Of a DNA stretch of 64,000 bases, positions 1 to 64,000 are shown one piece after another. The notes below the pieces were generated by a model. That model had not been told where the DNA came from, did not search any database, and saw nothing but the letters and a program-made list of their open reading frames with translations. The stretch comes from Paracoccaceae bacterium. GTDB taxonomy: Bacteria > Pseudomonadota > Alphaproteobacteria > Rhodobacterales > Rhodobacteraceae. Positions within the stretch are counted from its first letter, which is position 1. Each line of letters opens with the position of its first letter. The translations under genes were made by a program, and so were the position numbers. The stretch covers positions 186,001 through 250,000 of the forward strand of contig JACONK010000018.1 in assembly GCA_014323795.1 (NCBI GenBank), written 5' to 3'.

Positions 1-408
1 GATGCCGGGAACTTTCTCTATTAGGGTCAAATAGCGTCCAGCAGCGTCTGGTGCCTTTCTGATAAGGATGTGGGAGGCGTAGTGGCTTCCCTCCTCGTCT
101 TCCTTCTCAATGTCGCGGGTCGTCATATTTTCAAAGTGCAGAAGAGACATGCCAGTGACGTTCCGGTCGCCAGCCTGAAGGATAAGCCGATGATATTGAT
201 CGTCCTCGGCCAAATCAGCACACCACATCAGGCGGCTATCCTTGCTGTAACGTCTATGGATGTCGTTGCGGGCGATGCGGTCTGACAAGGCGCCTATGAG
301 GTCTTGCAGGAAGAAATTCGGGGCGTAACGTGGTGCGTTCTTTCTATTGCGGAGGCGGAGGGCGAGTTTGCCCACTGCGATCCAGCGATGATTGGAGGGT
401 AATGCCAT
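1..408 (-). CDS. Hypothetical protein, 3' end cut off by window edge
   Basis: An open frame of 136 codons starts at ATG 408 (first residues MALPSNHRW) and runs without a stop to base 1, so the C-terminus lies outside the window. The visible part is soluble, basic near the N-terminus and acidic later (a KEDEEG stretch), with no membrane segment. I do not recognise the family. An AGAAAG stretch upstream is only a weak ribosome binding site. It sits with the next gene in a lower-GC stretch left of a tRNA-Ser gene, so it is probably part of an integrated accessory region rather than the core chromosome. Confidence 0.6.
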   Translation of the reverse strand, partial: MALPSNHRWIAVGKLALRLRNRKNAPRYAPNFFLQDLIGALSDRIARNDIHRRYSKDSRLMWCADLAEDDQYHRLILQAGDRNVTGMSLLHFENMTTRDIEKEDEEGSHYASHILIRKAPDAAGRYLTLIEKVPGI

Positions 409-447
409 AAATTTACTTTCTAAATCATCGTGACCTGCGGTCAGAAG

Positions 448-951
448 TTAGTAGGGAATTCTATACAGGCAATTTTTATCCCAACAAACCGATCCACGAA
501 AATAATCCAACCGCGCCTGCTCCAACCATGCGTGCTGAGCGGCAAGCTCTTCTTGTTCTCTTCTGACCCGTTCTTCCCCCCTTGCTCGCTCTTCAGCAGC
601 CAGGAAGCTTTGCCGTTCGGCCTCCTCCTCCTCAGCTTCGCGAACTGCAATATCTGCCTCAGCTTGTTGTATATGCTCCGCCAGATCTGCAAATAAATCA
701 GTGGAGGGCTCACCCTCTGTATCACGAAAGAATGCGATCTGATCTTTGAATTGCTTTAGTTCGTTGAGACGTCTGCATGGGTCGTCTTTTGTCACGTTGA
801 GGATTCCTGAAATTCGATCCTGATAACTTACTCTTTTATCGTCTACCCACAGCCGAAGGAGCTTGTCGGGCTTCAACACTGCATATGTGCTGATGGCACC
901 AAATGCGATGCTTGTGACTAAGCTCAAAATTCCAACGGTTCTTTCATTCAT
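448..951 (-). CDS. Hypothetical membrane-anchored coiled-coil protein
   Basis: This 167-residue protein has one N-terminal hydrophobic segment (about residues 6-26). A long Glu/Arg/Ala-rich stretch (about residues 90-145) follows and has the heptad character of a coiled coil. The C-terminus holds two cysteines (SVCWDKNC). It looks like a single-pass membrane protein with a cytoplasmic coiled coil. The ATG at 951 is preferred; a TTG lies one codon upstream. The family is not recognised. Its lower GC content and position beside the tRNA-Ser suggest acquisition by transfer. Confidence 0.6.
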   Translation of the reverse strand: MNERTVGILSLVTSIAFGAISTYAVLKPDKLLRLWVDDKRVSYQDRISGILNVTKDDPCRRLNELKQFKDQIAFFRDTEGEPSTDLFADLAEHIQQAEADIAVREAEEEEAERQSFLAAEERARGEERVRREQEELAAQHAWLEQARLDYFRGSVCWDKNCLYRIPY

Positions 952-1130
952 CAATCAATCTTCAAACTTGGTAATCCAATGAAGAGCCAATTTTATACCG
1001 CACTTTATACCACGCGATGAGCATGACGTAGACCAATCGAAACTCAAGTGCAAAACTAAAATATCCTTATTTTACATGATTATGAATCATGTCTCATAGG
1101 GTGGGATGGTCTACAATAAACAGTGGGTGG

Positions 1131-1219
1131 CGGAGACGAAGGGATTCGAACCCTCGAGACGGTTCAACCCGCCTACTCCCTTAGCAGGGGAGCGCCTTCA
1201 GCCACTCGGCCACGTCTCC
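1131..1219 (-). tRNA. tRNA-Ser(GCT)
   Basis: An 89-nt cloverleaf has matching acceptor arms (GGAGACG / CGTCTCC), a long class II variable arm and the TTCGAAT T-loop. The anticodon loop CTGCTAA gives anticodon GCT. CCA is encoded at 1128-1130. The 3' end faces the low-GC accessory genes at 1-951, the side on which tRNA-targeting integrases insert. Confidence 0.95.
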
Positions 1220-1361
1220 GCCTGCCTGTTTATGGCGCACACACCGCCGCCACAAGCGAAAACCGCAGGGCATCCGCCACACCGACGCGCCAGCCACACC
1301 CCCCGTGCAGCCGCTGTGGCGCGAACAGTCACACCTGTTCAAAACAAGCCCGAAACCACAA

Positions 1362-3143
1362 TCAACCCGCCGTTTGCACCGCCATGTCACCTTTGGAAAT
1401 ACCCGCCACCTGCACCGGTTTTTTCATCGCATCGCGGCGGAAAGGTTCCCCCAGTTCCTGGTTGATCATCACCTCAATCAGCGTGGTCTTGCCGTGGTTC
1501 ATCTGGTCTTCGATGGCTTTATTAAGGGCCGCCGTCAGCGCATCCTGTGTGCGCGCCTCAACGCCGTGCAAACCACACGCCCGGGCGATACCGGCGTAGG
1601 AGACCTGCTCATCAAGTTCGGTACCCACAAAATTATCGTCAAACCAGAGCGTTGAGTTCCGCTTCTCTGCCCCCCATTGGTAGTTGCGAAAGACGATCTG
1701 GGTAATCGGCGGCCATTCCCGGCGGCCGATGGCCGTCAGCTCATTCACCGCGATACCGAAGGCACCATCCCCGGCGAAGCCGACTACCGGCACATCCGGG
1801 CAACCGATCTTGGCACCGACAATGGCGGGCAGGCCATAGCCGCAGGGGCCGAACAGGCCCGGGGCCAGGTATTTGCGGCCCGCGTCAAAATCCGGGTAGG
1901 CGTTGCCGATGGCACAGTTGTTGCCGATGTCAGAAGAAATGATCGCCTCCCGCGGCAGGGCGGCCTGGATCGCGCGCCAGGCCATGCGCGGCGACATCCA
2001 GTCGGGCCGGGCGGCGCGGGCACGCCGGTTCCATGTGGTGCCCGGGTCGTCAGCCTCCTCGTTCATCGATGTCAGCTCCTGGGCCCAGGCGGATTTGGTG
2101 CGGGCGATGCGATCCTTGCGTTCCTCCCGGCCGGCATCACCGGCACCGTCGGACAGGTGGCCCAGAATGCCGTTTGCCACCTTGGCGGCATCCCCGACGA
2201 TACCGACAGAGACCTTCCTGGTCAGGCCGATGCGATCCGGGTTGATATCGACCTGGATGATCCCGGCATCAGCGGGCCAATACTCCAAGCCATAGCCCGG
2301 CAGGGTGGAAAACGGGTTCAGGCGGGTGCCAAGGCAAAGCACAACGTCCGCGTCCCTGATCAACTGCATCCCCGCTTTGGAGCCGTTGTAGCCAAGGGGC
2401 CCGGCAAAAAGCGGATGAGATCCCGGAAAGGCGTCATTGTGCTGGTAGCCCACGCAGACCGGCGCGGTCAGACGTTCGGCGAGTGCCATGGATGCGTCAA
2501 TGCCGCCTTCAGACAATACCACCCCCGCGCCGTTCAGAATGACCGGAGTCTTTGCCGTTGACAGCATTTCCGCCGCTTTCATAACGGATTCCTCGCCACC
2601 CGGGGAGCGTTCGAACATGATCGGATCAGGGATTTCAATATCGATCACACGGGTCCACATATCCCGCGGGATGTTGATCTGGGCCGGGCCGGACAGGTGC
2701 CTGGCCCGGGCAATCACGCGGGTCAAAACCTCCGCCACGCGGGACGGGTCGCGCACCTCTTCCTGGTAGGCAACCATGTCTTCGAAGAGCTTCATCTGCT
2801 CCACTTCCTGAAAACCGCCCTGGCCAATGGTTCTGTTGGCGGCCTGCGGGGTGACAAGCAGCAGCGGCGTATGGTTCCAATAGGCAGTTTTCACGGCGGT
2901 CACAAAGTTGGTAACGCCCGGGCCGTTCTGCGCGATCATCATAGACATTCTGCCAGTGGCACGGGTGTAGCCATCGGACATCATACCGGCGGAACCTTCG
3001 TGGGCACAGTCCCAGAACCGGATGCCTGCGGCCGGGAAGAGATCAGAGACAGGCATCATGGCGGAGCCGATGATCCCGAACGCATGTTCAATCCCGTGGC
3101 GCTGCAAAACCTTCACAAAGGCTTCTTCGGTCGTCATTTTCAT
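1362..3143 (-). CDS. xsc: Sulfoacetaldehyde acetyltransferase
   Basis: This 593-residue thiamine-diphosphate enzyme converts sulfoacetaldehyde and phosphate to acetyl phosphate and sulfite, the desulfonation step of taurine and isethionate breakdown. The N-terminus (MKMTTEEAFVKVLQRHGIEH), the FGIIGSAMMP and CAHEGSAGMM blocks and the GDG-(about 26)-N cofactor motif (GDGAFGIAVNE) match Xsc rather than acetolactate synthase. The start at 3143 is chosen because a GGGGAG site precedes it and it matches the family N-terminus; an upstream in-frame ATG at 3194 is less likely. No pta, ackA or taurine transaminase gene is in view, so the acetyl-phosphate step must be encoded elsewhere. Confidence 0.93.
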   Translation of the reverse strand: MKMTTEEAFVKVLQRHGIEHAFGIIGSAMMPVSDLFPAAGIRFWDCAHEGSAGMMSDGYTRATGRMSMMIAQNGPGVTNFVTAVKTAYWNHTPLLLVTPQAANRTIGQGGFQEVEQMKLFEDMVAYQEEVRDPSRVAEVLTRVIARARHLSGPAQINIPRDMWTRVIDIEIPDPIMFERSPGGEESVMKAAEMLSTAKTPVILNGAGVVLSEGGIDASMALAERLTAPVCVGYQHNDAFPGSHPLFAGPLGYNGSKAGMQLIRDADVVLCLGTRLNPFSTLPGYGLEYWPADAGIIQVDINPDRIGLTRKVSVGIVGDAAKVANGILGHLSDGAGDAGREERKDRIARTKSAWAQELTSMNEEADDPGTTWNRRARAARPDWMSPRMAWRAIQAALPREAIISSDIGNNCAIGNAYPDFDAGRKYLAPGLFGPCGYGLPAIVGAKIGCPDVPVVGFAGDGAFGIAVNELTAIGRREWPPITQIVFRNYQWGAEKRNSTLWFDDNFVGTELDEQVSYAGIARACGLHGVEARTQDALTAALNKAIEDQMNHGKTTLIEVMINQELGEPFRRDAMKKPVQVAGISKGDMAVQTAG

Positions 3144-3311
3144 GGCTCTTCTCCCCTGGCGGAAATGGCAGTCCGGGCACCGGGGATCCGGCACACCCGC
3201 GTAAAACCATCCAAATATAATGGAGGGGGAGGCATGTATATCCAGATACTGCTCTGGATAAGTCCAAGGGGGAAGGGCCGCGCATGCATGAAGGCTCTCC
3301 GGCTGATCTCT

Positions 3312-4268
3312 TCAGGGGCGTGAAGACCGCTTTGAATGATCACGGTCCGGTGGCAGGGGCCGGGCCTGGTCGGCGGACCGGCCGGGCCTGACCCGGGAGA
3401 TGACCTCCTCCGCCCGGTAGCCCTGCAGCCAGAGCGCACCGCGCAGGTCTGTGTGATTCAGCCGCAGGGATACCCTTGCCGCCACCACCGGTTTGGCATG
3501 GACCGCGACGCCGGACCCCGCACGCCGCAGCATGCCGAGGTCGTTGGCCCCGTCGCCGATGGCGAGCACATCCGCAGGCACCAGATTATGTGTGGCACAG
3601 ATATCAAGAAGCGCGTCAACCTTCGCCTGCCGGCCCAGGATCGGCGTATCGGGCGCACCGGTCAGTTTGCCCCCTGCCGCAAGCAGCCTGTTGGCCCGAT
3701 GTTCGTGAAAGCCGAGTTTCCCGGCAATCGCCGCGGTAAAGGCCGTGAACCCGCCGGAGACAAGCGCACAATAGGCACCATTTGCCCGCATGGTTGCGAC
3801 CAGCTCCCGCGCACCGGGGGCGGTGCTGATGCGTTCGGCAAGAACCTTGTCAATGGCCCCGACGGGCAGGCCCTGCAGCAGGCCAACGCGGGCGCGCAAG
3901 GCAGTTTCAAAATCCATCTCCCCGGCCATGGCCCGGGCGGTGATATCGGCCACGCGGGCGGCGACGCCCGCCTCTGCGGCAAGTTCGTCAATACATTCCT
4001 GCACAATCATGGTGCTGTCCATATCCGCGAGCAGCACCCGCTTGCGGCGATTTTGCACCGGCTGACAGGTCAGATCGAAACCCATGCGCTGAAGGGCGCG
4101 CCAGAAGCCGTCAAAGCCGGCAACGGGCCTGTCCATCACAAAATCATAGGCCTGTGCCGCGGCCAAAACCCTTACCGAAGTTGCGTTCAGCCCGGCACGC
4201 AGGGTTTGCACCACATCAGACCCTATTTTCCTGCCCCCGTGCGGTGCCATAAGCGTGGCTACATACAT
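3312..4268 (-). CDS. serB: Phosphoserine phosphatase
   Basis: A 318-residue HAD-superfamily phosphatase catalysing the last step of serine synthesis (phosphoserine to serine). Motif I is DMDST, with the nucleophilic Asp and acid/base Asp; motif II is the SGGF region; motif IV is [10 protein letters not shown]. About 90 residues precede the catalytic core, as in SerB proteins with an N-terminal regulatory region. The start at 4268 is supported by a GGGGAG site about 7 bases upstream. It is divergent from serC-serA, with a shared upstream region of 144 bases. The extreme C-terminus is Arg/Pro-rich and likely disordered. Confidence 0.93.
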
Positions 4269-4371
4269 AAAAACACTCCCCTGGCGGCACACCATCCGCG
4301 AAAGACGCCGCTGTGGCCATGGTTTCCCGTTGCGGTGCGTGTGCGCCTGTCTTATGGCCGCAGGCGGGACA

Positions 4372-4389
4372 CCCTTCCCCAACGAAGGG
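4372..4389 (+). promoter_or_regulatory. Candidate serC-type leader hairpin
   Basis: A perfect 6-bp stem (CCCTTC / GAAGGG) with a 6-base loop sits 23 bases before the serC start, preceded by GCGGGACA. A structured serC RNA motif is known upstream of serC-serA operons in alphaproteobacteria. The hairpin and position are seen here. Assignment to that motif is inference, since I could not test it against a covariance model. Confidence 0.35.
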
Positions 4390-4412
4390 CGCATATCTGC
4401 AAGGATACCAAA

Positions 4413-5579
4413 ATGGGATATAAAAGGCCGGACATACGTCCAAAAAACCCCCGCTTTTCTTCTGGCCCCTGCAGGAAACCGCCCACCTGGGCACTCACCG
4501 CGCTGGGCGACGCGGCAGTCGGCCGGTCGCACCGGGCAGCATGTGGAAAATCCAAACTGAAATCCGCGATTGACGGTACGCGAGAGGTGCTGGGCATACC
4601 GGCCGACTACAGGGTCGGCATCGTGCCTGCGTCCGATACCGGCGCGGTGGAAATGGCCATGTGGTCCCTGCTTGGTTCGCGGCCCGTGACCATGCTGGCG
4701 TGGGAAAGTTTTGGCCGGGGCTGGGCAACCGACGCGGTACAACACCTGGGCCTGGACGCCAGGGTGGTGGAAGCCGGCTATGGCCACTTGCCTGACCTTG
4801 CCGCCGTCGATTGGCACGGCGATGTGGTCTTCACCTGGAACGGCACGACCAGCGGCGTAAGGGTGCCTTCGGGAGATGTAATCCCGGCGGAGCGTGCCGG
4901 GCTGACGATTTGCGACGCAACTTCGGCGGTGTTCGCACAGGATCTTCCGTGGGACAAACTTGATGTGACGACATTCTCCTGGCAGAAGGCACTGGGCGGC
5001 GAGGCAGCCCATGGCATGCTAATCCTTGGTCCCCGGGCAGTGGAGCGGCTGGAAAACCATACCCCTGCCTGGCCTCTGCCAAAGATTTTCCGCCTGACGC
5101 AGGGCGGCAGGCTGATCGAGAATATCTTTGAGGGTGCCACAATCAACACGCCATCGATGCTGTGTGTGGAGGATTACCTCTTCGCACTCGACTGGGCCCG
5201 CGAGTGTGGAGGGTTGCGGGCACTGAAGGCGCGGGCGGATGAAAGCCTTGCGGCAATTGCGGATTTTACGGAGACGAAGGACTGGGTGGATTTCCTCGCC
5301 GTCAATCCGGCAACGCGGTCTAATACCTCCGTCTGTCTGACGTTCACCGACGCGACAATCCCGGACCCGGCAACCTTTGCGCGGGCCGTTGCCAAGCGGC
5401 TGGAAGACGAAAGTGTGGCGTTTGATATCGGTGCCTATCGCGATGCCCCGCCGGGCCTGCGTATCTGGTGCGGCGGAACCGTGGAGCCCGGCGATGTCGC
5501 GGCACTATTGCCGTGGATCGAATGGGCTTACCACGCCGAACGTACCGCAACCCCGGCAGGCAACCTGAACAACAGATAA
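4413..5579 (+). CDS. serC: Phosphoserine aminotransferase
   Basis: A 388-residue PLP enzyme converting 3-phosphohydroxypyruvate and glutamate to phosphoserine and 2-oxoglutarate. The Schiff-base lysine is in SWQKALGGE; substrate and cofactor regions include [13 protein letters not shown] and CDATSAVFA. The N-terminal [19 protein letters not shown] is typical of the alphaproteobacterial class. The ATG at 4413 has AAGGATACCAAA in front. serA follows after 21 bases, so the two are almost certainly co-transcribed, with divergent serB across the leader region. Confidence 0.95.
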
Positions 5580-5600
5580 AACCTGCAAAGGACATGATCC

Positions 5601-7196
5601 ATGGCACACAAAGTGCTCGTATCCGACAAACTTTCCCCCAGTGCCGTGCAGCACTTTCGCGACCGCGGGATTGCGGTGGATTTTGAACCGAATCTCGGCA
5701 GGGACATGGTCGGGATGATAAAACGCATCGGCATCTATGACGGGCTCGCCATCCGCTCTGCCACGAAAGTCACCGACAAAATCCTCAACGCCGCGGACCG
5801 GTTGAAGGTGATCGGGCGGGCCGGGGTCGGCACGGACAATATCGATAAATCCGCTGCATCCAGAAAAGGCGTGATCGTCATGAACACGCCCTTCGGCAAC
5901 AGAATTACCACCGCAGAGCACACAATTGCCATGATGTTCGCGGTGGCCCGACAAATCCCGGAGGCAAACGCCTCCACCCACGCTGGCAAGTGGGAAAAAT
6001 CACGGTTCATGGGAGTGGAGCTGACAGGCAAAACCCTGGGCGTCATCGGAACGGGCAATATCGGCGGGATTGTCTGCGCCCGGGCCCGGGCGCTCGGGAT
6101 GAAAGTGATCGCCCATGATCCCTACCTGAGTCAGGAAAAGGCAGATCAGATGCAGGTGGAAAAGGCGGGGCTCGAGGATTTGCTTGCGTATGCCGACTTC
6201 ATCACGCTGCACGTGCCGCTGACAGATCAGACGAAGAATATCCTGAACCGCGAAACCCTTGGAAAAACCAAACCCGGGGTGCGGATTATCAACTGCGCCC
6301 GCGGGGGGCTGGTCGATGAGGCCGTGCTGGCGGACATGCTGCAATCCGGCCATGTGGCGGGCGCGGCACTCGACGTCTTCGCCACAGAACCGGCCGTGCA
6401 GAACCCGCTTTTCAATCTGCCCGGCGTCGTCTGCACCCCGCACCTCGGTGCTGCCACGACCGAGGCACAGGAAAACGTAGCCATGCAGGTAGCGGCGCAG
6501 ATGTCAAACTACCTGCTTGACGGGGCGGTGGAGAACGCGCTCAACATGCCGTCGATGACCGCCAAAGAGGCGAAGGTCATGGGCCTCTGGGTGCAGCTCG
6601 CAGGCCATCTCGGTACCTTCATTGGCCAGATGACGGATGAACCTGTCAAGTCCATCAACATCCTCTACGACGGCGAAGTCGCCACCATGAATCTGCCCGC
6701 ACTCACCTGCGCTGCGGTGGCAGGGATCATGAAACGGATGAACCCGGACGTGAACCTGGTCTCTGCCCCAGTGATCGCCGCGGAGCGGGGGATCAAAATC
6801 TCCACCACCAGCCAGTCAAAGTCGGGCGTGTTTGCGGGCTATATCCGGGTGGCAGTGATAACCGCAAAGCGGGAACGTTCCATCGGCGGGACTGTATTTT
6901 CCGACGGCAAACCGCGATTCATCCAGATCAAGGGCATCAACCTGGATGCAGAGGTCGGCCGTCACATGCTTTACACCACCAATGCGGATGTACCGGGCAT
7001 CATCGGTGCGCTCGGACAGACGATGGGGGCGAACGGGGTGAACATCGCGAACTTTACGCTCGGACGCTCACAGGCAGGCGGGGAGGCAATCGCGCTGCTC
7101 CGTCTGGATGACACCCCTCCTGCGGCTGCCCTGGAAGGGCTCGGAGAAACCGGGTTGTTTACCCGGATCAGGGCACTGGAGTTTGATGTGGACTAA
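5601..7196 (+). CDS. serA: D-3-phosphoglycerate dehydrogenase
   Basis: A 531-residue enzyme of the long (type 1) class that commits 3-phosphoglycerate to serine synthesis with NAD+. Visible parts: N-terminal substrate domain, Rossmann motif GTGNIGGIV, catalytic Arg in NCARGGLVDE and catalytic His in TPHLGAATTEAQ. An intervening domain of about 130 residues follows, then a C-terminal ACT domain (DVPGIIGALGQTMGANGVNI) that normally mediates serine feedback. It is the second gene of the serC-serA operon. Confidence 0.96.
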   Translation: MAHKVLVSDKLSPSAVQHFRDRGIAVDFEPNLGRDMVGMIKRIGIYDGLAIRSATKVTDKILNAADRLKVIGRAGVGTDNIDKSAASRKGVIVMNTPFGNRITTAEHTIAMMFAVARQIPEANASTHAGKWEKSRFMGVELTGKTLGVIGTGNIGGIVCARARALGMKVIAHDPYLSQEKADQMQVEKAGLEDLLAYADFITLHVPLTDQTKNILNRETLGKTKPGVRIINCARGGLVDEAVLADMLQSGHVAGAALDVFATEPAVQNPLFNLPGVVCTPHLGAATTEAQENVAMQVAAQMSNYLLDGAVENALNMPSMTAKEAKVMGLWVQLAGHLGTFIGQMTDEPVKSINILYDGEVATMNLPALTCAAVAGIMKRMNPDVNLVSAPVIAAERGIKISTTSQSKSGVFAGYIRVAVITAKRERSIGGTVFSDGKPRFIQIKGINLDAEVGRHMLYTTNADVPGIIGALGQTMGANGVNIANFTLGRSQAGGEAIALLRLDDTPPAAALEGLGETGLFTRIRALEFDVD

Positions 7197-7720
7197 TATC
7201 CGCCGCCAGGCCGATCAGCCGGTTGTCACTATGACTGGCCGAATCGGGCAGGTGTGCGCGCTCTTTATCATCCGGGTAAAAACCAAATGACGCACATTGC
7301 CCGCGTTTCCCGGGGCACCATCCGCCCCTGACGAATCCGGAAACCTGCTTACAGGATTGGTCAACATCAGAATATTGCTGCGGCTGAGAGGGCTTAAACA
7401 GGACAGACCGAAGGATATGCAGAAATCAGATCTGGAAAGGCAAGGGTGCCAAATTATTCCCCTTTCACCCCTACTGCCCGACCCGCCGGAGGTGGATGGC
7501 TTGCTCTTCTGAACCGCGTACCGGGACAGGAACAGAATCGCCGGGAAAGGCGGCACCACCCCGAACAGCATGCACGGCAATGACAGGTTCGGCGGCGGGG
7601 CGGGGAACGACCCGCGGCAAGGCACGGGAAAGAAGACCGGCACCGGGGCCACAGTCTTGCATTACAGCCACCGAACCGTAACAGAACCGCCCGGACATAC
7701 CCTTGTGAAAGACTGACCTT
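7197..7720. other. Intergenic region without a convincing gene
   Basis: These 524 bases between serA and the aminopeptidase gene contain only short frames with no family resemblance. An imperfect inverted repeat near 7211-7248 (outer arms CCGAT / ATCGG) could act as the serA transcription end. The aminopeptidase promoter presumably lies in the right half, but I see no clear consensus. Confidence 0.4.
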
Positions 7721-9100
7721 ATGCCCCCCGCCTTTGCCAAAGCCACCGGAACCACGGTGCCCATCCACGTTGTATCCGTCAAAGATTGCGCGGCCTTTCT
7801 GAACGCAGCGGACAGCCGGACCCGGGCCTGGGCAGAAACCCAGGGGTTCACAGGCCGTCTGGGCCAGGTATGCCAGATACCCGGTGACAAAGGGCTGGCC
7901 GCCGTTCTGGCCGGCTACGGCACGGACATTACCCGGATGCAGGACCGGCTTTACCTCGGCAACCTGCCCGGGGCCCTGCCTGCCGGGGCATACAGGCTGA
8001 AAGGGATCCGGGGGGCACGGGCAGAACAGGCCGCCTTGGCCTGGCTTTTGGGCAGCTACACTTTCAACCGTTATAAGGCACTGGAACCGCCCGCCGCACA
8101 GCTGGTGGTGCCGACGGGCGTGGATGCCGCCCGCCTGCAGGAAATCGCCGCAGCAGATGCGCTGGCCCGCGACCTGATCAATACGCCAACCGCTGATATG
8201 GGTCCCGACGACCTGGAAGAAGCGTTTCGCAAGCTCGCCCAAACCCAGGGGGCCGGGATCAGGGTCATCAGGGGCACTGCCCTTTTGCGCCACAACCTTC
8301 CGATGATCCACGCCGTCGGACGCGCAAGCGATCAGGCACCGCGCCTGCTTGATATGACCTGGGGTAAGGCCGGAGATCCGAAGGTTACACTGGTAGGCAA
8401 AGGGGTATGTTTCGACACTGGAGGTCTGAACCTGAAACCGGTGGGTGCCATGGCCTTGATGAAAAAAGACATGGCCGGGGCGGCGACGGTCCTGGGGCTG
8501 GCCCGCATGATCATGGCACTTGGCCTGCCGGTGCGCCTTCGGGTGCTGGTGCCAGTGGTCGAAAACTCTGTCAGTGCCGGGGCCTTTCGCCCGGGTGATG
8601 TGCTGGTATCCCGTAAAGGTCTGACAGTAGAAATCAACAGCACAGACGCCGAGGGGCGGCTGGTGCTGGCCGATGCGCTGACGCTCGCCGACGAGGAACA
8701 ACCGGCACTGCTGATCTGCAAAGCCACCCTGACGGGGGCGGCCCGGGTGGCACTCGGCCCGGATGTGATGCCGTTTTACTGCGACAACGATGATCTGTCA
8801 GCCGCCATCGCGGGCGCGGGGGCAGCAGTTGAAGATCCCCTGTGGCGCATGCCGTTCTGGACCCCCTACGAGGCGATGATTGAATCCGATATTGCCGATC
8901 TCGACAATGCGCCCGAAGGCGGTTTTGGCGGGTCAGTCACAGCCGCGCTGTTCCTGCGTCGATTCGTGGAAAACGCCGGCGATTTTATCCACCTCGACAT
9001 CTACGGCTGGACACCCAAAACCAAACCAGGGCGCCTCAAAGGCGGTGCCTGCATGGGGGCGCGGGCCCTGCTGAAAGTGCTGGAGGACAGATACCGATGA
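7721..9100 (+). CDS. M17 leucyl aminopeptidase family protein
   Basis: A 459-residue two-metal aminopeptidase. The signature NSTDAEGRL and the metal/lysine block VGKGVCFDTGGLNLKP are intact, followed by MKKDMAGAA. The protein is somewhat shorter than E. coli PepA, with an abbreviated N-terminal domain, as in the PepA-like proteins common in Rhodobacterales. It should remove N-terminal residues from peptides in the cytoplasm. Its stop overlaps the next start (ATGA), so it is translationally coupled to the NlpC/P60 gene; both probably serve peptide or cell-wall peptide recycling. Confidence 0.9.
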   Translation: MPPAFAKATGTTVPIHVVSVKDCAAFLNAADSRTRAWAETQGFTGRLGQVCQIPGDKGLAAVLAGYGTDITRMQDRLYLGNLPGALPAGAYRLKGIRGARAEQAALAWLLGSYTFNRYKALEPPAAQLVVPTGVDAARLQEIAAADALARDLINTPTADMGPDDLEEAFRKLAQTQGAGIRVIRGTALLRHNLPMIHAVGRASDQAPRLLDMTWGKAGDPKVTLVGKGVCFDTGGLNLKPVGAMALMKKDMAGAATVLGLARMIMALGLPVRLRVLVPVVENSVSAGAFRPGDVLVSRKGLTVEINSTDAEGRLVLADALTLADEEQPALLICKATLTGAARVALGPDVMPFYCDNDDLSAAIAGAGAAVEDPLWRMPFWTPYEAMIESDIADLDNAPEGGFGGSVTAALFLRRFVENAGDFIHLDIYGWTPKTKPGRLKGGACMGARALLKVLEDRYR

Positions 9101-9927
9101 CAACCGACCGCCGCCTGTGGCCCGCAAACGACCGCGTTGCCCATGCCAGGCTGGCAGGCCAGGTTAGCCTGCCCCTGTCCGAAGGGCACCGGATGCAGGT
9201 TGCGGTGCCGGTGGCTGATTTGCACGATAAACCCCGCGGCACCCGTGCCCGGCAGTTACTGTTCGGCAACCGGTTCACTGTTTTGGAGGATCACCGCGGC
9301 TGGGCTTTCGGCTTTGCGGAACCGTCCGGTTATGTCGGCTATCTGCGGGCTGCCCTGTTAGAGGACGCGGCGGAGAAAACCCACTGCGTTGCAACCCTGG
9401 GTGCCCATATTTACCCCAGACCGGACATGAAAACCCGGCCGAAGATGCTGCTGCCTTTTGGTGCCATGCTGCATTGTGGCGGGCAATCCGGCCCCTATGT
9501 GGATTGCGGACACGGCTGGGTGCACAGGCGGCAGATTGAACCCATCGACACGGTCCGCCCGGACCCGGTGCAGGTGGCAGAAATGTTTCTCGGCGTACCT
9601 TACCTGTGGGGCGGCGATTCGCCCTTCGGAATCGATTGTTCCGGCCTTATCCATATCGCCATGCTCAGCAGCGGCATCCCCTGCCCCCGCGACAGCGACC
9701 AGCAGGCGGACAGGCTGGGCGACATACTTCCCGCAGAGGCAGGCTTGAGACGCGGCGACACCATCTTCTGGTCAGGTCACGTTGGCCTGATGCAAGACGC
9801 GGACCTCCTGATCCACGCCAACGGGTACCATATGGCCACGGTTCGTGAACCGCTCGCCCGGGCCACCGCCCGCATTGCCGCCACAGTCCATGGTAACATC
9901 ACCATCCGCCGGAGACCCGGGTCTTAG
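9097..9927 (+). CDS. NlpC/P60 family peptidoglycan peptidase
   Basis: A 276-residue protein with two SH3-like segments (about residues 30-150) and a C-terminal NlpC/P60 cysteine peptidase domain. Catalytic Cys is in GIDCSGL, the His in GHVGLM, and a third polar position lies in the IHANGYHM region. No signal peptide is visible. Family members cut D-Glu-to-diamino-acid bonds in wall peptides. It overlaps the aminopeptidase gene by 4 bases, which fits sequential breakdown of muropeptides. Substrate is inferred from the family. Confidence 0.88.
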   Translation: MTTDRRLWPANDRVAHARLAGQVSLPLSEGHRMQVAVPVADLHDKPRGTRARQLLFGNRFTVLEDHRGWAFGFAEPSGYVGYLRAALLEDAAEKTHCVATLGAHIYPRPDMKTRPKMLLPFGAMLHCGGQSGPYVDCGHGWVHRRQIEPIDTVRPDPVQVAEMFLGVPYLWGGDSPFGIDCSGLIHIAMLSSGIPCPRDSDQQADRLGDILPAEAGLRRGDTIFWSGHVGLMQDADLLIHANGYHMATVREPLARATARIAATVHGNITIRRRPGS

Positions 9928-10362
9928 CTTCCTCCGGTGCCCGAAACCGGCCATTCCGGGGTGCCGCGCCATGCAAAAGCACAGTGCCATCCGGCAATCG
10001 GTCCACCGTACGGATCAGTTTACGGATCAGTTTGCGTTCCAAAATTTGCAGTACGCGGCGCAGATCATGGACCCGGCACAGGATGTGGCCGGTCCATAGC
10101 CACCACTGCATAGGCCCCATGCCTGCCTGCAAACCCGGGTCGCTTTTCGATCCGGCAAAGCACATGTTCCGCCGTCCGGCGAAAGATCGAAAACACGGCT
10201 ACTTCCTTGTGGCGCGGAAAGGTTATAATCGCGCCATTCGCCTGCTGCCACCATGCGCCCGTAGAGTGCCATGATCGATTGCAGTTCGCGTGGCGGCGAA
10301 AATGCACCGGTACCGGCTGAGTGCGGACAGGCGTCAGCAGGGTAACCGTTTGCATCATCATA
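9899..10362 (-). pseudogene. Decayed DUF2794 gene with at least three frameshifts
   Basis: Segments of one recognisable DUF2794-type protein occur in order in three frames. They are MMMQTVTLLTPVRTQP (frame A), ELQSIMALYGRMVAAGEWRD (frame B), KEVAVFSIFRRTAEHVLCRI through AYAVVAMD (frame A again), and TGHILCRVHDLRRVLQILER (frame C). DUF2794 is a small conserved alphaproteobacterial family of unknown function. A 12-bp exact tandem duplication at 10010-10033 doubles KLIR in the last segment. The left end is uncertain; homology probably stops near 10000. Either this is real decay or the assembly carries clustered indels. Confidence 0.7.
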
Positions 10363-10900
10363 GGTTCACCCTGCGGTCCGTTGCCGTCGATTTCAAGCAC
10401 CGTTCCACAGCCCGGTACCCCGGGCCTGAATTCCCCTTAAATTTCCGAAGCAGATATCGATGACCGGGGCCGGGGATGCCCTTTGCGGCGACATTCACCA
10501 CGGATATCCCTGCCATGATCCGGCGTGACTTCCATAAATATTTGTGGCTGTTCCTTGCCAAAGCGACAAGCGGCATGTGCGCAGCCTGCACCCTGTTGGC
10601 ATCGGGGGATATCCGGACTCCCGAATCCGGCGGCAACCCTGTGGATGTCGCCATTTCGGCGGGGATTGTTTCGTTCTGATGAAGTCCGCCAGGCGGGATG
10701 GTGTTATGGCGATTAACGGGCCCGGACGCAGGCCTGCGTAACCAGGGTCATACCGCCCATGCGTACTTCCTGTCCAACCTGGTGGCTTTCGGGATAGATC
10801 CGCAGGTCACCGGGCTTTGCCGAAGATAGGCATTTGAAAGGCGAACGGGGGCTACCCGGCCCCGTGCAAGGACGGGTGTGGCCCGGGCTACAAACCGGGG
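10363..10900. other. Intergenic region, no supported gene
   Basis: These 538 bases between the DUF2794 remnant and hspQ contain only short frames. One minus-strand stretch near 10695-10880 reads as PGDLRIYPESHQVGQEVR in an open frame without a start codon. It might be another gene remnant, but I cannot assign it. Confidence 0.3.
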
Positions 10901-11227
10901 TCAGTTCATCTGCACGTCCAACTGATAAAACCCGTTGCGCAATTCGCCGAAAAGGGCGGGCACATCCGGGTGTTCCACCGGGTCACCGCTGAGGTCGCGC
11001 ACAAGGTTCTGTTCGGACACATAGGCCACATAATAGGATGAATCGTTTTCCGCCAGCAGGTGGTAGAACGGCTGGTCTTTCATCGGGCGGCTTTCTTCCG
11101 GGATCGATTGCCACCATTCTTCGGTATTTGAGAAAGTCGGGTCAATGTCGAACACAACCCCCCGGAACGGGTGTTTTCGATGCCGGACCACCTCACCAAT
11201 CGTGAACTTTGCTTCCGCTGTCAGCAT
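10901..11227 (-). CDS. hspQ: Heat shock protein HspQ (YccV-like hemimethylated-DNA-binding family)
   Basis: A 108-residue protein with the family pattern FTIGEVVRHRKHPFRGVVFDIDPTFSNTEEWW, then PFYHLLAE and a YVAYVSEQNL strand. HspQ is a small heat-inducible protein that in enterobacteria acts as a specificity-enhancing factor for Lon; that role is known elsewhere and inferred here. The ATG at 11227 is chosen because the family pattern starts just after it and GGAGGT lies upstream, although 12 bases away. The upstream open frame to 11278 is probably not translated. Confidence 0.85.
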   Translation of the reverse strand: MLTAEAKFTIGEVVRHRKHPFRGVVFDIDPTFSNTEEWWQSIPEESRPMKDQPFYHLLAENDSSYYVAYVSEQNLVRDLSGDPVEHPDVPALFGELRNGFYQLDVQMN

Positions 11228-11892
11228 ACCCGTACCAGCACCTCCGAAAACAGAACTCACCGCCCTGTATACCCGCATTCGTCACCCCGGTATGGGGAAT
11301 TCTGCAGCATATTACAAGAATTTTCAGGCAAAAATATTTTTTTTAAATACGACAGAAACAGATTTGCAAATCGTCTGGGTGGCTGTTCCGTGCGGTTTAT
11401 GGCCGGACCGGATGCTGCCGTTCTTGCTGTTCCGTGCCGGGTTCATTTCGCTTTCAGACAAGGGTAAAGGTGCACCTTTGCCAAGGGTTCGCAGTACTTG
11501 GGTAAATTGTCGGCAGGCAGACATATCCGAACCTTTTGCCGGGGCCACGCTTGCAAATATCAGTTGCCCTGGCATCCGCCCTGATTCGGGCCCGGGCTTT
11601 CATCTCCGGAGTTAAAAACCACGTTCCTGTATCTGAATTTCAACACTATCGCCGTTGAAGAAGTGTACAATGGCTTCAGAAACGCCAATACTACCGCCTC
11701 CGGCAACTGTGACAAGTGCCAGGGTGGTTATGGATTTTTCATCGGGGAACGCCTGTTCTGTGACGCACCGCACCCGGGCGTCAGGGGGCGCGGCATCCCT
11801 GCCCGGATCAGGCGCAGTGTTTCACCTTTTCCGGTTGTATGCCATGTTCCCGGGGCTATTATCCGGCAAACCGCAGGGAATGAGGCAAACCA
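11228..11892. other. Intergenic region with AT-rich stretch
   Basis: These 665 bases between hspQ and the transglycosylase-like gene hold an AT-rich stretch (about 11310-11365, including a run of T) that could carry promoters for either side. A short frame near 11663-11896 (TASGNCDKCQGGYGFF) has a paired-cysteine look but no recognisable family. I do not call a gene here. Confidence 0.35.
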
Positions 11893-12477
11893 TTGAAACA
11901 CATTAAAGTCCTGCTGCTGCTGGTTCTGGCCCTGACAGCATGTTCTGTCGGGCGCGTTGACCCGCCGGAAAATCTCGACAATGCGTGCAGTATCCTGAGC
12001 CACCAAAAGCGCTGGTCTAAAGACCTGGACCGCGTTGAACAGAACTGGGGTGTTCCGCGCCATGTCATCCTGGCCACCATCTACCATGAAAGCAGGTTCG
12101 TGGCGAACGCCCGGACACCCTACAAATTTGCTTTCGGCGTGATCCCGATGGGGCGGCGAAGCACCGCCTACGGGTACAGCCAGGCACTGGACGGCACTTG
12201 GGAGGATTACAAAATAGCAACCGGCAACACGCGCGCACGGCGCAACCGGTTTCACGATGCGGTTGATTTTATGGGCTGGTATATGAACAGGACAGAACAG
12301 AAAACCGGCGTTCCCAAGACCGACGCCTACAACCAGTACTTGGCCTATCATCAGGGGCACACCGGCTATCGCCGCGGCAGCTATCGGGGCAAGCCCGCGC
12401 TGATCGCCGTCGCCAACAAGGTTCAGGCCCGGTCAAACATGTACGCCGTGCAATTGGCGACCTGTCCGCAGTACTGA
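11893..12477 (+). CDS. Lytic transglycosylase-like lipoprotein
   Basis: A 194-residue protein beginning at TTG with GAGG upstream. Its lipoprotein signal peptide (LLLLVLALTAC, lipobox LTAC) points to the outer membrane or periplasm. The core WGVPRHVILATIYHESRF carries the Glu-Ser of SLT-type lysozyme-like domains, followed by AYGYSQALDGTW. The family cleaves peptidoglycan glycan strands. The Glu is present and the fold match is good; the precise substrate is unknown. It is alone on this strand, between hspQ and lolA. Confidence 0.82.
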   Translation: MKHIKVLLLLVLALTACSVGRVDPPENLDNACSILSHQKRWSKDLDRVEQNWGVPRHVILATIYHESRFVANARTPYKFAFGVIPMGRRSTAYGYSQALDGTWEDYKIATGNTRARRNRFHDAVDFMGWYMNRTEQKTGVPKTDAYNQYLAYHQGHTGYRRGSYRGKPALIAVANKVQARSNMYAVQLATCPQY

Positions 12478-12598
12478 TTCGGATGCGGCCAGGCAGGTGA
12501 TTGTGGCGGCGTCAAAATCGGTTTCCGTCGGGAATGTTTGGTCCGGACCCAGGTTCAGAATCGCGTCAACGAAGTGTTCATCGGCGGGGCGGCAGGGT

Positions 12599-13222
12599 CT
12601 AGCGTTCGGTTCCGGTATCTTCCCTGACCATCCTGTCAATGTCAAACAGGGCCGCGGGCAGCCGCCCGCCGGTAGCCAGCGGACCGAGTGTAACGGTCGT
12701 GCTGTGCCCGCTTTGATCTGTCACAACCCATTGGCGCAATGTTGTCGGGGCAGCACTGAAAACCAGCGTCACCTGACCCTGGTCCGGGTATTCCGGATTC
12801 CGGGCCGTGATGCTGGTGGCATTCCCTTCTGACTGGTGAGCAGTAATCATACCGGACCGGCCAAGGTTGACCACGCGCTTAAGAAGGATGTAGAGTGGTG
12901 TTCGATTCAGCGGATACTGCTGCGGCCCCTGATTGGATTTGCCATCGAAAATCGCAAGCCGCCCTTGGCCCGCAACCACCAGGGCACTGTCGGGGGGGGC
13001 GTATTCAAACCGCATCCGCCCCGGTCGGGACAGATAAAATATCCCGCGCGACCGTGTGTGATCCGGGTTGATCTGGACGAATGTACCCTGCGCCGTTTTC
13101 AGGCTGTTGAGGTAGCGGTTCAGTTCGGTGATCGGAATCCTGTTCGCAGCCCCCCCGGCCGGGGTGGCGACGGGAACAAGCGGCAGAACAGCAACCATGC
13201 CAAGGAATTGTCTGCGTTTCAT
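12599..13222 (-). CDS. lolA: LolA family outer-membrane lipoprotein carrier
   Basis: A 207-residue periplasmic chaperone that shuttles lipoproteins from LolCDE to the outer membrane. It has a signal peptide with twin arginines (MKRRQFLGMVAVLPLVPVA), then LNRYLNSLKTAQGTFVQINPD and RGIFYLSRPGRMRFEYAPP, typical of LolA beta strands. The start at 13222 gives a proper signal peptide; a longer in-frame start at 13258 is unlikely. It follows ftsK on the same strand after 83 bases, the usual Rhodobacterales order. An 8-base C run encodes part of the APP segment. Confidence 0.9.
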   Translation of the reverse strand: MKRRQFLGMVAVLPLVPVATPAGGAANRIPITELNRYLNSLKTAQGTFVQINPDHTRSRGIFYLSRPGRMRFEYAPPDSALVVAGQGRLAIFDGKSNQGPQQYPLNRTPLYILLKRVVNLGRSGMITAHQSEGNATSITARNPEYPDQGQVTLVFSAAPTTLRQWVVTDQSGHSTTVTLGPLATGGRLPAALFDIDRMVREDTGTER

Positions 13223-13305
13223 GAGGTGCAGTATAGGAACGGGGTTGTGCCAATACAATCAGCGAGCCCGGTGATCCGGTGCGGGGCGGCACACCGTGCC
13301 GGATC

Positions 13306-16011
13306 TTATATCTCCGGCACCAGAACCTCGCGCTTGCCGACCGGGCTGGCCCGGCTGACGATACCCGCGTCTTCCATCTGTTCCACCAGTCGTGCGGCCT
13401 TATTATAGCCGATGGCGAGTTTGCGCTGGATGTAGCTTGTCGAACACTTGCGATCCCTGGTCACAATCGCCACCGCCTGATCATAAAGCGCGTTCTCGCC
13501 GCCGGCAGTGGTACCAAGACCGAGCACAGCGTCGATGCCGGAGGCATGGTCTTCCGCCGGGCCTTCAACCACGCCGCCGACGTATACCGGCGGGCCATAG
13601 GCCTTCAGCGCGGTGACGATCTCTTCAACCTCTTCGTCGCTGGCAAAGGGCGCGTGGACGCGGGTGATCTTTCCGCCGCCAGCCATATAGAGCATGTCGC
13701 CCATACCCAGCAGATGTTCGGCCCCCATCTCCCCCAGAATCGTGCGGCTGTCAATCTTTGACGTGACCTGGAAGGAAATCCGAGTCGGGAAATTGGCCTT
13801 GATCGTGCCGGTGATGACGTCAACCGACGGACGCTGCGTCGCCATGATCAGGTGGATGCCCGATGCCCGGGCCATCTGCGCAAGACGCTGGATGCAGGCC
13901 TCGATCTCTTTGCCCGCGACCATCATCAAATCTGCCATTTCATCTACGATGACCACAATGAATGGCATTTTTTCAGGGGTAAATTGCTCCGTCTCGAAGA
14001 TCGGTTCGCCGGTTTCATCGTCAAAGCCGGTCTGCACGGTGCGGGTGAAATCCTCTCCCTTTGCGAGGGTGGCATCGACCCGGTCGTTGTATCCGCGGAT
14101 GTTGCGCACACCCATCTTGGACATCTTGCGATAGCGATCTTCCATTTCAGATACGACCCACTTGAGCGCGGTCACAGCCTTCTTCGGGTCGGTCACAACC
14201 GGGCTCAGCAGATGCGGGATGCCGTCATAGACGCTGAGTTCCAACATCTTCGGGTCAATCATGATCATCCGGCACTGGTCAGGGGACAGTTTGTAAAGCA
14301 GACTCAGGATCATCGTGTTGATCGCCACGGATTTGCCGGACCCGGTGGTTCCCGCAATCAGCAGGTGGGGCATTCTGGCAAGATCTGCGACCATCGCCGT
14401 GCCGCCGATATCCTTGCCCAGTGCCAGCGGCAGGGCATGATGCCCTTCGCCGTAGTCGCGGCTGGACAGGATCTCGCGCAAGAGCACAGTTTCGCGATTT
14501 TCGTTCGGCAGTTCGATGCCGATAACCGACCTGCCGGGCACCGTGGAAACCCGTGCGCTAAGCGCACTCATCGATCTGGCAATATCGTCTGCCAAACCGA
14601 TGACACGGCGGGATTTCAGGCCAGGGGCAGGGCCCAGTTCGTACATCGTGACAACCGGACCCGGGCGCACCGAAATAACCTCGCCCTTTACGCCGTAGTC
14701 ATCGAGCACATTTTCCAGCATTCGGGCATTTTCCTCAAGTGCCTCATCGGACAGGTGGTGGCGCACGACGGTTGACGGCGACTGCAACAGGTTGAGCGGC
14801 GGGGGCCCATACCCGGCAGCCCCGGACCCGAACAGGTTCGGCTGGGCCTCTGCCCTGGCACGCCGGCTTTCCCGCGGTGTCCCGGTACGCCGGCACACGA
14901 TATCAGAAGGTGCCGGATCTGCCGCATGCGCCCGGCGGACAGCCGAAAGGGAAGGCACCGGGTCGTACGGCGGTCGCGCATCCTGTTCTGTGTCTTCCGT
15001 AAACGCCGCCGGTTCGTCACGACTGTCGCGGAAGATATTTTCAGTGACCGGCGGTTCCGGGCGCGGGATACGCAGGGACCGGGCCCGCAAAACCTTTGAT
15101 GGGATGACATCGGTGAAACCGGGTCGCAGGCGACCTTCGTCGCTGGTGTCAGCCGCTGCAATCATGGCGGTTCCTGCATCACAGGCATCATCGTCTGCCA
15201 ATGTGCGGAACCCGGGTATACTGATCCGAAAGAATCTGCGCCGCACCGTCGCAGGCGCGGTACCGGGGGTATCCGACCCCGTGGCGGGCATTGCCGTCCG
15301 GGCCTGACGGCGGGTGGCAATGCGGTTCCGGGCTGTTCTTACGCCCCAAACGCCCCCCCGCAGGCAGAGGCCTAATACGGCCAGGGCGGAGGCGTAGGTC
15401 AGGATGGTTGCGAGCAGAACCGTGCGACCGATGATACGGAGCTCGAATCGCGTGAAGCCGAGCGCACACAGCCCTGTCGCCACAAAAAGCCCGGCCAGAG
15501 CAAGGGTTAACAGCAGCAGGCTCAGATCCTGGTCAAACGGTGCCCAGTCTATCAGAACGCCCAGGGCAGCGTCACCGGCAACGCCACCAAGGCCAAAGTT
15601 ATGGGCCCAGAATGCTGGCGGGATGTTAGCCGCCAGGAATATGGCAGACGCCGCCACGAAGACGGGCATCATCACCACGGCTCGGCCGAACATACGCCTG
15701 TCGCCCAAGTGCAGCACGAACCGCATCCCCCAAGTACCAATCAGAACCGGAAAGACCCAGGATGCCATGCCAAGCGTCAGCATCAACCAGCTTGCCAGCA
15801 CAGCCCCGGGTGCACCGAGCCTGTTTTGCACCGGTTGAGAGACTGCGGAATAAAAACCACTGTCATTGGGGGAATAAGACCACAGAATCGTGCTGAAGAT
15901 AGCCGCAAGCGCGATGGCGACCAAGCCCATCAGCTCTGACCCGCGTTTGCGGATTGCATCCTGCGTGTGTATATCCAGCAGCGGGTCACGCTGGCGCGTC
16001 TGATAAGCCAT
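13306..16011 (-). CDS. ftsK: DNA translocase FtsK
   Basis: A 901-residue septal DNA pump. Four or five N-terminal membrane segments (about residues 20-215) anchor it, a long variable linker follows (about 220-400), then the RecA-like motor with Walker [13 protein letters not shown] and Walker B region [14 protein letters not shown]. The C-terminal winged-helix gamma domain ([20 protein letters not shown]) reads KOPS sequences. It clears the terminus and activates XerCD at division. It lies directly downstream of the aminotransferase gene (15 bases) and is likely co-transcribed with it and lolA. Confidence 0.96.
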
Positions 16012-16026
16012 CTCTTACTCCTTCCC

Positions 16027-17199
16027 TTAAATATGGTGCCGGATTTCGGCCAATCCGCGGGCCACGTCGTCCCGATCAGCCACAAGGGCGACGCGAATAT
16101 ATCCCGCGCCCGGGTTGCCCCCGGCCCCATCCCGCGCGAAATAAGATCCCGGCAACACCCGAACACCACTGCTTTGCCACAGTGCCAAGGCTGTCGCCTC
16201 GCCATCTTTCACCGGCAACCAAAGGAAAAAACCTGCCTCCGGCAGTCGGAACCCATCTACGTTGCCCAGAATATCCCCGGCAATCGTGAACTTTTCCCGA
16301 TAGCGTATGCGGTTTTCTTCCACATGGGTCTCTTCGGCCCAGATCTCTGCCGCAGCCAGCTGGAGCGGCCCCGGCAGCGGTGCTCCGCAATAGGTACGCA
16401 GCTGTTTCAGTGCCGTGATGGTGGCCGACCCGCTGGCCGCGAAGCCAGACCGTAAACCAGGCAGGTTTGACCGCTTCGATAGGGAATGGAACGCAACCAC
16501 CCGGTCCGGATCGACGCCAGTCCGCTTAACCGCATGCAAAACTCCCGGAGGCGGCATGTTGCGATAAATCTCCGCATAACATTCGTCAGCAAAAACGTAA
16601 AAATCATAGTGTTCCGCCAATTCCAGCAGGTTGCACCAGTAGTCCGTAGTCGCCACAGATCCGTGCGGATTGGACGGCGAACAGATGTAAGCAATGGCGG
16701 TCCGGTTGAGGATGGAACCGGAAACGGCTGAATAATCCGGCAGATAGCCGTTGGACCGCACGGCAGGCAGAAAAACGGCTTCCGCCCCGACAGCGGCTGC
16801 GGCAATCGCATAGACCGGGTAAAACGGGTTGGGAACCAGCACCACGGGTCGGCCACCCTTGTCTTCCGGACAGAGCGCGACACAGCAATTGAACAGCCCT
16901 TCGCGGGTACCGTTCAATGCCATAAGATTGCTTTGCGCATCCAGCGTCACGGCATACCTTCTTGAAACCCAATCGGCAATCGCGTTCAACAGTTCCGGGG
17001 CACCGGCATTGGGCGGATAGCAGTTGAACCCGACGGCATGCCTGGAAATCAGGTTCATGACCATCGGCGGGAAAGCGTGCGCCGGTTCCCCAATAGTCAT
17101 ATGCAGCACATCCCCGCCCGGTTGGTGATGATCCAGAAGGGCGCGCAGGCGTACAAAGGGATGGGCTGGCAGGTGTGAAAACCGCTCGGGAAAATACAT
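16027..17199 (-). CDS. PLP-dependent aminotransferase (DapC-like)
   Basis: A 390-residue fold-type I aminotransferase. The PLP lysine is in HSLSKRSNLPGLRSG; other family landmarks are NGTREGLFN, NPFYPVYAIAA, CSPSNPHGSV and FADECYAEIY. The pattern resembles succinyldiaminopimelate aminotransferase of lysine/peptidoglycan synthesis, the usual occupant of this slot upstream of ftsK, but substrate is not proven by sequence. The start at 17199 has GAGG in front. Gene order amidase-aminotransferase-ftsK-lolA is conserved in the group. Confidence 0.87.
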   Translation of the reverse strand: MYFPERFSHLPAHPFVRLRALLDHHQPGGDVLHMTIGEPAHAFPPMVMNLISRHAVGFNCYPPNAGAPELLNAIADWVSRRYAVTLDAQSNLMALNGTREGLFNCCVALCPEDKGGRPVVLVPNPFYPVYAIAAAAVGAEAVFLPAVRSNGYLPDYSAVSGSILNRTAIAYICSPSNPHGSVATTDYWCNLLELAEHYDFYVFADECYAEIYRNMPPPGVLHAVKRTGVDPDRVVAFHSLSKRSNLPGLRSGFAASGSATITALKQLRTYCGAPLPGPLQLAAAEIWAEETHVEENRIRYREKFTIAGDILGNVDGFRLPEAGFFLWLPVKDGEATALALWQSSGVRVLPGSYFARDGAGGNPGAGYIRVALVADRDDVARGLAEIRHHI

Positions 17200-17321
17200 G
17201 TCTGCCTCGGGTTTTCGGGGTCTGTGAACCGCCCCGTTCAGCGGAACCATGGCACATTCGGGATGGGGGCACCACCCCCGCCAGCCATGGCACCGCAGAT
17301 GTGGCTTTTGGCAATGGGTTT

Positions 17322-18656
17322 TCAGGCCGTGTTCAGAACCTGTTCCACGCCCTGGCCAAGGCGCAGCAATCGCCGGTCATCCCCGGGGGGTGCCAGCATC
17401 ATCAGGCCGACACCCGGCACCGCCGTCGGCAGCGTCAGGGCGCACAGACCCAGCAGATTGCCGACCCGTGTATTGCGCAGGGCCATAAGGTTGGCCCAAA
17501 CGTAGTAGTCGCTGTCTGTCAGCAGCCGGTCCAGGGCGGGCGGCAATATGGGGCAGGTCGGTGCCAGAATCGCATCATAGCCTGCGGTCTGGGCCGGATA
17601 GGCGCGCCGCAGGCCCAGCATACGCTTGTAGGCCGCAACGTAATCAACCCCGGAAAACTGCCGCCCGGTCTCAAACCGCTTTCGGATTTCGGGGAACATG
17701 ACATCGCCGCGGCTTTCGATCTCTGTGTGCCATTGGGCGCATGCCTCTACCGGAACCAGGACGCCGCCGATGGCCAGAACCTCTGCCACGGCGGGGATTT
17801 CGACATCCTCCAGCGTCGCCCCCGCCGATGACAGGCGACGGACTGCGCCCTCAAACCCCTGTGCGACACCGGATTCAAGGTCAGAAAGCATCGAAGTCTT
17901 GCAGACGGCAAATCTGGCACCGGACAGGCCAGCCCCGGCAAGGTCGGTGCGCATCCCGGTCAGGGCTTCCAGCAGCAGGGCGGCATCCTCGACCGAACGG
18001 CAGAGCGGGCCAACCGTATCAAGGGAACCGCACAGCGGAACCACCCCATGAAGCGAAATCAGACCAGCGGTGGTTTTCAGGCCGACCAGATTATTCCAGG
18101 CCGCCGGAAGACGCACAGACCCGCCGGTATCAGACCCGATACCCGCCGCAGCCATCCCGAACGCAACGCTGGCAGCAGCACCGGAGGAGGAGCCGCCGGG
18201 ATCTGCCGCCGGGTCATTGACACAGGGCGGTGTCTGCGTGACCGGATTTAGCCCCAGACCGGAAAACGCCAGTTCCGCCATATGGGTTTTGCCCAGGCAA
18301 ACCAGCCCACGGGCGGTTGCCATCGCCAGACAGGCCGCATCCTGCTCCGGTATGCGACCTTTCAGCAGGGCAGAGCCCGCCTCTGTCCCGATACCTGCTG
18401 TATCGAAAAGATCTTTCCAACTGATCGGCACCCCGTCAAGCGGGCCCCGGCGCACACCATCCCTGGCACGGGTCCGGGCGGCGGTGGCCTCTGCCCGGGT
18501 CCGGTCCGGTGTCAGCCGCACATAAATGCGGGCCCCGGCGGCGTGGCTGCGGGCAGCATCCAGATAAGTTTCCGCCAGGTCCAGCGGGTCAATGGCACCG
18601 CGCCCGATTTCACGGCCGAGATCGCCTGCTGTGGCCTGGAGCCAAGGATCGGACAC
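17322..18656 (-). CDS. Amidase (amidase signature family)
   Basis: A 444-residue amidase with an intact Ser-cisSer-Lys triad. The Lys is in VPISWKDLFD, the cis-Ser in PGGSSSGAAASVA, and the nucleophilic Ser in GSDTGGSVRLPA. Family members hydrolyse small amides, or act as GatA. It lacks a GatB/GatC context and is shorter than many GatA proteins, so it is most likely a general amidase of unknown substrate. It is divergent from the ubiH-type gene across 80 bases. Confidence 0.87.
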   Translation of the reverse strand: MSDPWLQATAGDLGREIGRGAIDPLDLAETYLDAARSHAAGARIYVRLTPDRTRAEATAARTRARDGVRRGPLDGVPISWKDLFDTAGIGTEAGSALLKGRIPEQDAACLAMATARGLVCLGKTHMAELAFSGLGLNPVTQTPPCVNDPAADPGGSSSGAAASVAFGMAAAGIGSDTGGSVRLPAAWNNLVGLKTTAGLISLHGVVPLCGSLDTVGPLCRSVEDAALLLEALTGMRTDLAGAGLSGARFAVCKTSMLSDLESGVAQGFEGAVRRLSSAGATLEDVEIPAVAEVLAIGGVLVPVEACAQWHTEIESRGDVMFPEIRKRFETGRQFSGVDYVAAYKRMLGLRRAYPAQTAGYDAILAPTCPILPPALDRLLTDSDYYVWANLMALRNTRVGNLLGLCALTLPTAVPGVGLMMLAPPGDDRRLLRLGQGVEQVLNTA

Positions 18657-18736
18657 AGGTATCTCCGGTATCTCCGGAATTTTATATGATTTTAGCGACC
18701 CATTCCCCCATGGACAATCATGCCAAGGGATACAAT

Positions 18737-19972
18737 ATGCATTCCATGCGCCCTGACACGGATATCATCATCGTTGGCGGCGGGTTGTGTGGCCCGGTGC
18801 TCGCTATCGCGGTCGCCGGGACCGGGCTGCGCGTGACGCTCATCGATGCCCTGCCAGTGGCCACCCGGCGCGCAGCAGGATTTGACGGGCGCGGCTATGC
18901 CCTGGCACTGACCAGTGTACGCATGTTGCAAGCACTTGGCATATGGGACGAGCGGCGAACACGGGCACAACCGATCCTTGACATCAAGGTCGCCTGTTGC
19001 AGGACCGGGGAAGGCACCTCACCTCGCCTTGTCCATTTTAATCACCGCGACATGGAGGAAGGCCCTATGGGCTGCGTCATCGAGGACCGTTTCCTGCGGG
19101 CCGCCCTGATGGACGCGGTCAAATCCGACACCGCAATCACGCAGATCAACGAACACCCTGTTGTGGCACAAGAGACAACCCCGGGCGGCATCACCTGCAC
19201 CCTGAAGGATGGTACCCGCCTCCGCGGCCAGCTGCTGGTCGGCTGCGACGGGCGGCACAGCGGGGTGGCCGTACGCGCCGGAATAAAACGTATCGGATGG
19301 AATTACGACCAGGCCTCCCTGGTCTGTGCGGTGGACCACGAACGACCACACAACGGGGTGGCGTATCAGCTGTTCAGGCCCGCCGGTCCGCTGGCGATTC
19401 TGCCGCTGCCGGGCAACCGGTCCGCCATCGTTTGGACGGAAGACCGCACCAGGGCAGGGGACATTCATGGGCAGACCCCGGAGGATTACCTGGCAGCACT
19501 TCGGCCTGTTTTCGGCAATTTTCTGGGCGCGATCAGCCTGGCGGGGGGGCGGTTTCTTCATCCCCTCGACCTATCCCTCGCGGTTCGGTTTATTGCCCCG
19601 CGGGTGGCCATTGCCGGGGATGCGGCCCATGGCATCCACCCGCTGGCGGGCCAGGGGCTCAACCTTGGTTTGCGGGATATAGCCAGTCTTGCAGAGGTTA
19701 TCGCTGAAGCCGCACGCCGCGGTCAGGACATCGGCAGTGTGGCAGCCCTAAGATCCTACGAAACCTGGCGCCGCTTTGACACCGCCGGGCTGGCCGCGGC
19801 GACAGACGGGCTCAACCGCCTGTTTTCAAACGATTGTGGCACCCTGCACAGTATGCGCACCCTTGGCATGGATGTGGTGAACAAGGTTGGAACCCTGCGC
19901 CGGATATTCATGCGTGAAGCGGCGGGTCTGACCGGTGATCTGCCCCGCCTGTTGCAGGGTAAACCGATCTAG
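18737..19972 (+). CDS. UbiH/UbiF/COQ6-family FAD hydroxylase
   Basis: A 411-residue flavin monooxygenase for ring hydroxylation in ubiquinone synthesis. N-terminal dinucleotide-binding motif [19 protein letters not shown], middle motif DGRHS in [14 protein letters not shown], and FAD-binding [19 protein letters not shown] are all present. The ATG at 18737 has AAGGGA 7 bases before it. Which ring position it hydroxylates cannot be read from sequence. Its last four bases overlap, tail to tail, the end of the Trm112-like gene. Confidence 0.9.
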
Positions 19973-20163
19973 GCCCGTCGGTCTTCCAGCGGTCGTGCCT
20001 CATCAATCAGCAGGATCGGGATGCCGTTGCGAATCGGGAACGCGAGTTTTGCGGATTTGGATACCAGTTCCTGGCGATCCGCATCAAACGACAGAGGCCG
20101 ATGACTGACCGGGCAGACCAGTGACTCAATCATTTTTGGGTCAGAATCTGCCGTACCGCTCAT
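19969..20163 (-). CDS. Trm112-like small protein (UPF0434)
   Basis: A 64-residue protein with the family core [17 protein letters not shown], then [21 protein letters not shown]. Trm112-like proteins partner methyltransferases in other organisms; the bacterial role is poorly defined. Only one Cys of the usual zinc-binding set is present (the family form here is CPVSHRPL), so metal binding is doubtful. It is translationally coupled (ATGA) to the upstream LON-domain gene. Confidence 0.88.
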
Positions 20164-20804
20164 TGTAATTTTTCCTTGCCGGAACCGGCGGCGAGTTCAA
20201 ACTCCATCAGCGTGGTCAGGGTTTCCCTCCGCGATTGCAGGCAGGGGGCTTCCAGCAGGGCCTGCTTGTCTTCCGGGGCGAAAGGACAGAGCATGGACAG
20301 GCTGTTGATCAACAGTTCTTCATCCGCCTCCCGCAGGTTGTCCCAATCGGTGCGCAGACGGGCCGCCTCGAGGAATTTACCCAGCAGGTTGAGGAACCGG
20401 GGGCGATCAAACCCGTCGTCCGGATGCGGGATTGTCATATCCCGGGTAAAACTGTCCCAGGCCACATCGGCACAGGCATATGGTCTGTCCCCTTCCCGAA
20501 TATCCCGGATCCGGAACCGACTGATACCGGAAAGGGTGATCAGATACCTGCCGTCTTCTGTTTCAGAAAAAGACGTCACCCGCCCGGCGCAGCCGATTCT
20601 GTGTAAGCCGGCCGGGGCACCGTCGGGGTTTTTCCGCGGCTGGACCAGCCCGATCAGCCGATGGCTTGAAGCCAGGGTATCATCCAGCATCGCCAGATAT
20701 CCGGGTTCAAATATATTCAGCGGCAACCGCGAACGGGGCAGCAAAAGTGCCCCGGGCAGCGGAAAAACGGGAATCGATTGCGGCAGGTCTGACACGGGTT
20801 TCAT
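20160..20804 (-). CDS. LON substrate-binding-domain protein
   Basis: A 214-residue protein made only of the Lon N-terminal (substrate-binding-like) domain. Landmarks are [29 protein letters not shown] and the LSGISRFRI strand. No ATPase or protease domain follows. Stand-alone LON domain proteins of this length are common in alphaproteobacteria, and their function is unknown. It is the first gene of a two-gene unit with the Trm112-like gene, overlapping by 4 bases. Start at 20804; a GGGGGT lies directly before it. Confidence 0.88.
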
Positions 20805-20950
20805 ACCCCCGATGTAGCCCGCCGCACACCACCGGCAACGGCTGCGGGGGGTCGCGGCAAAATCAGCCGCGGCAGGCACCGACAGACGGTTCGCGCACCC
20901 GGCCCCGACGGACAGGTGCCCTATTCGAACAGCCCCGGAATATATGCTGG

Positions 20951-21022
20951 CTCCGGCGGCAGGGATCGAACCTGCGACCAATTGATTAACAGTCAACTGC
21001 TCTACCGCTGAGCTACGCCGGA
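20951..21022 (-). tRNA. tRNA-Asn(GTT)
   Basis: A 72-nt cloverleaf with acceptor arms TCCGGCG / CGCCGGA, anticodon loop CTGTTAA giving GTT, and T-loop GTTCGATCC. CCA is encoded at 20948-20950. No island is apparent on its 3' side. Confidence 0.95.
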
Positions 21023-21081
21023 CCAAATGGCATACGCGACCTGTAGCACAGCGAAAATCGGCGTGCAAGCGGGATATCCTG

Positions 21082-22014
21082 TCAGATAAGCCGAAATTCC
21101 GACGTTTCAGACAGCGGCCCTGCATGGTTGACCGGCGCGACGCATCCGCGGGTGCTGAGGTCGATCAGATGGGCCAGAACGGTGCGCGTGGCGGCGGATA
21201 TCAGATGCCGGTCAATGTCGGTATATATGGCCCGTGCCAAACCAGTGGCTGTTGCGGGCTGTCGGCCCATGGCAGCAATGATCTGTGCCTCGCGGTGGTG
21301 GCGATGGGCGATTTGCCAGGCAATCATAAGGGGCGGATCGCCAACCGGCCCGCCATGGCCCGGATAATAGATCCGATCATCGCGCGCCGCCATCCTGTCA
21401 AGCGAGGCCATGAACCGGGTCAGATCTCCGTCCGGCGGGGACACCATCGTGGTGGCCCAGCCCATGACGTGATCGCCGGAAAAGACTGCGCCACTGGCCT
21501 CATTGGCAAAACACAAATGGTCCGACAGATGCCCGGGCGTATGCAGCGCTGTCAGGAACCATCCGTCGCCCGATATACCCTGCCCGTCTTCCAGGCATAC
21601 ATCCGGGGCAAAGGATGCCTCCGGTTCACCGGCCGCGCCTGCCTTGCCCGGGTACGCCGACATCGCCATCACGCCGGACCGGACCGTCGCCGGGCAGAAG
21701 GCACAGACAGGCGCACCCAGCACATCCGACAGACCCCGGGCCAAGGCAGAATGATCCGGGTGGCTGTGGGTCACCAGGATATGGCTGACCTCTGCCCCCG
21801 CTATGGCTGCCAGAATCGCGCTTTTATGGTCGGCGATATCCGGCCCCGGATCAATGATGGCGACGGACTGATCCCCCACCAGATAGGTGTTGGTACCGGT
21901 AAATGTCATCGGCCCCGGATTGGGGGCGGCCACGACGCGCACACCCGGTTCCAGGGTCACCACTTGGCCAGGGGCCGAACGATAGGTTTTGTCAAACGGA
22001 TCAGGTCCAGGCAC
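21082..22014 (-). CDS. MBL-fold metallo-hydrolase
   Basis: A 310-residue metallo-beta-lactamase-fold hydrolase with the metal motif THSHPDHSALA, a later His in LHTPGHLSDH, the Asp in FSGDHVMGW and the final His in YYPGHGGP. A C-terminal winged-helix-like segment (ARAIYTDIDRHLISAATRTV) is typical of the LACTB2/glyoxalase-II-like group. The GTG at 22014 is chosen because AAGGAG lies 8 bases upstream; an in-frame ATG at 22068 would overlap the divergent kinase start. The substrate is unknown. Confidence 0.85.
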   Translation of the reverse strand: MPGPDPFDKTYRSAPGQVVTLEPGVRVVAAPNPGPMTFTGTNTYLVGDQSVAIIDPGPDIADHKSAILAAIAGAEVSHILVTHSHPDHSALARGLSDVLGAPVCAFCPATVRSGVMAMSAYPGKAGAAGEPEASFAPDVCLEDGQGISGDGWFLTALHTPGHLSDHLCFANEASGAVFSGDHVMGWATTMVSPPDGDLTRFMASLDRMAARDDRIYYPGHGGPVGDPPLMIAWQIAHRHHREAQIIAAMGRQPATATGLARAIYTDIDRHLISAATRTVLAHLIDLSTRGCVAPVNHAGPLSETSEFRLI

Positions 22015-22066
22015 CAGTTGCCGCTCCTTGCGGGGGTCGCCGCGGCAGGCTACGCTTCCCGGTGCC

Positions 22067-23851
22067 ATGGTCAACCGCTTTGTGAAACCCTGCCTGCCCC
22101 GGTCGCTTTTTGGCCGGGCTGTGGTGATCATGATCGTGCCGATCATACTGATCGAGACAGTTGTGGCGGTTGTTTTCGTGGAACGGCTGTTCCGGGATGT
22201 CACGAAGCAGATGGTGCGCACCGCGGCGATTGACCTGGGCCACGTGCTGCAGGCCCTGCCCGACCGGGCCGAGGCGGAGGCCCGCGCCACCGCCCTGCGC
22301 ATCGACCTGTCCAGGCGGACACAGGTTCCGGGCCCGGATGTCTGGCGGGATTGGTTTGATTATTCCGGCACCTCCGTGATGGAGACGCTCCGTGAAACGG
22401 TTCCAGGGGTGCGCACAGTTGACCTCGGCTCCGACCGGTCAAACGTCTTGGTAACCGTGGCCCGCGACGGCCTGCTCTGGGACTTGCGGCTGTCGCGCAA
22501 CCGGGTTGCAGCGACAAACCCGCACCAGTTACTGGTGATCATGGTGCTGTCGGCCGGGGCACTGTCCCTGATCGCGATCATGTTCCTGCGCAACCAGATG
22601 CATCCGGTTCGCAGGCTTGCCCGGGCGGCGGAGGCCTTCGGCAAGGGCCAGTCGCTTGCCCTGCACCCCCGCGGCGCGACAGAGGTGCGGGCCGCAACCG
22701 AAGCGTTTTTGGCGATGCGCACCCGACTCAACCGCCAGATCGAGCAGCGCACCACCATGCTGTCCGGGGTCAGCCACGACCTGCGTACGCTGCTGACGCG
22801 CCTGCGGTTGTCTTTGAGCGTGCTGGACGAAGACAACGAAGATATCCGGATGATGCACTGCGATCTCGATGACATGGAAGGTATTCTTGACGAATTTCTG
22901 GCCTTTGCCCGCGGCAACGCAGGCGAGCAGATCGAACCGGTGCATGTCAGGGCCCTGGTCCGGGCACTTGTGCGGGATGCCCGGCGCAGCGGCCAGAATG
23001 TGGATCTGGTGTTTAACGGCCAGGACCAGGAAGACCCGGCGGTGGATATACGCCCCGGGGCCGTGCGGCGTGCCTTGTCGAACCTGTTGTCAAACGCCTG
23101 GACATACGGGGAAAAGGTGCGGTTGAGCGTCTGCCCCGATGCCGGGTACATCAACTTCGTGATCGAAGATGATGGCCCCGGCATTGCGCAGGGCAGCCGG
23201 GAAGATGCGATGCGGCCCTTTACCCGGCTCGAGGCAGCCCGTACCCGGGATACAGGGGGCCAAGGCCCCGGCGTGGGGCTGGGTATGGCCATTGCTGCCG
23301 ACATCGCGCACGGCCACGGCGGTGCGCTGACGCTCGGCACAAGCACATCCCTGGGTGGCCTGCGCGCAAACCTGCGCCTGCCCCGCCGGGCCGGGCTGCC
23401 GGGCGGACCGCCCGGGCAATCAGCCGGTTCAACCCACAAGTATCCCGGGATTCAAATTCTGCTTGCGGCGGCCCTGCTGACCGACCCGGTGCCCGGTGCA
23501 ACCGCCGAAACCATCGTCCCCCCGGCGGAGTTTCAGCACCTGAGCGAAGGCAGAACCTTCCATTTCTCCTACAACGGACATCCCTACGGGGCAGAACAAT
23601 ACTTTACCCGGCGCGAATCGCTGTGGCAGTTTGCCAACGGTGATTGCGAACATGGGCGTTGGTTCCCACACGGGGCGCTGATCTGCTTTGTTTACGAAAC
23701 TGACAGGAATCCGCTGTGCTGGACCTTCCTCAAACGGGATGACGGGGCATTTGTGGCCCGGCCGGACGGGGCGACAGCGGATTCCGACCTGCTATTGGAA
23801 CGCACGGATACGGTGCCCTTGGCCTGCCCCGGGCCGAAGGCGGGCGCCTAG
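22067..23851 (+). CDS. EnvZ-like sensor histidine kinase fused to a secreted-type domain
   Basis: A 594-residue frame. Residues 1-450 form an EnvZ-type kinase: TM1 (about 13-38), a periplasmic segment, TM2 (about 150-170), HAMP, then the H-box LSGVSHDLRTLLTRLRL. N-box is NLLSNAWTYGE, and G-boxes are DDGPGIAQ and GPGVGLGMAIA. The usual Pro after HDLRT is Leu here. Without a stop, the frame continues through a hydrophobic, signal-peptide-like segment (ILLAAALL) into about 110 residues rich in Cys and aromatic positions (LWQFANGDCEHGRWFPHG). That part reads like a separate small exported protein. No response-regulator gene is adjacent. Confidence 0.8.
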   Translation: MVNRFVKPCLPRSLFGRAVVIMIVPIILIETVVAVVFVERLFRDVTKQMVRTAAIDLGHVLQALPDRAEAEARATALRIDLSRRTQVPGPDVWRDWFDYSGTSVMETLRETVPGVRTVDLGSDRSNVLVTVARDGLLWDLRLSRNRVAATNPHQLLVIMVLSAGALSLIAIMFLRNQMHPVRRLARAAEAFGKGQSLALHPRGATEVRAATEAFLAMRTRLNRQIEQRTTMLSGVSHDLRTLLTRLRLSLSVLDEDNEDIRMMHCDLDDMEGILDEFLAFARGNAGEQIEPVHVRALVRALVRDARRSGQNVDLVFNGQDQEDPAVDIRPGAVRRALSNLLSNAWTYGEKVRLSVCPDAGYINFVIEDDGPGIAQGSREDAMRPFTRLEAARTRDTGGQGPGVGLGMAIAADIAHGHGGALTLGTSTSLGGLRANLRLPRRAGLPGGPPGQSAGSTHKYPGIQILLAAALLTDPVPGATAETIVPPAEFQHLSEGRTFHFSYNGHPYGAEQYFTRRESLWQFANGDCEHGRWFPHGALICFVYETDRNPLCWTFLKRDDGAFVARPDGATADSDLLLERTDTVPLACPGPKAGA

Positions 23852-25248
23852 AACAGTTCCCCCTGCCCTGCCCCATGCGGTCCGACCCGGCCGGATTTCC
23901 CGGCCCCGACAGCCCGGACAGCCAGTCGACCGTCGTGAAATTCGATCTCCAGCCCCGGTGCCGCGCGGGCACGACCTGCTGAAGGCTGCACTACGCCTGC
24001 GCTGTCGCGCACAATGGCGTAGCCCCGTTGCAGCGTAGCCTGATAGCCCAAGGTATCATGCAGGCGCACAAGGGCACACAATCTGTCTGTGGCGCGACGC
24101 AGGCGGCTGTCCCGGGCCATGGCCAGCCGGATGCCGAACGGCCCCAGCCGGTCGCGGCAGAGGCTGATGTGGCGGGTCATGGTCGCCGGGCGCAACCCGC
24201 CCGCCCCGGTGCCCAGCCGGGCGCGGGCACCGCTGATCCTGCCGGTCAGCGCATTGGGCAGCCGCACTATCAGGTGATCAAGCTGTTGTGCCTGCCGCGC
24301 CACAATGTCCTGCGGCCGGGGCAGTGCCCGCCCCAGATCCCGCAGCCGCTGTCGGCGCCCGACAATCCGGTCTGCCATGATGTGCAGGCGGCGCGCCTCG
24401 AACGCCGCAAGGGTCGCCAGCAATTCATCCCGACGCGGCACGGCCAGTTCTGCCGCCGCTGTCGGGGTTGGCGCACGCCAGTCTGCAACGTAGTCGATCA
24501 ACGTCGTATCCGTCTCATGCCCCACGGCAGAAATCAGCGGGATGTCGGAAGCTGCCGCGGCGCGGACCACGATCTCTTCGTTGAAACCCCACAGATCCTC
24601 GATGGAACCGCCGCCCCGGGCGACAATAATGAGGTCCGGGCGGGGCAGTTCACTCTCCGGGGCCAGCCCGTTTAACCGGGTAATTCCGTTGGCCACCTGC
24701 GCGGCGCAACTGTCCCCCTGCACAGCCACCGGCCAGACCAGAACCCGGCGCGGGAACCGCCGCTGCAGGGTTGTCAGAATGTCCCGGATGACGGCACCGG
24801 TCGGGGATGTCACCACCCCGATCACTTCCGGCAGATACGGGATCGGCTGCTTGCGGTCCGGCGCGAACAACCCCTCGGCGGCAAGCTGCACCTTGCGTTG
24901 TTCCAGCATCGCCATCAGCGCACCGACCCCGGCAACGCGCAGATCCTCGACCACGAGCTGATAGCGCGACTGGCCCGGAAATGTGGTCAGCCGCCCGATG
25001 ACAGTCACTTCCATACCCTCCTCCGGCAGGATTGACAGCCGTGTCGCCTGCCCCTTCCAGCAGACTGCCGCCAGCACCGCCCTGTCATCCTTGAGGTCCA
25101 GATAGATGTGACCCGACCCGGGGCGTGCCACACGGCCAACCTCCGCCCGGATACGAACCCGGGTGAACGCCCGCTCGATCAGGTGTTTAATCTGCCCCGA
25201 CAACTCTGATACAGAAAGTTCTGTCCTGTCCTGTCCTGTCGGTTCCAT
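23848..25248 (-). CDS. xseA: Exodeoxyribonuclease VII large subunit
   Basis: A 466-residue subunit with an N-terminal OB fold (RIRAEVGRVARPGSGHIYLDL), then the catalytic core GVVTSPTGAVIRDILTTL, IIVARGGGSIEDLWGFNEE and SAVGHETDTTLIDYVADWRAPTP split across adjoining motifs, and a coiled-coil C-terminus. With XseB it degrades single-stranded DNA. Four exact copies of CTGTC (25221-25240) encode residues 3-9, so copy-number change would shift the frame. The 3' end overlaps the kinase-fusion gene by 4 bases, tail to tail. Confidence 0.94.
   Translation of the reverse strand: MEPTGQDRTELSVSELSGQIKHLIERAFTRVRIRAEVGRVARPGSGHIYLDLKDDRAVLAAVCWKGQATRLSILPEEGMEVTVIGRLTTFPGQSRYQLVVEDLRVAGVGALMAMLEQRKVQLAAEGLFAPDRKQPIPYLPEVIGVVTSPTGAVIRDILTTLQRRFPRRVLVWPVAVQGDSCAAQVANGITRLNGLAPESELPRPDLIIVARGGGSIEDLWGFNEEIVVRAAAASDIPLISAVGHETDTTLIDYVADWRAPTPTAAAELAVPRRDELLATLAAFEARRLHIMADRIVGRRQRLRDLGRALPRPQDIVARQAQQLDHLIVRLPNALTGRISGARARLGTGAGGLRPATMTRHISLCRDRLGPFGIRLAMARDSRLRRATDRLCALVRLHDTLGYQATLQRGYAIVRDSAGVVQPSAGRARAAPGLEIEFHDGRLAVRAVGAGKSGRVGPHGAGQGELF
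25221..25240. repeat. Pentanucleotide tandem repeat, CTGTC x4
   Basis: Four perfect 5-bp units lie within the first codons of xseA (as GACAG on its strand). The period is not a multiple of three, so gain or loss of a unit would put xseA out of frame. Repeat copy number is seen directly; phase variation is inference. Confidence 0.85.
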
Positions 25249-25330
25249 CACGGTTATCCCCGGTTGTGCTTGCCTGTCTGTGGCGACCATCCTAGACTGC
25301 GCGAACCTTGGTTTGAAAGGATATAAGGCC

Positions 25331-26593
25331 GTGAATATCCTTATTCTTGGCGGTGGCGGGCGGGAACATGCCCTGGCCTGGGCCTGTGCGCAGAACCCCA
25401 AATGTGACCGGCTGTTCTGCGCACCGGGCAATGCGGGGATCGCCCGGCTGGCGGAATGCGCGGCGGTCGATATCCTTAATGGCGACGCGGTCGTGGAATT
25501 CTGTGCGGCCCGGGCCATTGATTTTGTCATCATCGGCCCCGAATCTCCCCTGGCTGCCGGGGTGGCCGATGACCTGTGTGCCGCAGGCATCCTGACCTTT
25601 GGGCCGGGGCGGGCAGCGGCGCGGCTGGAAACATCCAAAACCTTCACGAAGGAGCTGTGTGCCGCCGCCGGGGCCCCGACGGCAGCCTGGGCGCGGTTCA
25701 CCGATGCGGCAGCAGCCCGGGCCCATATCGCCGAACGGGGTGTCCCGATTGTTGTCAAGGCAGACGGTCTGGCCGCTGGCAAAGGCGTGACCGTTGCCCG
25801 GACAGAGACAGCGGCAATGGCCGCTATTGACGCTCTGTTCGGCGGTGACTTCGGCCCGGCGGGTGACGCCGTGGTGATCGAGGAATACCTGCCTGGTGAG
25901 GAGGCTTCCTTTTTTGTGCTTTGCGACGGCGACACCCTTCTGCCCCTGGGCACGGCGCAAGATCACAAGCGCGCCCGGGACGGCGACACCGGGCCGAACA
26001 CTGGCGGCATGGGTGCCTATTCTCCGGCCCCGGTTGTAACCGGTGCGGTGGCAACCGTGACGATGGACCGGATCATCAAACCATGCATGGCGGAAATGGC
26101 CCGGCGCGGCACCCCTTATCAGGGTGTGCTTTACGCCGGGCTGATGATCCGCGATGGTACGCCCCGGCTTGTGGAATTCAACGCCCGCTTTGGCGACCCG
26201 GAATGCCAGGTGCTGATGCTGCGGCTGGGTGCCCAGGCCCTGGACTTGCTACACGCCTGCGCCGAAGGGCGGCTGCACCAAACCCGTGCGCTTTGGGCCG
26301 ATGACCACGCCCTGACCGTTGTGATGGCCGCAGCGGGTTACCCTTACGCCACGGAACCGGGCAGCGCGATCCGTGGTCTGGAGGCCTGCCCGGACACTGG
26401 AGATACGGTTGTGTTTCATGCGGGCACCCGTATGCAGGGCGGGTGCCTGGTGGGCACCGGCGGGCGGGTGCTGAGCGTTACCGCCCGTGGTTTCACCCTG
26501 CAGGAGGCTCGTGATCGTGCGTATGGTGTTTTGGCTCAAGTGGATTGGCCCGGCGGTTTCTGGCGGCGAGACATTGGCTGGCGGGCCCTGTGA
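25331..26593 (+). CDS. purD: Phosphoribosylamine-glycine ligase
   Basis: A 420-residue ATP-grasp enzyme of purine synthesis joining glycine to phosphoribosylamine. Landmarks are the N-terminal LILGGGGREHALAWA, IIGPESPLAAGV, the ATP-grasp VKADGLAAGKGVTVA, TGGMGAYSPAP, and VEFNARFGDPECQ carrying the metal-binding residues. GTG 25331 is the likely start, with AAGG upstream. It is divergent from xseA, with 82 bases between start codons. Confidence 0.95.
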   Translation: MNILILGGGGREHALAWACAQNPKCDRLFCAPGNAGIARLAECAAVDILNGDAVVEFCAARAIDFVIIGPESPLAAGVADDLCAAGILTFGPGRAAARLETSKTFTKELCAAAGAPTAAWARFTDAAAARAHIAERGVPIVVKADGLAAGKGVTVARTETAAMAAIDALFGGDFGPAGDAVVIEEYLPGEEASFFVLCDGDTLLPLGTAQDHKRARDGDTGPNTGGMGAYSPAPVVTGAVATVTMDRIIKPCMAEMARRGTPYQGVLYAGLMIRDGTPRLVEFNARFGDPECQVLMLRLGAQALDLLHACAEGRLHQTRALWADDHALTVVMAAAGYPYATEPGSAIRGLEACPDTGDTVVFHAGTRMQGGCLVGTGGRVLSVTARGFTLQEARDRAYGVLAQVDWPGGFWRRDIGWRAL

Positions 26594-26778
26594 TGCCTCC
26601 GGGCAAAAAATACAAAGATCTTCGGGCAAAACATTAAGCGCAATCATTATCCGCCTGAAAAACAGCTGTACCGTTGCGCAGGGGTGCCGCAGGCGGGGTA
26701 AATCCGTGCGCTGCCTCTTCTGCCGATGTGGCGCGGGCGTAGACAAGACAAGGGCGATACTCCAGAATCCGGGGTGCC

Positions 26779-28431
26779 ATGGGGGATGAAGCAGGTCACG
26801 TGTTCCGGGGTCTTGCCAGGCGGCTGGATGGCTGGTGTATGCTGGCCATTTGCCTCGCAATACTGGTGATTTTGCCAATCCTTTCTGTAGTCTGGATCGC
26901 ACTGGTACCAAGGGAAAACATATGGCCCCACCTGGTGGCCACGACCCTGCCGCGGTATTTAGTGAATTCTGTCCTGCTGGTGGCCTCGGTTGGTATTCTG
27001 GCCGGTGTGATTGGCACAGGTACGGCTTGGCTGGTGGTGATGACCCGCTTCCCGGGCCGCGGCGTACTGGAATGGGCACTGCTGCTGCCGCTGGCACTGC
27101 CCGCCTACATTGCAGCCTTCGCAATGGTTGATTTTCTGGAATACGCTGGCCCCGTGCAAGTCTGGCTGCGAGAGACCTTCGGCTGGGATACCCGCCACGA
27201 CTATATCTTTCCGGCAGTCCGGTCCCGGAGCTTTGCCACAGTCGTGCTCGGTTTTGCCCTTTACCCCTATGTTTACTTCCCGGCTCGCGCCGTATTTCGC
27301 GCCCAGTCTGCCGCCGCCCTTGAGGTTGCACGTGCGCTTGGGCAAAGCGGCTGGGGTGCCTTTTGGCGCGTGGGCCTGCCGTTGGCCCGACCGGCTATTG
27401 TGGCCGGGGTAGCCATTGTGATGATGGAAACACTCAACGAGTTCGGTGCCATGGAATTCTTCGGCATCCAGACCCTGACCACGGGCATTTTCACGGTCTG
27501 GCTGGAGGCGTCAAACGCAGGGGGGGCCGCGCAGCTTGCCTGCGTGATGCTCGGCCTTGTTTTGGTACTGGCGGGGCTTGAGACATCCAGCCGCCGCAAT
27601 ATCAGGTTTCACGAAACCGCCCGGCAGATGCGTGCACCGGTTCCAACGAAACTGAACGGATGGCCCGCGGTAATTGCGACACTGGCCTGCATCGGGCCGA
27701 TTATCGCGGGATTTATAATGCCGCTTCTGATTATCGCCACCCTGGGCCTGCATCACATGGGCGAATGGGCGGAACCCGACCTTTGGTACGCAACCATGCG
27801 CACGGTGCTGATGGGCGGGGCTGCAGCGGTGCTGACGGTGCTGGCAGCTATTGCCCTGGTTTACGGCGCACGGCTGTGCTCCCGCCGGTTGGTGCAGGGT
27901 CTGATCCCGGTGACCACCATCGGCTATGCCGTTCCCGGGGCCATGCTGGGCCTGGGTGTGCTGCTGCCGCTGGCCTGGGTTGATCACCTGATCGCTGACA
28001 GCATCATGTGGCTGACGGGCTTTGATCCGGGCCTGCTGCTGGTCGGGTCCGCCGGGGCCGTCATTTTTGCCTATTGCGTACGGTTTTTTGCCATTGCAGC
28101 AGGCACGATCGATGCGGCCTTTGGCAAGGTGTCGCCTAATCTGGCACCGGCGGCACGCTCCCTCGGGCAGGGGCGTTGCGGTGTGCTGACCGGTGTCTAC
28201 CTGCCGCTCATCCGCAGTGCGGTGGCCACGGCAGGCCTGTTGATCTTTGTCGACAGTGTGAAGGAATTGCCCGCGACGCTGCTGCTTTACAGCGAACAGA
28301 CGCTCGCAACGAAGGTTTACAACCGGGCGAGTGCCGAAGACTTCTCCGGTGCGGCCCCGGCGGCCCTCATGATTGTATCTGTTAGTCTGATCGCCGTCGG
28401 CGTCATGGCCACCGCCACGCGGGACCGGTAA
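26779..28431 (+). CDS. Iron(III) ABC transporter permease (FbpB-like, two-domain)
   Basis: A 550-residue inner-membrane permease with about twelve hydrophobic segments arranged as two repeated permease halves. Each half has an EAA-type ATPase-coupling loop: ALEVARALGQSGWGAFWRVGLPLARP in the first (split at ALGQSG) and LAPAARSLGQGRCGVLTGVYLP in the second. This is the fused form used for Fe3+ or related binding-protein-dependent uptake. No ATPase or binding-protein gene is adjacent, so partners are encoded elsewhere. A 185-base gap after purD suggests its own promoter. Confidence 0.85.
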   Translation: MGDEAGHVFRGLARRLDGWCMLAICLAILVILPILSVVWIALVPRENIWPHLVATTLPRYLVNSVLLVASVGILAGVIGTGTAWLVVMTRFPGRGVLEWALLLPLALPAYIAAFAMVDFLEYAGPVQVWLRETFGWDTRHDYIFPAVRSRSFATVVLGFALYPYVYFPARAVFRAQSAAALEVARALGQSGWGAFWRVGLPLARPAIVAGVAIVMMETLNEFGAMEFFGIQTLTTGIFTVWLEASNAGGAAQLACVMLGLVLVLAGLETSSRRNIRFHETARQMRAPVPTKLNGWPAVIATLACIGPIIAGFIMPLLIIATLGLHHMGEWAEPDLWYATMRTVLMGGAAAVLTVLAAIALVYGARLCSRRLVQGLIPVTTIGYAVPGAMLGLGVLLPLAWVDHLIADSIMWLTGFDPGLLLVGSAGAVIFAYCVRFFAIAAGTIDAAFGKVSPNLAPAARSLGQGRCGVLTGVYLPLIRSAVATAGLLIFVDSVKELPATLLLYSEQTLATKVYNRASAEDFSGAAPAALMIVSVSLIAVGVMATATRDR

Positions 28432-28490
28432 CCGCACGGTCTCCTTCTCCCTTGCAGCACAGCCCTGCCCGCACTAAACGCGTAACCAAT

Positions 28491-28566
28491 GCCCCTATAG
28501 CTCAGCTGGCAGAGCAACTGATTTGTAATCAGTAGGTCGGGAGTTCGAATCTCTCTGGGGGCACCA
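28491..28566 (+). tRNA. tRNA-Thr(TGT)
   Basis: A 76-nt cloverleaf including encoded CCA. Acceptor arms pair GCCCCTA with the TGGGGGC region. The anticodon loop TTTGTAA gives TGT, and the T-loop is GTTCGAATC. Confidence 0.95.
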
Positions 28567-29004
<438 letters not shown>

Positions 29005-29214
29005 GCGGATGCTTGTGCGCGGGTTGTTGCCTCCGATATTGCAATAATGCCAGCCTGATCAAGCCCAAACTGTTGCCCCCGTTTCCGGAAAGACCCGGTT
29101 GCGGTACTCCCGGCATGCACAAACTGTGCCGGACAATTGTGGCCCCGCCCCCGCTTGCAAACCTGAACGCGGGGAATAATCTTGCCCGGAACACAAAAGA
29201 TTCGGAGCAGCCCC

Positions 29215-30333
29215 ATGCGATTTTGCGCCTTTGTTTGCGCCTTCTTTCTGACAGTTTTGCCAGCCACAGCGTTTGATACCATTGCACACACGGCTATGGT
29301 CGTCGACCAGAAGACCGGAACCGTGCTTTTGGAAAAAAATGCGGACCAACCGATACCGCCGGCGTCCATGTCAAAACTGATGACGCTCAACATGCTTTTC
29401 GAGGCACTGCAGGACGGTCGCGTTTTCCTGGACAGCATGTTCACGGTATCGGACCGGGCAGCCGCCAAAGGCGGATCAAAGATGTTTGTCCGCGAAGGGG
29501 CTGCGGTAAGTGTGGAAAACCTGATCCGCGGCATCACTGTGCAGTCCGGCAACGATGCCTGCATTGTGGTCGCCGAACACATGGCGGGGTCTGAAGCGGA
29601 CTTTGCCCGTATAATGACGGCACGGGCCCAAAAGCTCGGTATGACATCTTCCACCTTTACGAACGCCACTGGCTGGCCCCATCCGAACCATCGGATGAGC
29701 GCACGGGATCTGGTGTTTCTCGCTAACCGGCTGATAACCCGGTTCCCTGAATACTACGGCTATTTCGCGGAACAGACCTTCACATGGGAAGGTATCACAC
29801 AGAAGAATCGCAACCCGATTCTGGGCCGCGTCCAAGGGGCGGACGGATTAAAAACCGGCCATACGCAGGAGGCAGGCTATAGCCTTGTAGCCTCTGCCAG
29901 CCAAGGCGACCGGCGTGTGGTGCTAATGATCGCCGGTCTTGAAAGTGCTGAAGCCCGCGCCTCGGAAGCGACGCGGCTGATGAACTGGGCCTTCCGCCAA
30001 TTCAAGGAGGTGGCACTGATCGGACCGGGAACAACTGTCGCCCGGGGTGAAGTGTGGCTGGGCCGGGAAAAAACCGTCCCCCTGGTCGTAAAAGACAGCG
30101 TGTCAGTACTGATTCCCCACTACGCCCGGGATGAGGTGACGCTCAACGTCAGCTACATCGGCCCGATTGCGGCACCAATCATCGAAGGCACGGAAGCGGG
30201 TCGCCTGCACGTGATTATCCCCGGACTTCCCGACCAGAGTTTCCCGGTCTATGCAGGGGCCAGCGTTGACGAAGGGGGGCTGTTGCAAAAAATACGTGTG
30301 TCAGCGGGAAAAATCGCGGAACTGCTCAATTGA
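29215..30333 (+). CDS. D-alanyl-D-alanine carboxypeptidase (S11, PBP5/6-like)
   Basis: A 372-residue periplasmic enzyme that trims the terminal D-Ala from peptidoglycan pentapeptides. The signal peptide ends near LPATAFD. The three active-site motifs are present: SxxK as SMSK, SxN as SGN (VQSGNDA), and KTG (GLKTGHT). A C-terminal beta domain (KTVPLVVKDSVSVLIP) follows. ATG 29215 is chosen for the signal peptide and a GGAG site. It overlaps tmk by 4 bases, heading the dac-tmk-holB-tatD-MBL string. Confidence 0.93.
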   Translation: MRFCAFVCAFFLTVLPATAFDTIAHTAMVVDQKTGTVLLEKNADQPIPPASMSKLMTLNMLFEALQDGRVFLDSMFTVSDRAAAKGGSKMFVREGAAVSVENLIRGITVQSGNDACIVVAEHMAGSEADFARIMTARAQKLGMTSSTFTNATGWPHPNHRMSARDLVFLANRLITRFPEYYGYFAEQTFTWEGITQKNRNPILGRVQGADGLKTGHTQEAGYSLVASASQGDRRVVLMIAGLESAEARASEATRLMNWAFRQFKEVALIGPGTTVARGEVWLGREKTVPLVVKDSVSVLIPHYARDEVTLNVSYIGPIAAPIIEGTEAGRLHVIIPGLPDQSFPVYAGASVDEGGLLQKIRVSAGKIAELLN

Positions 30334-30944
30334 GCACCCCCTTCATCACCTTTGAAGGGATTGATGGTGCAGGCAAATCAACTCAGGTGCAGTCTCTGGC
30401 CCGTCTTTTCAGGAAGATGAACCGTGATCCCCTGGTGACGCGCGAACCGGGCGGGTCCGCCGGTGCCGAAGATATACGTCGCCTTCTGGTCGCAGGCGAC
30501 CAGGGACGCTGGTCGGTGGAAACGGAAATTCTGTTGTTTACCGCCGCACGCAGGGATCATCTGGAGCGCAGCATTCAACCGGCACTTAAGGCTGGCCGGA
30601 CGGTCATATCCGACCGATTTGCCGACAGCACAAGGGTATATCAGGGTGCTGCGCGGGCGAGCACGCGCAGGGTAGTGGACCGGTTGCACAGCCTGATGAT
30701 CGGGCGGGAACCGGACCTGACCTTCATCATCGATCTGGACCCGGCCATCGCCCTGTCCCGCAGGCGGGTGCCGAGGGCGGACCGGTTTGAAAATATGGGA
30801 CTCGACTTTCAGAAAGCCGTGCGCACCGGGTTTCTGGCACTGGCGGAGGAGTTTCCGGACCGCTGCGTGGTTGTGAACGGCGACGACAGCCCGGAAAAAG
30901 TGGCCACTGACGTATCCGACGTGATCGGGGAACGCTGCCCATGA
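30330..30944 (+). CDS. tmk: Thymidylate kinase
   Basis: A 204-residue P-loop kinase making dTDP from dTMP. Walker A is FEGIDGAGKSTQ, the substrate motif is SDRFADSTRVYQGAAR, and the N-terminal LVTREPGGS carries the dTMP-binding Glu-Pro. The start is TTG, overlapping the stop of the carboxypeptidase gene (TTGA), so translation is coupled. It overlaps holB by 4 bases. Confidence 0.95.
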   Translation: MSTPFITFEGIDGAGKSTQVQSLARLFRKMNRDPLVTREPGGSAGAEDIRRLLVAGDQGRWSVETEILLFTAARRDHLERSIQPALKAGRTVISDRFADSTRVYQGAARASTRRVVDRLHSLMIGREPDLTFIIDLDPAIALSRRRVPRADRFENMGLDFQKAVRTGFLALAEEFPDRCVVVNGDDSPEKVATDVSDVIGERCP

Positions 30945-32068
30945 GCGAAGATACCCTGCCAGAACCGGACCGCGTTGAGGGCGCACCACACCCGCGGGAG
31001 ACGGAGGTTCTCTACGGCCAGACGGCGGCAGAGGCGGAGTTTCTGACGGCTTTCAACGCCGGCAAAACCCACCACGCCTGGCTTCTGCATGGTACCCAAG
31101 GCATCGGCAAGGCCACGCTTGCGTGGCGAATCGCACGGTTTCTGCTGAACCAGCCCAGGGAGGCAGGCGATTGCCCGTTTGCAAAGCCGGAGCTGCCGCA
31201 AACGCTCGAGGCAGATCCGACCCACCCGGCAGTGCGCCGGGCGCGAACGCTGGGGGAGCCGCGGCTGGCCCTGGTGCGGCGGGGCTGGAACGAGAAAACC
31301 AAACATCTGCAAAATGTGATCACAATCTACGAAGTGCGAAAGCTGAAGTCGTTTTTCGCGCTATCCATCCCGGACGGGGGCTGGCGTGTGGCGATTGTTG
31401 ATGCGGCGGACGAGATGAACACCTCTGCCGCCAATGCCATGTTGAAAATACTCGAAGAACCGCCTGAAAAAACAGTTCTTTTACTGATTGCGCACCAACC
31501 CGCCCGGCTTTTGCCCACCATCCGTTCCCGCTGCCGGGGGCTCCGTTGTGCACCGCTATCGTCGGCGGATGTGGCCGCAGCATTGGTACAGGCCGGTCAC
31601 CCCGCAGGCGAAGATGCTGCCGCGATTGCGGAACTGTCCGCCGGGTCTGCCGGGTCCGCCCTTCGTTTAATCCGGGACGACGGGGTGGCGATTTACGCGC
31701 AGCTCCTGGGTCTTCTGACCTCTGCCCCCGGGATTGACCGGGGGGCGGTGCTGAATTTGGCAGATGGCTGCACCGGGACCGCAAATGCGGGGCACTATGG
31801 GTTAATCCTGTCGCTGATAACGCTGCTGCTGACCCGGCTCGCCCGTTACGCCGCCGCACAACCCGCCATCTGGACAGAGGCTGTGCCCGATGAGGCCCGG
31901 GCATTCGCCAGGCTTGGCCCCTCACCCGGCCATGGTCGGCAGTGGGCGGAACTGACCGCAGGCCTGTCGGCCCGCATTGGCCACGCGAAAGAGGTGAACA
32001 TTGATCCGGCCGGCGTCGTTCTTGACGCCCTTCTGGCGATTGATGCGCATGCAAAACAGGTGGTGTAG
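30941..32068 (+). CDS. holB: DNA polymerase III delta' subunit
   Basis: A 375-residue clamp-loader subunit. The degenerate P-loop GTQGIGKATLAWRIARFLL is followed by VDAADEMNTSAANAMLKILEEPP and the arginine-finger-like region PTIRSRCRGLRC. It belongs to the AAA+ clamp-loader family. Downstream sequence is the variable C-terminal collar domain. ATGA overlap with tmk indicates coupling, the usual alphaproteobacterial pairing. Confidence 0.92.
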   Translation: MSEDTLPEPDRVEGAPHPRETEVLYGQTAAEAEFLTAFNAGKTHHAWLLHGTQGIGKATLAWRIARFLLNQPREAGDCPFAKPELPQTLEADPTHPAVRRARTLGEPRLALVRRGWNEKTKHLQNVITIYEVRKLKSFFALSIPDGGWRVAIVDAADEMNTSAANAMLKILEEPPEKTVLLLIAHQPARLLPTIRSRCRGLRCAPLSSADVAAALVQAGHPAGEDAAAIAELSAGSAGSALRLIRDDGVAIYAQLLGLLTSAPGIDRGAVLNLADGCTGTANAGHYGLILSLITLLLTRLARYAAAQPAIWTEAVPDEARAFARLGPSPGHGRQWAELTAGLSARIGHAKEVNIDPAGVVLDALLAIDAHAKQVV

Positions 32069-32123
32069 TGTAACAGTATCCGGTGGCTTGCCCCGCCATG
32101 GTTTTGTGGCTACCCACGGTCTC

Positions 32124-32927
32124 ATGACGATGCCCGCCATCACCGACAGCCATTGCCACCTCGATTTCCCGGATTTCGACGGACAACTGCCGGGCGTGCT
32201 TACCCGCGCGGCGAAAGCCGGTGTGACGCGCATGGTGAGCATATGCACCAGGCTGAACAATGAACCGCACGTACGTGCCCTGGCAGCGGCACACACGCCC
32301 ATCTTCTATGCCGCAGGTATCCACCCGATGAACGTCGCCGATGAGCCTATGGCCACCGTTGAACAGCTCGCCACCATCGCGCAGCACCCGAAATGCGTTG
32401 GCATCGGCGAAACCGGGCTTGACTACCACTACACGGCCGAAAGCGCGGCACAGCAGCAGGAATCGCTGCGCCTGCACATCGAGGCTGCACGCCAGACTGG
32501 TTTGCCGCTCATTATCCATACCCGCGACGCGGATGACGATCTGGCGCGCATCCTGACGGAAGAGCATCGCGCTGGCGCGTATTTTTGCGTCATGCACTGC
32601 TTTTGTTCCGGGGCGAATCTGGCACAGGCCGCGCTTGACCTTGGCTTCATGCTATCGATGTCAGGAATAACCACATTCAGAAATTCCGAACAGTTGCGCG
32701 ACGTTTTCCGCGAAGCCCCGCTTGACCGAATTCTGGTGGAAACAGACAGCCCATACCTGGCCCCGGTGCCAAAGCGCGGGCAGCGGAATGAACCTGCCTA
32801 TGCCGTCCACACGGCGCGGGCCGCGGCTGAACTTCGCGGGATCGATTACGCCGATTTTGCCGCCCGGACCCAGGCCAACTTTGATCGGCTGTTCCGGAAA
32901 GCCGCCGAATGGTGCCCGGCTGCCTGA
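32124..32927 (+). CDS. tatD: TatD family metal-dependent DNase
   Basis: A 267-residue TIM-barrel hydrolase. Metal ligands are visible in DSHCHLDFP, the Glu in GIGETGLDY, the His residues in IIHTRDAD and MHCFCSG, and the Asp in ILVETDSPYLAP. Family members are 3'-5' exonucleases acting on DNA. The start is ATG 32124, with a second ATG two codons later and no strong binding site. Its stop overlaps the next start (TGATG). Confidence 0.92.
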   Translation: MTMPAITDSHCHLDFPDFDGQLPGVLTRAAKAGVTRMVSICTRLNNEPHVRALAAAHTPIFYAAGIHPMNVADEPMATVEQLATIAQHPKCVGIGETGLDYHYTAESAAQQQESLRLHIEAARQTGLPLIIHTRDADDDLARILTEEHRAGAYFCVMHCFCSGANLAQAALDLGFMLSMSGITTFRNSEQLRDVFREAPLDRILVETDSPYLAPVPKRGQRNEPAYAVHTARAAAELRGIDYADFAARTQANFDRLFRKAAEWCPAA

Positions 32928-33724
32928 TGGCGGACCTGCGGTTTACGATCCTCGGCTGCGGGTCGTCCGGCGGCGTTCCACGGTTAGGCGGGAAGTGGGG
33001 AAACTGCGACCCTAATCATCCACGTAACCGGCGCCAGCGGTGCTCCATGCTGGTGGAACGCATCACCAGCGATGGTGCGACGACTGTGCTGATCGACACC
33101 TCGCCCGACCTGCGCAACCAGCTGCTGACAGCGGATGTGGGACGGCTCGACGCCGTGATTTACACCCATGACCACGCAGACCATGTGCACGGCATAGACG
33201 ACCTGCGCATGATTGTCTTCAATATGCGCCGGCGCTTGCCGATCTGGGCTGATGCGCCAACGCGGGAGGCCTTGTCCCGGCGGTTCGGCTACACGTTTGA
33301 AGAGGTTCCGGGCCGTGGCTACCCGCCGATCCTGGAGATGAACGATCTGGCCGGCCCCGTGACCGTGGACGGCCCCGGCGGCCTGATCACGCTGACGCCG
33401 TTCCCGGTTACTCACGGCCCGATCACAGCCAACGGTATCAAGGTTGCAGGCCTGGTCTACCTGCCAGATGTGTCAGAAATGAACGATCTCGCGGAAAGGT
33501 TGTGCCGGAACCTTGACATATTTGTCATCGACGCACTGCGCCGTGCACCGCATCCGACGCATTTCAACCTTGAAACAGCACTCAGCTGGGTCGAAAAACT
33601 CGCGCCCGGGCGCGCCGTGCTGACGAACATGCATAACGACCTCGATTATATGACGCTGGAAGTGGAAACCCCATCCCATGTCACCCCCGCCTATGACGGG
33701 ATGCAGATGACGCTGACCGACTGA
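32927..33724 (+). CDS. MBL-fold metallo-hydrolase (PhnP-like)
   Basis: A 265-residue beta-lactamase-fold phosphodiesterase-type protein. It begins LRFTILGCGSSGGVPRLGG, has the metal motif THDHADHVHGID, and a later HFNLETALSW region in place of the HF..A signature. PhnP-like proteins hydrolyse cyclic phosphodiesters; the exact substrate here is unknown. Start 32927 overlaps the tatD stop, and the partnership with tatD is conserved in the group. Confidence 0.9.
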   Translation: MADLRFTILGCGSSGGVPRLGGKWGNCDPNHPRNRRQRCSMLVERITSDGATTVLIDTSPDLRNQLLTADVGRLDAVIYTHDHADHVHGIDDLRMIVFNMRRRLPIWADAPTREALSRRFGYTFEEVPGRGYPPILEMNDLAGPVTVDGPGGLITLTPFPVTHGPITANGIKVAGLVYLPDVSEMNDLAERLCRNLDIFVIDALRRAPHPTHFNLETALSWVEKLAPGRAVLTNMHNDLDYMTLEVETPSHVTPAYDGMQMTLTD

Positions 33725-33725
33725 T

Positions 33726-34670
33726 ATGTTTGACATCCTTGAAACTGTTTTGCCCGTTTTTCTGATCGTCGGCGCGGGTTACGTGGCGGTGCGCACGGGG
33801 CTTTTCGAGGGTGCCTTCGCAGACGGCCTGATGCGGTTCACACAGACTTTCGCAATCCCCTGCCTGCTGTTCCTGTCAATCGCCCGGCTTGATCTGGTGA
33901 CAGTTTTCCAGCCCGCTATCCTGCTGACCTTCTACATCGGGTCTGCCTTGATGTTTGCAACCATGACCCTGATCGCACGCCTGGTTTTTCAACACCGCCC
34001 GGGGCAGGCTGTCGCCGTCGGCTTTTGTGCGCTCTTTGCCAACTCTGTCCTTCTGGGCATACCGCTGGTGGGCCGTGCCTTTGGCGAAGCCGCCTTGGCC
34101 CCTGTTGTGGCGATTGTCGCGGTCCACGCGCCATTTTGCTACACGCTCGGTATTACCACGATGGAATTTGCCCGGGCTGATGGCCGTCCCGTGCCAGAGA
34201 CGCTGAGTATCGTGCTCAAATCGATATTTTCAAACGGTCTTATGATCGGCATTCTGCTGGGTTTCGCTGCCAACCTGACGGGGTTTATGGCCCCCGGACC
34301 GATCATTGCGACCCTGGAGATGCTGGCTGCCGCAGCCATTCCCGCCGCGCTCTTCGGTCTGGGCGGGATTCTGGTACGTTACGGGGTGTCGCAAAACCCC
34401 GGGGAAATCGCGGTCATCGGAGGTCTGCGCCTTGTGGTTCATCCCCTCGTTGTTCTGTTTCTGGCAACCCAGATCTTTGACCTGCCGCCGTTGGCGACAA
34501 AGGCACTTGTGCTGGCCGCCGCTATGCCGCCCGGCGTTAACGTCCTTGTCTTTGCCACCATGTATGATCGTGCCAAAGGGGTGGCGGCAGCGTCCATTCT
34601 TGCGTCTACCGTGGCCGCCGTTTTCTCTGCCACTGCGTGGCTGGCGATCCTGCAGGTCGGCGGGCTTTAG
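33726..34670 (+). CDS. AEC family transporter (auxin efflux carrier type)
   Basis: A 314-residue membrane protein with about ten hydrophobic segments in two five-helix halves. It has the family N-terminus VLPVFLIVGAGYVAVRTGLF and helix-break regions FAIPCLLF and AAAMPPGVNVLVF. Members export organic acids or similar solutes; the substrate is unknown here. It begins one base after the MBL gene ends and closes this operon. It overlaps the convergent Lrp gene by 4 bases. Confidence 0.88.
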   Translation: MFDILETVLPVFLIVGAGYVAVRTGLFEGAFADGLMRFTQTFAIPCLLFLSIARLDLVTVFQPAILLTFYIGSALMFATMTLIARLVFQHRPGQAVAVGFCALFANSVLLGIPLVGRAFGEAALAPVVAIVAVHAPFCYTLGITTMEFARADGRPVPETLSIVLKSIFSNGLMIGILLGFAANLTGFMAPGPIIATLEMLAAAAIPAALFGLGGILVRYGVSQNPGEIAVIGGLRLVVHPLVVLFLATQIFDLPPLATKALVLAAAMPPGVNVLVFATMYDRAKGVAAASILASTVAAVFSATAWLAILQVGGL

Positions 34671-35137
34671 CCGGGGTGCACTGGCAGAATGGTGGTAAAC
34701 TTGATTTCTTCCATAGACAGAAGGGCCGTGACGTTGAATACTTTTACCTCGGCAATCAGCGACTGGTAGAAGACGTCATAGGCCTTTGCGTTTCTCACAC
34801 GCACTTTCAGGATGTAGTCGATATCGCCTGCCAGGCGGTGGGCTTCCAGCACCTCTGCCCGGTTACGCAGGGCGTTCAGGAAGGCTGCCTGCCAGGCCGC
34901 GTCATGTTCCGACGTACGGATCAGCACGAAAAAACAGGCCTCAAGCCCCAGGCTTTCGGGATCCAGCAGTGCGGTTTGGGCCTTGATGACCCCGGCTATA
35001 CGCATTTTGCGGATGCGGTTCCATACCCGGGTTTTGGAAGATGCGACCGTAGCCGCAATTTTGTTAGAGGGTTGGCCTGCATCGCGTTGCAGTTGCGCCA
35101 AGATCTCGCGGTCCAGGTCATCCAGTTTAGCCGGCAT
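34667..35137 (-). CDS. Lrp/AsnC family transcriptional regulator
   Basis: A 156-residue regulator: N-terminal winged helix-turn-helix (LDDLDREILAQLQRDAGQPSNKIAATVASSKTRVWNRI, read in blocks) and a C-terminal RAM ligand-binding domain (HRLAGDIDYILKVRVRN). The family senses amino acids and forms dimers or octamers. The ATG at 35137 matches the family N-terminus; an ATG at 35170 with a closely spaced GAGG is an alternative that adds 11 residues. Target genes are unknown; the convergent AEC exporter is a plausible neighbour target only by proximity. Confidence 0.88.
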   Translation of the reverse strand: MPAKLDDLDREILAQLQRDAGQPSNKIAATVASSKTRVWNRIRKMRIAGVIKAQTALLDPESLGLEACFFVLIRTSEHDAAWQAAFLNALRNRAEVLEAHRLAGDIDYILKVRVRNAKAYDVFYQSLIAEVKVFNVTALLSMEEIKFTTILPVHPG

Positions 35138-35495
35138 TCTCAGAACCCCGTCTTTTTGCGACTGATACATCCTCGTGGGGTGGATAACCAAGACTATTCT
35201 CGTATTTATATGACTTTTACCCTTAAATATAGAAAATTATTTTTCAACGCTTCATTTCTACCGACAGGATCTGCAGATATTGGCCCTTTTAAAGGGAAAG
35301 GACGGGATGATGGCCAAAATCGGCAGTCAAATTGTGCTGACCAACACACAGGCCGAGGAAACGAAGGCTGATTTCACCCGATTCCTGCGATAAGGCTGGC
35401 ACCATAACGCGGGAGACGGTTCCGAGGGTCTTGACGGCTAACCCCGGCAAGATACACCGCCGTGAATCCCCGGCCGCAGAGGGGCATAAGAGCAC
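35138..35495. other. Intergenic region with AT-rich promoter-like stretch
   Basis: These 358 bases between the divergent Lrp gene and fpr contain an AT-rich part (about 35190-35260), the likely promoter area. A tiny frame at 35307-35393 (28 residues, MMAKIGSQIV start) has GGA-rich sequence upstream, but too little evidence to call it a gene. A CCCTTT/AAAGGG inverted repeat sits at 35284-35296. Confidence 0.35.
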
Positions 35496-36314
35496 ATGCT
35501 GGCACCTGTCCGACATGACACCCAAATTGTCACATCCGTAACCCACTACACGAACCGGCTGTTCGCCTTCCGCACCACGCGGCCCGCGTCCCTGCGGTTT
35601 CGGTCGGGCGAATTCGTGATGATCGGCCTGATGGACGCACCGGATCCGGAAACAGGCCGGCAAAAACCGCTTTTGCGGGCCTATTCCATCGCCTCGCCAG
35701 CCTGGGATGAGGAGCTGGAGTTCTACTCGATCAAGGTTCCCGACGGCCGGCTGACCTCGAGGTTGCAGAACATAAAGGCCGGTGATGAACTGATCCTGCA
35801 CCCAAAGCCCGTCGGCACCCTTGTGCATGATGCGCTGCTGCCGGGCAAACGGCTTTACTTTTTCGCCACCGGCACCGGATTTGCGCCCTTTGCCTCCCTC
35901 CTGCGAGATCCGCTAACCTATGAAAAATATAACGAGGTTATCATCACCCACACCTGCCAGCTGGTGGAAGACCTGACCTACGGCGGGGAGATCATCGAAA
36001 CCCTGCGCACGGACGGAATAATGCAGGAACTGCTTGGCCCCAACCTGGTGCAATTGAAATACTATCCCACCACAACGCGGGAAGAAAGCCCGAAGATGGG
36101 CCGGATCACAGATCTGATCAGCTCCGGCGGGATGTTTGCAGACCTTGGCCTGCCTGCCTTTGATCCGGCCAGTGACCGGGCCATGGTCTGCGGGTCGCTC
36201 GCTTTCAATCTGGAGGCAAGGGGGCTTCTTGAAAAGGCCGGGCTGCGCGAAGGCACCCGTTCAGAACCCGGCGAATTCGTGGTGGAAAAGGCCTTCGTCG
36301 GCGAAGGCGTTTAG
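35496..36314 (+). CDS. fpr: Ferredoxin-NADP+ reductase
   Basis: A 272-residue FAD enzyme of the bacterial Fpr class. The FAD motif is LLRAYSIASP; the NADP side has FATGTGFAPFASLLRDP and the AMVCGSLAFN block. The C-terminus FVVEKAFVGEGV ends as in alphaproteobacterial Fpr. It exchanges electrons between NADPH and ferredoxin or flavodoxin. AAGAG lies 5 bases before the ATG. It is the last core gene before the CRISPR-Cas locus. Confidence 0.94.
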   Translation: MLAPVRHDTQIVTSVTHYTNRLFAFRTTRPASLRFRSGEFVMIGLMDAPDPETGRQKPLLRAYSIASPAWDEELEFYSIKVPDGRLTSRLQNIKAGDELILHPKPVGTLVHDALLPGKRLYFFATGTGFAPFASLLRDPLTYEKYNEVIITHTCQLVEDLTYGGEIIETLRTDGIMQELLGPNLVQLKYYPTTTREESPKMGRITDLISSGGMFADLGLPAFDPASDRAMVCGSLAFNLEARGLLEKAGLREGTRSEPGEFVVEKAFVGEGV

Positions 36315-36399
36315 TATGCGGGATAGTGCGCCAGGTTTCCGGGACGAATCTGAGTTCACGGCAGAAGAGCAGTTTATTCGCCCTGATGGAAAACAAGAT

Positions 36400-36903
36400 T
36401 TAAACGGGGCTGTTGCCGGGCACATCAGACCCATAGTAATGGAAGCACCAGCGACGGCGGACCATATCTCCCCAGTATAAAATATCATTTGCCAATGATG
36501 CAACGTTACAGCAACAGTCTGCCATTAGAATTGCACGACGCAACGATGCGGCCAGTTCATCGCCTTCCACCCGCATGAGTTTCTGAAACCTTAGGGGAGA
36601 CATCACCGCTGTTTTTCCCCCACCAAGGCATTGGGCCAGGGTTTTATTTTTGTTGTGGTCGCGGACCTCCGCCAGCAAACACACAAGCCGGGAAATCCTT
36701 TCGGCAGCTATTCGTTTTAACTCTGAGTTCCTTTGCAGTGATTCATATAATTCATGTACGGCAGGCTCACAAAGAGCGTCCAAAGTTGCGGCCCTCCGCA
36801 ACCTGGCAGAAAGCGCTTTGGCTGAGGAATTTTCCCGCGGTTTGATATTTTTGGACCACCAATTAAGGGCGATAGAACCGGGATTCGTATCAGAATTGGC
36901 CAT
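36400..36903 (-). CDS. casB: CRISPR type I-E Cascade subunit Cse2/CasB
   Basis: A 167-residue small subunit of the type I-E effector. Visible family features are SIALNWWSKNIKPRENSSAK, ARLRRAATLDAL and MSPLRFQKLM, all in an alpha-helical, basic protein. The ATG at 36903 is preferred because AGAGG lies 8 bases upstream and it starts 4 bases after the cas5 stop; ATG 36927 would overlap cas5. Two copies normally line the target strand in Cascade. Here the gene is last in the operon instead of following cse1. Confidence 0.85.
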   Translation of the reverse strand: MANSDTNPGSIALNWWSKNIKPRENSSAKALSARLRRAATLDALCEPAVHELYESLQRNSELKRIAAERISRLVCLLAEVRDHNKNKTLAQCLGGGKTAVMSPLRFQKLMRVEGDELAASLRRAILMADCCCNVASLANDILYWGDMVRRRWCFHYYGSDVPGNSPV

Positions 36904-36907
36904 CGTA

Positions 36908-37624
36908 TTAACCTCTGTTTCTGGCATGAATTCGAGTGTTATCCTGCATCACTTCTATATTCACGTCACGTCGCTCGATACGGCGCGCCGTGAAATGCCG
37001 CAGCCCCCGGTTTATCGGCACGTCATGTATAATCTCGCCATCTTCCGAACCACAGATAAGGGTACGTGCGACGTTCCTGTCCTGATTCTTCCGCCATGGC
37101 GGAAGAATCAGTTGTGTCAGTGCTTCTTCTGCAGTTTCGGCCTCAACCACCATGGCACCCGGCGGGGCAGAGAGTGGGCAGGACTTGCGGCCCAGGTAAA
37201 GCGTGTAGTGCGGGTGATTCAGAAAATCAGCCACCTTATCCAAGTCATCTCCCCAGACCGCAACCCCGTAAAAAGCGCCGACACGATAGTCACGTAGGGT
37301 AATTGTTGTTTCCGCCGCCGTCTTCTTCCGAGCCTCGCGCAGAGATTCGGGGCGGGAATTGGGGTGTTTTACCCTCGTCCCGGGCACGGTCTCAAAGGTA
37401 TGATAGTCGCGCAACAGGGTGCCGGTATCAAATATGGCCACCGCCATATCCAGCGCATCCAGTGCCGAAAAATCCCCACCCCTGTCTATACCCATAGCGG
37501 CACCAAGAAACCCGATTATGGCGGAACGCCCAGGATAATCCAGCGAGCCGCGCCGCTCATGCCCTGCCAGTTCGCCCATTGCGCCTAACGAGGACGTAAG
37601 GGTGAAAATCAGGTAGGATTGCAT
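36908..37624 (-). CDS. cas5e: CRISPR type I-E Cascade subunit Cas5e
   Basis: A 238-residue RAMP protein that caps the 5' handle of the crRNA. The start MQSYLIFTLTSSLGAMGELA and GRSAIIGFLGAAMGI, TTITLRDYRVGAFYGVAV and LYLGRKSCPLSAPP are typical. It overlaps cas7 by 16 bases. A perfect 30-bp palindrome (37082-37111) lies inside the coding sequence, encoding residues around LILPPWRKNQ in frame. The downstream end INRGLRHFTARRIERRDV matches the family. Confidence 0.92.
   Translation of the reverse strand: MQSYLIFTLTSSLGAMGELAGHERRGSLDYPGRSAIIGFLGAAMGIDRGGDFSALDALDMAVAIFDTGTLLRDYHTFETVPGTRVKHPNSRPESLREARKKTAAETTITLRDYRVGAFYGVAVWGDDLDKVADFLNHPHYTLYLGRKSCPLSAPPGAMVVEAETAEEALTQLILPPWRKNQDRNVARTLICGSEDGEIIHDVPINRGLRHFTARRIERRDVNIEVMQDNTRIHARNRG
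37082..37111. repeat. Perfect 30-bp palindrome inside cas5e
   Basis: The sequence equals its own reverse complement over 30 bases, centred on CCATGG, with arms beginning CTGATTCTTCCG. It is in frame and does not interrupt cas5e. It could form an mRNA hairpin or cruciform, or be the trace of a small palindromic insertion. Confidence 0.95.
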
Positions 37625-38673
37625 CCCGCCTCCCTTACAGCAGCACCCGCAAAATGGACGATCTTGTCCAAAGTGCCTGTGACGCCAACCCTCATGGTAT
37701 GATCGTCATCGCATCCCCGCCCGTACGCCGAGTCAATATCAGCTCGTGTCTTTTCCAGCACTTTGACTGAATTTTCAAGGTAAGGTGTATCAACGGGATC
37801 GAAGAATGCCCCCGACAGATCGCGCGGTGCCTGAGTGCCTCGTTCGGCTAACACATAATGTGCCCGAGGATGGTGGGCGAAACTGTTCTGCTTGCCTTTA
37901 GGCGTCGCAATTGCAATTGCGCGGGCAAGTGCCTCAGCACCTTTCGATGCAAGGTCACGGTCCCCTGCCAGGTTTTTGACAAGAAGGTCGACATTCACAC
38001 AAACATACTGATAGTAAACGCCGGACCCGAATCCAATCTCACCCAGATGGCCAGAGTCGGGTTTGTTTTCCGCCTTGTTCAGATCATCCACCGCCGAAAA
38101 CCAGTCCTCTTGTGCAATAGCGGTATGAGTCGTGAAGGCATGGGCTACCTGAACGGCGGCGTCACGGTTGAACGCGGGGGCGCCTGCCAGCATTCGACCA
38201 AACATGGCGATATCAACCGCACCGTCAGCCCGCTGCAGGACATGCTTCTTCATCTCCTTATCATTTGGGAGTTTGTCTCCAGATACAATCTTTTCCGCCA
38301 ATTCCTCTGCCAGTTTCCATTCATCCGGCGAGATGAAGGCAAGTGTTGTAACAGAACTTACGTTCTCCGATTTCTCCATTTTGCCGAAAATTCCAGCCAC
38401 TTCATCTGCGGCGGTATTTGCTTCTGTTTCGGCAATTTCTTTCGATTTCAGATGCTCGACGAGCTTTTCATGCAGTCGCTTTGTGCGGGTGCCCAATTTA
38501 TCCTTGAGGTCGATTTCAAAGAAAGAACTTTCCCGCAGAGCACGTTTTACTGATTGAGACGACAGGCGCAGGCTTCCTCCCACCCTCGCCTCCTTGGGGC
38601 GTCCCTGATCATCACGATTCGGGTTTGACGGACCATAGGTGGTCAACAGATGAAATTGCAGAAAGGTACTCAT
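37609..38673 (-). CDS. cas7e: CRISPR type I-E Cascade backbone subunit Cas7e
   Basis: A 354-residue backbone protein that polymerises along the crRNA. The start MSTFLQFHLLTTYGPSNPNRD, LRLSSQSVKRALRES, FGRMLAGAPAFNRDAAVQVAH and KQNSFAHHP are hallmark Cse4/CasC stretches. ATG 38673 is chosen for the AAGGAGA site 7 bases upstream; the in-frame extension to 38739 lacks support. A 118-base gap separates it from cse1, wider than other gaps in the operon. Confidence 0.94.
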   Translation of the reverse strand: MSTFLQFHLLTTYGPSNPNRDDQGRPKEARVGGSLRLSSQSVKRALRESSFFEIDLKDKLGTRTKRLHEKLVEHLKSKEIAETEANTAADEVAGIFGKMEKSENVSSVTTLAFISPDEWKLAEELAEKIVSGDKLPNDKEMKKHVLQRADGAVDIAMFGRMLAGAPAFNRDAAVQVAHAFTTHTAIAQEDWFSAVDDLNKAENKPDSGHLGEIGFGSGVYYQYVCVNVDLLVKNLAGDRDLASKGAEALARAIAIATPKGKQNSFAHHPRAHYVLAERGTQAPRDLSGAFFDPVDTPYLENSVKVLEKTRADIDSAYGRGCDDDHTMRVGVTGTLDKIVHFAGAAVREAGCNPT

Positions 38674-38791
38674 CGGCAGGTCTCCTTTGGAGTTGGATTT
38701 GGCTACGACAGCCTCAGGCTTCATTTCAGAGTTTGTCATCGCCTTATACCCAATTATTCCTATGGGTGTGAAGTCATTGGAATTTTTGTTT

Positions 38792-40282
38792 CTATGCGTC
38801 AGACATATCCATTAATTTTGGTAATTTTCGAAAAAGAAATCCTAAAAGACTTTTACGTTTTTTAATGATCTTGTCAATCAGATTTATGTCCATATGGATG
38901 AATGAGTGTTCAGTTAATGCATCGAACCGCGCTATGGCTTTTTGTTGTAAATCTTTCATCCAGATATATCGTGGGTCGCCACCGCCCTTCAATTTCTGAA
39001 CATGATTAAGGAACCGATCTTCTGTTTCGGCAAAGAAAGAATCACTTTCGACATTGAGTAATTCCTTTTCTATCGAAATGGACTCACGAAGTGCCTTTCG
39101 TAAAATACGGTTGGTTTCTTCGGCTGCGCCGATCATTTTTACGATAATGTCTTCCTGGTCGATTTCCTGTGATTGAAACTTCAAGAGGGGCTGGGTAGAA
39201 AATATGAAATTGACCGGCTTCATATTATCCATTGCCCATCCGGCAACGACCACATCAGAATCTCCACCCCGGTTTTCACTCCATTCAGTCAGGGACAGGG
39301 ACAGTTCAGAAGTGTTACTTCTCGATTCCCGCATAACTATGCCCAGCCAATTACGGTATCCGAATCGGCCTGGCCCAGGATGTTTCGGCGACCATTCCTC
39401 CTTGGCATTATTCCTGCGGTGTGGACTCAAAGGATGTTTCCATCCTGCATAGTTTGTGCCGTATTTTCTCTGCCGCACACCCTTTATATAGCCATTGTCC
39501 CCGATCAAACGAATACGTCTTGGCATCCCGAAAAATGCCTCTACCCCGAATTTCCTGTTGTCCTCCCCGGGGGCATACCCCGGCGGAAAAGTCTTTTGAT
39601 TGTTATGTTCCCTATCAGAAAAACGCGTGGCCCGTGTCCACGGCAGACATTCAAAATCGGATTCGGGGTCGGGATTGTTTCTACACGGCACATTCGCCCA
39701 GATCAAATCCCAAAGACCACTCCCGGGATTGACGAGCGTGGTCATGGGGCCACCGCCCCGCATAGATGTTCGATGCCCCGACCCGCCCGAAGGGGCAAAT
39801 GCCTGGAGCGTGTACAGGGCCATAGCCGCAGTCGGCAGATCAAGACTCTGATAACGGTCTCGATGCACCATCAAATCTTTATTATCCTCTATAGTTTTAT
39901 GGGCGGCACTATCTATAAATAACATGTCAACGGGTTTTTCTTCCTCCCCTTCCAAAGGATCAGTATCCTGCAGAAATCGGTGACCATCCCCCAGAAGATT
40001 GAAAGCCCCCGTGAAAGGTTCCAGCTTTTTCTTCAGGTGTTCCGGGTCAGGGTTCTGCCGCCCAGACCAATCACCCCTGTTTATAGGCGGATCTGCAAGG
40101 AATATCATCCCGATCAACAGTTCGTAGCAGGCGATGTTCATATCCGGGCGCGGCCAGTTGGGGCGTAGAACATCATGTGCCGCCATTTGCCACGGGGCGA
40201 TTTTCCGTTTTTTACCATCGCGACACACGACAGGGATCCACGGGATTTTAATCAGATTAAACATCTCCGCATTTGTCATCAT
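38792..40282 (-). CDS. casA: CRISPR type I-E Cascade large subunit Cse1/CasA
   Basis: A 496-residue large subunit that recognises the PAM and recruits Cas3. N-terminal FNLIKIPWIPVVCRDG is typical. Central landmarks are FAPSGGSGHRTSMRGGGPMTTLV and GLWDLIWANV, with a C-terminal four-helix bundle. Length is normal for CasA. ATG ATG at the start leaves a one-codon ambiguity. It is 57 bases downstream of cas3 and is followed by cas7 rather than cse2. Confidence 0.93.
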   Translation of the reverse strand: MMTNAEMFNLIKIPWIPVVCRDGKKRKIAPWQMAAHDVLRPNWPRPDMNIACYELLIGMIFLADPPINRGDWSGRQNPDPEHLKKKLEPFTGAFNLLGDGHRFLQDTDPLEGEEEKPVDMLFIDSAAHKTIEDNKDLMVHRDRYQSLDLPTAAMALYTLQAFAPSGGSGHRTSMRGGGPMTTLVNPGSGLWDLIWANVPCRNNPDPESDFECLPWTRATRFSDREHNNQKTFPPGYAPGEDNRKFGVEAFFGMPRRIRLIGDNGYIKGVRQRKYGTNYAGWKHPLSPHRRNNAKEEWSPKHPGPGRFGYRNWLGIVMRESRSNTSELSLSLTEWSENRGGDSDVVVAGWAMDNMKPVNFIFSTQPLLKFQSQEIDQEDIIVKMIGAAEETNRILRKALRESISIEKELLNVESDSFFAETEDRFLNHVQKLKGGGDPRYIWMKDLQQKAIARFDALTEHSFIHMDINLIDKIIKKRKSLLGFLFRKLPKLMDMSDA

Positions 40283-40339
40283 CTTGATCTACCCATGATT
40301 TCGATAAGAATAAAGGGCCTACAATTTCTTCCCTTGGCG

Positions 40340-42865
40340 TCATTCCTGATCACCAAATGACAATCCGACATCCGCATCATAAGTCAAACCGTCACATATC
40401 GATCCATCCGGCCCCACAGGGCAGATATGATACCCTCCGCGCTCACATACTTTGCGCTTCCATTTCGGGAATCCTTCTATAACCTCGTGTATCTCATGCA
40501 TGGATTGATCAGGCAAGGGGAGACGATCAAGGCGTTCGCGGGATGCGGAAACCTCCGAGAGAGGCCATGAATCCTCCCCGTGTCCGGCCCATGGGCGAAG
40601 TTTTCCGTTTTCTTCCACGGCCAAAACCAGAGTTTTTTGCTCACTTCCCAATCTGGTCGGATATTCGGTATCATCATGGGCTCTTCCACCGCTACGATAG
40701 CCTTCCCCAAGATTGACAATATTGTGTGCGGCAAGGCATCGGGCAGAGAGCCCCTGCCCTTCAACAGCATTTTCAGAATTCTGCAAAACATCGGGAACGG
40801 GAATGGCATCAGCTCCGTGGACCGGCTCTATAAGCGAACGTAGGCTTGGCGGCGCATCAATCTTTCCTTCCCTGAACAAAACCTGTGCAGTACGCCACTG
40901 ATCGGTGACAGGGTAGACGTATGCCCCGCTATCAAGGACATCATGCAGCCAACGATCATTTTCAACTTTATCCGGATCGGGTGAAAGTACATGCAGCGTC
41001 GGCCCGTCTACCGGGCGGGAGGCTACCGGGCGGATATCCATATGACGCCACAACCGGCCAGCCCGCTGGATCAGCGCGGCCACAGGGGCAAGGTCTGACA
41101 CCATAGCATCAAAATCCAGATCCAGAGACGATTCAAGCACTTGGGTTCCCACCAGAACAAACCCATTCCGATCCTTACCGACTTTGCCCGCGTGATCCAT
41201 AACCTCGGACTCAATTCTCTTGCGATCACCGAGTACAAATCTCGCATGCAACAACCGGGCCCGGACCCCTTTGGATCGGAGAGACGCAACAGCCGATATA
41301 GCATCATCCACCGCATTCCTCACCCAAACACATGCTGCACCTTGCCCGGCATTTTCAGCCAGTAACCTAACCGCCTCATCCGCATGTGACAGCCGTTCAA
41401 CTTTCACCGATCCCTTCGGTCCGATAGTCTGCGGCAGATCAATCACCGATACACCCTTCGCGACTGTCAAGGCTGGATAGGCACTATGATTCGACGTACC
41501 TTCGTAAACATTCAGCAGGCGTTCCCGTTGCACCATCGGCAAAGTCGCTGTCAGCAGAATTGCTGATCCTCCAGATGTACGGTGCATCCGCAACAGTGCC
41601 TCCAATTCAGAACTTATATACGGCTCACCCAGTTCATGTACCTCATCCACGATCAGAATTTTCGATGACAATCCGAAATGACGAAGAGATTGGTGTTTCA
41701 CTGGCAAGACCGACATTAATGCCTGGTCTATGGTCCCTACCCCGACATCGGCTAAAAGTGCCCTTCGACGACTTTGAGATAAAAATTCTGAACAGGTGAC
41801 CTCATCATCTTCACGCACATCCGCGTTTATGATATCCTTAAAATCAACGGATAATCCTGCACGTCCATGGGCCAGAGTCAGCGTTATGCCATTCCCAAAC
41901 ATCTTGCCCACCACTTTCGAAGCCCGCCGAAACATCGCGTCTGCCGTAGCCATTGTAGGCAGGGCGAAAAATATCCCCCGGCCTTTGCCTGCCAGCAACA
42001 TGCGCTGCGCCAGAAAAAGTGCCGCCTCTGTTTTCCCCGCGCCCGTCTCATCCTCAATGATCGCCAACATTGGACCCTCGACCATATCGATATTGGCACA
42101 TGCCTTCTGCATCGGGCGCAAATCAAAATCAAACAGGCGGGTATTCGCGGGTTCTGATCCCGCAAGACCAGCCTCAGAAACAGCGCACACGGATATCTCT
42201 CGGGCGTCTTTCAGATAGTCTGAGAGACCAACACCAGCTTTTTTCGGTTTAAACCAACGCGTATTTGACCCGACCCAATCCGCCGCAGTACACAGCCCAG
42301 GAAGCCACCATGACAATGCCGCAGATCTTTTTTCCGATATGTCGCCGAGTGCCGCCTCCGGCCACAGTTCACAAAACGCAATCACCACATCACCTGCATC
42401 TTTCGAGGCATCCTGGCCAATCCTACGAAGAGAGTTCCTGTAATCAAGCGGGCGTCTGCCCCTGCATTCAAGTGGTCCAATTCTGAGATCCGAAGGCCTT
42501 CCGTGGTGCCCGGACACTGCCGCATATAAATCCCGGCGGACCCATTGGTTACTTCCAAGGTGACATTCAAGCACGGGGTCAGACTCAAAGAGCAACACCT
42601 CCGTCAGTTTCCAATGCCCGAAATTCTCCTGAGACATGCCGTATCTTACGGCATTCCGAAAGTTGTCACTAATCTTGCCCAGATCGTGCAGCGCAATGAG
42701 CAGGATCATCGCGTCGCGCAGGGGTTTATCGTAGCGAAAGGGATCAATCAATCTCTCCGCAACAGCCGCAACGTCCAGCATGTGATATACTGCCGGGTGT
42801 TCCGGCAGACCACTGCCCTCCGGGGAACTTTTACCCGGCCAGTTGGCAATTGCATTTGGGGTCAC
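40340..42865 (-). CDS. cas3: CRISPR-associated helicase-nuclease Cas3
   Basis: An 841-residue effector nuclease. The HD domain shows YHMLDVAAVAERL and ALHDLGKISDNF; the helicase has Walker A DETGAGKTEAALF, motif II VDEVHELG, motif III LLTATLP and motif VI IQRAGRLWRHMD. All key motifs look intact, so target DNA degradation should work. The start is probably GTG 42865, with no good Shine-Dalgarno; an 8-codon frame starting ATGTTTGAA ends over this GTG (GTGA), possibly coupling translation. A degenerate CRISPR repeat lies 61 bases upstream of the start. Confidence 0.92.
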   Translation of the reverse strand: MTPNAIANWPGKSSPEGSGLPEHPAVYHMLDVAAVAERLIDPFRYDKPLRDAMILLIALHDLGKISDNFRNAVRYGMSQENFGHWKLTEVLLFESDPVLECHLGSNQWVRRDLYAAVSGHHGRPSDLRIGPLECRGRRPLDYRNSLRRIGQDASKDAGDVVIAFCELWPEAALGDISEKRSAALSWWLPGLCTAADWVGSNTRWFKPKKAGVGLSDYLKDAREISVCAVSEAGLAGSEPANTRLFDFDLRPMQKACANIDMVEGPMLAIIEDETGAGKTEAALFLAQRMLLAGKGRGIFFALPTMATADAMFRRASKVVGKMFGNGITLTLAHGRAGLSVDFKDIINADVREDDEVTCSEFLSQSRRRALLADVGVGTIDQALMSVLPVKHQSLRHFGLSSKILIVDEVHELGEPYISSELEALLRMHRTSGGSAILLTATLPMVQRERLLNVYEGTSNHSAYPALTVAKGVSVIDLPQTIGPKGSVKVERLSHADEAVRLLAENAGQGAACVWVRNAVDDAISAVASLRSKGVRARLLHARFVLGDRKRIESEVMDHAGKVGKDRNGFVLVGTQVLESSLDLDFDAMVSDLAPVAALIQRAGRLWRHMDIRPVASRPVDGPTLHVLSPDPDKVENDRWLHDVLDSGAYVYPVTDQWRTAQVLFREGKIDAPPSLRSLIEPVHGADAIPVPDVLQNSENAVEGQGLSARCLAAHNIVNLGEGYRSGGRAHDDTEYPTRLGSEQKTLVLAVEENGKLRPWAGHGEDSWPLSEVSASRERLDRLPLPDQSMHEIHEVIEGFPKWKRKVCERGGYHICPVGPDGSICDGLTYDADVGLSFGDQE

Positions 42866-42925
42866 AGGAGGTTTTTTGATTCAAACATCACCTTTATACC
42901 TGATAGTTTGCGCCCCCAAGAGTAT

Positions 42926-42954
42926 CGGTTCCTCCCAATGTGGGTGGGGAACAG
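42926..42954 (-). repeat. Isolated degenerate CRISPR repeat upstream of cas3
   Basis: 25 of 29 positions match the array consensus, including TGGGTGGGGAAC intact. It has no partner repeat at spacer distance and sits between a decayed frame and the cas3 start. It is oriented like the array (crRNA strand is minus). Confidence 0.85.
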
Positions 42955-42960
42955 ATTGCT

Positions 42961-43160
42961 TCACTCCGCATATTCAGACATCCATTTTTCAACATGGTAT
43001 TCGGTATCCCAACGTTCTTCGAATTGGAACCTCCGTTTGCCTTTCCGGTCAACAGCCGTGAAGGCAGGCTGGCCATTCAGGATTTCACAACCGAAAAGCA
43101 GTTGATAATTCGCTCTTCATTATCGAAGTCGGTCACCAGCCACGCATCCAATTAATAAGG
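42961..43160 (-). pseudogene. Decayed small reading frame between two lone CRISPR repeats
   Basis: Protein-like sequence is split over two frames on the minus strand. LDAWLVTDFDNEERIIN comes first, then in another frame FGCEILNGQPAFTAVDRKGK and RRFQFEERWDTEYHVEKWMS to a TGA at 42961. Neither part has a good start codon. Composition is unlike an accidental frame (charged, balanced, no run bias). The family is not recognised. It fills the space between the degenerate repeats at 42926 and 43225. Confidence 0.35.
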
Positions 43161-43224
43161 ATTCGATTAGGTATCAGGGGGATGTGGCCTATCATGATTT
43201 CTATTTCCTTGCTTTTCTTTCTTG

Positions 43225-43253
43225 CGGTTCATCCCTACGTGGGTGGGGAACAA
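43225..43253 (-). repeat. Isolated near-intact CRISPR repeat
   Basis: 26 of 29 positions match the consensus; the differences are one base in the stem and the last two bases on the plus strand. No repeat follows at 61 bases on either side. Minus-strand sequence after it begins CAAGAAAGAAAAGCAAGG, purine-rich and unlike the other spacers. Confidence 0.88.
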
Positions 43254-43316
43254 GAAATATCAAGTTCGGGTTTTCACGATGTATTCGTGCAGCAGCCTCT
43301 GTCCCGAAGGCGGGAA

Positions 43317-43346
43317 GTCCGGCGCACCTTGGGAGATGCGCCGGAC
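43317..43346 (-). terminator. Strong hairpin after the two-gene cassette
   Basis: A perfect 10-bp GC-rich stem (GTCCGGCGCA / TGCGCCGGAC) with a 10-base loop starts 5 bases after the stop of the 53-residue gene. There is no T-run, so it may be a Rho-dependent or partial terminator, or protect the RNA end. It would separate array/cassette transcripts from cas3. Confidence 0.65.
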
Positions 43347-43351
43347 AGGGT

Positions 43352-43513
43352 TTAGAACCCGAACATGCCGAACCCCATGGGCATAGGCGTTACCAGTATG
43401 CGCGATGTTCTTTCCGCGCTCTTCATTTTTGATGCGTACTCCAGTTCGTCTTCCGACTTGTCTGGCGACTCATCTGCCGGTTCCACATCGGGCTGGTCTT
43501 TTTCGTGTGTCAT
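43352..43513 (-). CDS. Hypothetical 53-residue acidic protein, second gene of CRISPR-linked cassette
   Basis: It starts MTHEKDQPDVEPADESPDKS, continues acidic and charged, then ends with a hydrophobic MGFGMFGF tail. Its ATG overlaps the stop of the upstream gene (ATGA), a sign of translational coupling. A strong hairpin follows 5 bases after the stop. No known family. A small, charged, coupled pair next to a CRISPR array could be phage-derived, an anti-CRISPR or regulatory pair, or an unknown accessory of the locus; the sequence alone does not decide. Confidence 0.6.
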   Translation of the reverse strand: MTHEKDQPDVEPADESPDKSEDELEYASKMKSAERTSRILVTPMPMGFGMFGF

Positions 43514-43809
43514 CCTACACCTGCTATTCTGGCGATCTTGGTCGCCGCTTCATCGATCTTGGTATCAGTGGCGATCTCCTCGAGCATCCGGTCCCGCAGA
43601 TCCCTGCGATCTTCGTACGCCTTCTCGATCATGCGCCTTCCCATAATCATACCAATCTCTGCATCATCATGGGTAAGGGTAGCACTGCTCTCCCTGATCT
43701 CCGCGTTCGTCATCCAGTTCGGGACGAACCTGATACCGCCTTCCCTAGTCTCAAGGACTTCGATCTCCAAGTCAATAGCGATACCATTGATTGGGAAGTC
43801 ATCCTTCAT
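43510..43809 (-). CDS. Hypothetical protein starting inside the terminal CRISPR repeat
   Basis: A 99-residue frame beginning MKDDFPINGIAIDLEIEVLE. The ATG at 43809 is made by the 3' part of the last CRISPR repeat, whose end differs from consensus exactly there; GTGGGG before it is repeat sequence. An alternative ATG at 43833 lies at the spacer border and would add MQFPTHVG from the repeat. The second half (RRMIEKAYEDRRDLRDRMLE) is a charged helix. The family is unknown. It is read in the same direction as the array, so array transcripts would include it. Confidence 0.6.
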   Translation of the reverse strand: MKDDFPINGIAIDLEIEVLETREGGIRFVPNWMTNAEIRESSATLTHDDAEIGMIMGRRMIEKAYEDRRDLRDRMLEEIATDTKIDEAATKIARIAGVG

Positions 43810-44075
43810 CCCCACGTGGGTGGGGAACTGCATGACAGCATAAAGAGCTTCGGTGACATTGCCGGTTCATCCCCACGTGGGTGGGGAACTGTGGGGATAA
43901 AACCACCCCGATTACCACTACCACGGTTCATCCCCACGTGGGTGGGGAACTGGTAATTCATCGGATACGGTAAACATTTCCTATGCGGTTCATCCCCACG
44001 TGGGTGGGGAACTGGCGTAAGGTAGCTGGCGGTGAAGAAGTAGACCCGGTTCATCCCCACGTGGGTGGGGAACTG
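43802..44075 (-). CRISPR. Type I-E CRISPR array, 5 repeats and 4 spacers
   Basis: 29-bp repeats sit at 43802-43830, 43863-43891, 43924-43952, 43986-44014 and 44047-44075; on the minus strand they begin CAGTTCCCCACCCACG and end GATGAACCG. Spacers are 32, 32, 33 and 32 bases. The repeat has the I-E form (compare the E. coli GTTCCCC...GGGGATAAACCG pattern). Transcription is on the minus strand, so the cas2 side is leader-proximal. The repeat at 43802 is terminal, with its last three bases changed (AAGGA for AACCG), creating the start of the adjacent gene. Confidence 0.97.
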
Positions 44076-44107
44076 ACTTGCTATAACTTATTGATTTACC
44101 AACTAAT
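44076..44107 (-). promoter_or_regulatory. CRISPR leader, AT-rich and very short
   Basis: Only 32 bases separate the cas2 stop from the first repeat. On the minus strand they read TAAATCAATAAGTTATAGC near the repeat, an AT-rich block of the kind found at the leader end of I-E arrays. Further leader elements would have to overlap the cas2 coding end. Confidence 0.6.
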
Positions 44108-44410
44108 TCATGATACGGAGGGACGCACCGGCTTTTCGGGATAAAAACTTACCAGGCTCAGGCCGTCAAAATCTACGGGCATTCGGCGGTTGGTTCCCGC
44201 AGTGGCAAATTCATATCCCTGATCGGTAGGGGACTTCCAAACTATAACGGCGTCTCCGGTGTCGATATTCGCCACAACCTGATCCCAGATCATTTCTCGC
44301 GTCCGTGTTGAATAGTCACCGACGTAAACACCGGAGCGCACCTCCACCAGCCACGTAGCGAGCCGACCGCGCAACCGCGGCATAACGTTGGAAACGACGA
44401 TAACCATCAT
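44108..44410 (-). CDS. cas2: CRISPR adaptation protein Cas2 (type I-E form)
   Basis: A 100-residue protein of the I-E Cas2 type. It starts MMVIVVSNVMPRLRGRLATW and has EVRSGVYVGDYSTRTREMIW and NRRMPVDFDGLSLVSFYP. Its dimer bridges two Cas1 dimers in the integrase. Because the neighbouring cas1 is frameshifted, Cas2 probably has no working partner from this locus. It lies 4 bases after the cas1 frame ends and 32 bases before the array. Confidence 0.94.
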   Translation of the reverse strand: MMVIVVSNVMPRLRGRLATWLVEVRSGVYVGDYSTRTREMIWDQVVANIDTGDAVIVWKSPTDQGYEFATAGTNRRMPVDFDGLSLVSFYPEKPVRPSVS

Positions 44411-44413
44411 AAT

Positions 44414-45368
44414 CTAGCGGTGTCCTGCATCGCCGGATGGCAGTACGTCGGAAAAGGCAGGCTGAATCATATCTGGCGGTGGCACGGGGCGGGGGAGATC
44501 CCCTGCCAAAAGAACTTCTTCAATGGAAGGGATGATCTTTTTCAGCAGGCCTGTGCGGCGAAAGGCATCACGGCAGGCCAGACGAACGGCACGGTCCGGT
44601 GCCATATCAATCTTCCCCTTGGATATCTGACCAGCAATTCGGAACGCCTCGGGCACAACAGTATCTAATTTATAGATATCGGCGATATCATAGACAAAAG
44701 AACGGGGCTTGCCAACGGGGCTTGCCAGTGTGTAAAAAACCGATGGCCGGTGCATATCCTGCCGCCAAAACCGCGACTTCGGACAGCCCGTGCATACAGG
44801 CAGTTGCCGCGGACAGACAACGATTAGGCACATCACTGGCCATCCAATCCCCGGGATCATAGGCACGATTCTTCCAAGTCACCCCGTATTTCCTGGCCAG
44901 TAGCTTGTAGGATTCCCTGACCCGTACGCCCTCAATCCCGCGTAACTGGTTGATGGAGCGACGCGACGGCGCATCCTCATTGAAGCGCATCGCATACATC
45001 TTGCGTACCACGCGCAACCTTGCGGCATCGTTGAGTGCTATGGATGCCTGCCACAACAATTTATCAGATCTTGCCCCGCCAGGCTGACCTGCGGAATAGA
45101 GACGGACACCCCCTTCCCCGACCCAGGTAATCAGCGTACCCGTGCGGGCAGCAAAAGCCACAGCTGCATGGGAAATCCGCGCACCCGGTTCCAGCATGAC
45201 CCCTGCCAGCCCCCCTATGGGAATCTGGGTACGAGTACCGTCGGAATTGATCGTAACGAAAGCTCCATCGGCGACATCAAGATTCGCACGACCAACGAAG
45301 ACCAGAGAAGCTCGATCCTTCAACGGGATCGGACGTGGCGGGGCAAGCCCTGGAATTCCCCCACTCAC
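44414..45368 (-). pseudogene. cas1: cas1 (type I-E) disrupted by a 13-bp tandem duplication
   Basis: GTG 45368 overlaps the cas6e stop (GTGA) and opens a typical I-E Cas1 (MSGGIPGLAPPRPIPLKDRA). The frame runs through GFLHTGKPR and then shifts. An exact 13-bp tandem duplication at 44701-44726 inserts a second GGCAAGCCCCGTT, giving GKPRWQAPFFCL and a stop. Deleting one copy restores HTGKPRSFVYDIADIYKLDT and a 313-residue protein ending SDVLPSGDAGHR. By comparison with E. coli Cas1, the catalytic His precedes the break and the Asp pair of YDIAD follows it, so the truncated product should be inactive. Confidence 0.92.
44701..44726. repeat. Exact 13-bp tandem duplication in cas1
   Basis: Two adjacent copies of AACGGGGCTTGCC (plus strand) at 44701-44713 and 44714-44726. 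13 is not a multiple of three, so it shifts the cas1 frame. Identity of the copies points to a recent and possibly reversible event. Confidence 0.97.
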
Positions 45369-46051
45369 GACACGCGCCTGATCAACATGAGACCGCATCC
45401 AAACGACTTGGCTCTACCGAAACCCCTGGCAAGCTGCCTTAGGAAAGAAGATGCATCCGTAATTTCAATCCGCCCCATCATGTCAAGAATGCCGAATTGC
45501 GGCTGCCCTTTACGCGTACCGCGATTCTGCAGTGCTTCGGTTCTGTAATCGCTGATCTCGGCAGATACTACACGGAACCCGGCTGCCTTTCCCTGCCGTT
45601 CAAGCCACGTTCGGCCTTCCCGCGATGCTATTTCCATTCGTTTGGACCACCGCATGCCTTTTGGGATATTATACAGACCATCCATCACTACATCAACACG
45701 CAATCCCCCGCGTTTCTTCCGTGTAGCGTTAGCATGTAAAACGAAGTCGACTTGTGATCCCTGATTCAAGACTGGTGCGAATTTTTTTACCGCATGAGGT
45801 TCAAACAGGTCCGTCTGGGTCGGCTCTCGTTCAGAAAGCGTCAGGAACTCACCTTTGCGCCCTGTACGCCAAAGAAAATCCCGACAACGATCAGGACCAT
45901 CGGAAAAGATCGACCAAAGCAGATGATGATGGAACGACATGCGAGAGCTGTTTCCGGACAGCGACAGCATGCTATCCAGCGCACACCCCAAAGGATGGCG
46001 AGACAAGCGGATGCGGCTCAGATAGAGTTGTTTCATGTCAGATTTAGTCAT
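45365..46051 (-). CDS. cas6e: CRISPR type I-E crRNA endonuclease Cas6e/CasE
   Basis: A 228-residue processing nuclease that cuts the repeat hairpin. It has MKQLYLSRIRLSRHPLGCAL at the start, the catalytic-His region SFHHHLLWSIFSDGPDR, and a C-terminal Gly-rich loop LARGFGRAKSFGCGLMLIRR. AAGGAG lies 6 bases before ATG 46051. It heads a cas6e-cas1-cas2-array transcription unit, separated from the other Cascade genes by the array, and its stop overlaps the cas1 start. Confidence 0.93.
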   Translation of the reverse strand: MTKSDMKQLYLSRIRLSRHPLGCALDSMLSLSGNSSRMSFHHHLLWSIFSDGPDRCRDFLWRTGRKGEFLTLSEREPTQTDLFEPHAVKKFAPVLNQGSQVDFVLHANATRKKRGGLRVDVVMDGLYNIPKGMRWSKRMEIASREGRTWLERQGKAAGFRVVSAEISDYRTEALQNRGTRKGQPQFGILDMMGRIEITDASSFLRQLARGFGRAKSFGCGLMLIRRVS

Positions 46052-46336
46052 GTTTCTCCTTGCGAATGCGTTAGTTTCATCGCCCTGGATAATCTATCCG
46101 TTCTTCGAGAGCGGCACTGTAGTGCAGTTTCTGATGTTCGCGGGGTCTCAAGCCCAACGCCAGTCTATCCGCCGCTTGGGAAGAAGAGGCGGGAAAAACT
46201 GATGATGCTCCGTTATCAGATATGAGGTCTCATGGTTATCTCCAGTTTGTGCCCCTGCGGCTGGAAGGACCTGCTCTTGGAACCGGATGCCATCCGGTGA
46301 CACGCCAGGGTAGCCCGGCACGTTTCATTGGATTGG
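46052..46336 (-). promoter_or_regulatory. Upstream region of cas6e with one copy of a duplicated leader-like element
   Basis: These 285 bases hold copy 1 (about 46235-46335) of an element repeated at 46672-46795. Read on the minus strand it has ATGAAAC, TGTCACCGG, then ACAAACTGGAGATAAC followed by ATG. In this copy the ATG opens only five codons (MRPHI). A hairpin ACCGGAT/ATCCGGT is inside. The cas6e promoter should lie downstream of it, but no clear consensus is seen. Confidence 0.5.
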
Positions 46337-46670
46337 CTACGCATCTACATCATAGGTCACCGATTTACCTCTGGTAAAGAGAGCCGCGAGTCCGATTATG
46401 ACAGTTCCGGGAAGCCACACAAACCATCCGACAATAGCTACGACCCCCCCTATCACAGCCCCGGCATCCGACCAAGTTTCACACTCTTCCGGTGAAAGAT
46501 ATTCTGATTGGATAGTCCCACACGATTCGGCATTGTCAGTTATCACAGCATCCACCGCCCCGAAGTTCAGAAAAACTGACCCAATCATAAGGGCTTGAAA
46601 CCCCAGGAAGAGAATAAGGGTTATCCACCCGAAACCCCCTCTTACGTTTCGTGATAAACTTCTTTTTCAT
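46337..46670 (-). pseudogene. Small two-TM membrane protein gene with one-base shift in a G5 run
   Basis: ATG 46670 follows a good site (CTGGAGATAAC) and opens MKKKFITKRKRG. The frame then moves by one base at the G run (C5 at 46635-46639 on the plus strand) into GWITLILFLGFQALMIGSVF. Two hydrophobic segments flank a Cys-containing acidic loop (SCGTIQSEYLSPEECETW). With G4 it would encode 110 residues. As given, only an 83-residue product from ATG 46588 could be made. The family is unknown. Sequencing error is possible. Confidence 0.6.
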
Positions 46671-47400
46671 CGTTATCTCCAGTTTGTCCCTTGTCTCGGC
46701 TGCGATTCAGGGCTTTGCTCCTCAGACCGCGTACAGCCCGGTGACACACCGGGGATGTCTTGGCGTGTTTCATTTACTGGCTGGGCACTTTCGACACCTT
46801 CAGGCCCATTAGTTTGTGATTTATCAGGTAATGTCGGAAAGGAACTTTAATCCTTGAGGCACAAGGTGCGTCGGTAATAAATCTCAATCGCTGATTAAAG
46901 CGGCGGCATCGAGACAGAATACAGGATAAGGCACGTTCCTGTCCAGGAAATGACAACCGCACCCCGAAATGACCCGCGTCGCGATCAGGGCGGCACTGCG
47001 CCGTGTGCCAAGAGACCAATGATCGGGCTGAAAAATGTTGCCGGCAAAAAGAAACCGATAGATCCATAGACGGCGCAGGCGTATCATCTGACACGGATGC
47101 GATTGTGGCAAAGAAAATTACCGCACCGCCCCTGACACAACAGGAACACGCCTGCTCCCTTTTGTCATGAGGCAAGTCCCCCGGTTGCTCTGCACTGGCT
47201 ATAGGTTTGTTTTCTATCTTCAGATATTTGCATAAATTCCCTCAGATCTTGATCTACGCAAACCTGTCCCAAGGAAATGTTACAGAACCTGACCAATTTG
47301 TGATCTGATTGCATTGTGAATGGCGGGCGCGGCGGTTAGATACTATCTTATGTTCGTCGCCCCGTGCGACTGATATCAATAACCCCAAGAGGGAACCCAA
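46671..47400. other. Region with duplicated leader-like element and bufferin promoter area
   Basis: Copy 2 of the element shared with 46235-46335 lies at about 46672-46795, including a 16-bp identical block (46672-46687) and a hairpin CCCGGTG/CACCGGG. The stretch 46800-47175 has open frames on the minus strand without family resemblance and is perhaps a remnant. From 47180 an AT-rich run leads to the bufA start, with AGAGGG 8 bases before its ATG. Confidence 0.4.
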
Positions 47401-47700
47401 ATGTCCAAATCTGTTAAAACTCTTGCTGTGGCATCTGCAGTTGCTGCTGCAACGATGACTGCAACCACCGCAACCGCCCAATCCAAGGAGAAATGCTACG
47501 GTGTTTCGCTGGCTGGCGAAAACGGCTGTGCCGCCGGTCCGGGCACAACCTGTGCGGGCACCTCGACCGTTGACTATCAGGGTAACGCCTGGACCTTGGT
47601 GGAGGCAGGCACATGCAAAGACCTGAACCTGCCGGCCATGGCAGACGGTACACCGCGCAAGGGCTCGCTGGAGCCGCTTGACCGCGATATCCCGTCCTAG
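47401..47700 (+). CDS. bufA1: Bufferin precursor BufA1 (DUF2282)
   Basis: A 99-residue precursor with a signal peptide ([20 protein letters not shown], then TAQ) and a core with four cysteines: [24 protein letters not shown] and EAGTCKDL. This is the DUF2282 pattern of bufferins, copper-binding exported peptides whose cysteines are modified by the partner MNIO enzyme. The C-terminal [18 protein letters not shown] tail is family-like. It heads bufA-bufB-bufC-bufD. Regulation by metal stress is expected from the family and not shown here. Confidence 0.9.
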
Positions 47701-47772
47701 GCGGAATCGACCCGGGGTGTGCGGGTGGTGCACCGCCCGCCCCCAGCCCTTCCCGCCACGGGATGTTCCAAA

Positions 47773-48642
47773 ATGCTTGATTCTGGCTTCAAAAAACCGA
47801 ATTGTGTGCCCAATCGGGCAGGTGTGGGGTACAAGGCCCAACACCTTGAAGACGTTCTGAGAACTCCCGATGCGGTCGGCTGGCTGGAAATCCATGCCGA
47901 AAACTATATGGGTGCTGGTGGGCGCCCGATTGCCCAGCTCAAACACCTGCGAGAAATATATCCGATCTCCTGCCACGGGGTTGGTCTTTCGATCGGTGCC
48001 GACGGCCCGCTCGACAAAGATCACCTGGTGCGGCTGAAACACCTTATCGACTGGCTCGAACCGGGGCTTTTCTCGGAACACCTCGCCTGGTCGACGCATG
48101 AAACCCGCTTTCTGAACGATCTGCTGCCAGTGCCCTATACCAAGGCTACCGTGACCCGTGTCGCAGACCACATCGATGAGGTGCAGGACACCATCGGGCA
48201 CCAGATGCTTTTGGAAAATCCATCCACCTACGTGGCCTTTGCCGAATCAGAGATGTCTGAAATCGCGTTTCTTACGGCAGTCGCCAAACGGACCGGGTGC
48301 GGGTTGTTGCTCGACGTAAACAATGTTTTCGTTTCTGCAACCAACCAGGGCTATTGTCCCGCAGGCTACATTGACGCCTTTCCGCTGGACCTGGTCGGCG
48401 AAATCCACCTCGGCGGGCATGAAAAAGATGAAGATGACCACGGGGCACCGCTGCTGATCGACAGCCATTCCCGTGCGGTCGTGGATCCGGTTTGGGCACT
48501 ATATGCCCATACGATCAAACGCGGCGGTCCGCGGCCCACGTTGATCGAGTGGGACAACAACATTCCGGACTGGAACGTTCTGGCCAAAGAAGCTGCGGCA
48601 GCCGGGCAAATTTTGGCCGGAAACCCGGCCAGGATTACCTGA
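47773..48642 (+). CDS. bufB: Bufferin maturase BufB (MNIO family, DUF692)
   Basis: A 289-residue TIM-barrel multinuclear iron oxidase that installs heterocycles on precursor cysteines. Metal-site stretches visible include WLEIHAENYMG, ISCHGVGLSIG, LFSEHLAWST, LLENPSTYV, LLLDVNNVFV, IHLGGHEKDE and LIEWDNNIPDW. ATG 47773 starts the family pattern (LDSGFKKPNCVPNRAGVGYK). It lies 72 bases after bufA and one base before bufC. Confidence 0.93.
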   Translation: MLDSGFKKPNCVPNRAGVGYKAQHLEDVLRTPDAVGWLEIHAENYMGAGGRPIAQLKHLREIYPISCHGVGLSIGADGPLDKDHLVRLKHLIDWLEPGLFSEHLAWSTHETRFLNDLLPVPYTKATVTRVADHIDEVQDTIGHQMLLENPSTYVAFAESEMSEIAFLTAVAKRTGCGLLLDVNNVFVSATNQGYCPAGYIDAFPLDLVGEIHLGGHEKDEDDHGAPLLIDSHSRAVVDPVWALYAHTIKRGGPRPTLIEWDNNIPDWNVLAKEAAAAGQILAGNPARIT

Positions 48643-48643
48643 A

Positions 48644-49393
48644 ATGGGCGTGACACAGCAGGCTTTTGCGACGGCCCTGCTGGACCCGGACATGGCGGTG
48701 CCGGAAGGATTGATTGATCCGGAAGGTCGCCCGGCGGGCAAGCGGTTCAACGTATACCGCAACAACGTCATCGTATCGCTCATGGATGCCATGGAAGAGG
48801 TATTCCCGGTGATCGCAAAGTTGATCGGTCCTCAGAATTTCCGCAACCTTGCGCGGGTCTTTGTGAAGGATTTCCCGCCCAAATCGCCGCTTTTGATGTT
48901 CTATGGCGGTGATTTTCCCGGGTTTCTGGAAGGCTTTGCGCCGCTCGGTTCCGTGCCCTACCTGGCTGATGTTGCCCGGCTGGAACTTGCGCGCCGCGAC
49001 GCCTGCCACGCCGCCGATACGGTACCGGTGCCACAGACCGCGCTGGCAGCTGTCCCGCCGGAAAAGCTGACGGAGGCGCGTTTTGATCTGGCCCATGCCC
49101 TGCGGCTTGTTGAAAGCCCGTATCCCATTGTCGGGCTGTGGCATTACAATATAACCGATGGCGCACCAAAGCCCGTGGCCGGTACCGAGATTGCGCTTAT
49201 CACGCGGCCCGGCCTTGATGTGGAAATGCAGGTGATCGGTGCTGATACGGCGGCTTTTTTGGAGGCACTTCAGGAAAACTCAACCCTGGGTCAGGCTTAT
49301 GAGGCTGGCTTGGCCATTGCAGAGGATTTCGATCTGTCTGCCGCCATTGGCCTGATGCTGGGTGGCGGACTTATCAGTAACATCAAAACCTGA
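48644..49393 (+). CDS. bufC: Bufferin partner protein BufC (DUF2063 putative DNA-binding family)
   Basis: A 249-residue protein of the DUF2063 family, which acts with the MNIO enzyme, probably in binding the precursor. The N-terminal helical part has RFNVYRNNVIVSLMDAMEEV, VIAKLIGPQNFRNLARVFV and PYLADVARLELARRDA, diagnostic blocks. The C-terminal half forms the RiPP-recognition-like region. It starts one base after the bufB stop, so expression is coupled. The old name (DNA-binding) reflects an early domain label rather than evidence. Confidence 0.9.
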   Translation: MGVTQQAFATALLDPDMAVPEGLIDPEGRPAGKRFNVYRNNVIVSLMDAMEEVFPVIAKLIGPQNFRNLARVFVKDFPPKSPLLMFYGGDFPGFLEGFAPLGSVPYLADVARLELARRDACHAADTVPVPQTALAAVPPEKLTEARFDLAHALRLVESPYPIVGLWHYNITDGAPKPVAGTEIALITRPGLDVEMQVIGADTAAFLEALQENSTLGQAYEAGLAIAEDFDLSAAIGLMLGGGLISNIKT

Positions 49394-49405
49394 GGAGGGA
49401 ACTTT

Positions 49406-49963
49406 ATGACGGCACTTACTCGTCTGCACGACCGGACGCTCGGTGTTCTTGCCCGGGTGCTGGAAGGCTGGTTTTTACCAACGGCAGCCCGTTTTGCGTT
49501 CGCCGCCGTGCTTTTAATGTACTTCTGGAAAGCCGCCGTGACAAAACTCGGCGACGGGGTGTTCGGTTTTCTGGCACCCAATGGCAACGCCTACTATCAG
49601 GTGTTCCCCAAGGCGACAGAGGCTGCTGGCTTTGACCCTGCAGGGCTGAGCACGTTTCACTGGCTGGTTGTCACGGCAGGCACCATGGCAGAATTTGTGC
49701 TGCCGGCCCTAATCATTCTGGGCCTGCTGACGCGTCTTGCCGCGCTCGGCATGATCGGTTTTGTGATCGTGCAGTCCTATGTGGATGTGAACGGCCACGG
49801 AATCAGTGGTGCCGACCTGGGTGGCTGGTTTGATGCGTCAAGCGGGTCTTTGGTCATGGACCAGCGCCTGATGTGGGGGCTTCTGTTCATGGTGCTGGTT
49901 GTGCAGGGCGCGGGACCGATATCGCTGGACAGGTTATTCACCCGGGCAGGGGCCAAGGCGTAA
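49406..49963 (+). CDS. bufD: DoxX-family membrane protein BufD
   Basis: A 185-residue inner-membrane protein with four hydrophobic segments (around residues 25-45, 85-105, 110-130, 150-170) and DoxX-type landmarks RFAFAAVLLMYFWKAAVTKL and GLLTRLAALGMIGFVIVQ. DoxX proteins commonly close bufferin operons, where they may assist electron supply or export; that role is inferred. A GAGGAGGGAAC site precedes the ATG, 12 bases after bufC. Confidence 0.88.
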   Translation: MTALTRLHDRTLGVLARVLEGWFLPTAARFAFAAVLLMYFWKAAVTKLGDGVFGFLAPNGNAYYQVFPKATEAAGFDPAGLSTFHWLVVTAGTMAEFVLPALIILGLLTRLAALGMIGFVIVQSYVDVNGHGISGADLGGWFDASSGSLVMDQRLMWGLLFMVLVVQGAGPISLDRLFTRAGAKA

Positions 49964-50445
49964 CAGACGTTCTTAAAAATAGCCAATGTGATGATAAATC
50001 CTTGTCAATCCGCAAGGTGCGGCTGGTGACGCAGGATTTTGGGGCAGTGGCAGACCACATCATGAAAACCAGAGAGTGCTGCGCCACATCCGGTTTCTCT
50101 CTGTGTGGCAAAAATCATCCAAGGTTCAAATCTTTGGTTTCAATTCCTTTTATCGTTATTTTACTACCATAAATTCAAATAATCCGGATGCAGATTTTTA
50201 CCTTCCCAGGTTTCCTTCCCTTTTGTCTTGCGTTCTGCCCATGGGGTATCCTTCCGCGGGCTATCCTCTTTCAGCCGGACCCGGACGCCCGACCTGGATT
50301 CTCTCTCAAAAATTTGCGGTCTTGTTTTTTTGTGTTTGTATCCGTCATGGACGGCTCCCTTCGGACTTGGCCAAACGCGGCGCAAGGTTACGCAGGTTTA
50401 CCCACTGGCGGGCCAGTACCAAGGGAGCATTTTCGGCCCGCGTGT
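49964..50445. other. Intergenic region without a supported gene
   Basis: These 482 bases between bufD and the frameshifted gene are partly AT-rich (50100-50200). Open frames exist, but none has a start site with plausible coding character. The bufferin operon transcription end is presumably here, with no obvious perfect hairpin. Confidence 0.35.
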
Positions 50446-50825
50446 TCAGGCGAAGATGAGGTCTGTTTCATAGACGTTTTCCGGGGGGATGTCATCCGGA
50501 TAGATGCTGTTTATGCCATCGCCCCAAGTGACCGGCGTACCGGGCGTCGTGTCCGAATCATGCTTCTTCTTTCCAATCATGGTCAGGTCATCGAAACTGT
50601 CCGGCACTGCATCGCGCCGGAACACGATCAGACCTCCTTCATTTTGTCTTTCAGATACCAGGAACTTACCCTTCCGGTTATCGACGTTGAAGTCATATGT
50701 CACGTCATGTCCGGAGTCGGCCCCGGAACCACCGCGCAGGACACCGTTGCCGAAATAGCATCTCAGTAAGTCATTCCCGGAATCAGCGATGTTGAATACA
50801 TATCCGGAAACCCCTGTTTAGCCAT
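50446..50825 (-). pseudogene. Hypothetical small protein gene with a one-base frameshift after codon 4
   Basis: ATG 50825 has AGAGG upstream and opens MAKQG. The coding-like sequence continues one base out of frame as VSGYVFNIADSGNDLLRCYF and further (LIVFRRDAVPDSFDDL, PPENVYETDLIFA). A G5 in place of the present G4 would give one 126-residue protein. As given, only an 85-residue product from GTG 50703 could be made. No known family; the gene stands alone. Sequencing error or genuine inactivation are both possible. Confidence 0.5.
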
Positions 50826-50988
50826 ACTTGGGTACCTCTCCGGATTCTGAATTTTCAAGGCGGGCGGGCGGCGGGGGGCACCCTGGCGCACCCGTGGTGC
50901 GGAACACTGCAACAGGACACGGAAGGGCTGTCCGCCACAGCGACCCTTCCGCTTTCGCAGCAGCACACGGTGTGGCGCGGTATTACGT

Positions 50989-51672
50989 TTAAAACCTGTA
51001 GCGGTGGAGCGCGAAGCCCTCGCGTTTCAGCCAGGTCCGGGGCACCACGTGGCCCGGGCAGAGATGTTCAACCACCGCCCAGAAGGCAGACGAATGGTTC
51101 ATCTCCACCAGGTGCGCGATCTCATGGGCTGCGACATAGGCCAACACCTTTGGCGGGGCCATGACCAGCCGCCAGGAATACATCAGTGCCCCGTCAGAGG
51201 TGCAGCTGCCCCAGCGCGACCGCGGATCGCGCAAGGTGATTTTGCAAAAGCCCTTGCCGAGTGCACTGGCGTAGCGGTCGCTTGCCGCCGTCAGGCGATC
51301 CCGCGCCAAGGTTCGCAGGTATGCCTTAACCCGGCCCGGAGCCCCGCGCAGGGGTACTTCAAGCGTGTCTTCGGTGCGCACGGGGTACCGCCGCCCGCCC
51401 CCGCTTGCGATGCGGATCATCCGGCCTTCAACCGGCACCTCGACACCGATATCGACCTGCACCGCATCCGGCCTCGCATCCAGATGCTGCCGCAGCCAGC
51501 GTTCTTTCAGCCGGGCGAAGGCCACAGCCTCCACCAGCCCGGCGTGTTCGGGAAGGGTCAGGCTGACACCGCCACCCGTTCCGGAAATGCGCAGGCTGAT
51601 CCGGTGCGCACGCGCAGACCTTTTCACCCTAACCACAATCGGCGGTTCGCCAATTTCCACGTATGCTGCCAC
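50989..51672 (-). CDS. YgjP-like M48 metallopeptidase domain protein
   Basis: A 227-residue protein with the zinc motif AAHEIAHLVEMNHSSAFW (HExxH plus downstream His) and the preceding SRWGSCTSDGALMYSWRLVM block that defines the YgjP/DUF45 family. An N-terminal beta-rich part (VVRVKRSARAHRISLRIS) is typical. It is a soluble putative protease of unknown substrate. The start is GTG 51672. It is divergent from the FYDLN gene across 94 bases. Confidence 0.9.
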   Translation of the reverse strand: MAAYVEIGEPPIVVRVKRSARAHRISLRISGTGGGVSLTLPEHAGLVEAVAFARLKERWLRQHLDARPDAVQVDIGVEVPVEGRMIRIASGGGRRYPVRTEDTLEVPLRGAPGRVKAYLRTLARDRLTAASDRYASALGKGFCKITLRDPRSRWGSCTSDGALMYSWRLVMAPPKVLAYVAAHEIAHLVEMNHSSAFWAVVEHLCPGHVVPRTWLKREGFALHRYRF

Positions 51673-51766
51673 GGATGCCCCGGATTGCCGTCTTGCCCTT
51701 TGACAGGCCCGCGCCCCTGTGGCAAGGGCGGGCGAACCTGATTAACACAACCCTTGGAGGTAACAG

Positions 51767-52075
51767 ATGCCCAAACAGGACTGGGGCGTAAAGCGCGTTT
51801 GCCCCGAAACCGGAAAACGTTTCTATGACCTGAACAATGACCCGATTGTCAGCCCATACACAGGCAAAGAATATGAGCCGGGCTTTTTCGCCCATGACAG
51901 GTCAAGGACAACCATGGCCGACAAGGAAGAAAAATCGGCAATCAAGAAAGCCACCGCCGCGGATGACAACGCTGGCGATGTTGATCTGGACGATGATGTG
52001 ATAGACGAAGACGAAGACGGGGATGTATCGATCGAGGAAATTGCCGACATGCCCGCCGGAGACGACGACAGTTAA
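51767..52075 (+). CDS. FYDLN acid domain protein (TIGR02300-type)
   Basis: A 102-residue protein. The N-terminal MPKQDWGVKRVCPETGKRFY followed by DLNNDPIVSPYTG is the conserved zinc-ribbon-like FYDLN segment. The second half is highly acidic (DVDLDDDVIDEDEDGD). It is widespread in alphaproteobacteria with unknown function. TTGGAGG lies 8 bases before the ATG. It sits just upstream of tRNA-Ala. Confidence 0.92.
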   Translation: MPKQDWGVKRVCPETGKRFYDLNNDPIVSPYTGKEYEPGFFAHDRSRTTMADKEEKSAIKKATAADDNAGDVDLDDDVIDEDEDGDVSIEEIADMPAGDDDS

Positions 52076-52150
52076 GACAGGTTTTTCGCTTGTGCAGGCG
52101 TACAGAACACCCTAACCTAGCACGGATGCGGCTACATCCGCACCCGGAAC

Positions 52151-52226
52151 GGGGCCTTAGCTCAGCTGGGAGAGCGCTTCGCTGGCAGCGAAGAGGTCAG
52201 GGGTTCGATCCCCCTAGGCTCCACCA
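52151..52226 (+). tRNA. tRNA-Ala(GGC)
   Basis: A 76-nt cloverleaf including encoded CCA. Acceptor arms are GGGGCCT / AGGCTCC, the anticodon loop CTGGCAG gives GGC, and the T-loop is GTTCGATCC. Confidence 0.95.
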
Positions 52227-52253
52227 ACCTCCTTTGCACTTGTGTGACGCGGA

Positions 52254-54551
<2,298 letters not shown>

Positions 54552-54559
54552 CTTGCTAT

Positions 54560-54577
54560 TGTAATAATCATCTGACA
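54560..54577. promoter_or_regulatory. PpsR/CrtJ box 2 (TGT-N12-ACA)
   Basis: TGT-AATAATCATCTG-ACA, starting 8 bases after box 1. Closely spaced tandem boxes are the known arrangement for cooperative PpsR binding at puc promoters. Both half-sites are exact. Confidence 0.82.
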
Positions 54578-54692
54578 TAAACGAATCATCGTGCACCTTT
54601 TGCAGGGTGCGGGAAGGGGCGATGTTCCCAACCGCCTTAGGGAGGTACCGGGGGCAGCGTTCCGCCTCATGAAGCAACGGAGGAGATCGGTT

Positions 54693-54848
54693 ATGTCCGA
54701 TGACCCAGACAAAGTATGGCCGACAGGTCTTACCTTGCGTGAAGCTGAAGAAGTGCACAGCTATCTGATTGATGGTACGCGCGTCTTTGGCGTGATTGCG
54801 CTTCTTGCGCACATTCTTGTTGCCGTTTCCACCCCATGGCTCGGCTAA
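54693..54848 (+). CDS. pucB: Light-harvesting complex 2 beta subunit
   Basis: A 51-residue antenna polypeptide. A polar N-terminus (KVWPTGLTLREAEEVHSYLI) leads to one membrane helix with the bacteriochlorophyll-ligating His in VIALLAHILVAV and a WLG end. A second His (EEVHSYL) is in the position that binds the second pigment set in LH2. GGAGGAG lies 7 bases before the ATG. It is followed after 13 bases by pucA. Confidence 0.94.
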   Translation: MSDDPDKVWPTGLTLREAEEVHSYLIDGTRVFGVIALLAHILVAVSTPWLG

Positions 54849-54861
54849 GGGAGGTACAACC

Positions 54862-55218
54862 ATGAACAATGCCAAAATGTGGCTGGTTGTCCCCCCTGCG
54901 GTTGGTGTTCCGGTGTTCCTTGCCGGGGTCGCCATTGGTTCGTTCGCGGTGCACACCGCTGTTCTGACCAACACGTCATGGGTTGCGGATTTCCTGAAAG
55001 GCAATCCGATCGGGTCCGGTGACCAAACAGCTTCCATCCAAATGCCTGAAACGGATGTCGACGCGGCGAAAGCCAACTTCGCCATGCCGCTGGCCGGTGG
55101 AGAAACGGAAGTGATGGTGATTCTGCCAGATGGCACGAAGGCAACGGCAATTCTGAAGGTACCAGCGGTGCATGACGAAACGGCGGCCCTTGTGAAATCG
55201 CCAAGGGCACTCGAATAA
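54862..55218 (+). CDS. pucA: Light-harvesting complex 2 alpha subunit with long C-terminal extension
   Basis: A 118-residue protein. Residues 1-45 are a normal LH2 alpha chain: MNNAKMWLVVPPAVGVPVF, a membrane helix and the bacteriochlorophyll-binding His in AIGSFAVHTAVL. Most LH2 alpha chains end near residue 55-60. This one continues about 60 residues on the periplasmic side with a soluble, acidic and Ala/Pro-rich stretch (TDVDAAKANFAMPLAGG, EVMVILPDGTKATAILKV). AAGGGAGG precedes the ATG. The extension is in frame, with no sign of a shift. Confidence 0.93.
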   Translation: MNNAKMWLVVPPAVGVPVFLAGVAIGSFAVHTAVLTNTSWVADFLKGNPIGSGDQTASIQMPETDVDAAKANFAMPLAGGETEVMVILPDGTKATAILKVPAVHDETAALVKSPRALE

Positions 55219-55265
55219 CCCTGAAAACGGACGCCGGGCTATACGGCCCGAAGTCAAAAAATCTC

Positions 55266-55290
55266 CCCCGCCCCAGTGCCGGGGGCGGGG
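55266..55290 (+). terminator. pucA-pucC intercistronic stem-loop
   Basis: A perfect 9-bp stem CCCCGCCCC / GGGGCGGGG with a 7-base loop lies 47 bases after pucA. Such hairpins between antenna and assembly genes act as partial terminators and protect the 3' end of pucBA mRNA, giving more antenna than PucC. Confidence 0.85.
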
Positions 55291-55335
55291 AATGCACCGT
55301 AAACAAATGAAACCGGAATCGGTTTTCCGCCGCTG

Positions 55336-56787
55336 ATGTTCGACTATCGTCAATACGCCCTGCGCAAGATCGCGACACTCGGGCCGCAATACTTCCCCTT
55401 TGCCGATATCGCTACCGGGGACGTGCCGCTGTCGCGCCTCCTGCGCTTGTCGCTGTTCCAGGTGACCGTCGGTATGGCACTGGTGTTGCTTGTCGGTACG
55501 CTGAACCGGGTGATGATTGTGGAACTGGATGTTCCCGCCATCCTGGTGGCGGGAATGCTTGCCCTGCCCCTCCTGTTCGCGCCGCTACGGGTTTTGATCG
55601 GGTTCAAATCCGATGCCCACGTGTCCGCCCTTGGCTGGCGCCGTGTGCCCTACATCTGGAAAGGTACGCTCTACCAATTCGGTGGCTTTGCCATCATGCC
55701 CTTCGCCCTTCTGGTGTTATCCGGTTATGCCGAAGCCATCGATGCACCAAGGTGGATCGGGCTCAGTTCGGCCGCGCTGTCTTTCTTGCTGGTTGGCGCG
55801 GGGTTGCATATGGTCCAGACCGTGGGTCTGGCACTCGCATCCGATCTGGTGCCCGAAGAAGACCAGCCGAAGGTTGTCGGGCTGATGTACGTGATGCTTT
55901 TGGCGGGAATGACGGTATCAGCACTCATCTACGGGAGACTTCTTGAAAACTACACGCCGGGCAGGCTTATTCAGGTCATTCAGGGAACAGCCGTGCTGAC
56001 GGTCGCGCTCAATCTGTTTGCCCTTTGGAAGCAGGAGGCCCGCAGCCGGGAGGTCGCCGCCCGAATGATGGTGACCCCCAAGCAACGCTTTGCGGACGCT
56101 TGGGACGCATTGATCATGCGGCCCAACGCGACGCGGTTGTTGGTGGTGATCGGGCTCGGCACCTTCGGCTACGGTATGGCCGATGTGCTGCTGGAACCCT
56201 ACGGGGCGCAGGCACTTGGCTTTTCTGTCGCGGAAACCACGCGGCTGACTGCCCTGCTGGCTACCGGTACCCTGCTGGGTTTCGGCTACGCCTCCCGTGC
56301 GCTGGTGAAAGGGGGAGACCCTGCCCGGCTCGCGCTGGTCGGTGCACTGATCGGCATACCGGGCTTTACCGCAATCATCTTATCGGGATTTATGGTCGGT
56401 GCACCGCTCTTTCTTGTCGGCACCTTGGCCACGGGTCTGGGGGCCGGGCTGTTTGGCCATGCCACGCTGACAGAAACCCTGCGGATGTCACCGAAGAATC
56501 AGGTCGGACTCGCCCTTGGTGCTTGGGGGGCGGTCCAGGCCACATGTGCGGGAATTGGTGTCGCCCTGGGGGGTGCGATCCGCGATTTAATCGTCGGATT
56601 GTCCGCAACCGATGGTCTGCCGTCCCATATGCCCTATAATTTCGTGTTCACGATAGAAATCGTGGCTCTCACGCTGGCCGTGGTGATTGCATTCCCTTTG
56701 GGTGTGCGGGCCCGGTGCAGGCATCACGCGAAGGGTCGCCTGCGGCATCCTTCGAATCCAGACCAAACTTCGGTGGAGGTAACATGA
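55336..56787 (+). CDS. pucC: LH2 assembly factor PucC (BCD/MFS family)
   Basis: A 483-residue inner-membrane protein with about twelve hydrophobic segments of the bacteriochlorophyll-delivery branch of the major facilitator superfamily. Landmarks are the N-terminal LGPQYFPFADIATGDVPLSR, then LIGFKSDAHVSALGWRRVPY, a central LLEPYGAQALGFSVAETTRL and GLGAGLFGHATLTETLR. It is required for LH2 assembly. A basic, soluble C-terminus overlaps the next gene (ATGA). It is co-transcribed with pucBA but dampened by the preceding stem-loop. Confidence 0.95.
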   Translation: MFDYRQYALRKIATLGPQYFPFADIATGDVPLSRLLRLSLFQVTVGMALVLLVGTLNRVMIVELDVPAILVAGMLALPLLFAPLRVLIGFKSDAHVSALGWRRVPYIWKGTLYQFGGFAIMPFALLVLSGYAEAIDAPRWIGLSSAALSFLLVGAGLHMVQTVGLALASDLVPEEDQPKVVGLMYVMLLAGMTVSALIYGRLLENYTPGRLIQVIQGTAVLTVALNLFALWKQEARSREVAARMMVTPKQRFADAWDALIMRPNATRLLVVIGLGTFGYGMADVLLEPYGAQALGFSVAETTRLTALLATGTLLGFGYASRALVKGGDPARLALVGALIGIPGFTAIILSGFMVGAPLFLVGTLATGLGAGLFGHATLTETLRMSPKNQVGLALGAWGAVQATCAGIGVALGGAIRDLIVGLSATDGLPSHMPYNFVFTIEIVALTLAVVIAFPLGVRARCRHHAKGRLRHPSNPDQTSVEVT

Positions 56788-57488
56788 CAAACGTAATCAG
56801 CAGGCTTTTCGCCAGGGAAGAGGCGGCCCGCCGTATGGTGGAAAGACTGGTTTTTGAAGGCATGCCACGCACGGCACTGCAGGTGATTCCGCCACAGGAA
56901 TATAACGACGCGGACGCCCTGCGCAGCCGCCTGATGCGCAGCGACGTGCTGCCCGCTGCAGTTGACGCCTATGTGAAAGCCGTCCTGGCTGGCCATTCGC
57001 TCTTTGTGGCCCGCACCACCTACCGCCCGCTGGGCGTTGCGGGCATCGTCCGCGCTGCCCTGTCTCGCGCAGACACGGTGGATGTCGGTTTGCCGGAAGA
57101 AGAGCACACCTTCCCCGACGGCCCGGATCACGCACCAAGCGTTCTGAAAAGCCACCCGAGGTTCCTTACGCTCCCTTTCGCCGACGATGACGTCAGGGAC
57201 GGGCCAATCACACCGCAGTTCGGTTTCAAAACGATCACCCGCGGTCGGCGCACAAGCTCCGCCATTTCCGGCGGGCGATATATGTCGCGTATGTTCTGGC
57301 CGCAAAAGCTGATCTCGCAGAACCGCAAGGCAGGCTCTGCCATTTCCGGCGGGCGATACATGTCGCGTATATTCTGGCCACAAAAGCTGATCTCGCAGAA
57401 CAGGCGCCGCAATTCCGTCATCCGCGGCGGTGCACTGCCGCTGAGCCGTGCGCTTGGCTGGCCAACGGTATCAACCCGCGGCGGCTGA
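56784..57488 (+). CDS. pucC-coupled hypothetical protein with 26-residue tandem repeat
   Basis: A 234-residue protein, translationally coupled to pucC (ATGA) with GGAGG 6 bases before its ATG. Residues 1-115 form a compact alpha/beta-like domain (VISRLFAREEAARRMVERLV, LFVARTTYRPLGVAGIVRA). Residues about 159-210 hold two near-identical 26-residue units, SAISGGRYMSRMFWPQKLIS plus QNRKAG and its copy with RIFW. The C-terminus is basic and aromatic, perhaps membrane-surface binding. It is not obviously PucD or PucE. Function is unknown; location implies LH2 biogenesis or membrane organisation. Confidence 0.85.
   Translation: MTNVISRLFAREEAARRMVERLVFEGMPRTALQVIPPQEYNDADALRSRLMRSDVLPAAVDAYVKAVLAGHSLFVARTTYRPLGVAGIVRAALSRADTVDVGLPEEEHTFPDGPDHAPSVLKSHPRFLTLPFADDDVRDGPITPQFGFKTITRGRRTSSAISGGRYMSRMFWPQKLISQNRKAGSAISGGRYMSRIFWPQKLISQNRRRNSVIRGGALPLSRALGWPTVSTRGG
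57258..57413 (+). repeat. 78-bp tandem duplication in the pucC-coupled gene
   Basis: Two direct copies (about 57258-57335 and 57336-57413) differ at only a few positions, such as TGTTCTGGCCG versus TATTCTGGCCA. The period is 26 codons, so the frame is preserved. Confidence 0.9.
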
Positions 57489-57657
57489 TACTCTGCTGAA
57501 TTCACGTCCTGCTGTGGTGCAGCACATCTGTGTGCGCATTCCTGCCACAGCCTGAACGCCAGCTTTCGGTTGGCACATTCAGCACGCAGGAAAATAGGCT
57601 GTTTCTTTTAGTCGGGTACCGGGCCACCCCGAAATGGGGTGGCCTTGTGCTTGATTA

Positions 57658-58051
57658 TTAACTGCAGTCAAGCTTGATGTTCACGGGATTCGGGTAGAGG
57701 TCTTTGGCTGCACCAGTATAAGCATCCACGCCCATTCCGATAATTCCGCCAAAGATTAAGTTCCCTGCAAAGCCAGCTGCTCCTCCACCCTTTACAACGC
57801 TTCGAACACGGGCTTGGCCAGGCTTGCATCCTTTCTTGCGGGCAATCAGTGTAACACTTTCCTTTCGATCCATCTTAGTCCAGCATGGAGTTGCCCCGCA
57901 TATGTAACGCCCATCTGAAGTGCTGATTTCTGCACCTTTTGGGATTGTGTTCACTTCAAGTTCGTCATCCGAGCTGCGAGTGATTGTCGCGCACCCCCCC
58001 CCCCCCAAGATTCAGTATCAGGATGCAGGCGATTGCATTTCTGAGTTTCAT
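57658..58051 (-). CDS. Lipoprotein with 13-G homopolymer in the signal peptide (out of frame as given)
   Basis: ATG 58051 has AAGGAGA 8 bases upstream and opens MKLRNAIACILILNLGGGG. A run of 13 G (57994-58006 as C on the plus strand) follows. With 12 G the frame would continue into GCATITRSSDDELEVNTIPK, giving a 130-residue lipoprotein of the CATI-type family with PEGA-like core (PKGAEISTSDGRYICGATPC) and GIIGMGVDAYTGAAKDLYP near the end. With 13 G it stops ten codons later. This is either a phase-variable gene caught OFF or a homopolymer sequencing error. Confidence 0.7.
57994..58006. repeat. Homopolymer of 13 C (G on the coding strand)
   Basis: The longest single-base run in the window, placed exactly at the lipobox of the lipoprotein gene. 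Tract length decides the reading frame. Confidence 0.9.
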
Positions 58052-58208
58052 GATTTCGGTCTCCTTACCGGGTTATTTGGTATCAGGCAGGGTTGCGCTT
58101 TCGATATCAGCTGATTATTCTGCTGCCTCCGACCGCTTTCCTATATGGGGTGTGTTCTGTGCGCAAGCGGCGGCGGAGGGGACGAAGCCCTCGACCGGCG
58201 GGCTTTTC

Positions 58209-59558
58209 CTACCGCACCGGCGCGGACATCGTGACCAGTTCTTCGGCTGCCGTCGGATGCACGGCGCAGGTGCGGTCAAAATCCGTTTTCGTCGCGCCCA
58301 TCTTCACAGCAATGCCTGCCAGCTGGATCATTTCGCCTGCCCCGGGGCCGACGATGTGGCATCCCAGAACCTTGCGACTTCCTTTCTCTACCAGCAGTTT
58401 CATCAGCATGCGTTCATCCCGGCCCGCCAGGATATGCTGCATAGGCCTAAAGGACGTCGCGTAGACATCTATATCGTGGTTTGCGCGGGCGGTCTCTTCG
58501 CTCAGGCCCACGGTGCCGATCTCCGGCCGGGTGAAAACGGCGGTCGGAACCAAATCGTGATCCGGGTTCGTCGGATTGTTCCTGAAGGCGGTTTCAACAA
58601 AGGCCATGCCTTCGCGGATTGCCACTGGCGTCAATGCCACACGGTTGGTTACATCACCGATGGCGTAGATGCTGTCGACGCTCGTCCTTGACACGCTGTC
58701 CACCAGAATTTCGCCGACATGTCCCAGATTAACACCCGCATCCTCCAGCCCCAGTCCGACCGTGTTCGGCAGGCGCCCGGTGGCCATCAGAACGCAATCA
58801 ACCGCGATGATGTGCCCGAAAGAGTTGCTTATCTGAAGGCCGGTATCTGTCTTTTCGATCCCGGTAATTTCCGTGCCACAGTGGACATCGATACCCTTTT
58901 CGCGCATCTCTTCGGCGACGAAACGGCGAACCTCCCCATCAAATCCGCGCAGGATCTGTTCGCCGCGATAGTATTGCGTGACCGCGCTGCCCATGCCGTT
59001 GAAAATACAGGCGAATTCGCAGGCGATGTATCCTCCCCCGTTAATCAGGATACGTCGCGGCTGTTCGGACAGGTGGAACACCCCGTCAGAGGTTATCGTG
59101 TGTGCCGCCCCCGGAATATCCGGCGTAAACGGATGCCCGCCAGTGGCAATCAGGATGATCCGTGCGCTGATCTGCGTACCATCAGCCATCCGAACAGATT
59201 GCGGACCAGTGACAACAGCCCGCCCGTCATGAAGTGCAACTCCGGCCTTCTGCAGGTTGGTGCGGTAGATGCCTTCCAGCCGGTCGATCTCCGCATCCTT
59301 GGCGGCGATCAGGCTGGCCCAGTCAAAAGATATCTCGCCCACAGACCACCCGAACCCCTTGGCATCTTCAAAGGCATCCGAGTAGCCGGAGGCATAGACC
59401 ATCAGTTTTTTCGGGACGCAGCCGCGAATCACGCAGGTTCCGCCGTAGCGGAATTCTTCTGCAAGCCCGACCTTCGCACCGGTTTGCGCGGCCATGCGCC
59501 CCGCACGCACCCCGCCCGAGCCGCCACCGATGACAAAGAGATCGTAATCGAAAGCCAT
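58209..59558 (-). CDS. gor: Glutathione-disulfide reductase
   Basis: A 449-residue flavoprotein using NADPH to reduce glutathione disulfide. FAD motif DLFVIGGGSGGVRAGRMA, redox-active disulfide GGTCVIRGCVPKKLM, NADPH-binding ILINGGGYIACEFACIF, second FAD motif SIYAIGDVTNR, and the C-terminal active-site CAVHPTAAEE (His-Pro) are all intact. It stands alone. With katG nearby it adds to oxidative-stress defence in a cell that makes photosensitising pigments. Confidence 0.94.
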   Translation of the reverse strand: MAFDYDLFVIGGGSGGVRAGRMAAQTGAKVGLAEEFRYGGTCVIRGCVPKKLMVYASGYSDAFEDAKGFGWSVGEISFDWASLIAAKDAEIDRLEGIYRTNLQKAGVALHDGRAVVTGPQSVRMADGTQISARIILIATGGHPFTPDIPGAAHTITSDGVFHLSEQPRRILINGGGYIACEFACIFNGMGSAVTQYYRGEQILRGFDGEVRRFVAEEMREKGIDVHCGTEITGIEKTDTGLQISNSFGHIIAVDCVLMATGRLPNTVGLGLEDAGVNLGHVGEILVDSVSRTSVDSIYAIGDVTNRVALTPVAIREGMAFVETAFRNNPTNPDHDLVPTAVFTRPEIGTVGLSEETARANHDIDVYATSFRPMQHILAGRDERMLMKLLVEKGSRKVLGCHIVGPGAGEMIQLAGIAVKMGATKTDFDRTCAVHPTAAEELVTMSAPVR

Positions 59559-60147
59559 TGCGTTTTCCTGGAATCCGGTATGATTGAATGACTGTTACCG
59601 CTTTTCCTGCCGGATTTTATAGCAAACCCAAGGCATTACAAAAAGGTTCTGCCCCTTGTCTTCTTCGGTCTTAAATACCCCCGCCGAAGACATTCGCCAC
59701 AATGGCGTCCGAGATGTTGAGGAAAATCCGGTTTATCCACGACCTCCGGAACCTGGTTGAGCATAAGGCTCCGCTCATGCGGGTTCGCGATATGTTTGAG
59801 GTACAGATCAAAACAATATGTCACCCCTCATCGATTACGTGGAGCCGGCCGTTTCGTCGCGCACCATCTCGCCCGGCATCCTGACCATACGGGCTGCGGT
59901 TGAACCAGTGCAGCACCCCGTACGCATGGCTACCGTGAGCTTGGCAGTATTGATAGGGAAATCGCTATGCATGCCACGAATTCCGCACCGGATATTCTTT
60001 CACACTAAACTACAGCCGCGAGCCAGGTCCTTTGCGACAGCGGATTGCAGCCCCCATGTTCCGCCCGGATTGAAGAACGATATTTTTTACCTACCTTGAG
60101 CATACGACATATGCCATCTGCGCCGAAATCCGGCGAATACATCAGCC
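59559..60147. other. Intergenic region with terminator-like motif
   Basis: These 589 bases between gor and sdaA hold no supported gene. Near the gor start side a motif reads, on the minus strand, GGGTATTTAAGACCGAAGAAG (59660-59680, split here as GGGTATTTAAGA-CCGAAGAAG). A similar motif occurs at 63023-63042. The right half presumably carries the sdaA promoter; no consensus is clear. Confidence 0.35.
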
Positions 60148-61527
60148 ATGTTTTTATCTGTCTTCGAGATATTCAAAGTTGGCGTCGGCCCGTCTTCATC
60201 CCACACGATGGGGCCGATGACGGCAGCGGGCATGTTCCTGCGGGCATTGAAGGACGAATGCATTACCCCGTACCGGCTCGGCGGATCGCTTCATGGTTCG
60301 CTCGCCTTCACTGGCAAGGGCCACAACACCGACCGGGCGGTGATCCTAGGCCTTGACGGGTTTGTCCCGCACGACTTTGATATGGACGAAGCCAACGCGG
60401 CACTGGAGCGGGTGGTACACACTAAAACCGTGGCACCGCCGGGGCATGGAACTTATGCCTTTGATCCTGAAGCGGACCTGATCTTTGACTATGAGCTCAC
60501 GCTGACTGGCCATGCCAACGGCATGAAGCTCTGGGCCAGGGATAGCCGCGGCACCCTGGTGCGGGAGCAGGTCTATTACTCCATTGGAGGTGGCTTCGTA
60601 GTGACCGCGGAGGAGATGCAACAGGTGGAGGCACTGCAAGGCACCATACCTGCAGAGATTCCCTACCCCTTCAGGAACGCCGGCGTCATGATTGAGATGG
60701 CGGACGCGAGCGGTCTGTCAATTGCTCAGATGAAATGGAAAAACGAGGTGGTCCGGTCAGGCCGCAAACACCTGGAAGAACGCATCCTGCGCATTTGGGA
60801 CGTGATGGATAAATGCATCATCCGCGGGCTGTCGAAAGAGGGCAGCCTGCCCGGCGGGCTTGGCGTGAAGCGGCGAGCCCAGGGCATCCATCAGGCCCTG
60901 AAAGCGGAAGCGCGGATGAACTTGGCACCGCCCCATGTGATTAACGACTGGATTTCGGCCTATGCCATGGCGGTAAACGAGGAAAACGCCAGCGGTGGCC
61001 AGGTTGTGACCGCACCCACCAACGGTGCGGCCGGTGTGGTGCCCGCGACCGTCAAATATTTTCTTGACCATGTGCCGGGGGCCTCCCGAAAGCAGGTGGT
61101 GGATTTTCTGCTTACGGCGGCTGCTATCGGCGGGATTATCAAGAACAACGCCTCTATCTCGGGCGCGGAGGTCGGCTGTCAGGGGGAAGTCGGTTCTGCA
61201 TCCGCAATGGCCGCCGCCGGACTGTGCGCCGTCATGGGTGGTACGCCGCGGCAGGTGGAAAACGCCGCGGAGATCGCGCTTGAACACCACCTAGGCATGA
61301 CCTGTGACCCAATCGCAGGGCTTGTGCAGGCCCCCTGTATTGAACGTAACGGACTTGGCGCGATCAAGGCCGTCAGTGCGGCATCGCTGGCGATGCGCGG
61401 GGATGGTACCCATCTGGTCTCGCTCGACACATGTATTGAGACAATGCGCCAGACCGGGGCGGACATGAACGAAAAGTATAAAGAGACATCTCTCGGCGGG
61501 CTTGCGGTAAACCTGCCCGCCTGCTGA
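60148..61527 (+). CDS. sdaA: L-serine ammonia-lyase (single-chain, iron-sulfur)
   Basis: A 459-residue enzyme converting serine to pyruvate and ammonia. N-terminal [20 protein letters not shown], substrate-loop [20 protein letters not shown], and cluster cysteines in [20 protein letters not shown] and [11 protein letters not shown] are present, matching the 4Fe-4S type. It opposes the serBCA pathway elsewhere in the window and feeds serine carbon into pyruvate. Confidence 0.95.
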
Positions 61528-62190
61528 TCACTGCACCAGCGCGTCGATCAGTGTTTCCAGGCATTGGCGCGGCAGTATTAATAGCAGTTCACCGTCAGCA
61601 ACCTCGATCATCACCGGCCCGCCCTCTGCAACATTGGACGTGCCAATCCGCCCCTGCGGATCAAGTGTCAGCCCGTCAATCGGCCAGGCCAGCCCGGTGG
61701 ACCGCCCCCGGCTTGGCACCAATGGCCACACCGACACCCGCGTCCCGGGGGTGAGTACCATCTCTATCCGGTAAGGCACGATGCAGGCCACATCCCGTGC
61801 GCCCACCAGAACGACCGGGCCGGGTGCTCGGCTAAGTGCGGTAATGGCCGCCATCTGATGATCCAGCCGCGCCCCCAGAAATCCGACTGCCAAAGTCAAG
61901 ACAGTCGGCAGTGCCGCAAGAGTCTTATCGAAGTCACCGTAGTTCTGATCCTCCATCAAAATACGCGGGACATCTGCAAAGCCCGCCTTTGGCGTGTCAA
62001 AACTGTCAAAATCACCGGCAATCGCCGCCGGTTTCAACCCTAGGTCGCCTGCCAGATTGCCACCGCCATCAACGCAAACCAGTGTCGGCGCAAGGTCAAG
62101 CACCGCCCGCAAATCAGATTCTCGTACTTCGCCGCCACCCAAAAGCGTCACCTTTGTGGCACCTGCAACAATTTTGCTTAAGGTTTCCAA
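61528..62190 (-). CDS. thiN: Thiamine diphosphokinase
   Basis: A 220-residue kinase making thiamine diphosphate, the cofactor of Xsc and others. Landmarks: VTLLGGGEVRESDLRAVL, CVDGGGNLAGDLGLKPAAIAG followed by DFDSFD, DQNYGDFDKTLAAL and FLGARLDHQM. TTG 62190 has GGAG 7 bases before it; GTG 62205 is an alternative. It is convergent with sdaA. Confidence 0.9.
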   Translation of the reverse strand: METLSKIVAGATKVTLLGGGEVRESDLRAVLDLAPTLVCVDGGGNLAGDLGLKPAAIAGDFDSFDTPKAGFADVPRILMEDQNYGDFDKTLAALPTVLTLAVGFLGARLDHQMAAITALSRAPGPVVLVGARDVACIVPYRIEMVLTPGTRVSVWPLVPSRGRSTGLAWPIDGLTLDPQGRIGTSNVAEGGPVMIEVADGELLLILPRQCLETLIDALVQ

Positions 62191-63169
62191 ATTGGTTCTC
62201 CACACGATCCAATTCCGAAAATTTCCGGCCGATTTGCCTAAAAATGGAGTTTTCTGTCAGGTCGGCACGAATTTCGTTCGCAGGTTAAAGCATTAATTGC
62301 GAGTGGTGGAATCAAAAAAAATGGGGATTATATATTTGATTAGACGCCCGAATACTGCATCCTTCACCGCATACATGCCCTGCTTTTGTTTTCCCTGCGC
62401 AGCCATGAAAGCGTACAGGTGCTGCCTTGGGGTGTGTTGCAGGGGCCGCACGGCACCACACGGTCTGGCATAGCCATTCGGCCCGCCGTCCGGGCGTGGC
62501 AGGTTATGGTCAGGTTCCCGATAGCCGGGTTCATCAAACTTTCTGCCACATCCCCTGCAACGATGGCCGTGCCGGTCGGGCACCATGCGCATACATTTGT
62601 GCCCGCGTCCGCCACACCCCCTCCGGTTCCTTCACGCGCTGTCTAATGCGCAAGGGCCGGTGTGTGCACTTCCCCGTCATCGGTGCGGGCGGGTTCTTGC
62701 GTCCTGAATCCCTGCAAGCCCGTATAAGGTGAAAGACCGACCGGTTAATCGGCACTTAAAGCCCGATAAAGGAGGCGTTACCCCCCGTATCTGACCCTTG
62801 CGCCTGGCCCCGGATTTACATTAAGGCGAAAACCGGGCACCAGTCTTTCTGCCCGGGGGGAAGCTGTATAGTCAGGTATATAACCCCAAAAAAAATCGCA
62901 CATTCCCAAACGTACTGGCGAAATTGGTGTGCAGCGGGTATCTTTGCCAGATGGCCGGATTAATCTTTCCGGTTCCGCGGCGCGGACCGGCAAAAATTCA
63001 AAGAGAAAAGGGCCGGCGGCAAGGGTATTTTGGCCGAAGAAGGCTTCATGTCCGGGCATTCCGCGCAGTTTCCTGACACTGTTGGCCTTGTTACGCAGAA
63101 GTTTCGATGATTGTAGATGAAACCGCGCAGCGGCGTTAATGACCCGAAGGCGGATTTCCGGTTTCATGG
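62191..63169. other. Long intergenic region with few features
   Basis: About 980 bases between thiN and the LysE gene. An AT-rich segment with an A8 run lies near 62312-62340. Minus-strand frames at 62293-62615 contain paired Cys (CAWCPTGTAIVAG, CGPCN), but compete in two frames and match nothing I know. A terminator-like GGGTATTTTGGCCGAAGAAG sits at 63023-63042. I call no gene. Confidence 0.35.
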
Positions 63170-63769
63170 ATGGGTGCCCCCATCCGAGCCATGATTTCCC
63201 TGGCCCTTGCCGTTTTCTTTCCCATCGCCACGCCTGGTCCCGGTTTTCTGTTCCTGGCAGGCATGGCGACAGATTTCGGGTTTCGCCGGGCGGTGCCCTG
63301 TCTGGCGCAACTTTTGATCTGCAACACGCTGGTGCTTTTGCTGGTGGCAGGCGGTGTGGCGGCCCTGGTGCTCACCGACCCGGTGACACGGACACCGCTG
63401 ATGATGGCTTCGCTGTGCTATCTGCTTTACCTGGCCGGGCACATCGCATGCGCAGGCTTCCGCATCGCAATAATCGGGGAGAAGCACTGCCCGGACCCTG
63501 TGTGGCGGGGTTATGCCGCCACAATCAACCCCAAAGCCTATGCTGTCAACTCAGTCTTTATCACCAGCTTCCCAATTTACCCGGAGAACTGCCCGGCTGA
63601 AGTCGCAGTTGTCGCAGCCGTCTGGCTGCCCCTGCATCTGGCCTCGGCCTGGTTCGGTGCCACAATTAACCAGTTCGTTCCGCCGCCACGGGCGGTGAAC
63701 ATCGGCCTGGCAACCTCGATACTGCTGGTCGTGGGGCTCACCACGTTTGTAATGGTCGAAAGACCTTAA
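63170..63769 (+). CDS. LysE/RhtB family amino-acid exporter
   Basis: A 199-residue membrane protein with about six hydrophobic segments. The family N-terminal [20 protein letters not shown] (TPGP motif) and the later [16 protein letters not shown] block (NPK) are both clear. Members export amino acids such as lysine, homoserine or threonine; the substrate is unknown. The start at 63170 or the second Met at 63191 are both possible. It overlaps prfB tail to tail by 4 bases. Confidence 0.85.
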
Positions 63770-64000
63770 TCCTCTGCCCGCACATGATCACGGCTCATGC
63801 CCGCCACGCCCTGGGCCAATACGGCCGCCATGAACGGCGTCAGATCGCCGTCGAGTACGCCCTTCGTGTCCGACGTCTCATACCCGGTGCGCAGATCCTT
63901 TACCATCTGGTAGGGCTGCAGCACGTAGGAGCGGATCTGGTTACCCCAGCCCGCTGCGCCCTTGGCTTCATGCGCCTCGTTAATCGCTGCAGACCGCTTA
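63766..64000 (-). CDS. prfB: Peptide chain release factor 2, C-terminal part
   Basis: The last 77 codons of RF2, cut by the window edge. [37 protein letters not shown] and the C-terminal [12 protein letters not shown] are diagnostic of RF2 domain 3 and tail. The GGQ and SPF motifs and the usual programmed frameshift site lie outside the window. Confidence 0.92.

Follow-up and report, generated by a model that had tools for sequence, protein, structure and literature searches.

Type I CRISPR-Cas loci in which adaptation has been lost while the interference genes were kept are a known kind. The survey of Zhang and Ye published in 2017 reports 263 of 2001 type I loci without cas1 and cas2, 36 of those 263 having an adjacent array and a remote cas1 and/or cas2, and the supply of adaptation proteins in trans has been suggested there for some type I loci (PMC5294841). 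A damaged, truncated cas1 gene is described for type I-B loci of Bacteroides fragilis strains in which other CRISPR types are present as well (PMC5704556). As for the kind of mutation, pneumococcal capsule genes undergo phase variation in which a small perfect tandem duplication within the coding frame turns the gene off (Waite et al. 2001, 2003, cited in PMC4022640).

The type I-E locus analyzed here lies in a window of 64,000 nucleotides (the whole stretch of DNA under study) from a Paracoccaceae bacterium and is a case of this known kind. Like the loci surveyed in PMC5294841, it combines a loss of adaptation with remaining interference genes and array; in those loci, however, the genes are absent, whereas the locus studied here retains an open cas2 and a cas1 whose frame has been shifted by a small duplication of apparently recent date. 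It shares a damaged cas1 and the company of further CRISPR types with B. fragilis, where, in contrast, a large deletion also took cas3 and other interference genes (PMC5704556), and it shares a perfect in-gene duplication with the pneumococcal capsule genes, for which reversal was observed (cited in PMC4022640). According to our analysis, the I-E cas1 gene very probably underwent a recent loss-of-function mutation; the locus is rearranged, and the cell has additional CRISPR systems.

Interruption of cas1 by a 13-bp tandem duplication

A preliminary description of this DNA had claimed that an exact 13-bp duplication shifts the cas1 frame and that the break falls between the catalytic His and the Asp pair. 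Both claims were borne out, the former by TRF and by the open reading frames and the latter by alignment of the two gene pieces to E. coli Cas1. The features concerned are as follows.

44701..44713, minus strand: 13-bp tandem duplication, copy 1, numbered in plus-strand coordinates (TRF, tandem-match scan)
44714..44726, minus strand: 13-bp tandem duplication, copy 2 (TRF, tandem-match scan)
44688..45398, minus strand: cas1 5' frame, 236 aa, with E156 and H223 and a TGA stop after the duplication (TIGR03638 cas1_ECOLI, 271 bits; alignment to E. coli Cas1)
44414..44716, minus strand: cas1 3' piece in the other frame, with SFVYDIAD (aligned to E. coli Cas1 210-303, E = 2.4e-24)

TRF reports an array at 44701-44727 with a period of 13, 2.1 copies, and 100% match, and matches at distance 13 run over 14 bases, so that the boundary between the copies is free by one base. 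Since 13 is not divisible by 3, the duplication shifts the frame of cas1: the 5' frame (45398..44688) ends in HTGKPRWQAPFFCL followed by its TGA, which is reached nine residues past HTGKP, and the 3' piece continues in the frame of the ORF 44866..44414. In the phmmer alignment, residues 20-227 of the 5' piece match residues 5-212 of E. coli Cas1 (3nkd sequence; E = 9.4e-91), with E156 and H223 falling on E141 and H208, while the 3' piece covers D218 and D221. We take E141, H208, D218, and D221 to be the four catalytic residues of the E. coli protein. With the two pieces spanning residues 5-212 and 210-303, respectively, the break is placed after H208 and before D218/D221. The gene therefore resembles that of E. 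coli I-E Cas1 (3nkd sequence group) in that both pieces align and the four catalytic positions are kept, but differs from it in that the pieces lie in two frames.

We propose that the duplication arose by chance through replication slippage. The frame of the only I-E cas1 gene found is shifted just past HTGKP, and the product ends before D218/D221, so that, judging from the site of the break, integration by the I-E Cas1-Cas2 proteins should be lost.

The 13-bp tandem is beyond chance in the window, five mononucleotide shuffles of which contained no exact tandem repeat of period 11-60. Small exact tandem duplications are an ordinary mutational class that forms a background: seven of period 11-60 were found in 652 kb from 53 relatives' loci (some stretches being counted twice) and two in 140 kb of the bacterium's own genome, one of which is the cas1 duplication, and these numbers assign the duplication to that ordinary class. 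The window also has, at 57256-57401, about two tandem copies of a 78-bp unit, with 94% matches.

The same counts bear on the chance that the second copy was made during assembly, when a gap was closed or contigs were joined. This draft assembly comprises 37 contigs, and in another of them a poly-C run is followed by a run of N, but the duplication lies inside a 318-kb contig, the 140 kb of genome hold no excess of such duplications (the two of period 11-60), and 27 bp are far below the usual read length; we regard an artefact as improbable.

Conservation of cas1 and age of the break

A scan of genome contigs yielded 47 relative loci. The motif H-x-G-x3-SF-x2-D-x2-D is found in one frame and without insertion in 45 of them, including L048, where it has N for K and is intact; the remaining two are a locus at a contig end (L068) and a cas1 fragment in Rhodovulum steppense (L071). 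Fragments of cas1 were observed both at this second locus of R. steppense and in another genome (G058, L017), and decay of cas1 is thus not unique to the genome studied here. The closest relatives share up to 88% identity with the 5' piece, from which it follows that none of the scanned relatives is a sibling strain; the scan may omit records very near this genome. Within the genus, an I-E cse1 or cas1 was present in one of 33 genomes, namely, this one. A megablast search for a plasmid relative of the locus gave one 259-bp match, outside the cas genes, and a relative of Cas1 occurs in 180 plasmid records, with at most about 83% identity among the 15 matches listed.

The two pieces are nearly as conserved as the genes of the relatives are among themselves. 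Identity to 30 chosen relatives is 82.6% for the 5' piece and 74.0% for the 3' piece, versus 86.2% and 76.8% among the relatives, the sequence studied here ranking third lowest and fifth lowest of 31, respectively. Of the strongly conserved columns, the 5' piece breaks 8 of 151 and the 3' piece 3 of 51, the third most of 31 in each case (tied with L060 for the 3' piece). With its perfect copies, the lack of any other frame break, and pieces of such conservation, the duplication looks recent, in agreement with the earlier description; mild decay before the duplication is possible, and long disuse is not indicated.

The earlier description had also taken the perfect copies as a possible ON/OFF switch, a claim that we do not uphold. 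In this reading, gain or loss of one 13-bp copy would turn I-E spacer acquisition off or on in the population, and in one form of it acquisition would be off with interference on, limiting self-targeting while the other CRISPR types acquire; we consider both the general reading and this form very unlikely. It is true that the copies are perfect, that the remainder of both frames is open, and that phase variation by tandem duplication is recorded for the pneumococcal capsule genes, but for these same genes the reversion of insertions of up to 9 bp is expected at about 1e-5 or less (PMC4022640). Moreover, no one-copy, ON form was encountered among the genomes examined, the motif site being free of insertion in 45 of the 47 relatives and the genus having no other I-E locus among its 33 genomes; such tandem duplications are background; and the leader and array are altered too. 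Two short copies amount to an ordinary duplication rather than to the hypermutable repeat tract of a phase-variable gene, and a literature search, weak and in part swamped by word matches of the Cas13 type, found no report of a tandem-duplication switch in cas1. Least credible is a +1 ribosomal frameshift at the duplication (on CCC-C or TTT-T) that would still yield Cas1, since, although CCC CGT and TTC TTT TGT stand in the 5' frame beside the break and CCC-C is shift-prone, the runs are short and the extra residues would adjoin the catalytic His.

Gene content and order of the I-E locus

Apart from the probable loss-of-function mutation of cas1, the I-E locus has been rearranged and in part eroded. 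Its other genes are listed here.

45365..46051, minus strand: cas6e (TIGR01907)
44108..44410, minus strand: cas2, 100 aa, its 3' end entering the leader (TIGR01873, 111 bits; length compared with relatives)
40340..42865, minus strand: cas3 (profile matches, cas3_core and cas3_HD)
38792..40282, minus strand: cse1 (cas8e) (TIGR02547)
37609..38739, minus strand: cas7 (TIGR01869)
36908..37624, minus strand: cas5 (TIGR01868)
36400..36927, minus strand: cse2, at the operon end rather than behind cse1 (TIGR02548; order in relatives)

The type I-E family set, consisting of cas3, cse1, cse2, cas7, cas5, cas6e, cas1, and cas2, is present, with cas1 in two pieces only. That Cas2, Cas6e, the Cascade subunits, and Cas3 are intact, as had been described, is consistent with our data: Cas2, Cas6e, Cas3, Cse1, Cas7, Cas5, and Cse2 all have open frames, each matching its family, and Cas3 scores over the cut-offs of the cas3_core and cas3_HD domain models and under that of NF007248 (385 of 569 bits). 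Stored spacers may, given these open frames, still serve.

The locus has changed beyond what was noted earlier, by a permuted gene order, a lost TTGACA, the extension of cas2 into the leader, solitary repeats, and a cas3 relic. The order on the minus strand is cas6e-cas1-cas2-array-two solitary repeats-cas3-cse1-cas7-cas5-cse2 (36400-46051). Among the 51 loci used for comparison, 10 with one or more genes missing were set aside, and all of the 41 with all seven genes (39 distinct) show the canonical order, from which the window departs in that the array and solitary repeats lie between cas2 and cas3 and in that cse2 is shifted to the end. The interference proteins diverge more than those of ten relatives do from each other, most of all Cse1 (49.8% versus 62.4%), and Cas2 has 100 aa compared with 91-98 in 33 scored relatives.

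Leader, array, and solitary repeats

The noncoding features of the locus are the following.

44076..44130, minus strand: leader, with CGGTGCG and an IHF-like site kept and TTGACA replaced at 44114-44119
43802..44075, minus strand: CRISPR array, five repeats of 29 nt and four spacers
43225..43253, minus strand: solitary repeat
42926..42954, minus strand: solitary degenerate repeat just upstream of cas3

The E. coli leader is reported to have its IHF site between -9 and -35 and an upstream element between -50 and -55 (PMC10011333). The leader of the window preserves CGGTGCG at -55 to -49 and has TCCGTA at the position of TTGACA. Leaders were compared in 37 chosen relatives, mostly Rhodobacteraceae, of which 33 could be scored (L024, L026, L042, and L060 were unscorable): TTGACA stands 44 bases ahead of the first repeat in 28 of the 33 and 45 bases ahead in one, and is absent from four (L022, L031, L047, and L056). 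This hexamer could be a promoter element. L022, with its uninterrupted cas1 and some 25 repeats, has no TTGACA, so that loss of the hexamer need not disable an array. Between cas2 and the array of Rhodobacter sp. KR11 (L035, about 7335), a gap of 326 bp, a 14-bp unit is repeated about five times.

The array of the window is short. Arrays were recounted in 45 distinct loci, 10 of which have arrays ending less than 100 bp from a sequence end; the 35 arrays clear of sequence ends have at least 8 repeats, with a median of 30, versus 5 in the window, and all four relatives' arrays of 5 or fewer repeats fall among the 10 near sequence ends. The shortness had been read as fitting lost acquisition, a reading that fails because a recent break of cas1 deletes no spacers; it needs another cause. 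Exact 26-nt cores of all four spacers matched no viral contigs, a search that misses diverged targets, and the array stretch 43831-44046 gave a single weak match against phages (E = 0.06). Between the array and the solitary repeats there is an ORF of 107 codons (43510-43833), without matches in PHROGs and PADLOC.

A mismatch-tolerant scan of the 600 bp upstream of cas3, with the window as control, found a repeat-like site with 3 mismatches of 29 in the window and one with 2 on contig C27, whereas in all of 14 relatives, scanned with their own repeat, the best site upstream of cas3 has 10-15 mismatches, the same as in shuffles. The C27 sequence (about 5199-5482 of stretch L123) is 286 bp long and shares 84% identity with the window; in it a CRISPR repeat immediately precedes a fragment of the cas3 start, and it is a relic of another array-cas3 junction. 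Both the solitary repeats and this relic would be explained if the locus had once been duplicated in tandem and one copy afterwards trimmed. Contig C28 (about 5777-5872 of stretch L124) holds two I-E-like repeats 50 bp apart, without any of the sought cas genes nearby. We also considered for the solitary repeats a guide-like role of the creR/creA type and rejected it, the 32 nt after each repeat having no convincing match elsewhere in a scan of the window only (at best 20 and 15 identical bases of 32). The order in time of the changes in the locus can only be inferred.

Other cas1 genes and CRISPR systems in the genome

A second intact I-E cas1, which according to the preliminary description would have overturned its reading, was not found in the genome, which is 98% complete. 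PF01867 identified three other cas1 genes without internal stops, and the systems to which they belong, on contigs C1, C10, and C20, share the same 2.58-Mb genome. The cas1 gene on C20 adjoins a gene for a 1136-aa Cas9, with a run of N nearby and no array within the stretch examined. Contig C10 encodes a 588-aa Cas4-Cas1 fusion (NF049935, 693 bits) alongside Cas3g, Csb2, and Csb1 of a type I-G system. Contig C1 encodes a 338-aa Cas1 adjoining Cas4; its effector genes are of type I-G, and the best named subtype model of this Cas1 is I-C, under its cut-off. The cas1 genes of C10 and C1 each have a regular array beside them, the two arrays measuring about 775 and 767 bp.

A locus without adaptation of its own would have no intact cas1 of its own type in the genome, as is the case here, and no other cas1 that could serve in trans, whereas three others exist. 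The formula "interference on, adaptation off" given for this DNA consequently holds only in part: with three other uninterrupted cas1 genes, adaptation would be lost at most for the I-E system and not for the whole cell, and interference is predicted to be on from the open frames. Another system's Cas1 may serve the I-E array in trans, and, as other CRISPR systems with uninterrupted cas1 were kept, the loss may have cost the cell little.

Significance

Small leads of their own are the permuted gene order of the locus and the strict placement of TTGACA in the leaders of related I-E systems. If the break in cas1 is real, the locus would be a clean natural example, caught at an early stage, of how a single small mutation freezes a type I-E system with the spacers it already has. 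It would allow one to study for how long interference genes persist once adaptation is gone, and whether an I-E array can be served by the Cas1-Cas2 proteins of another system.
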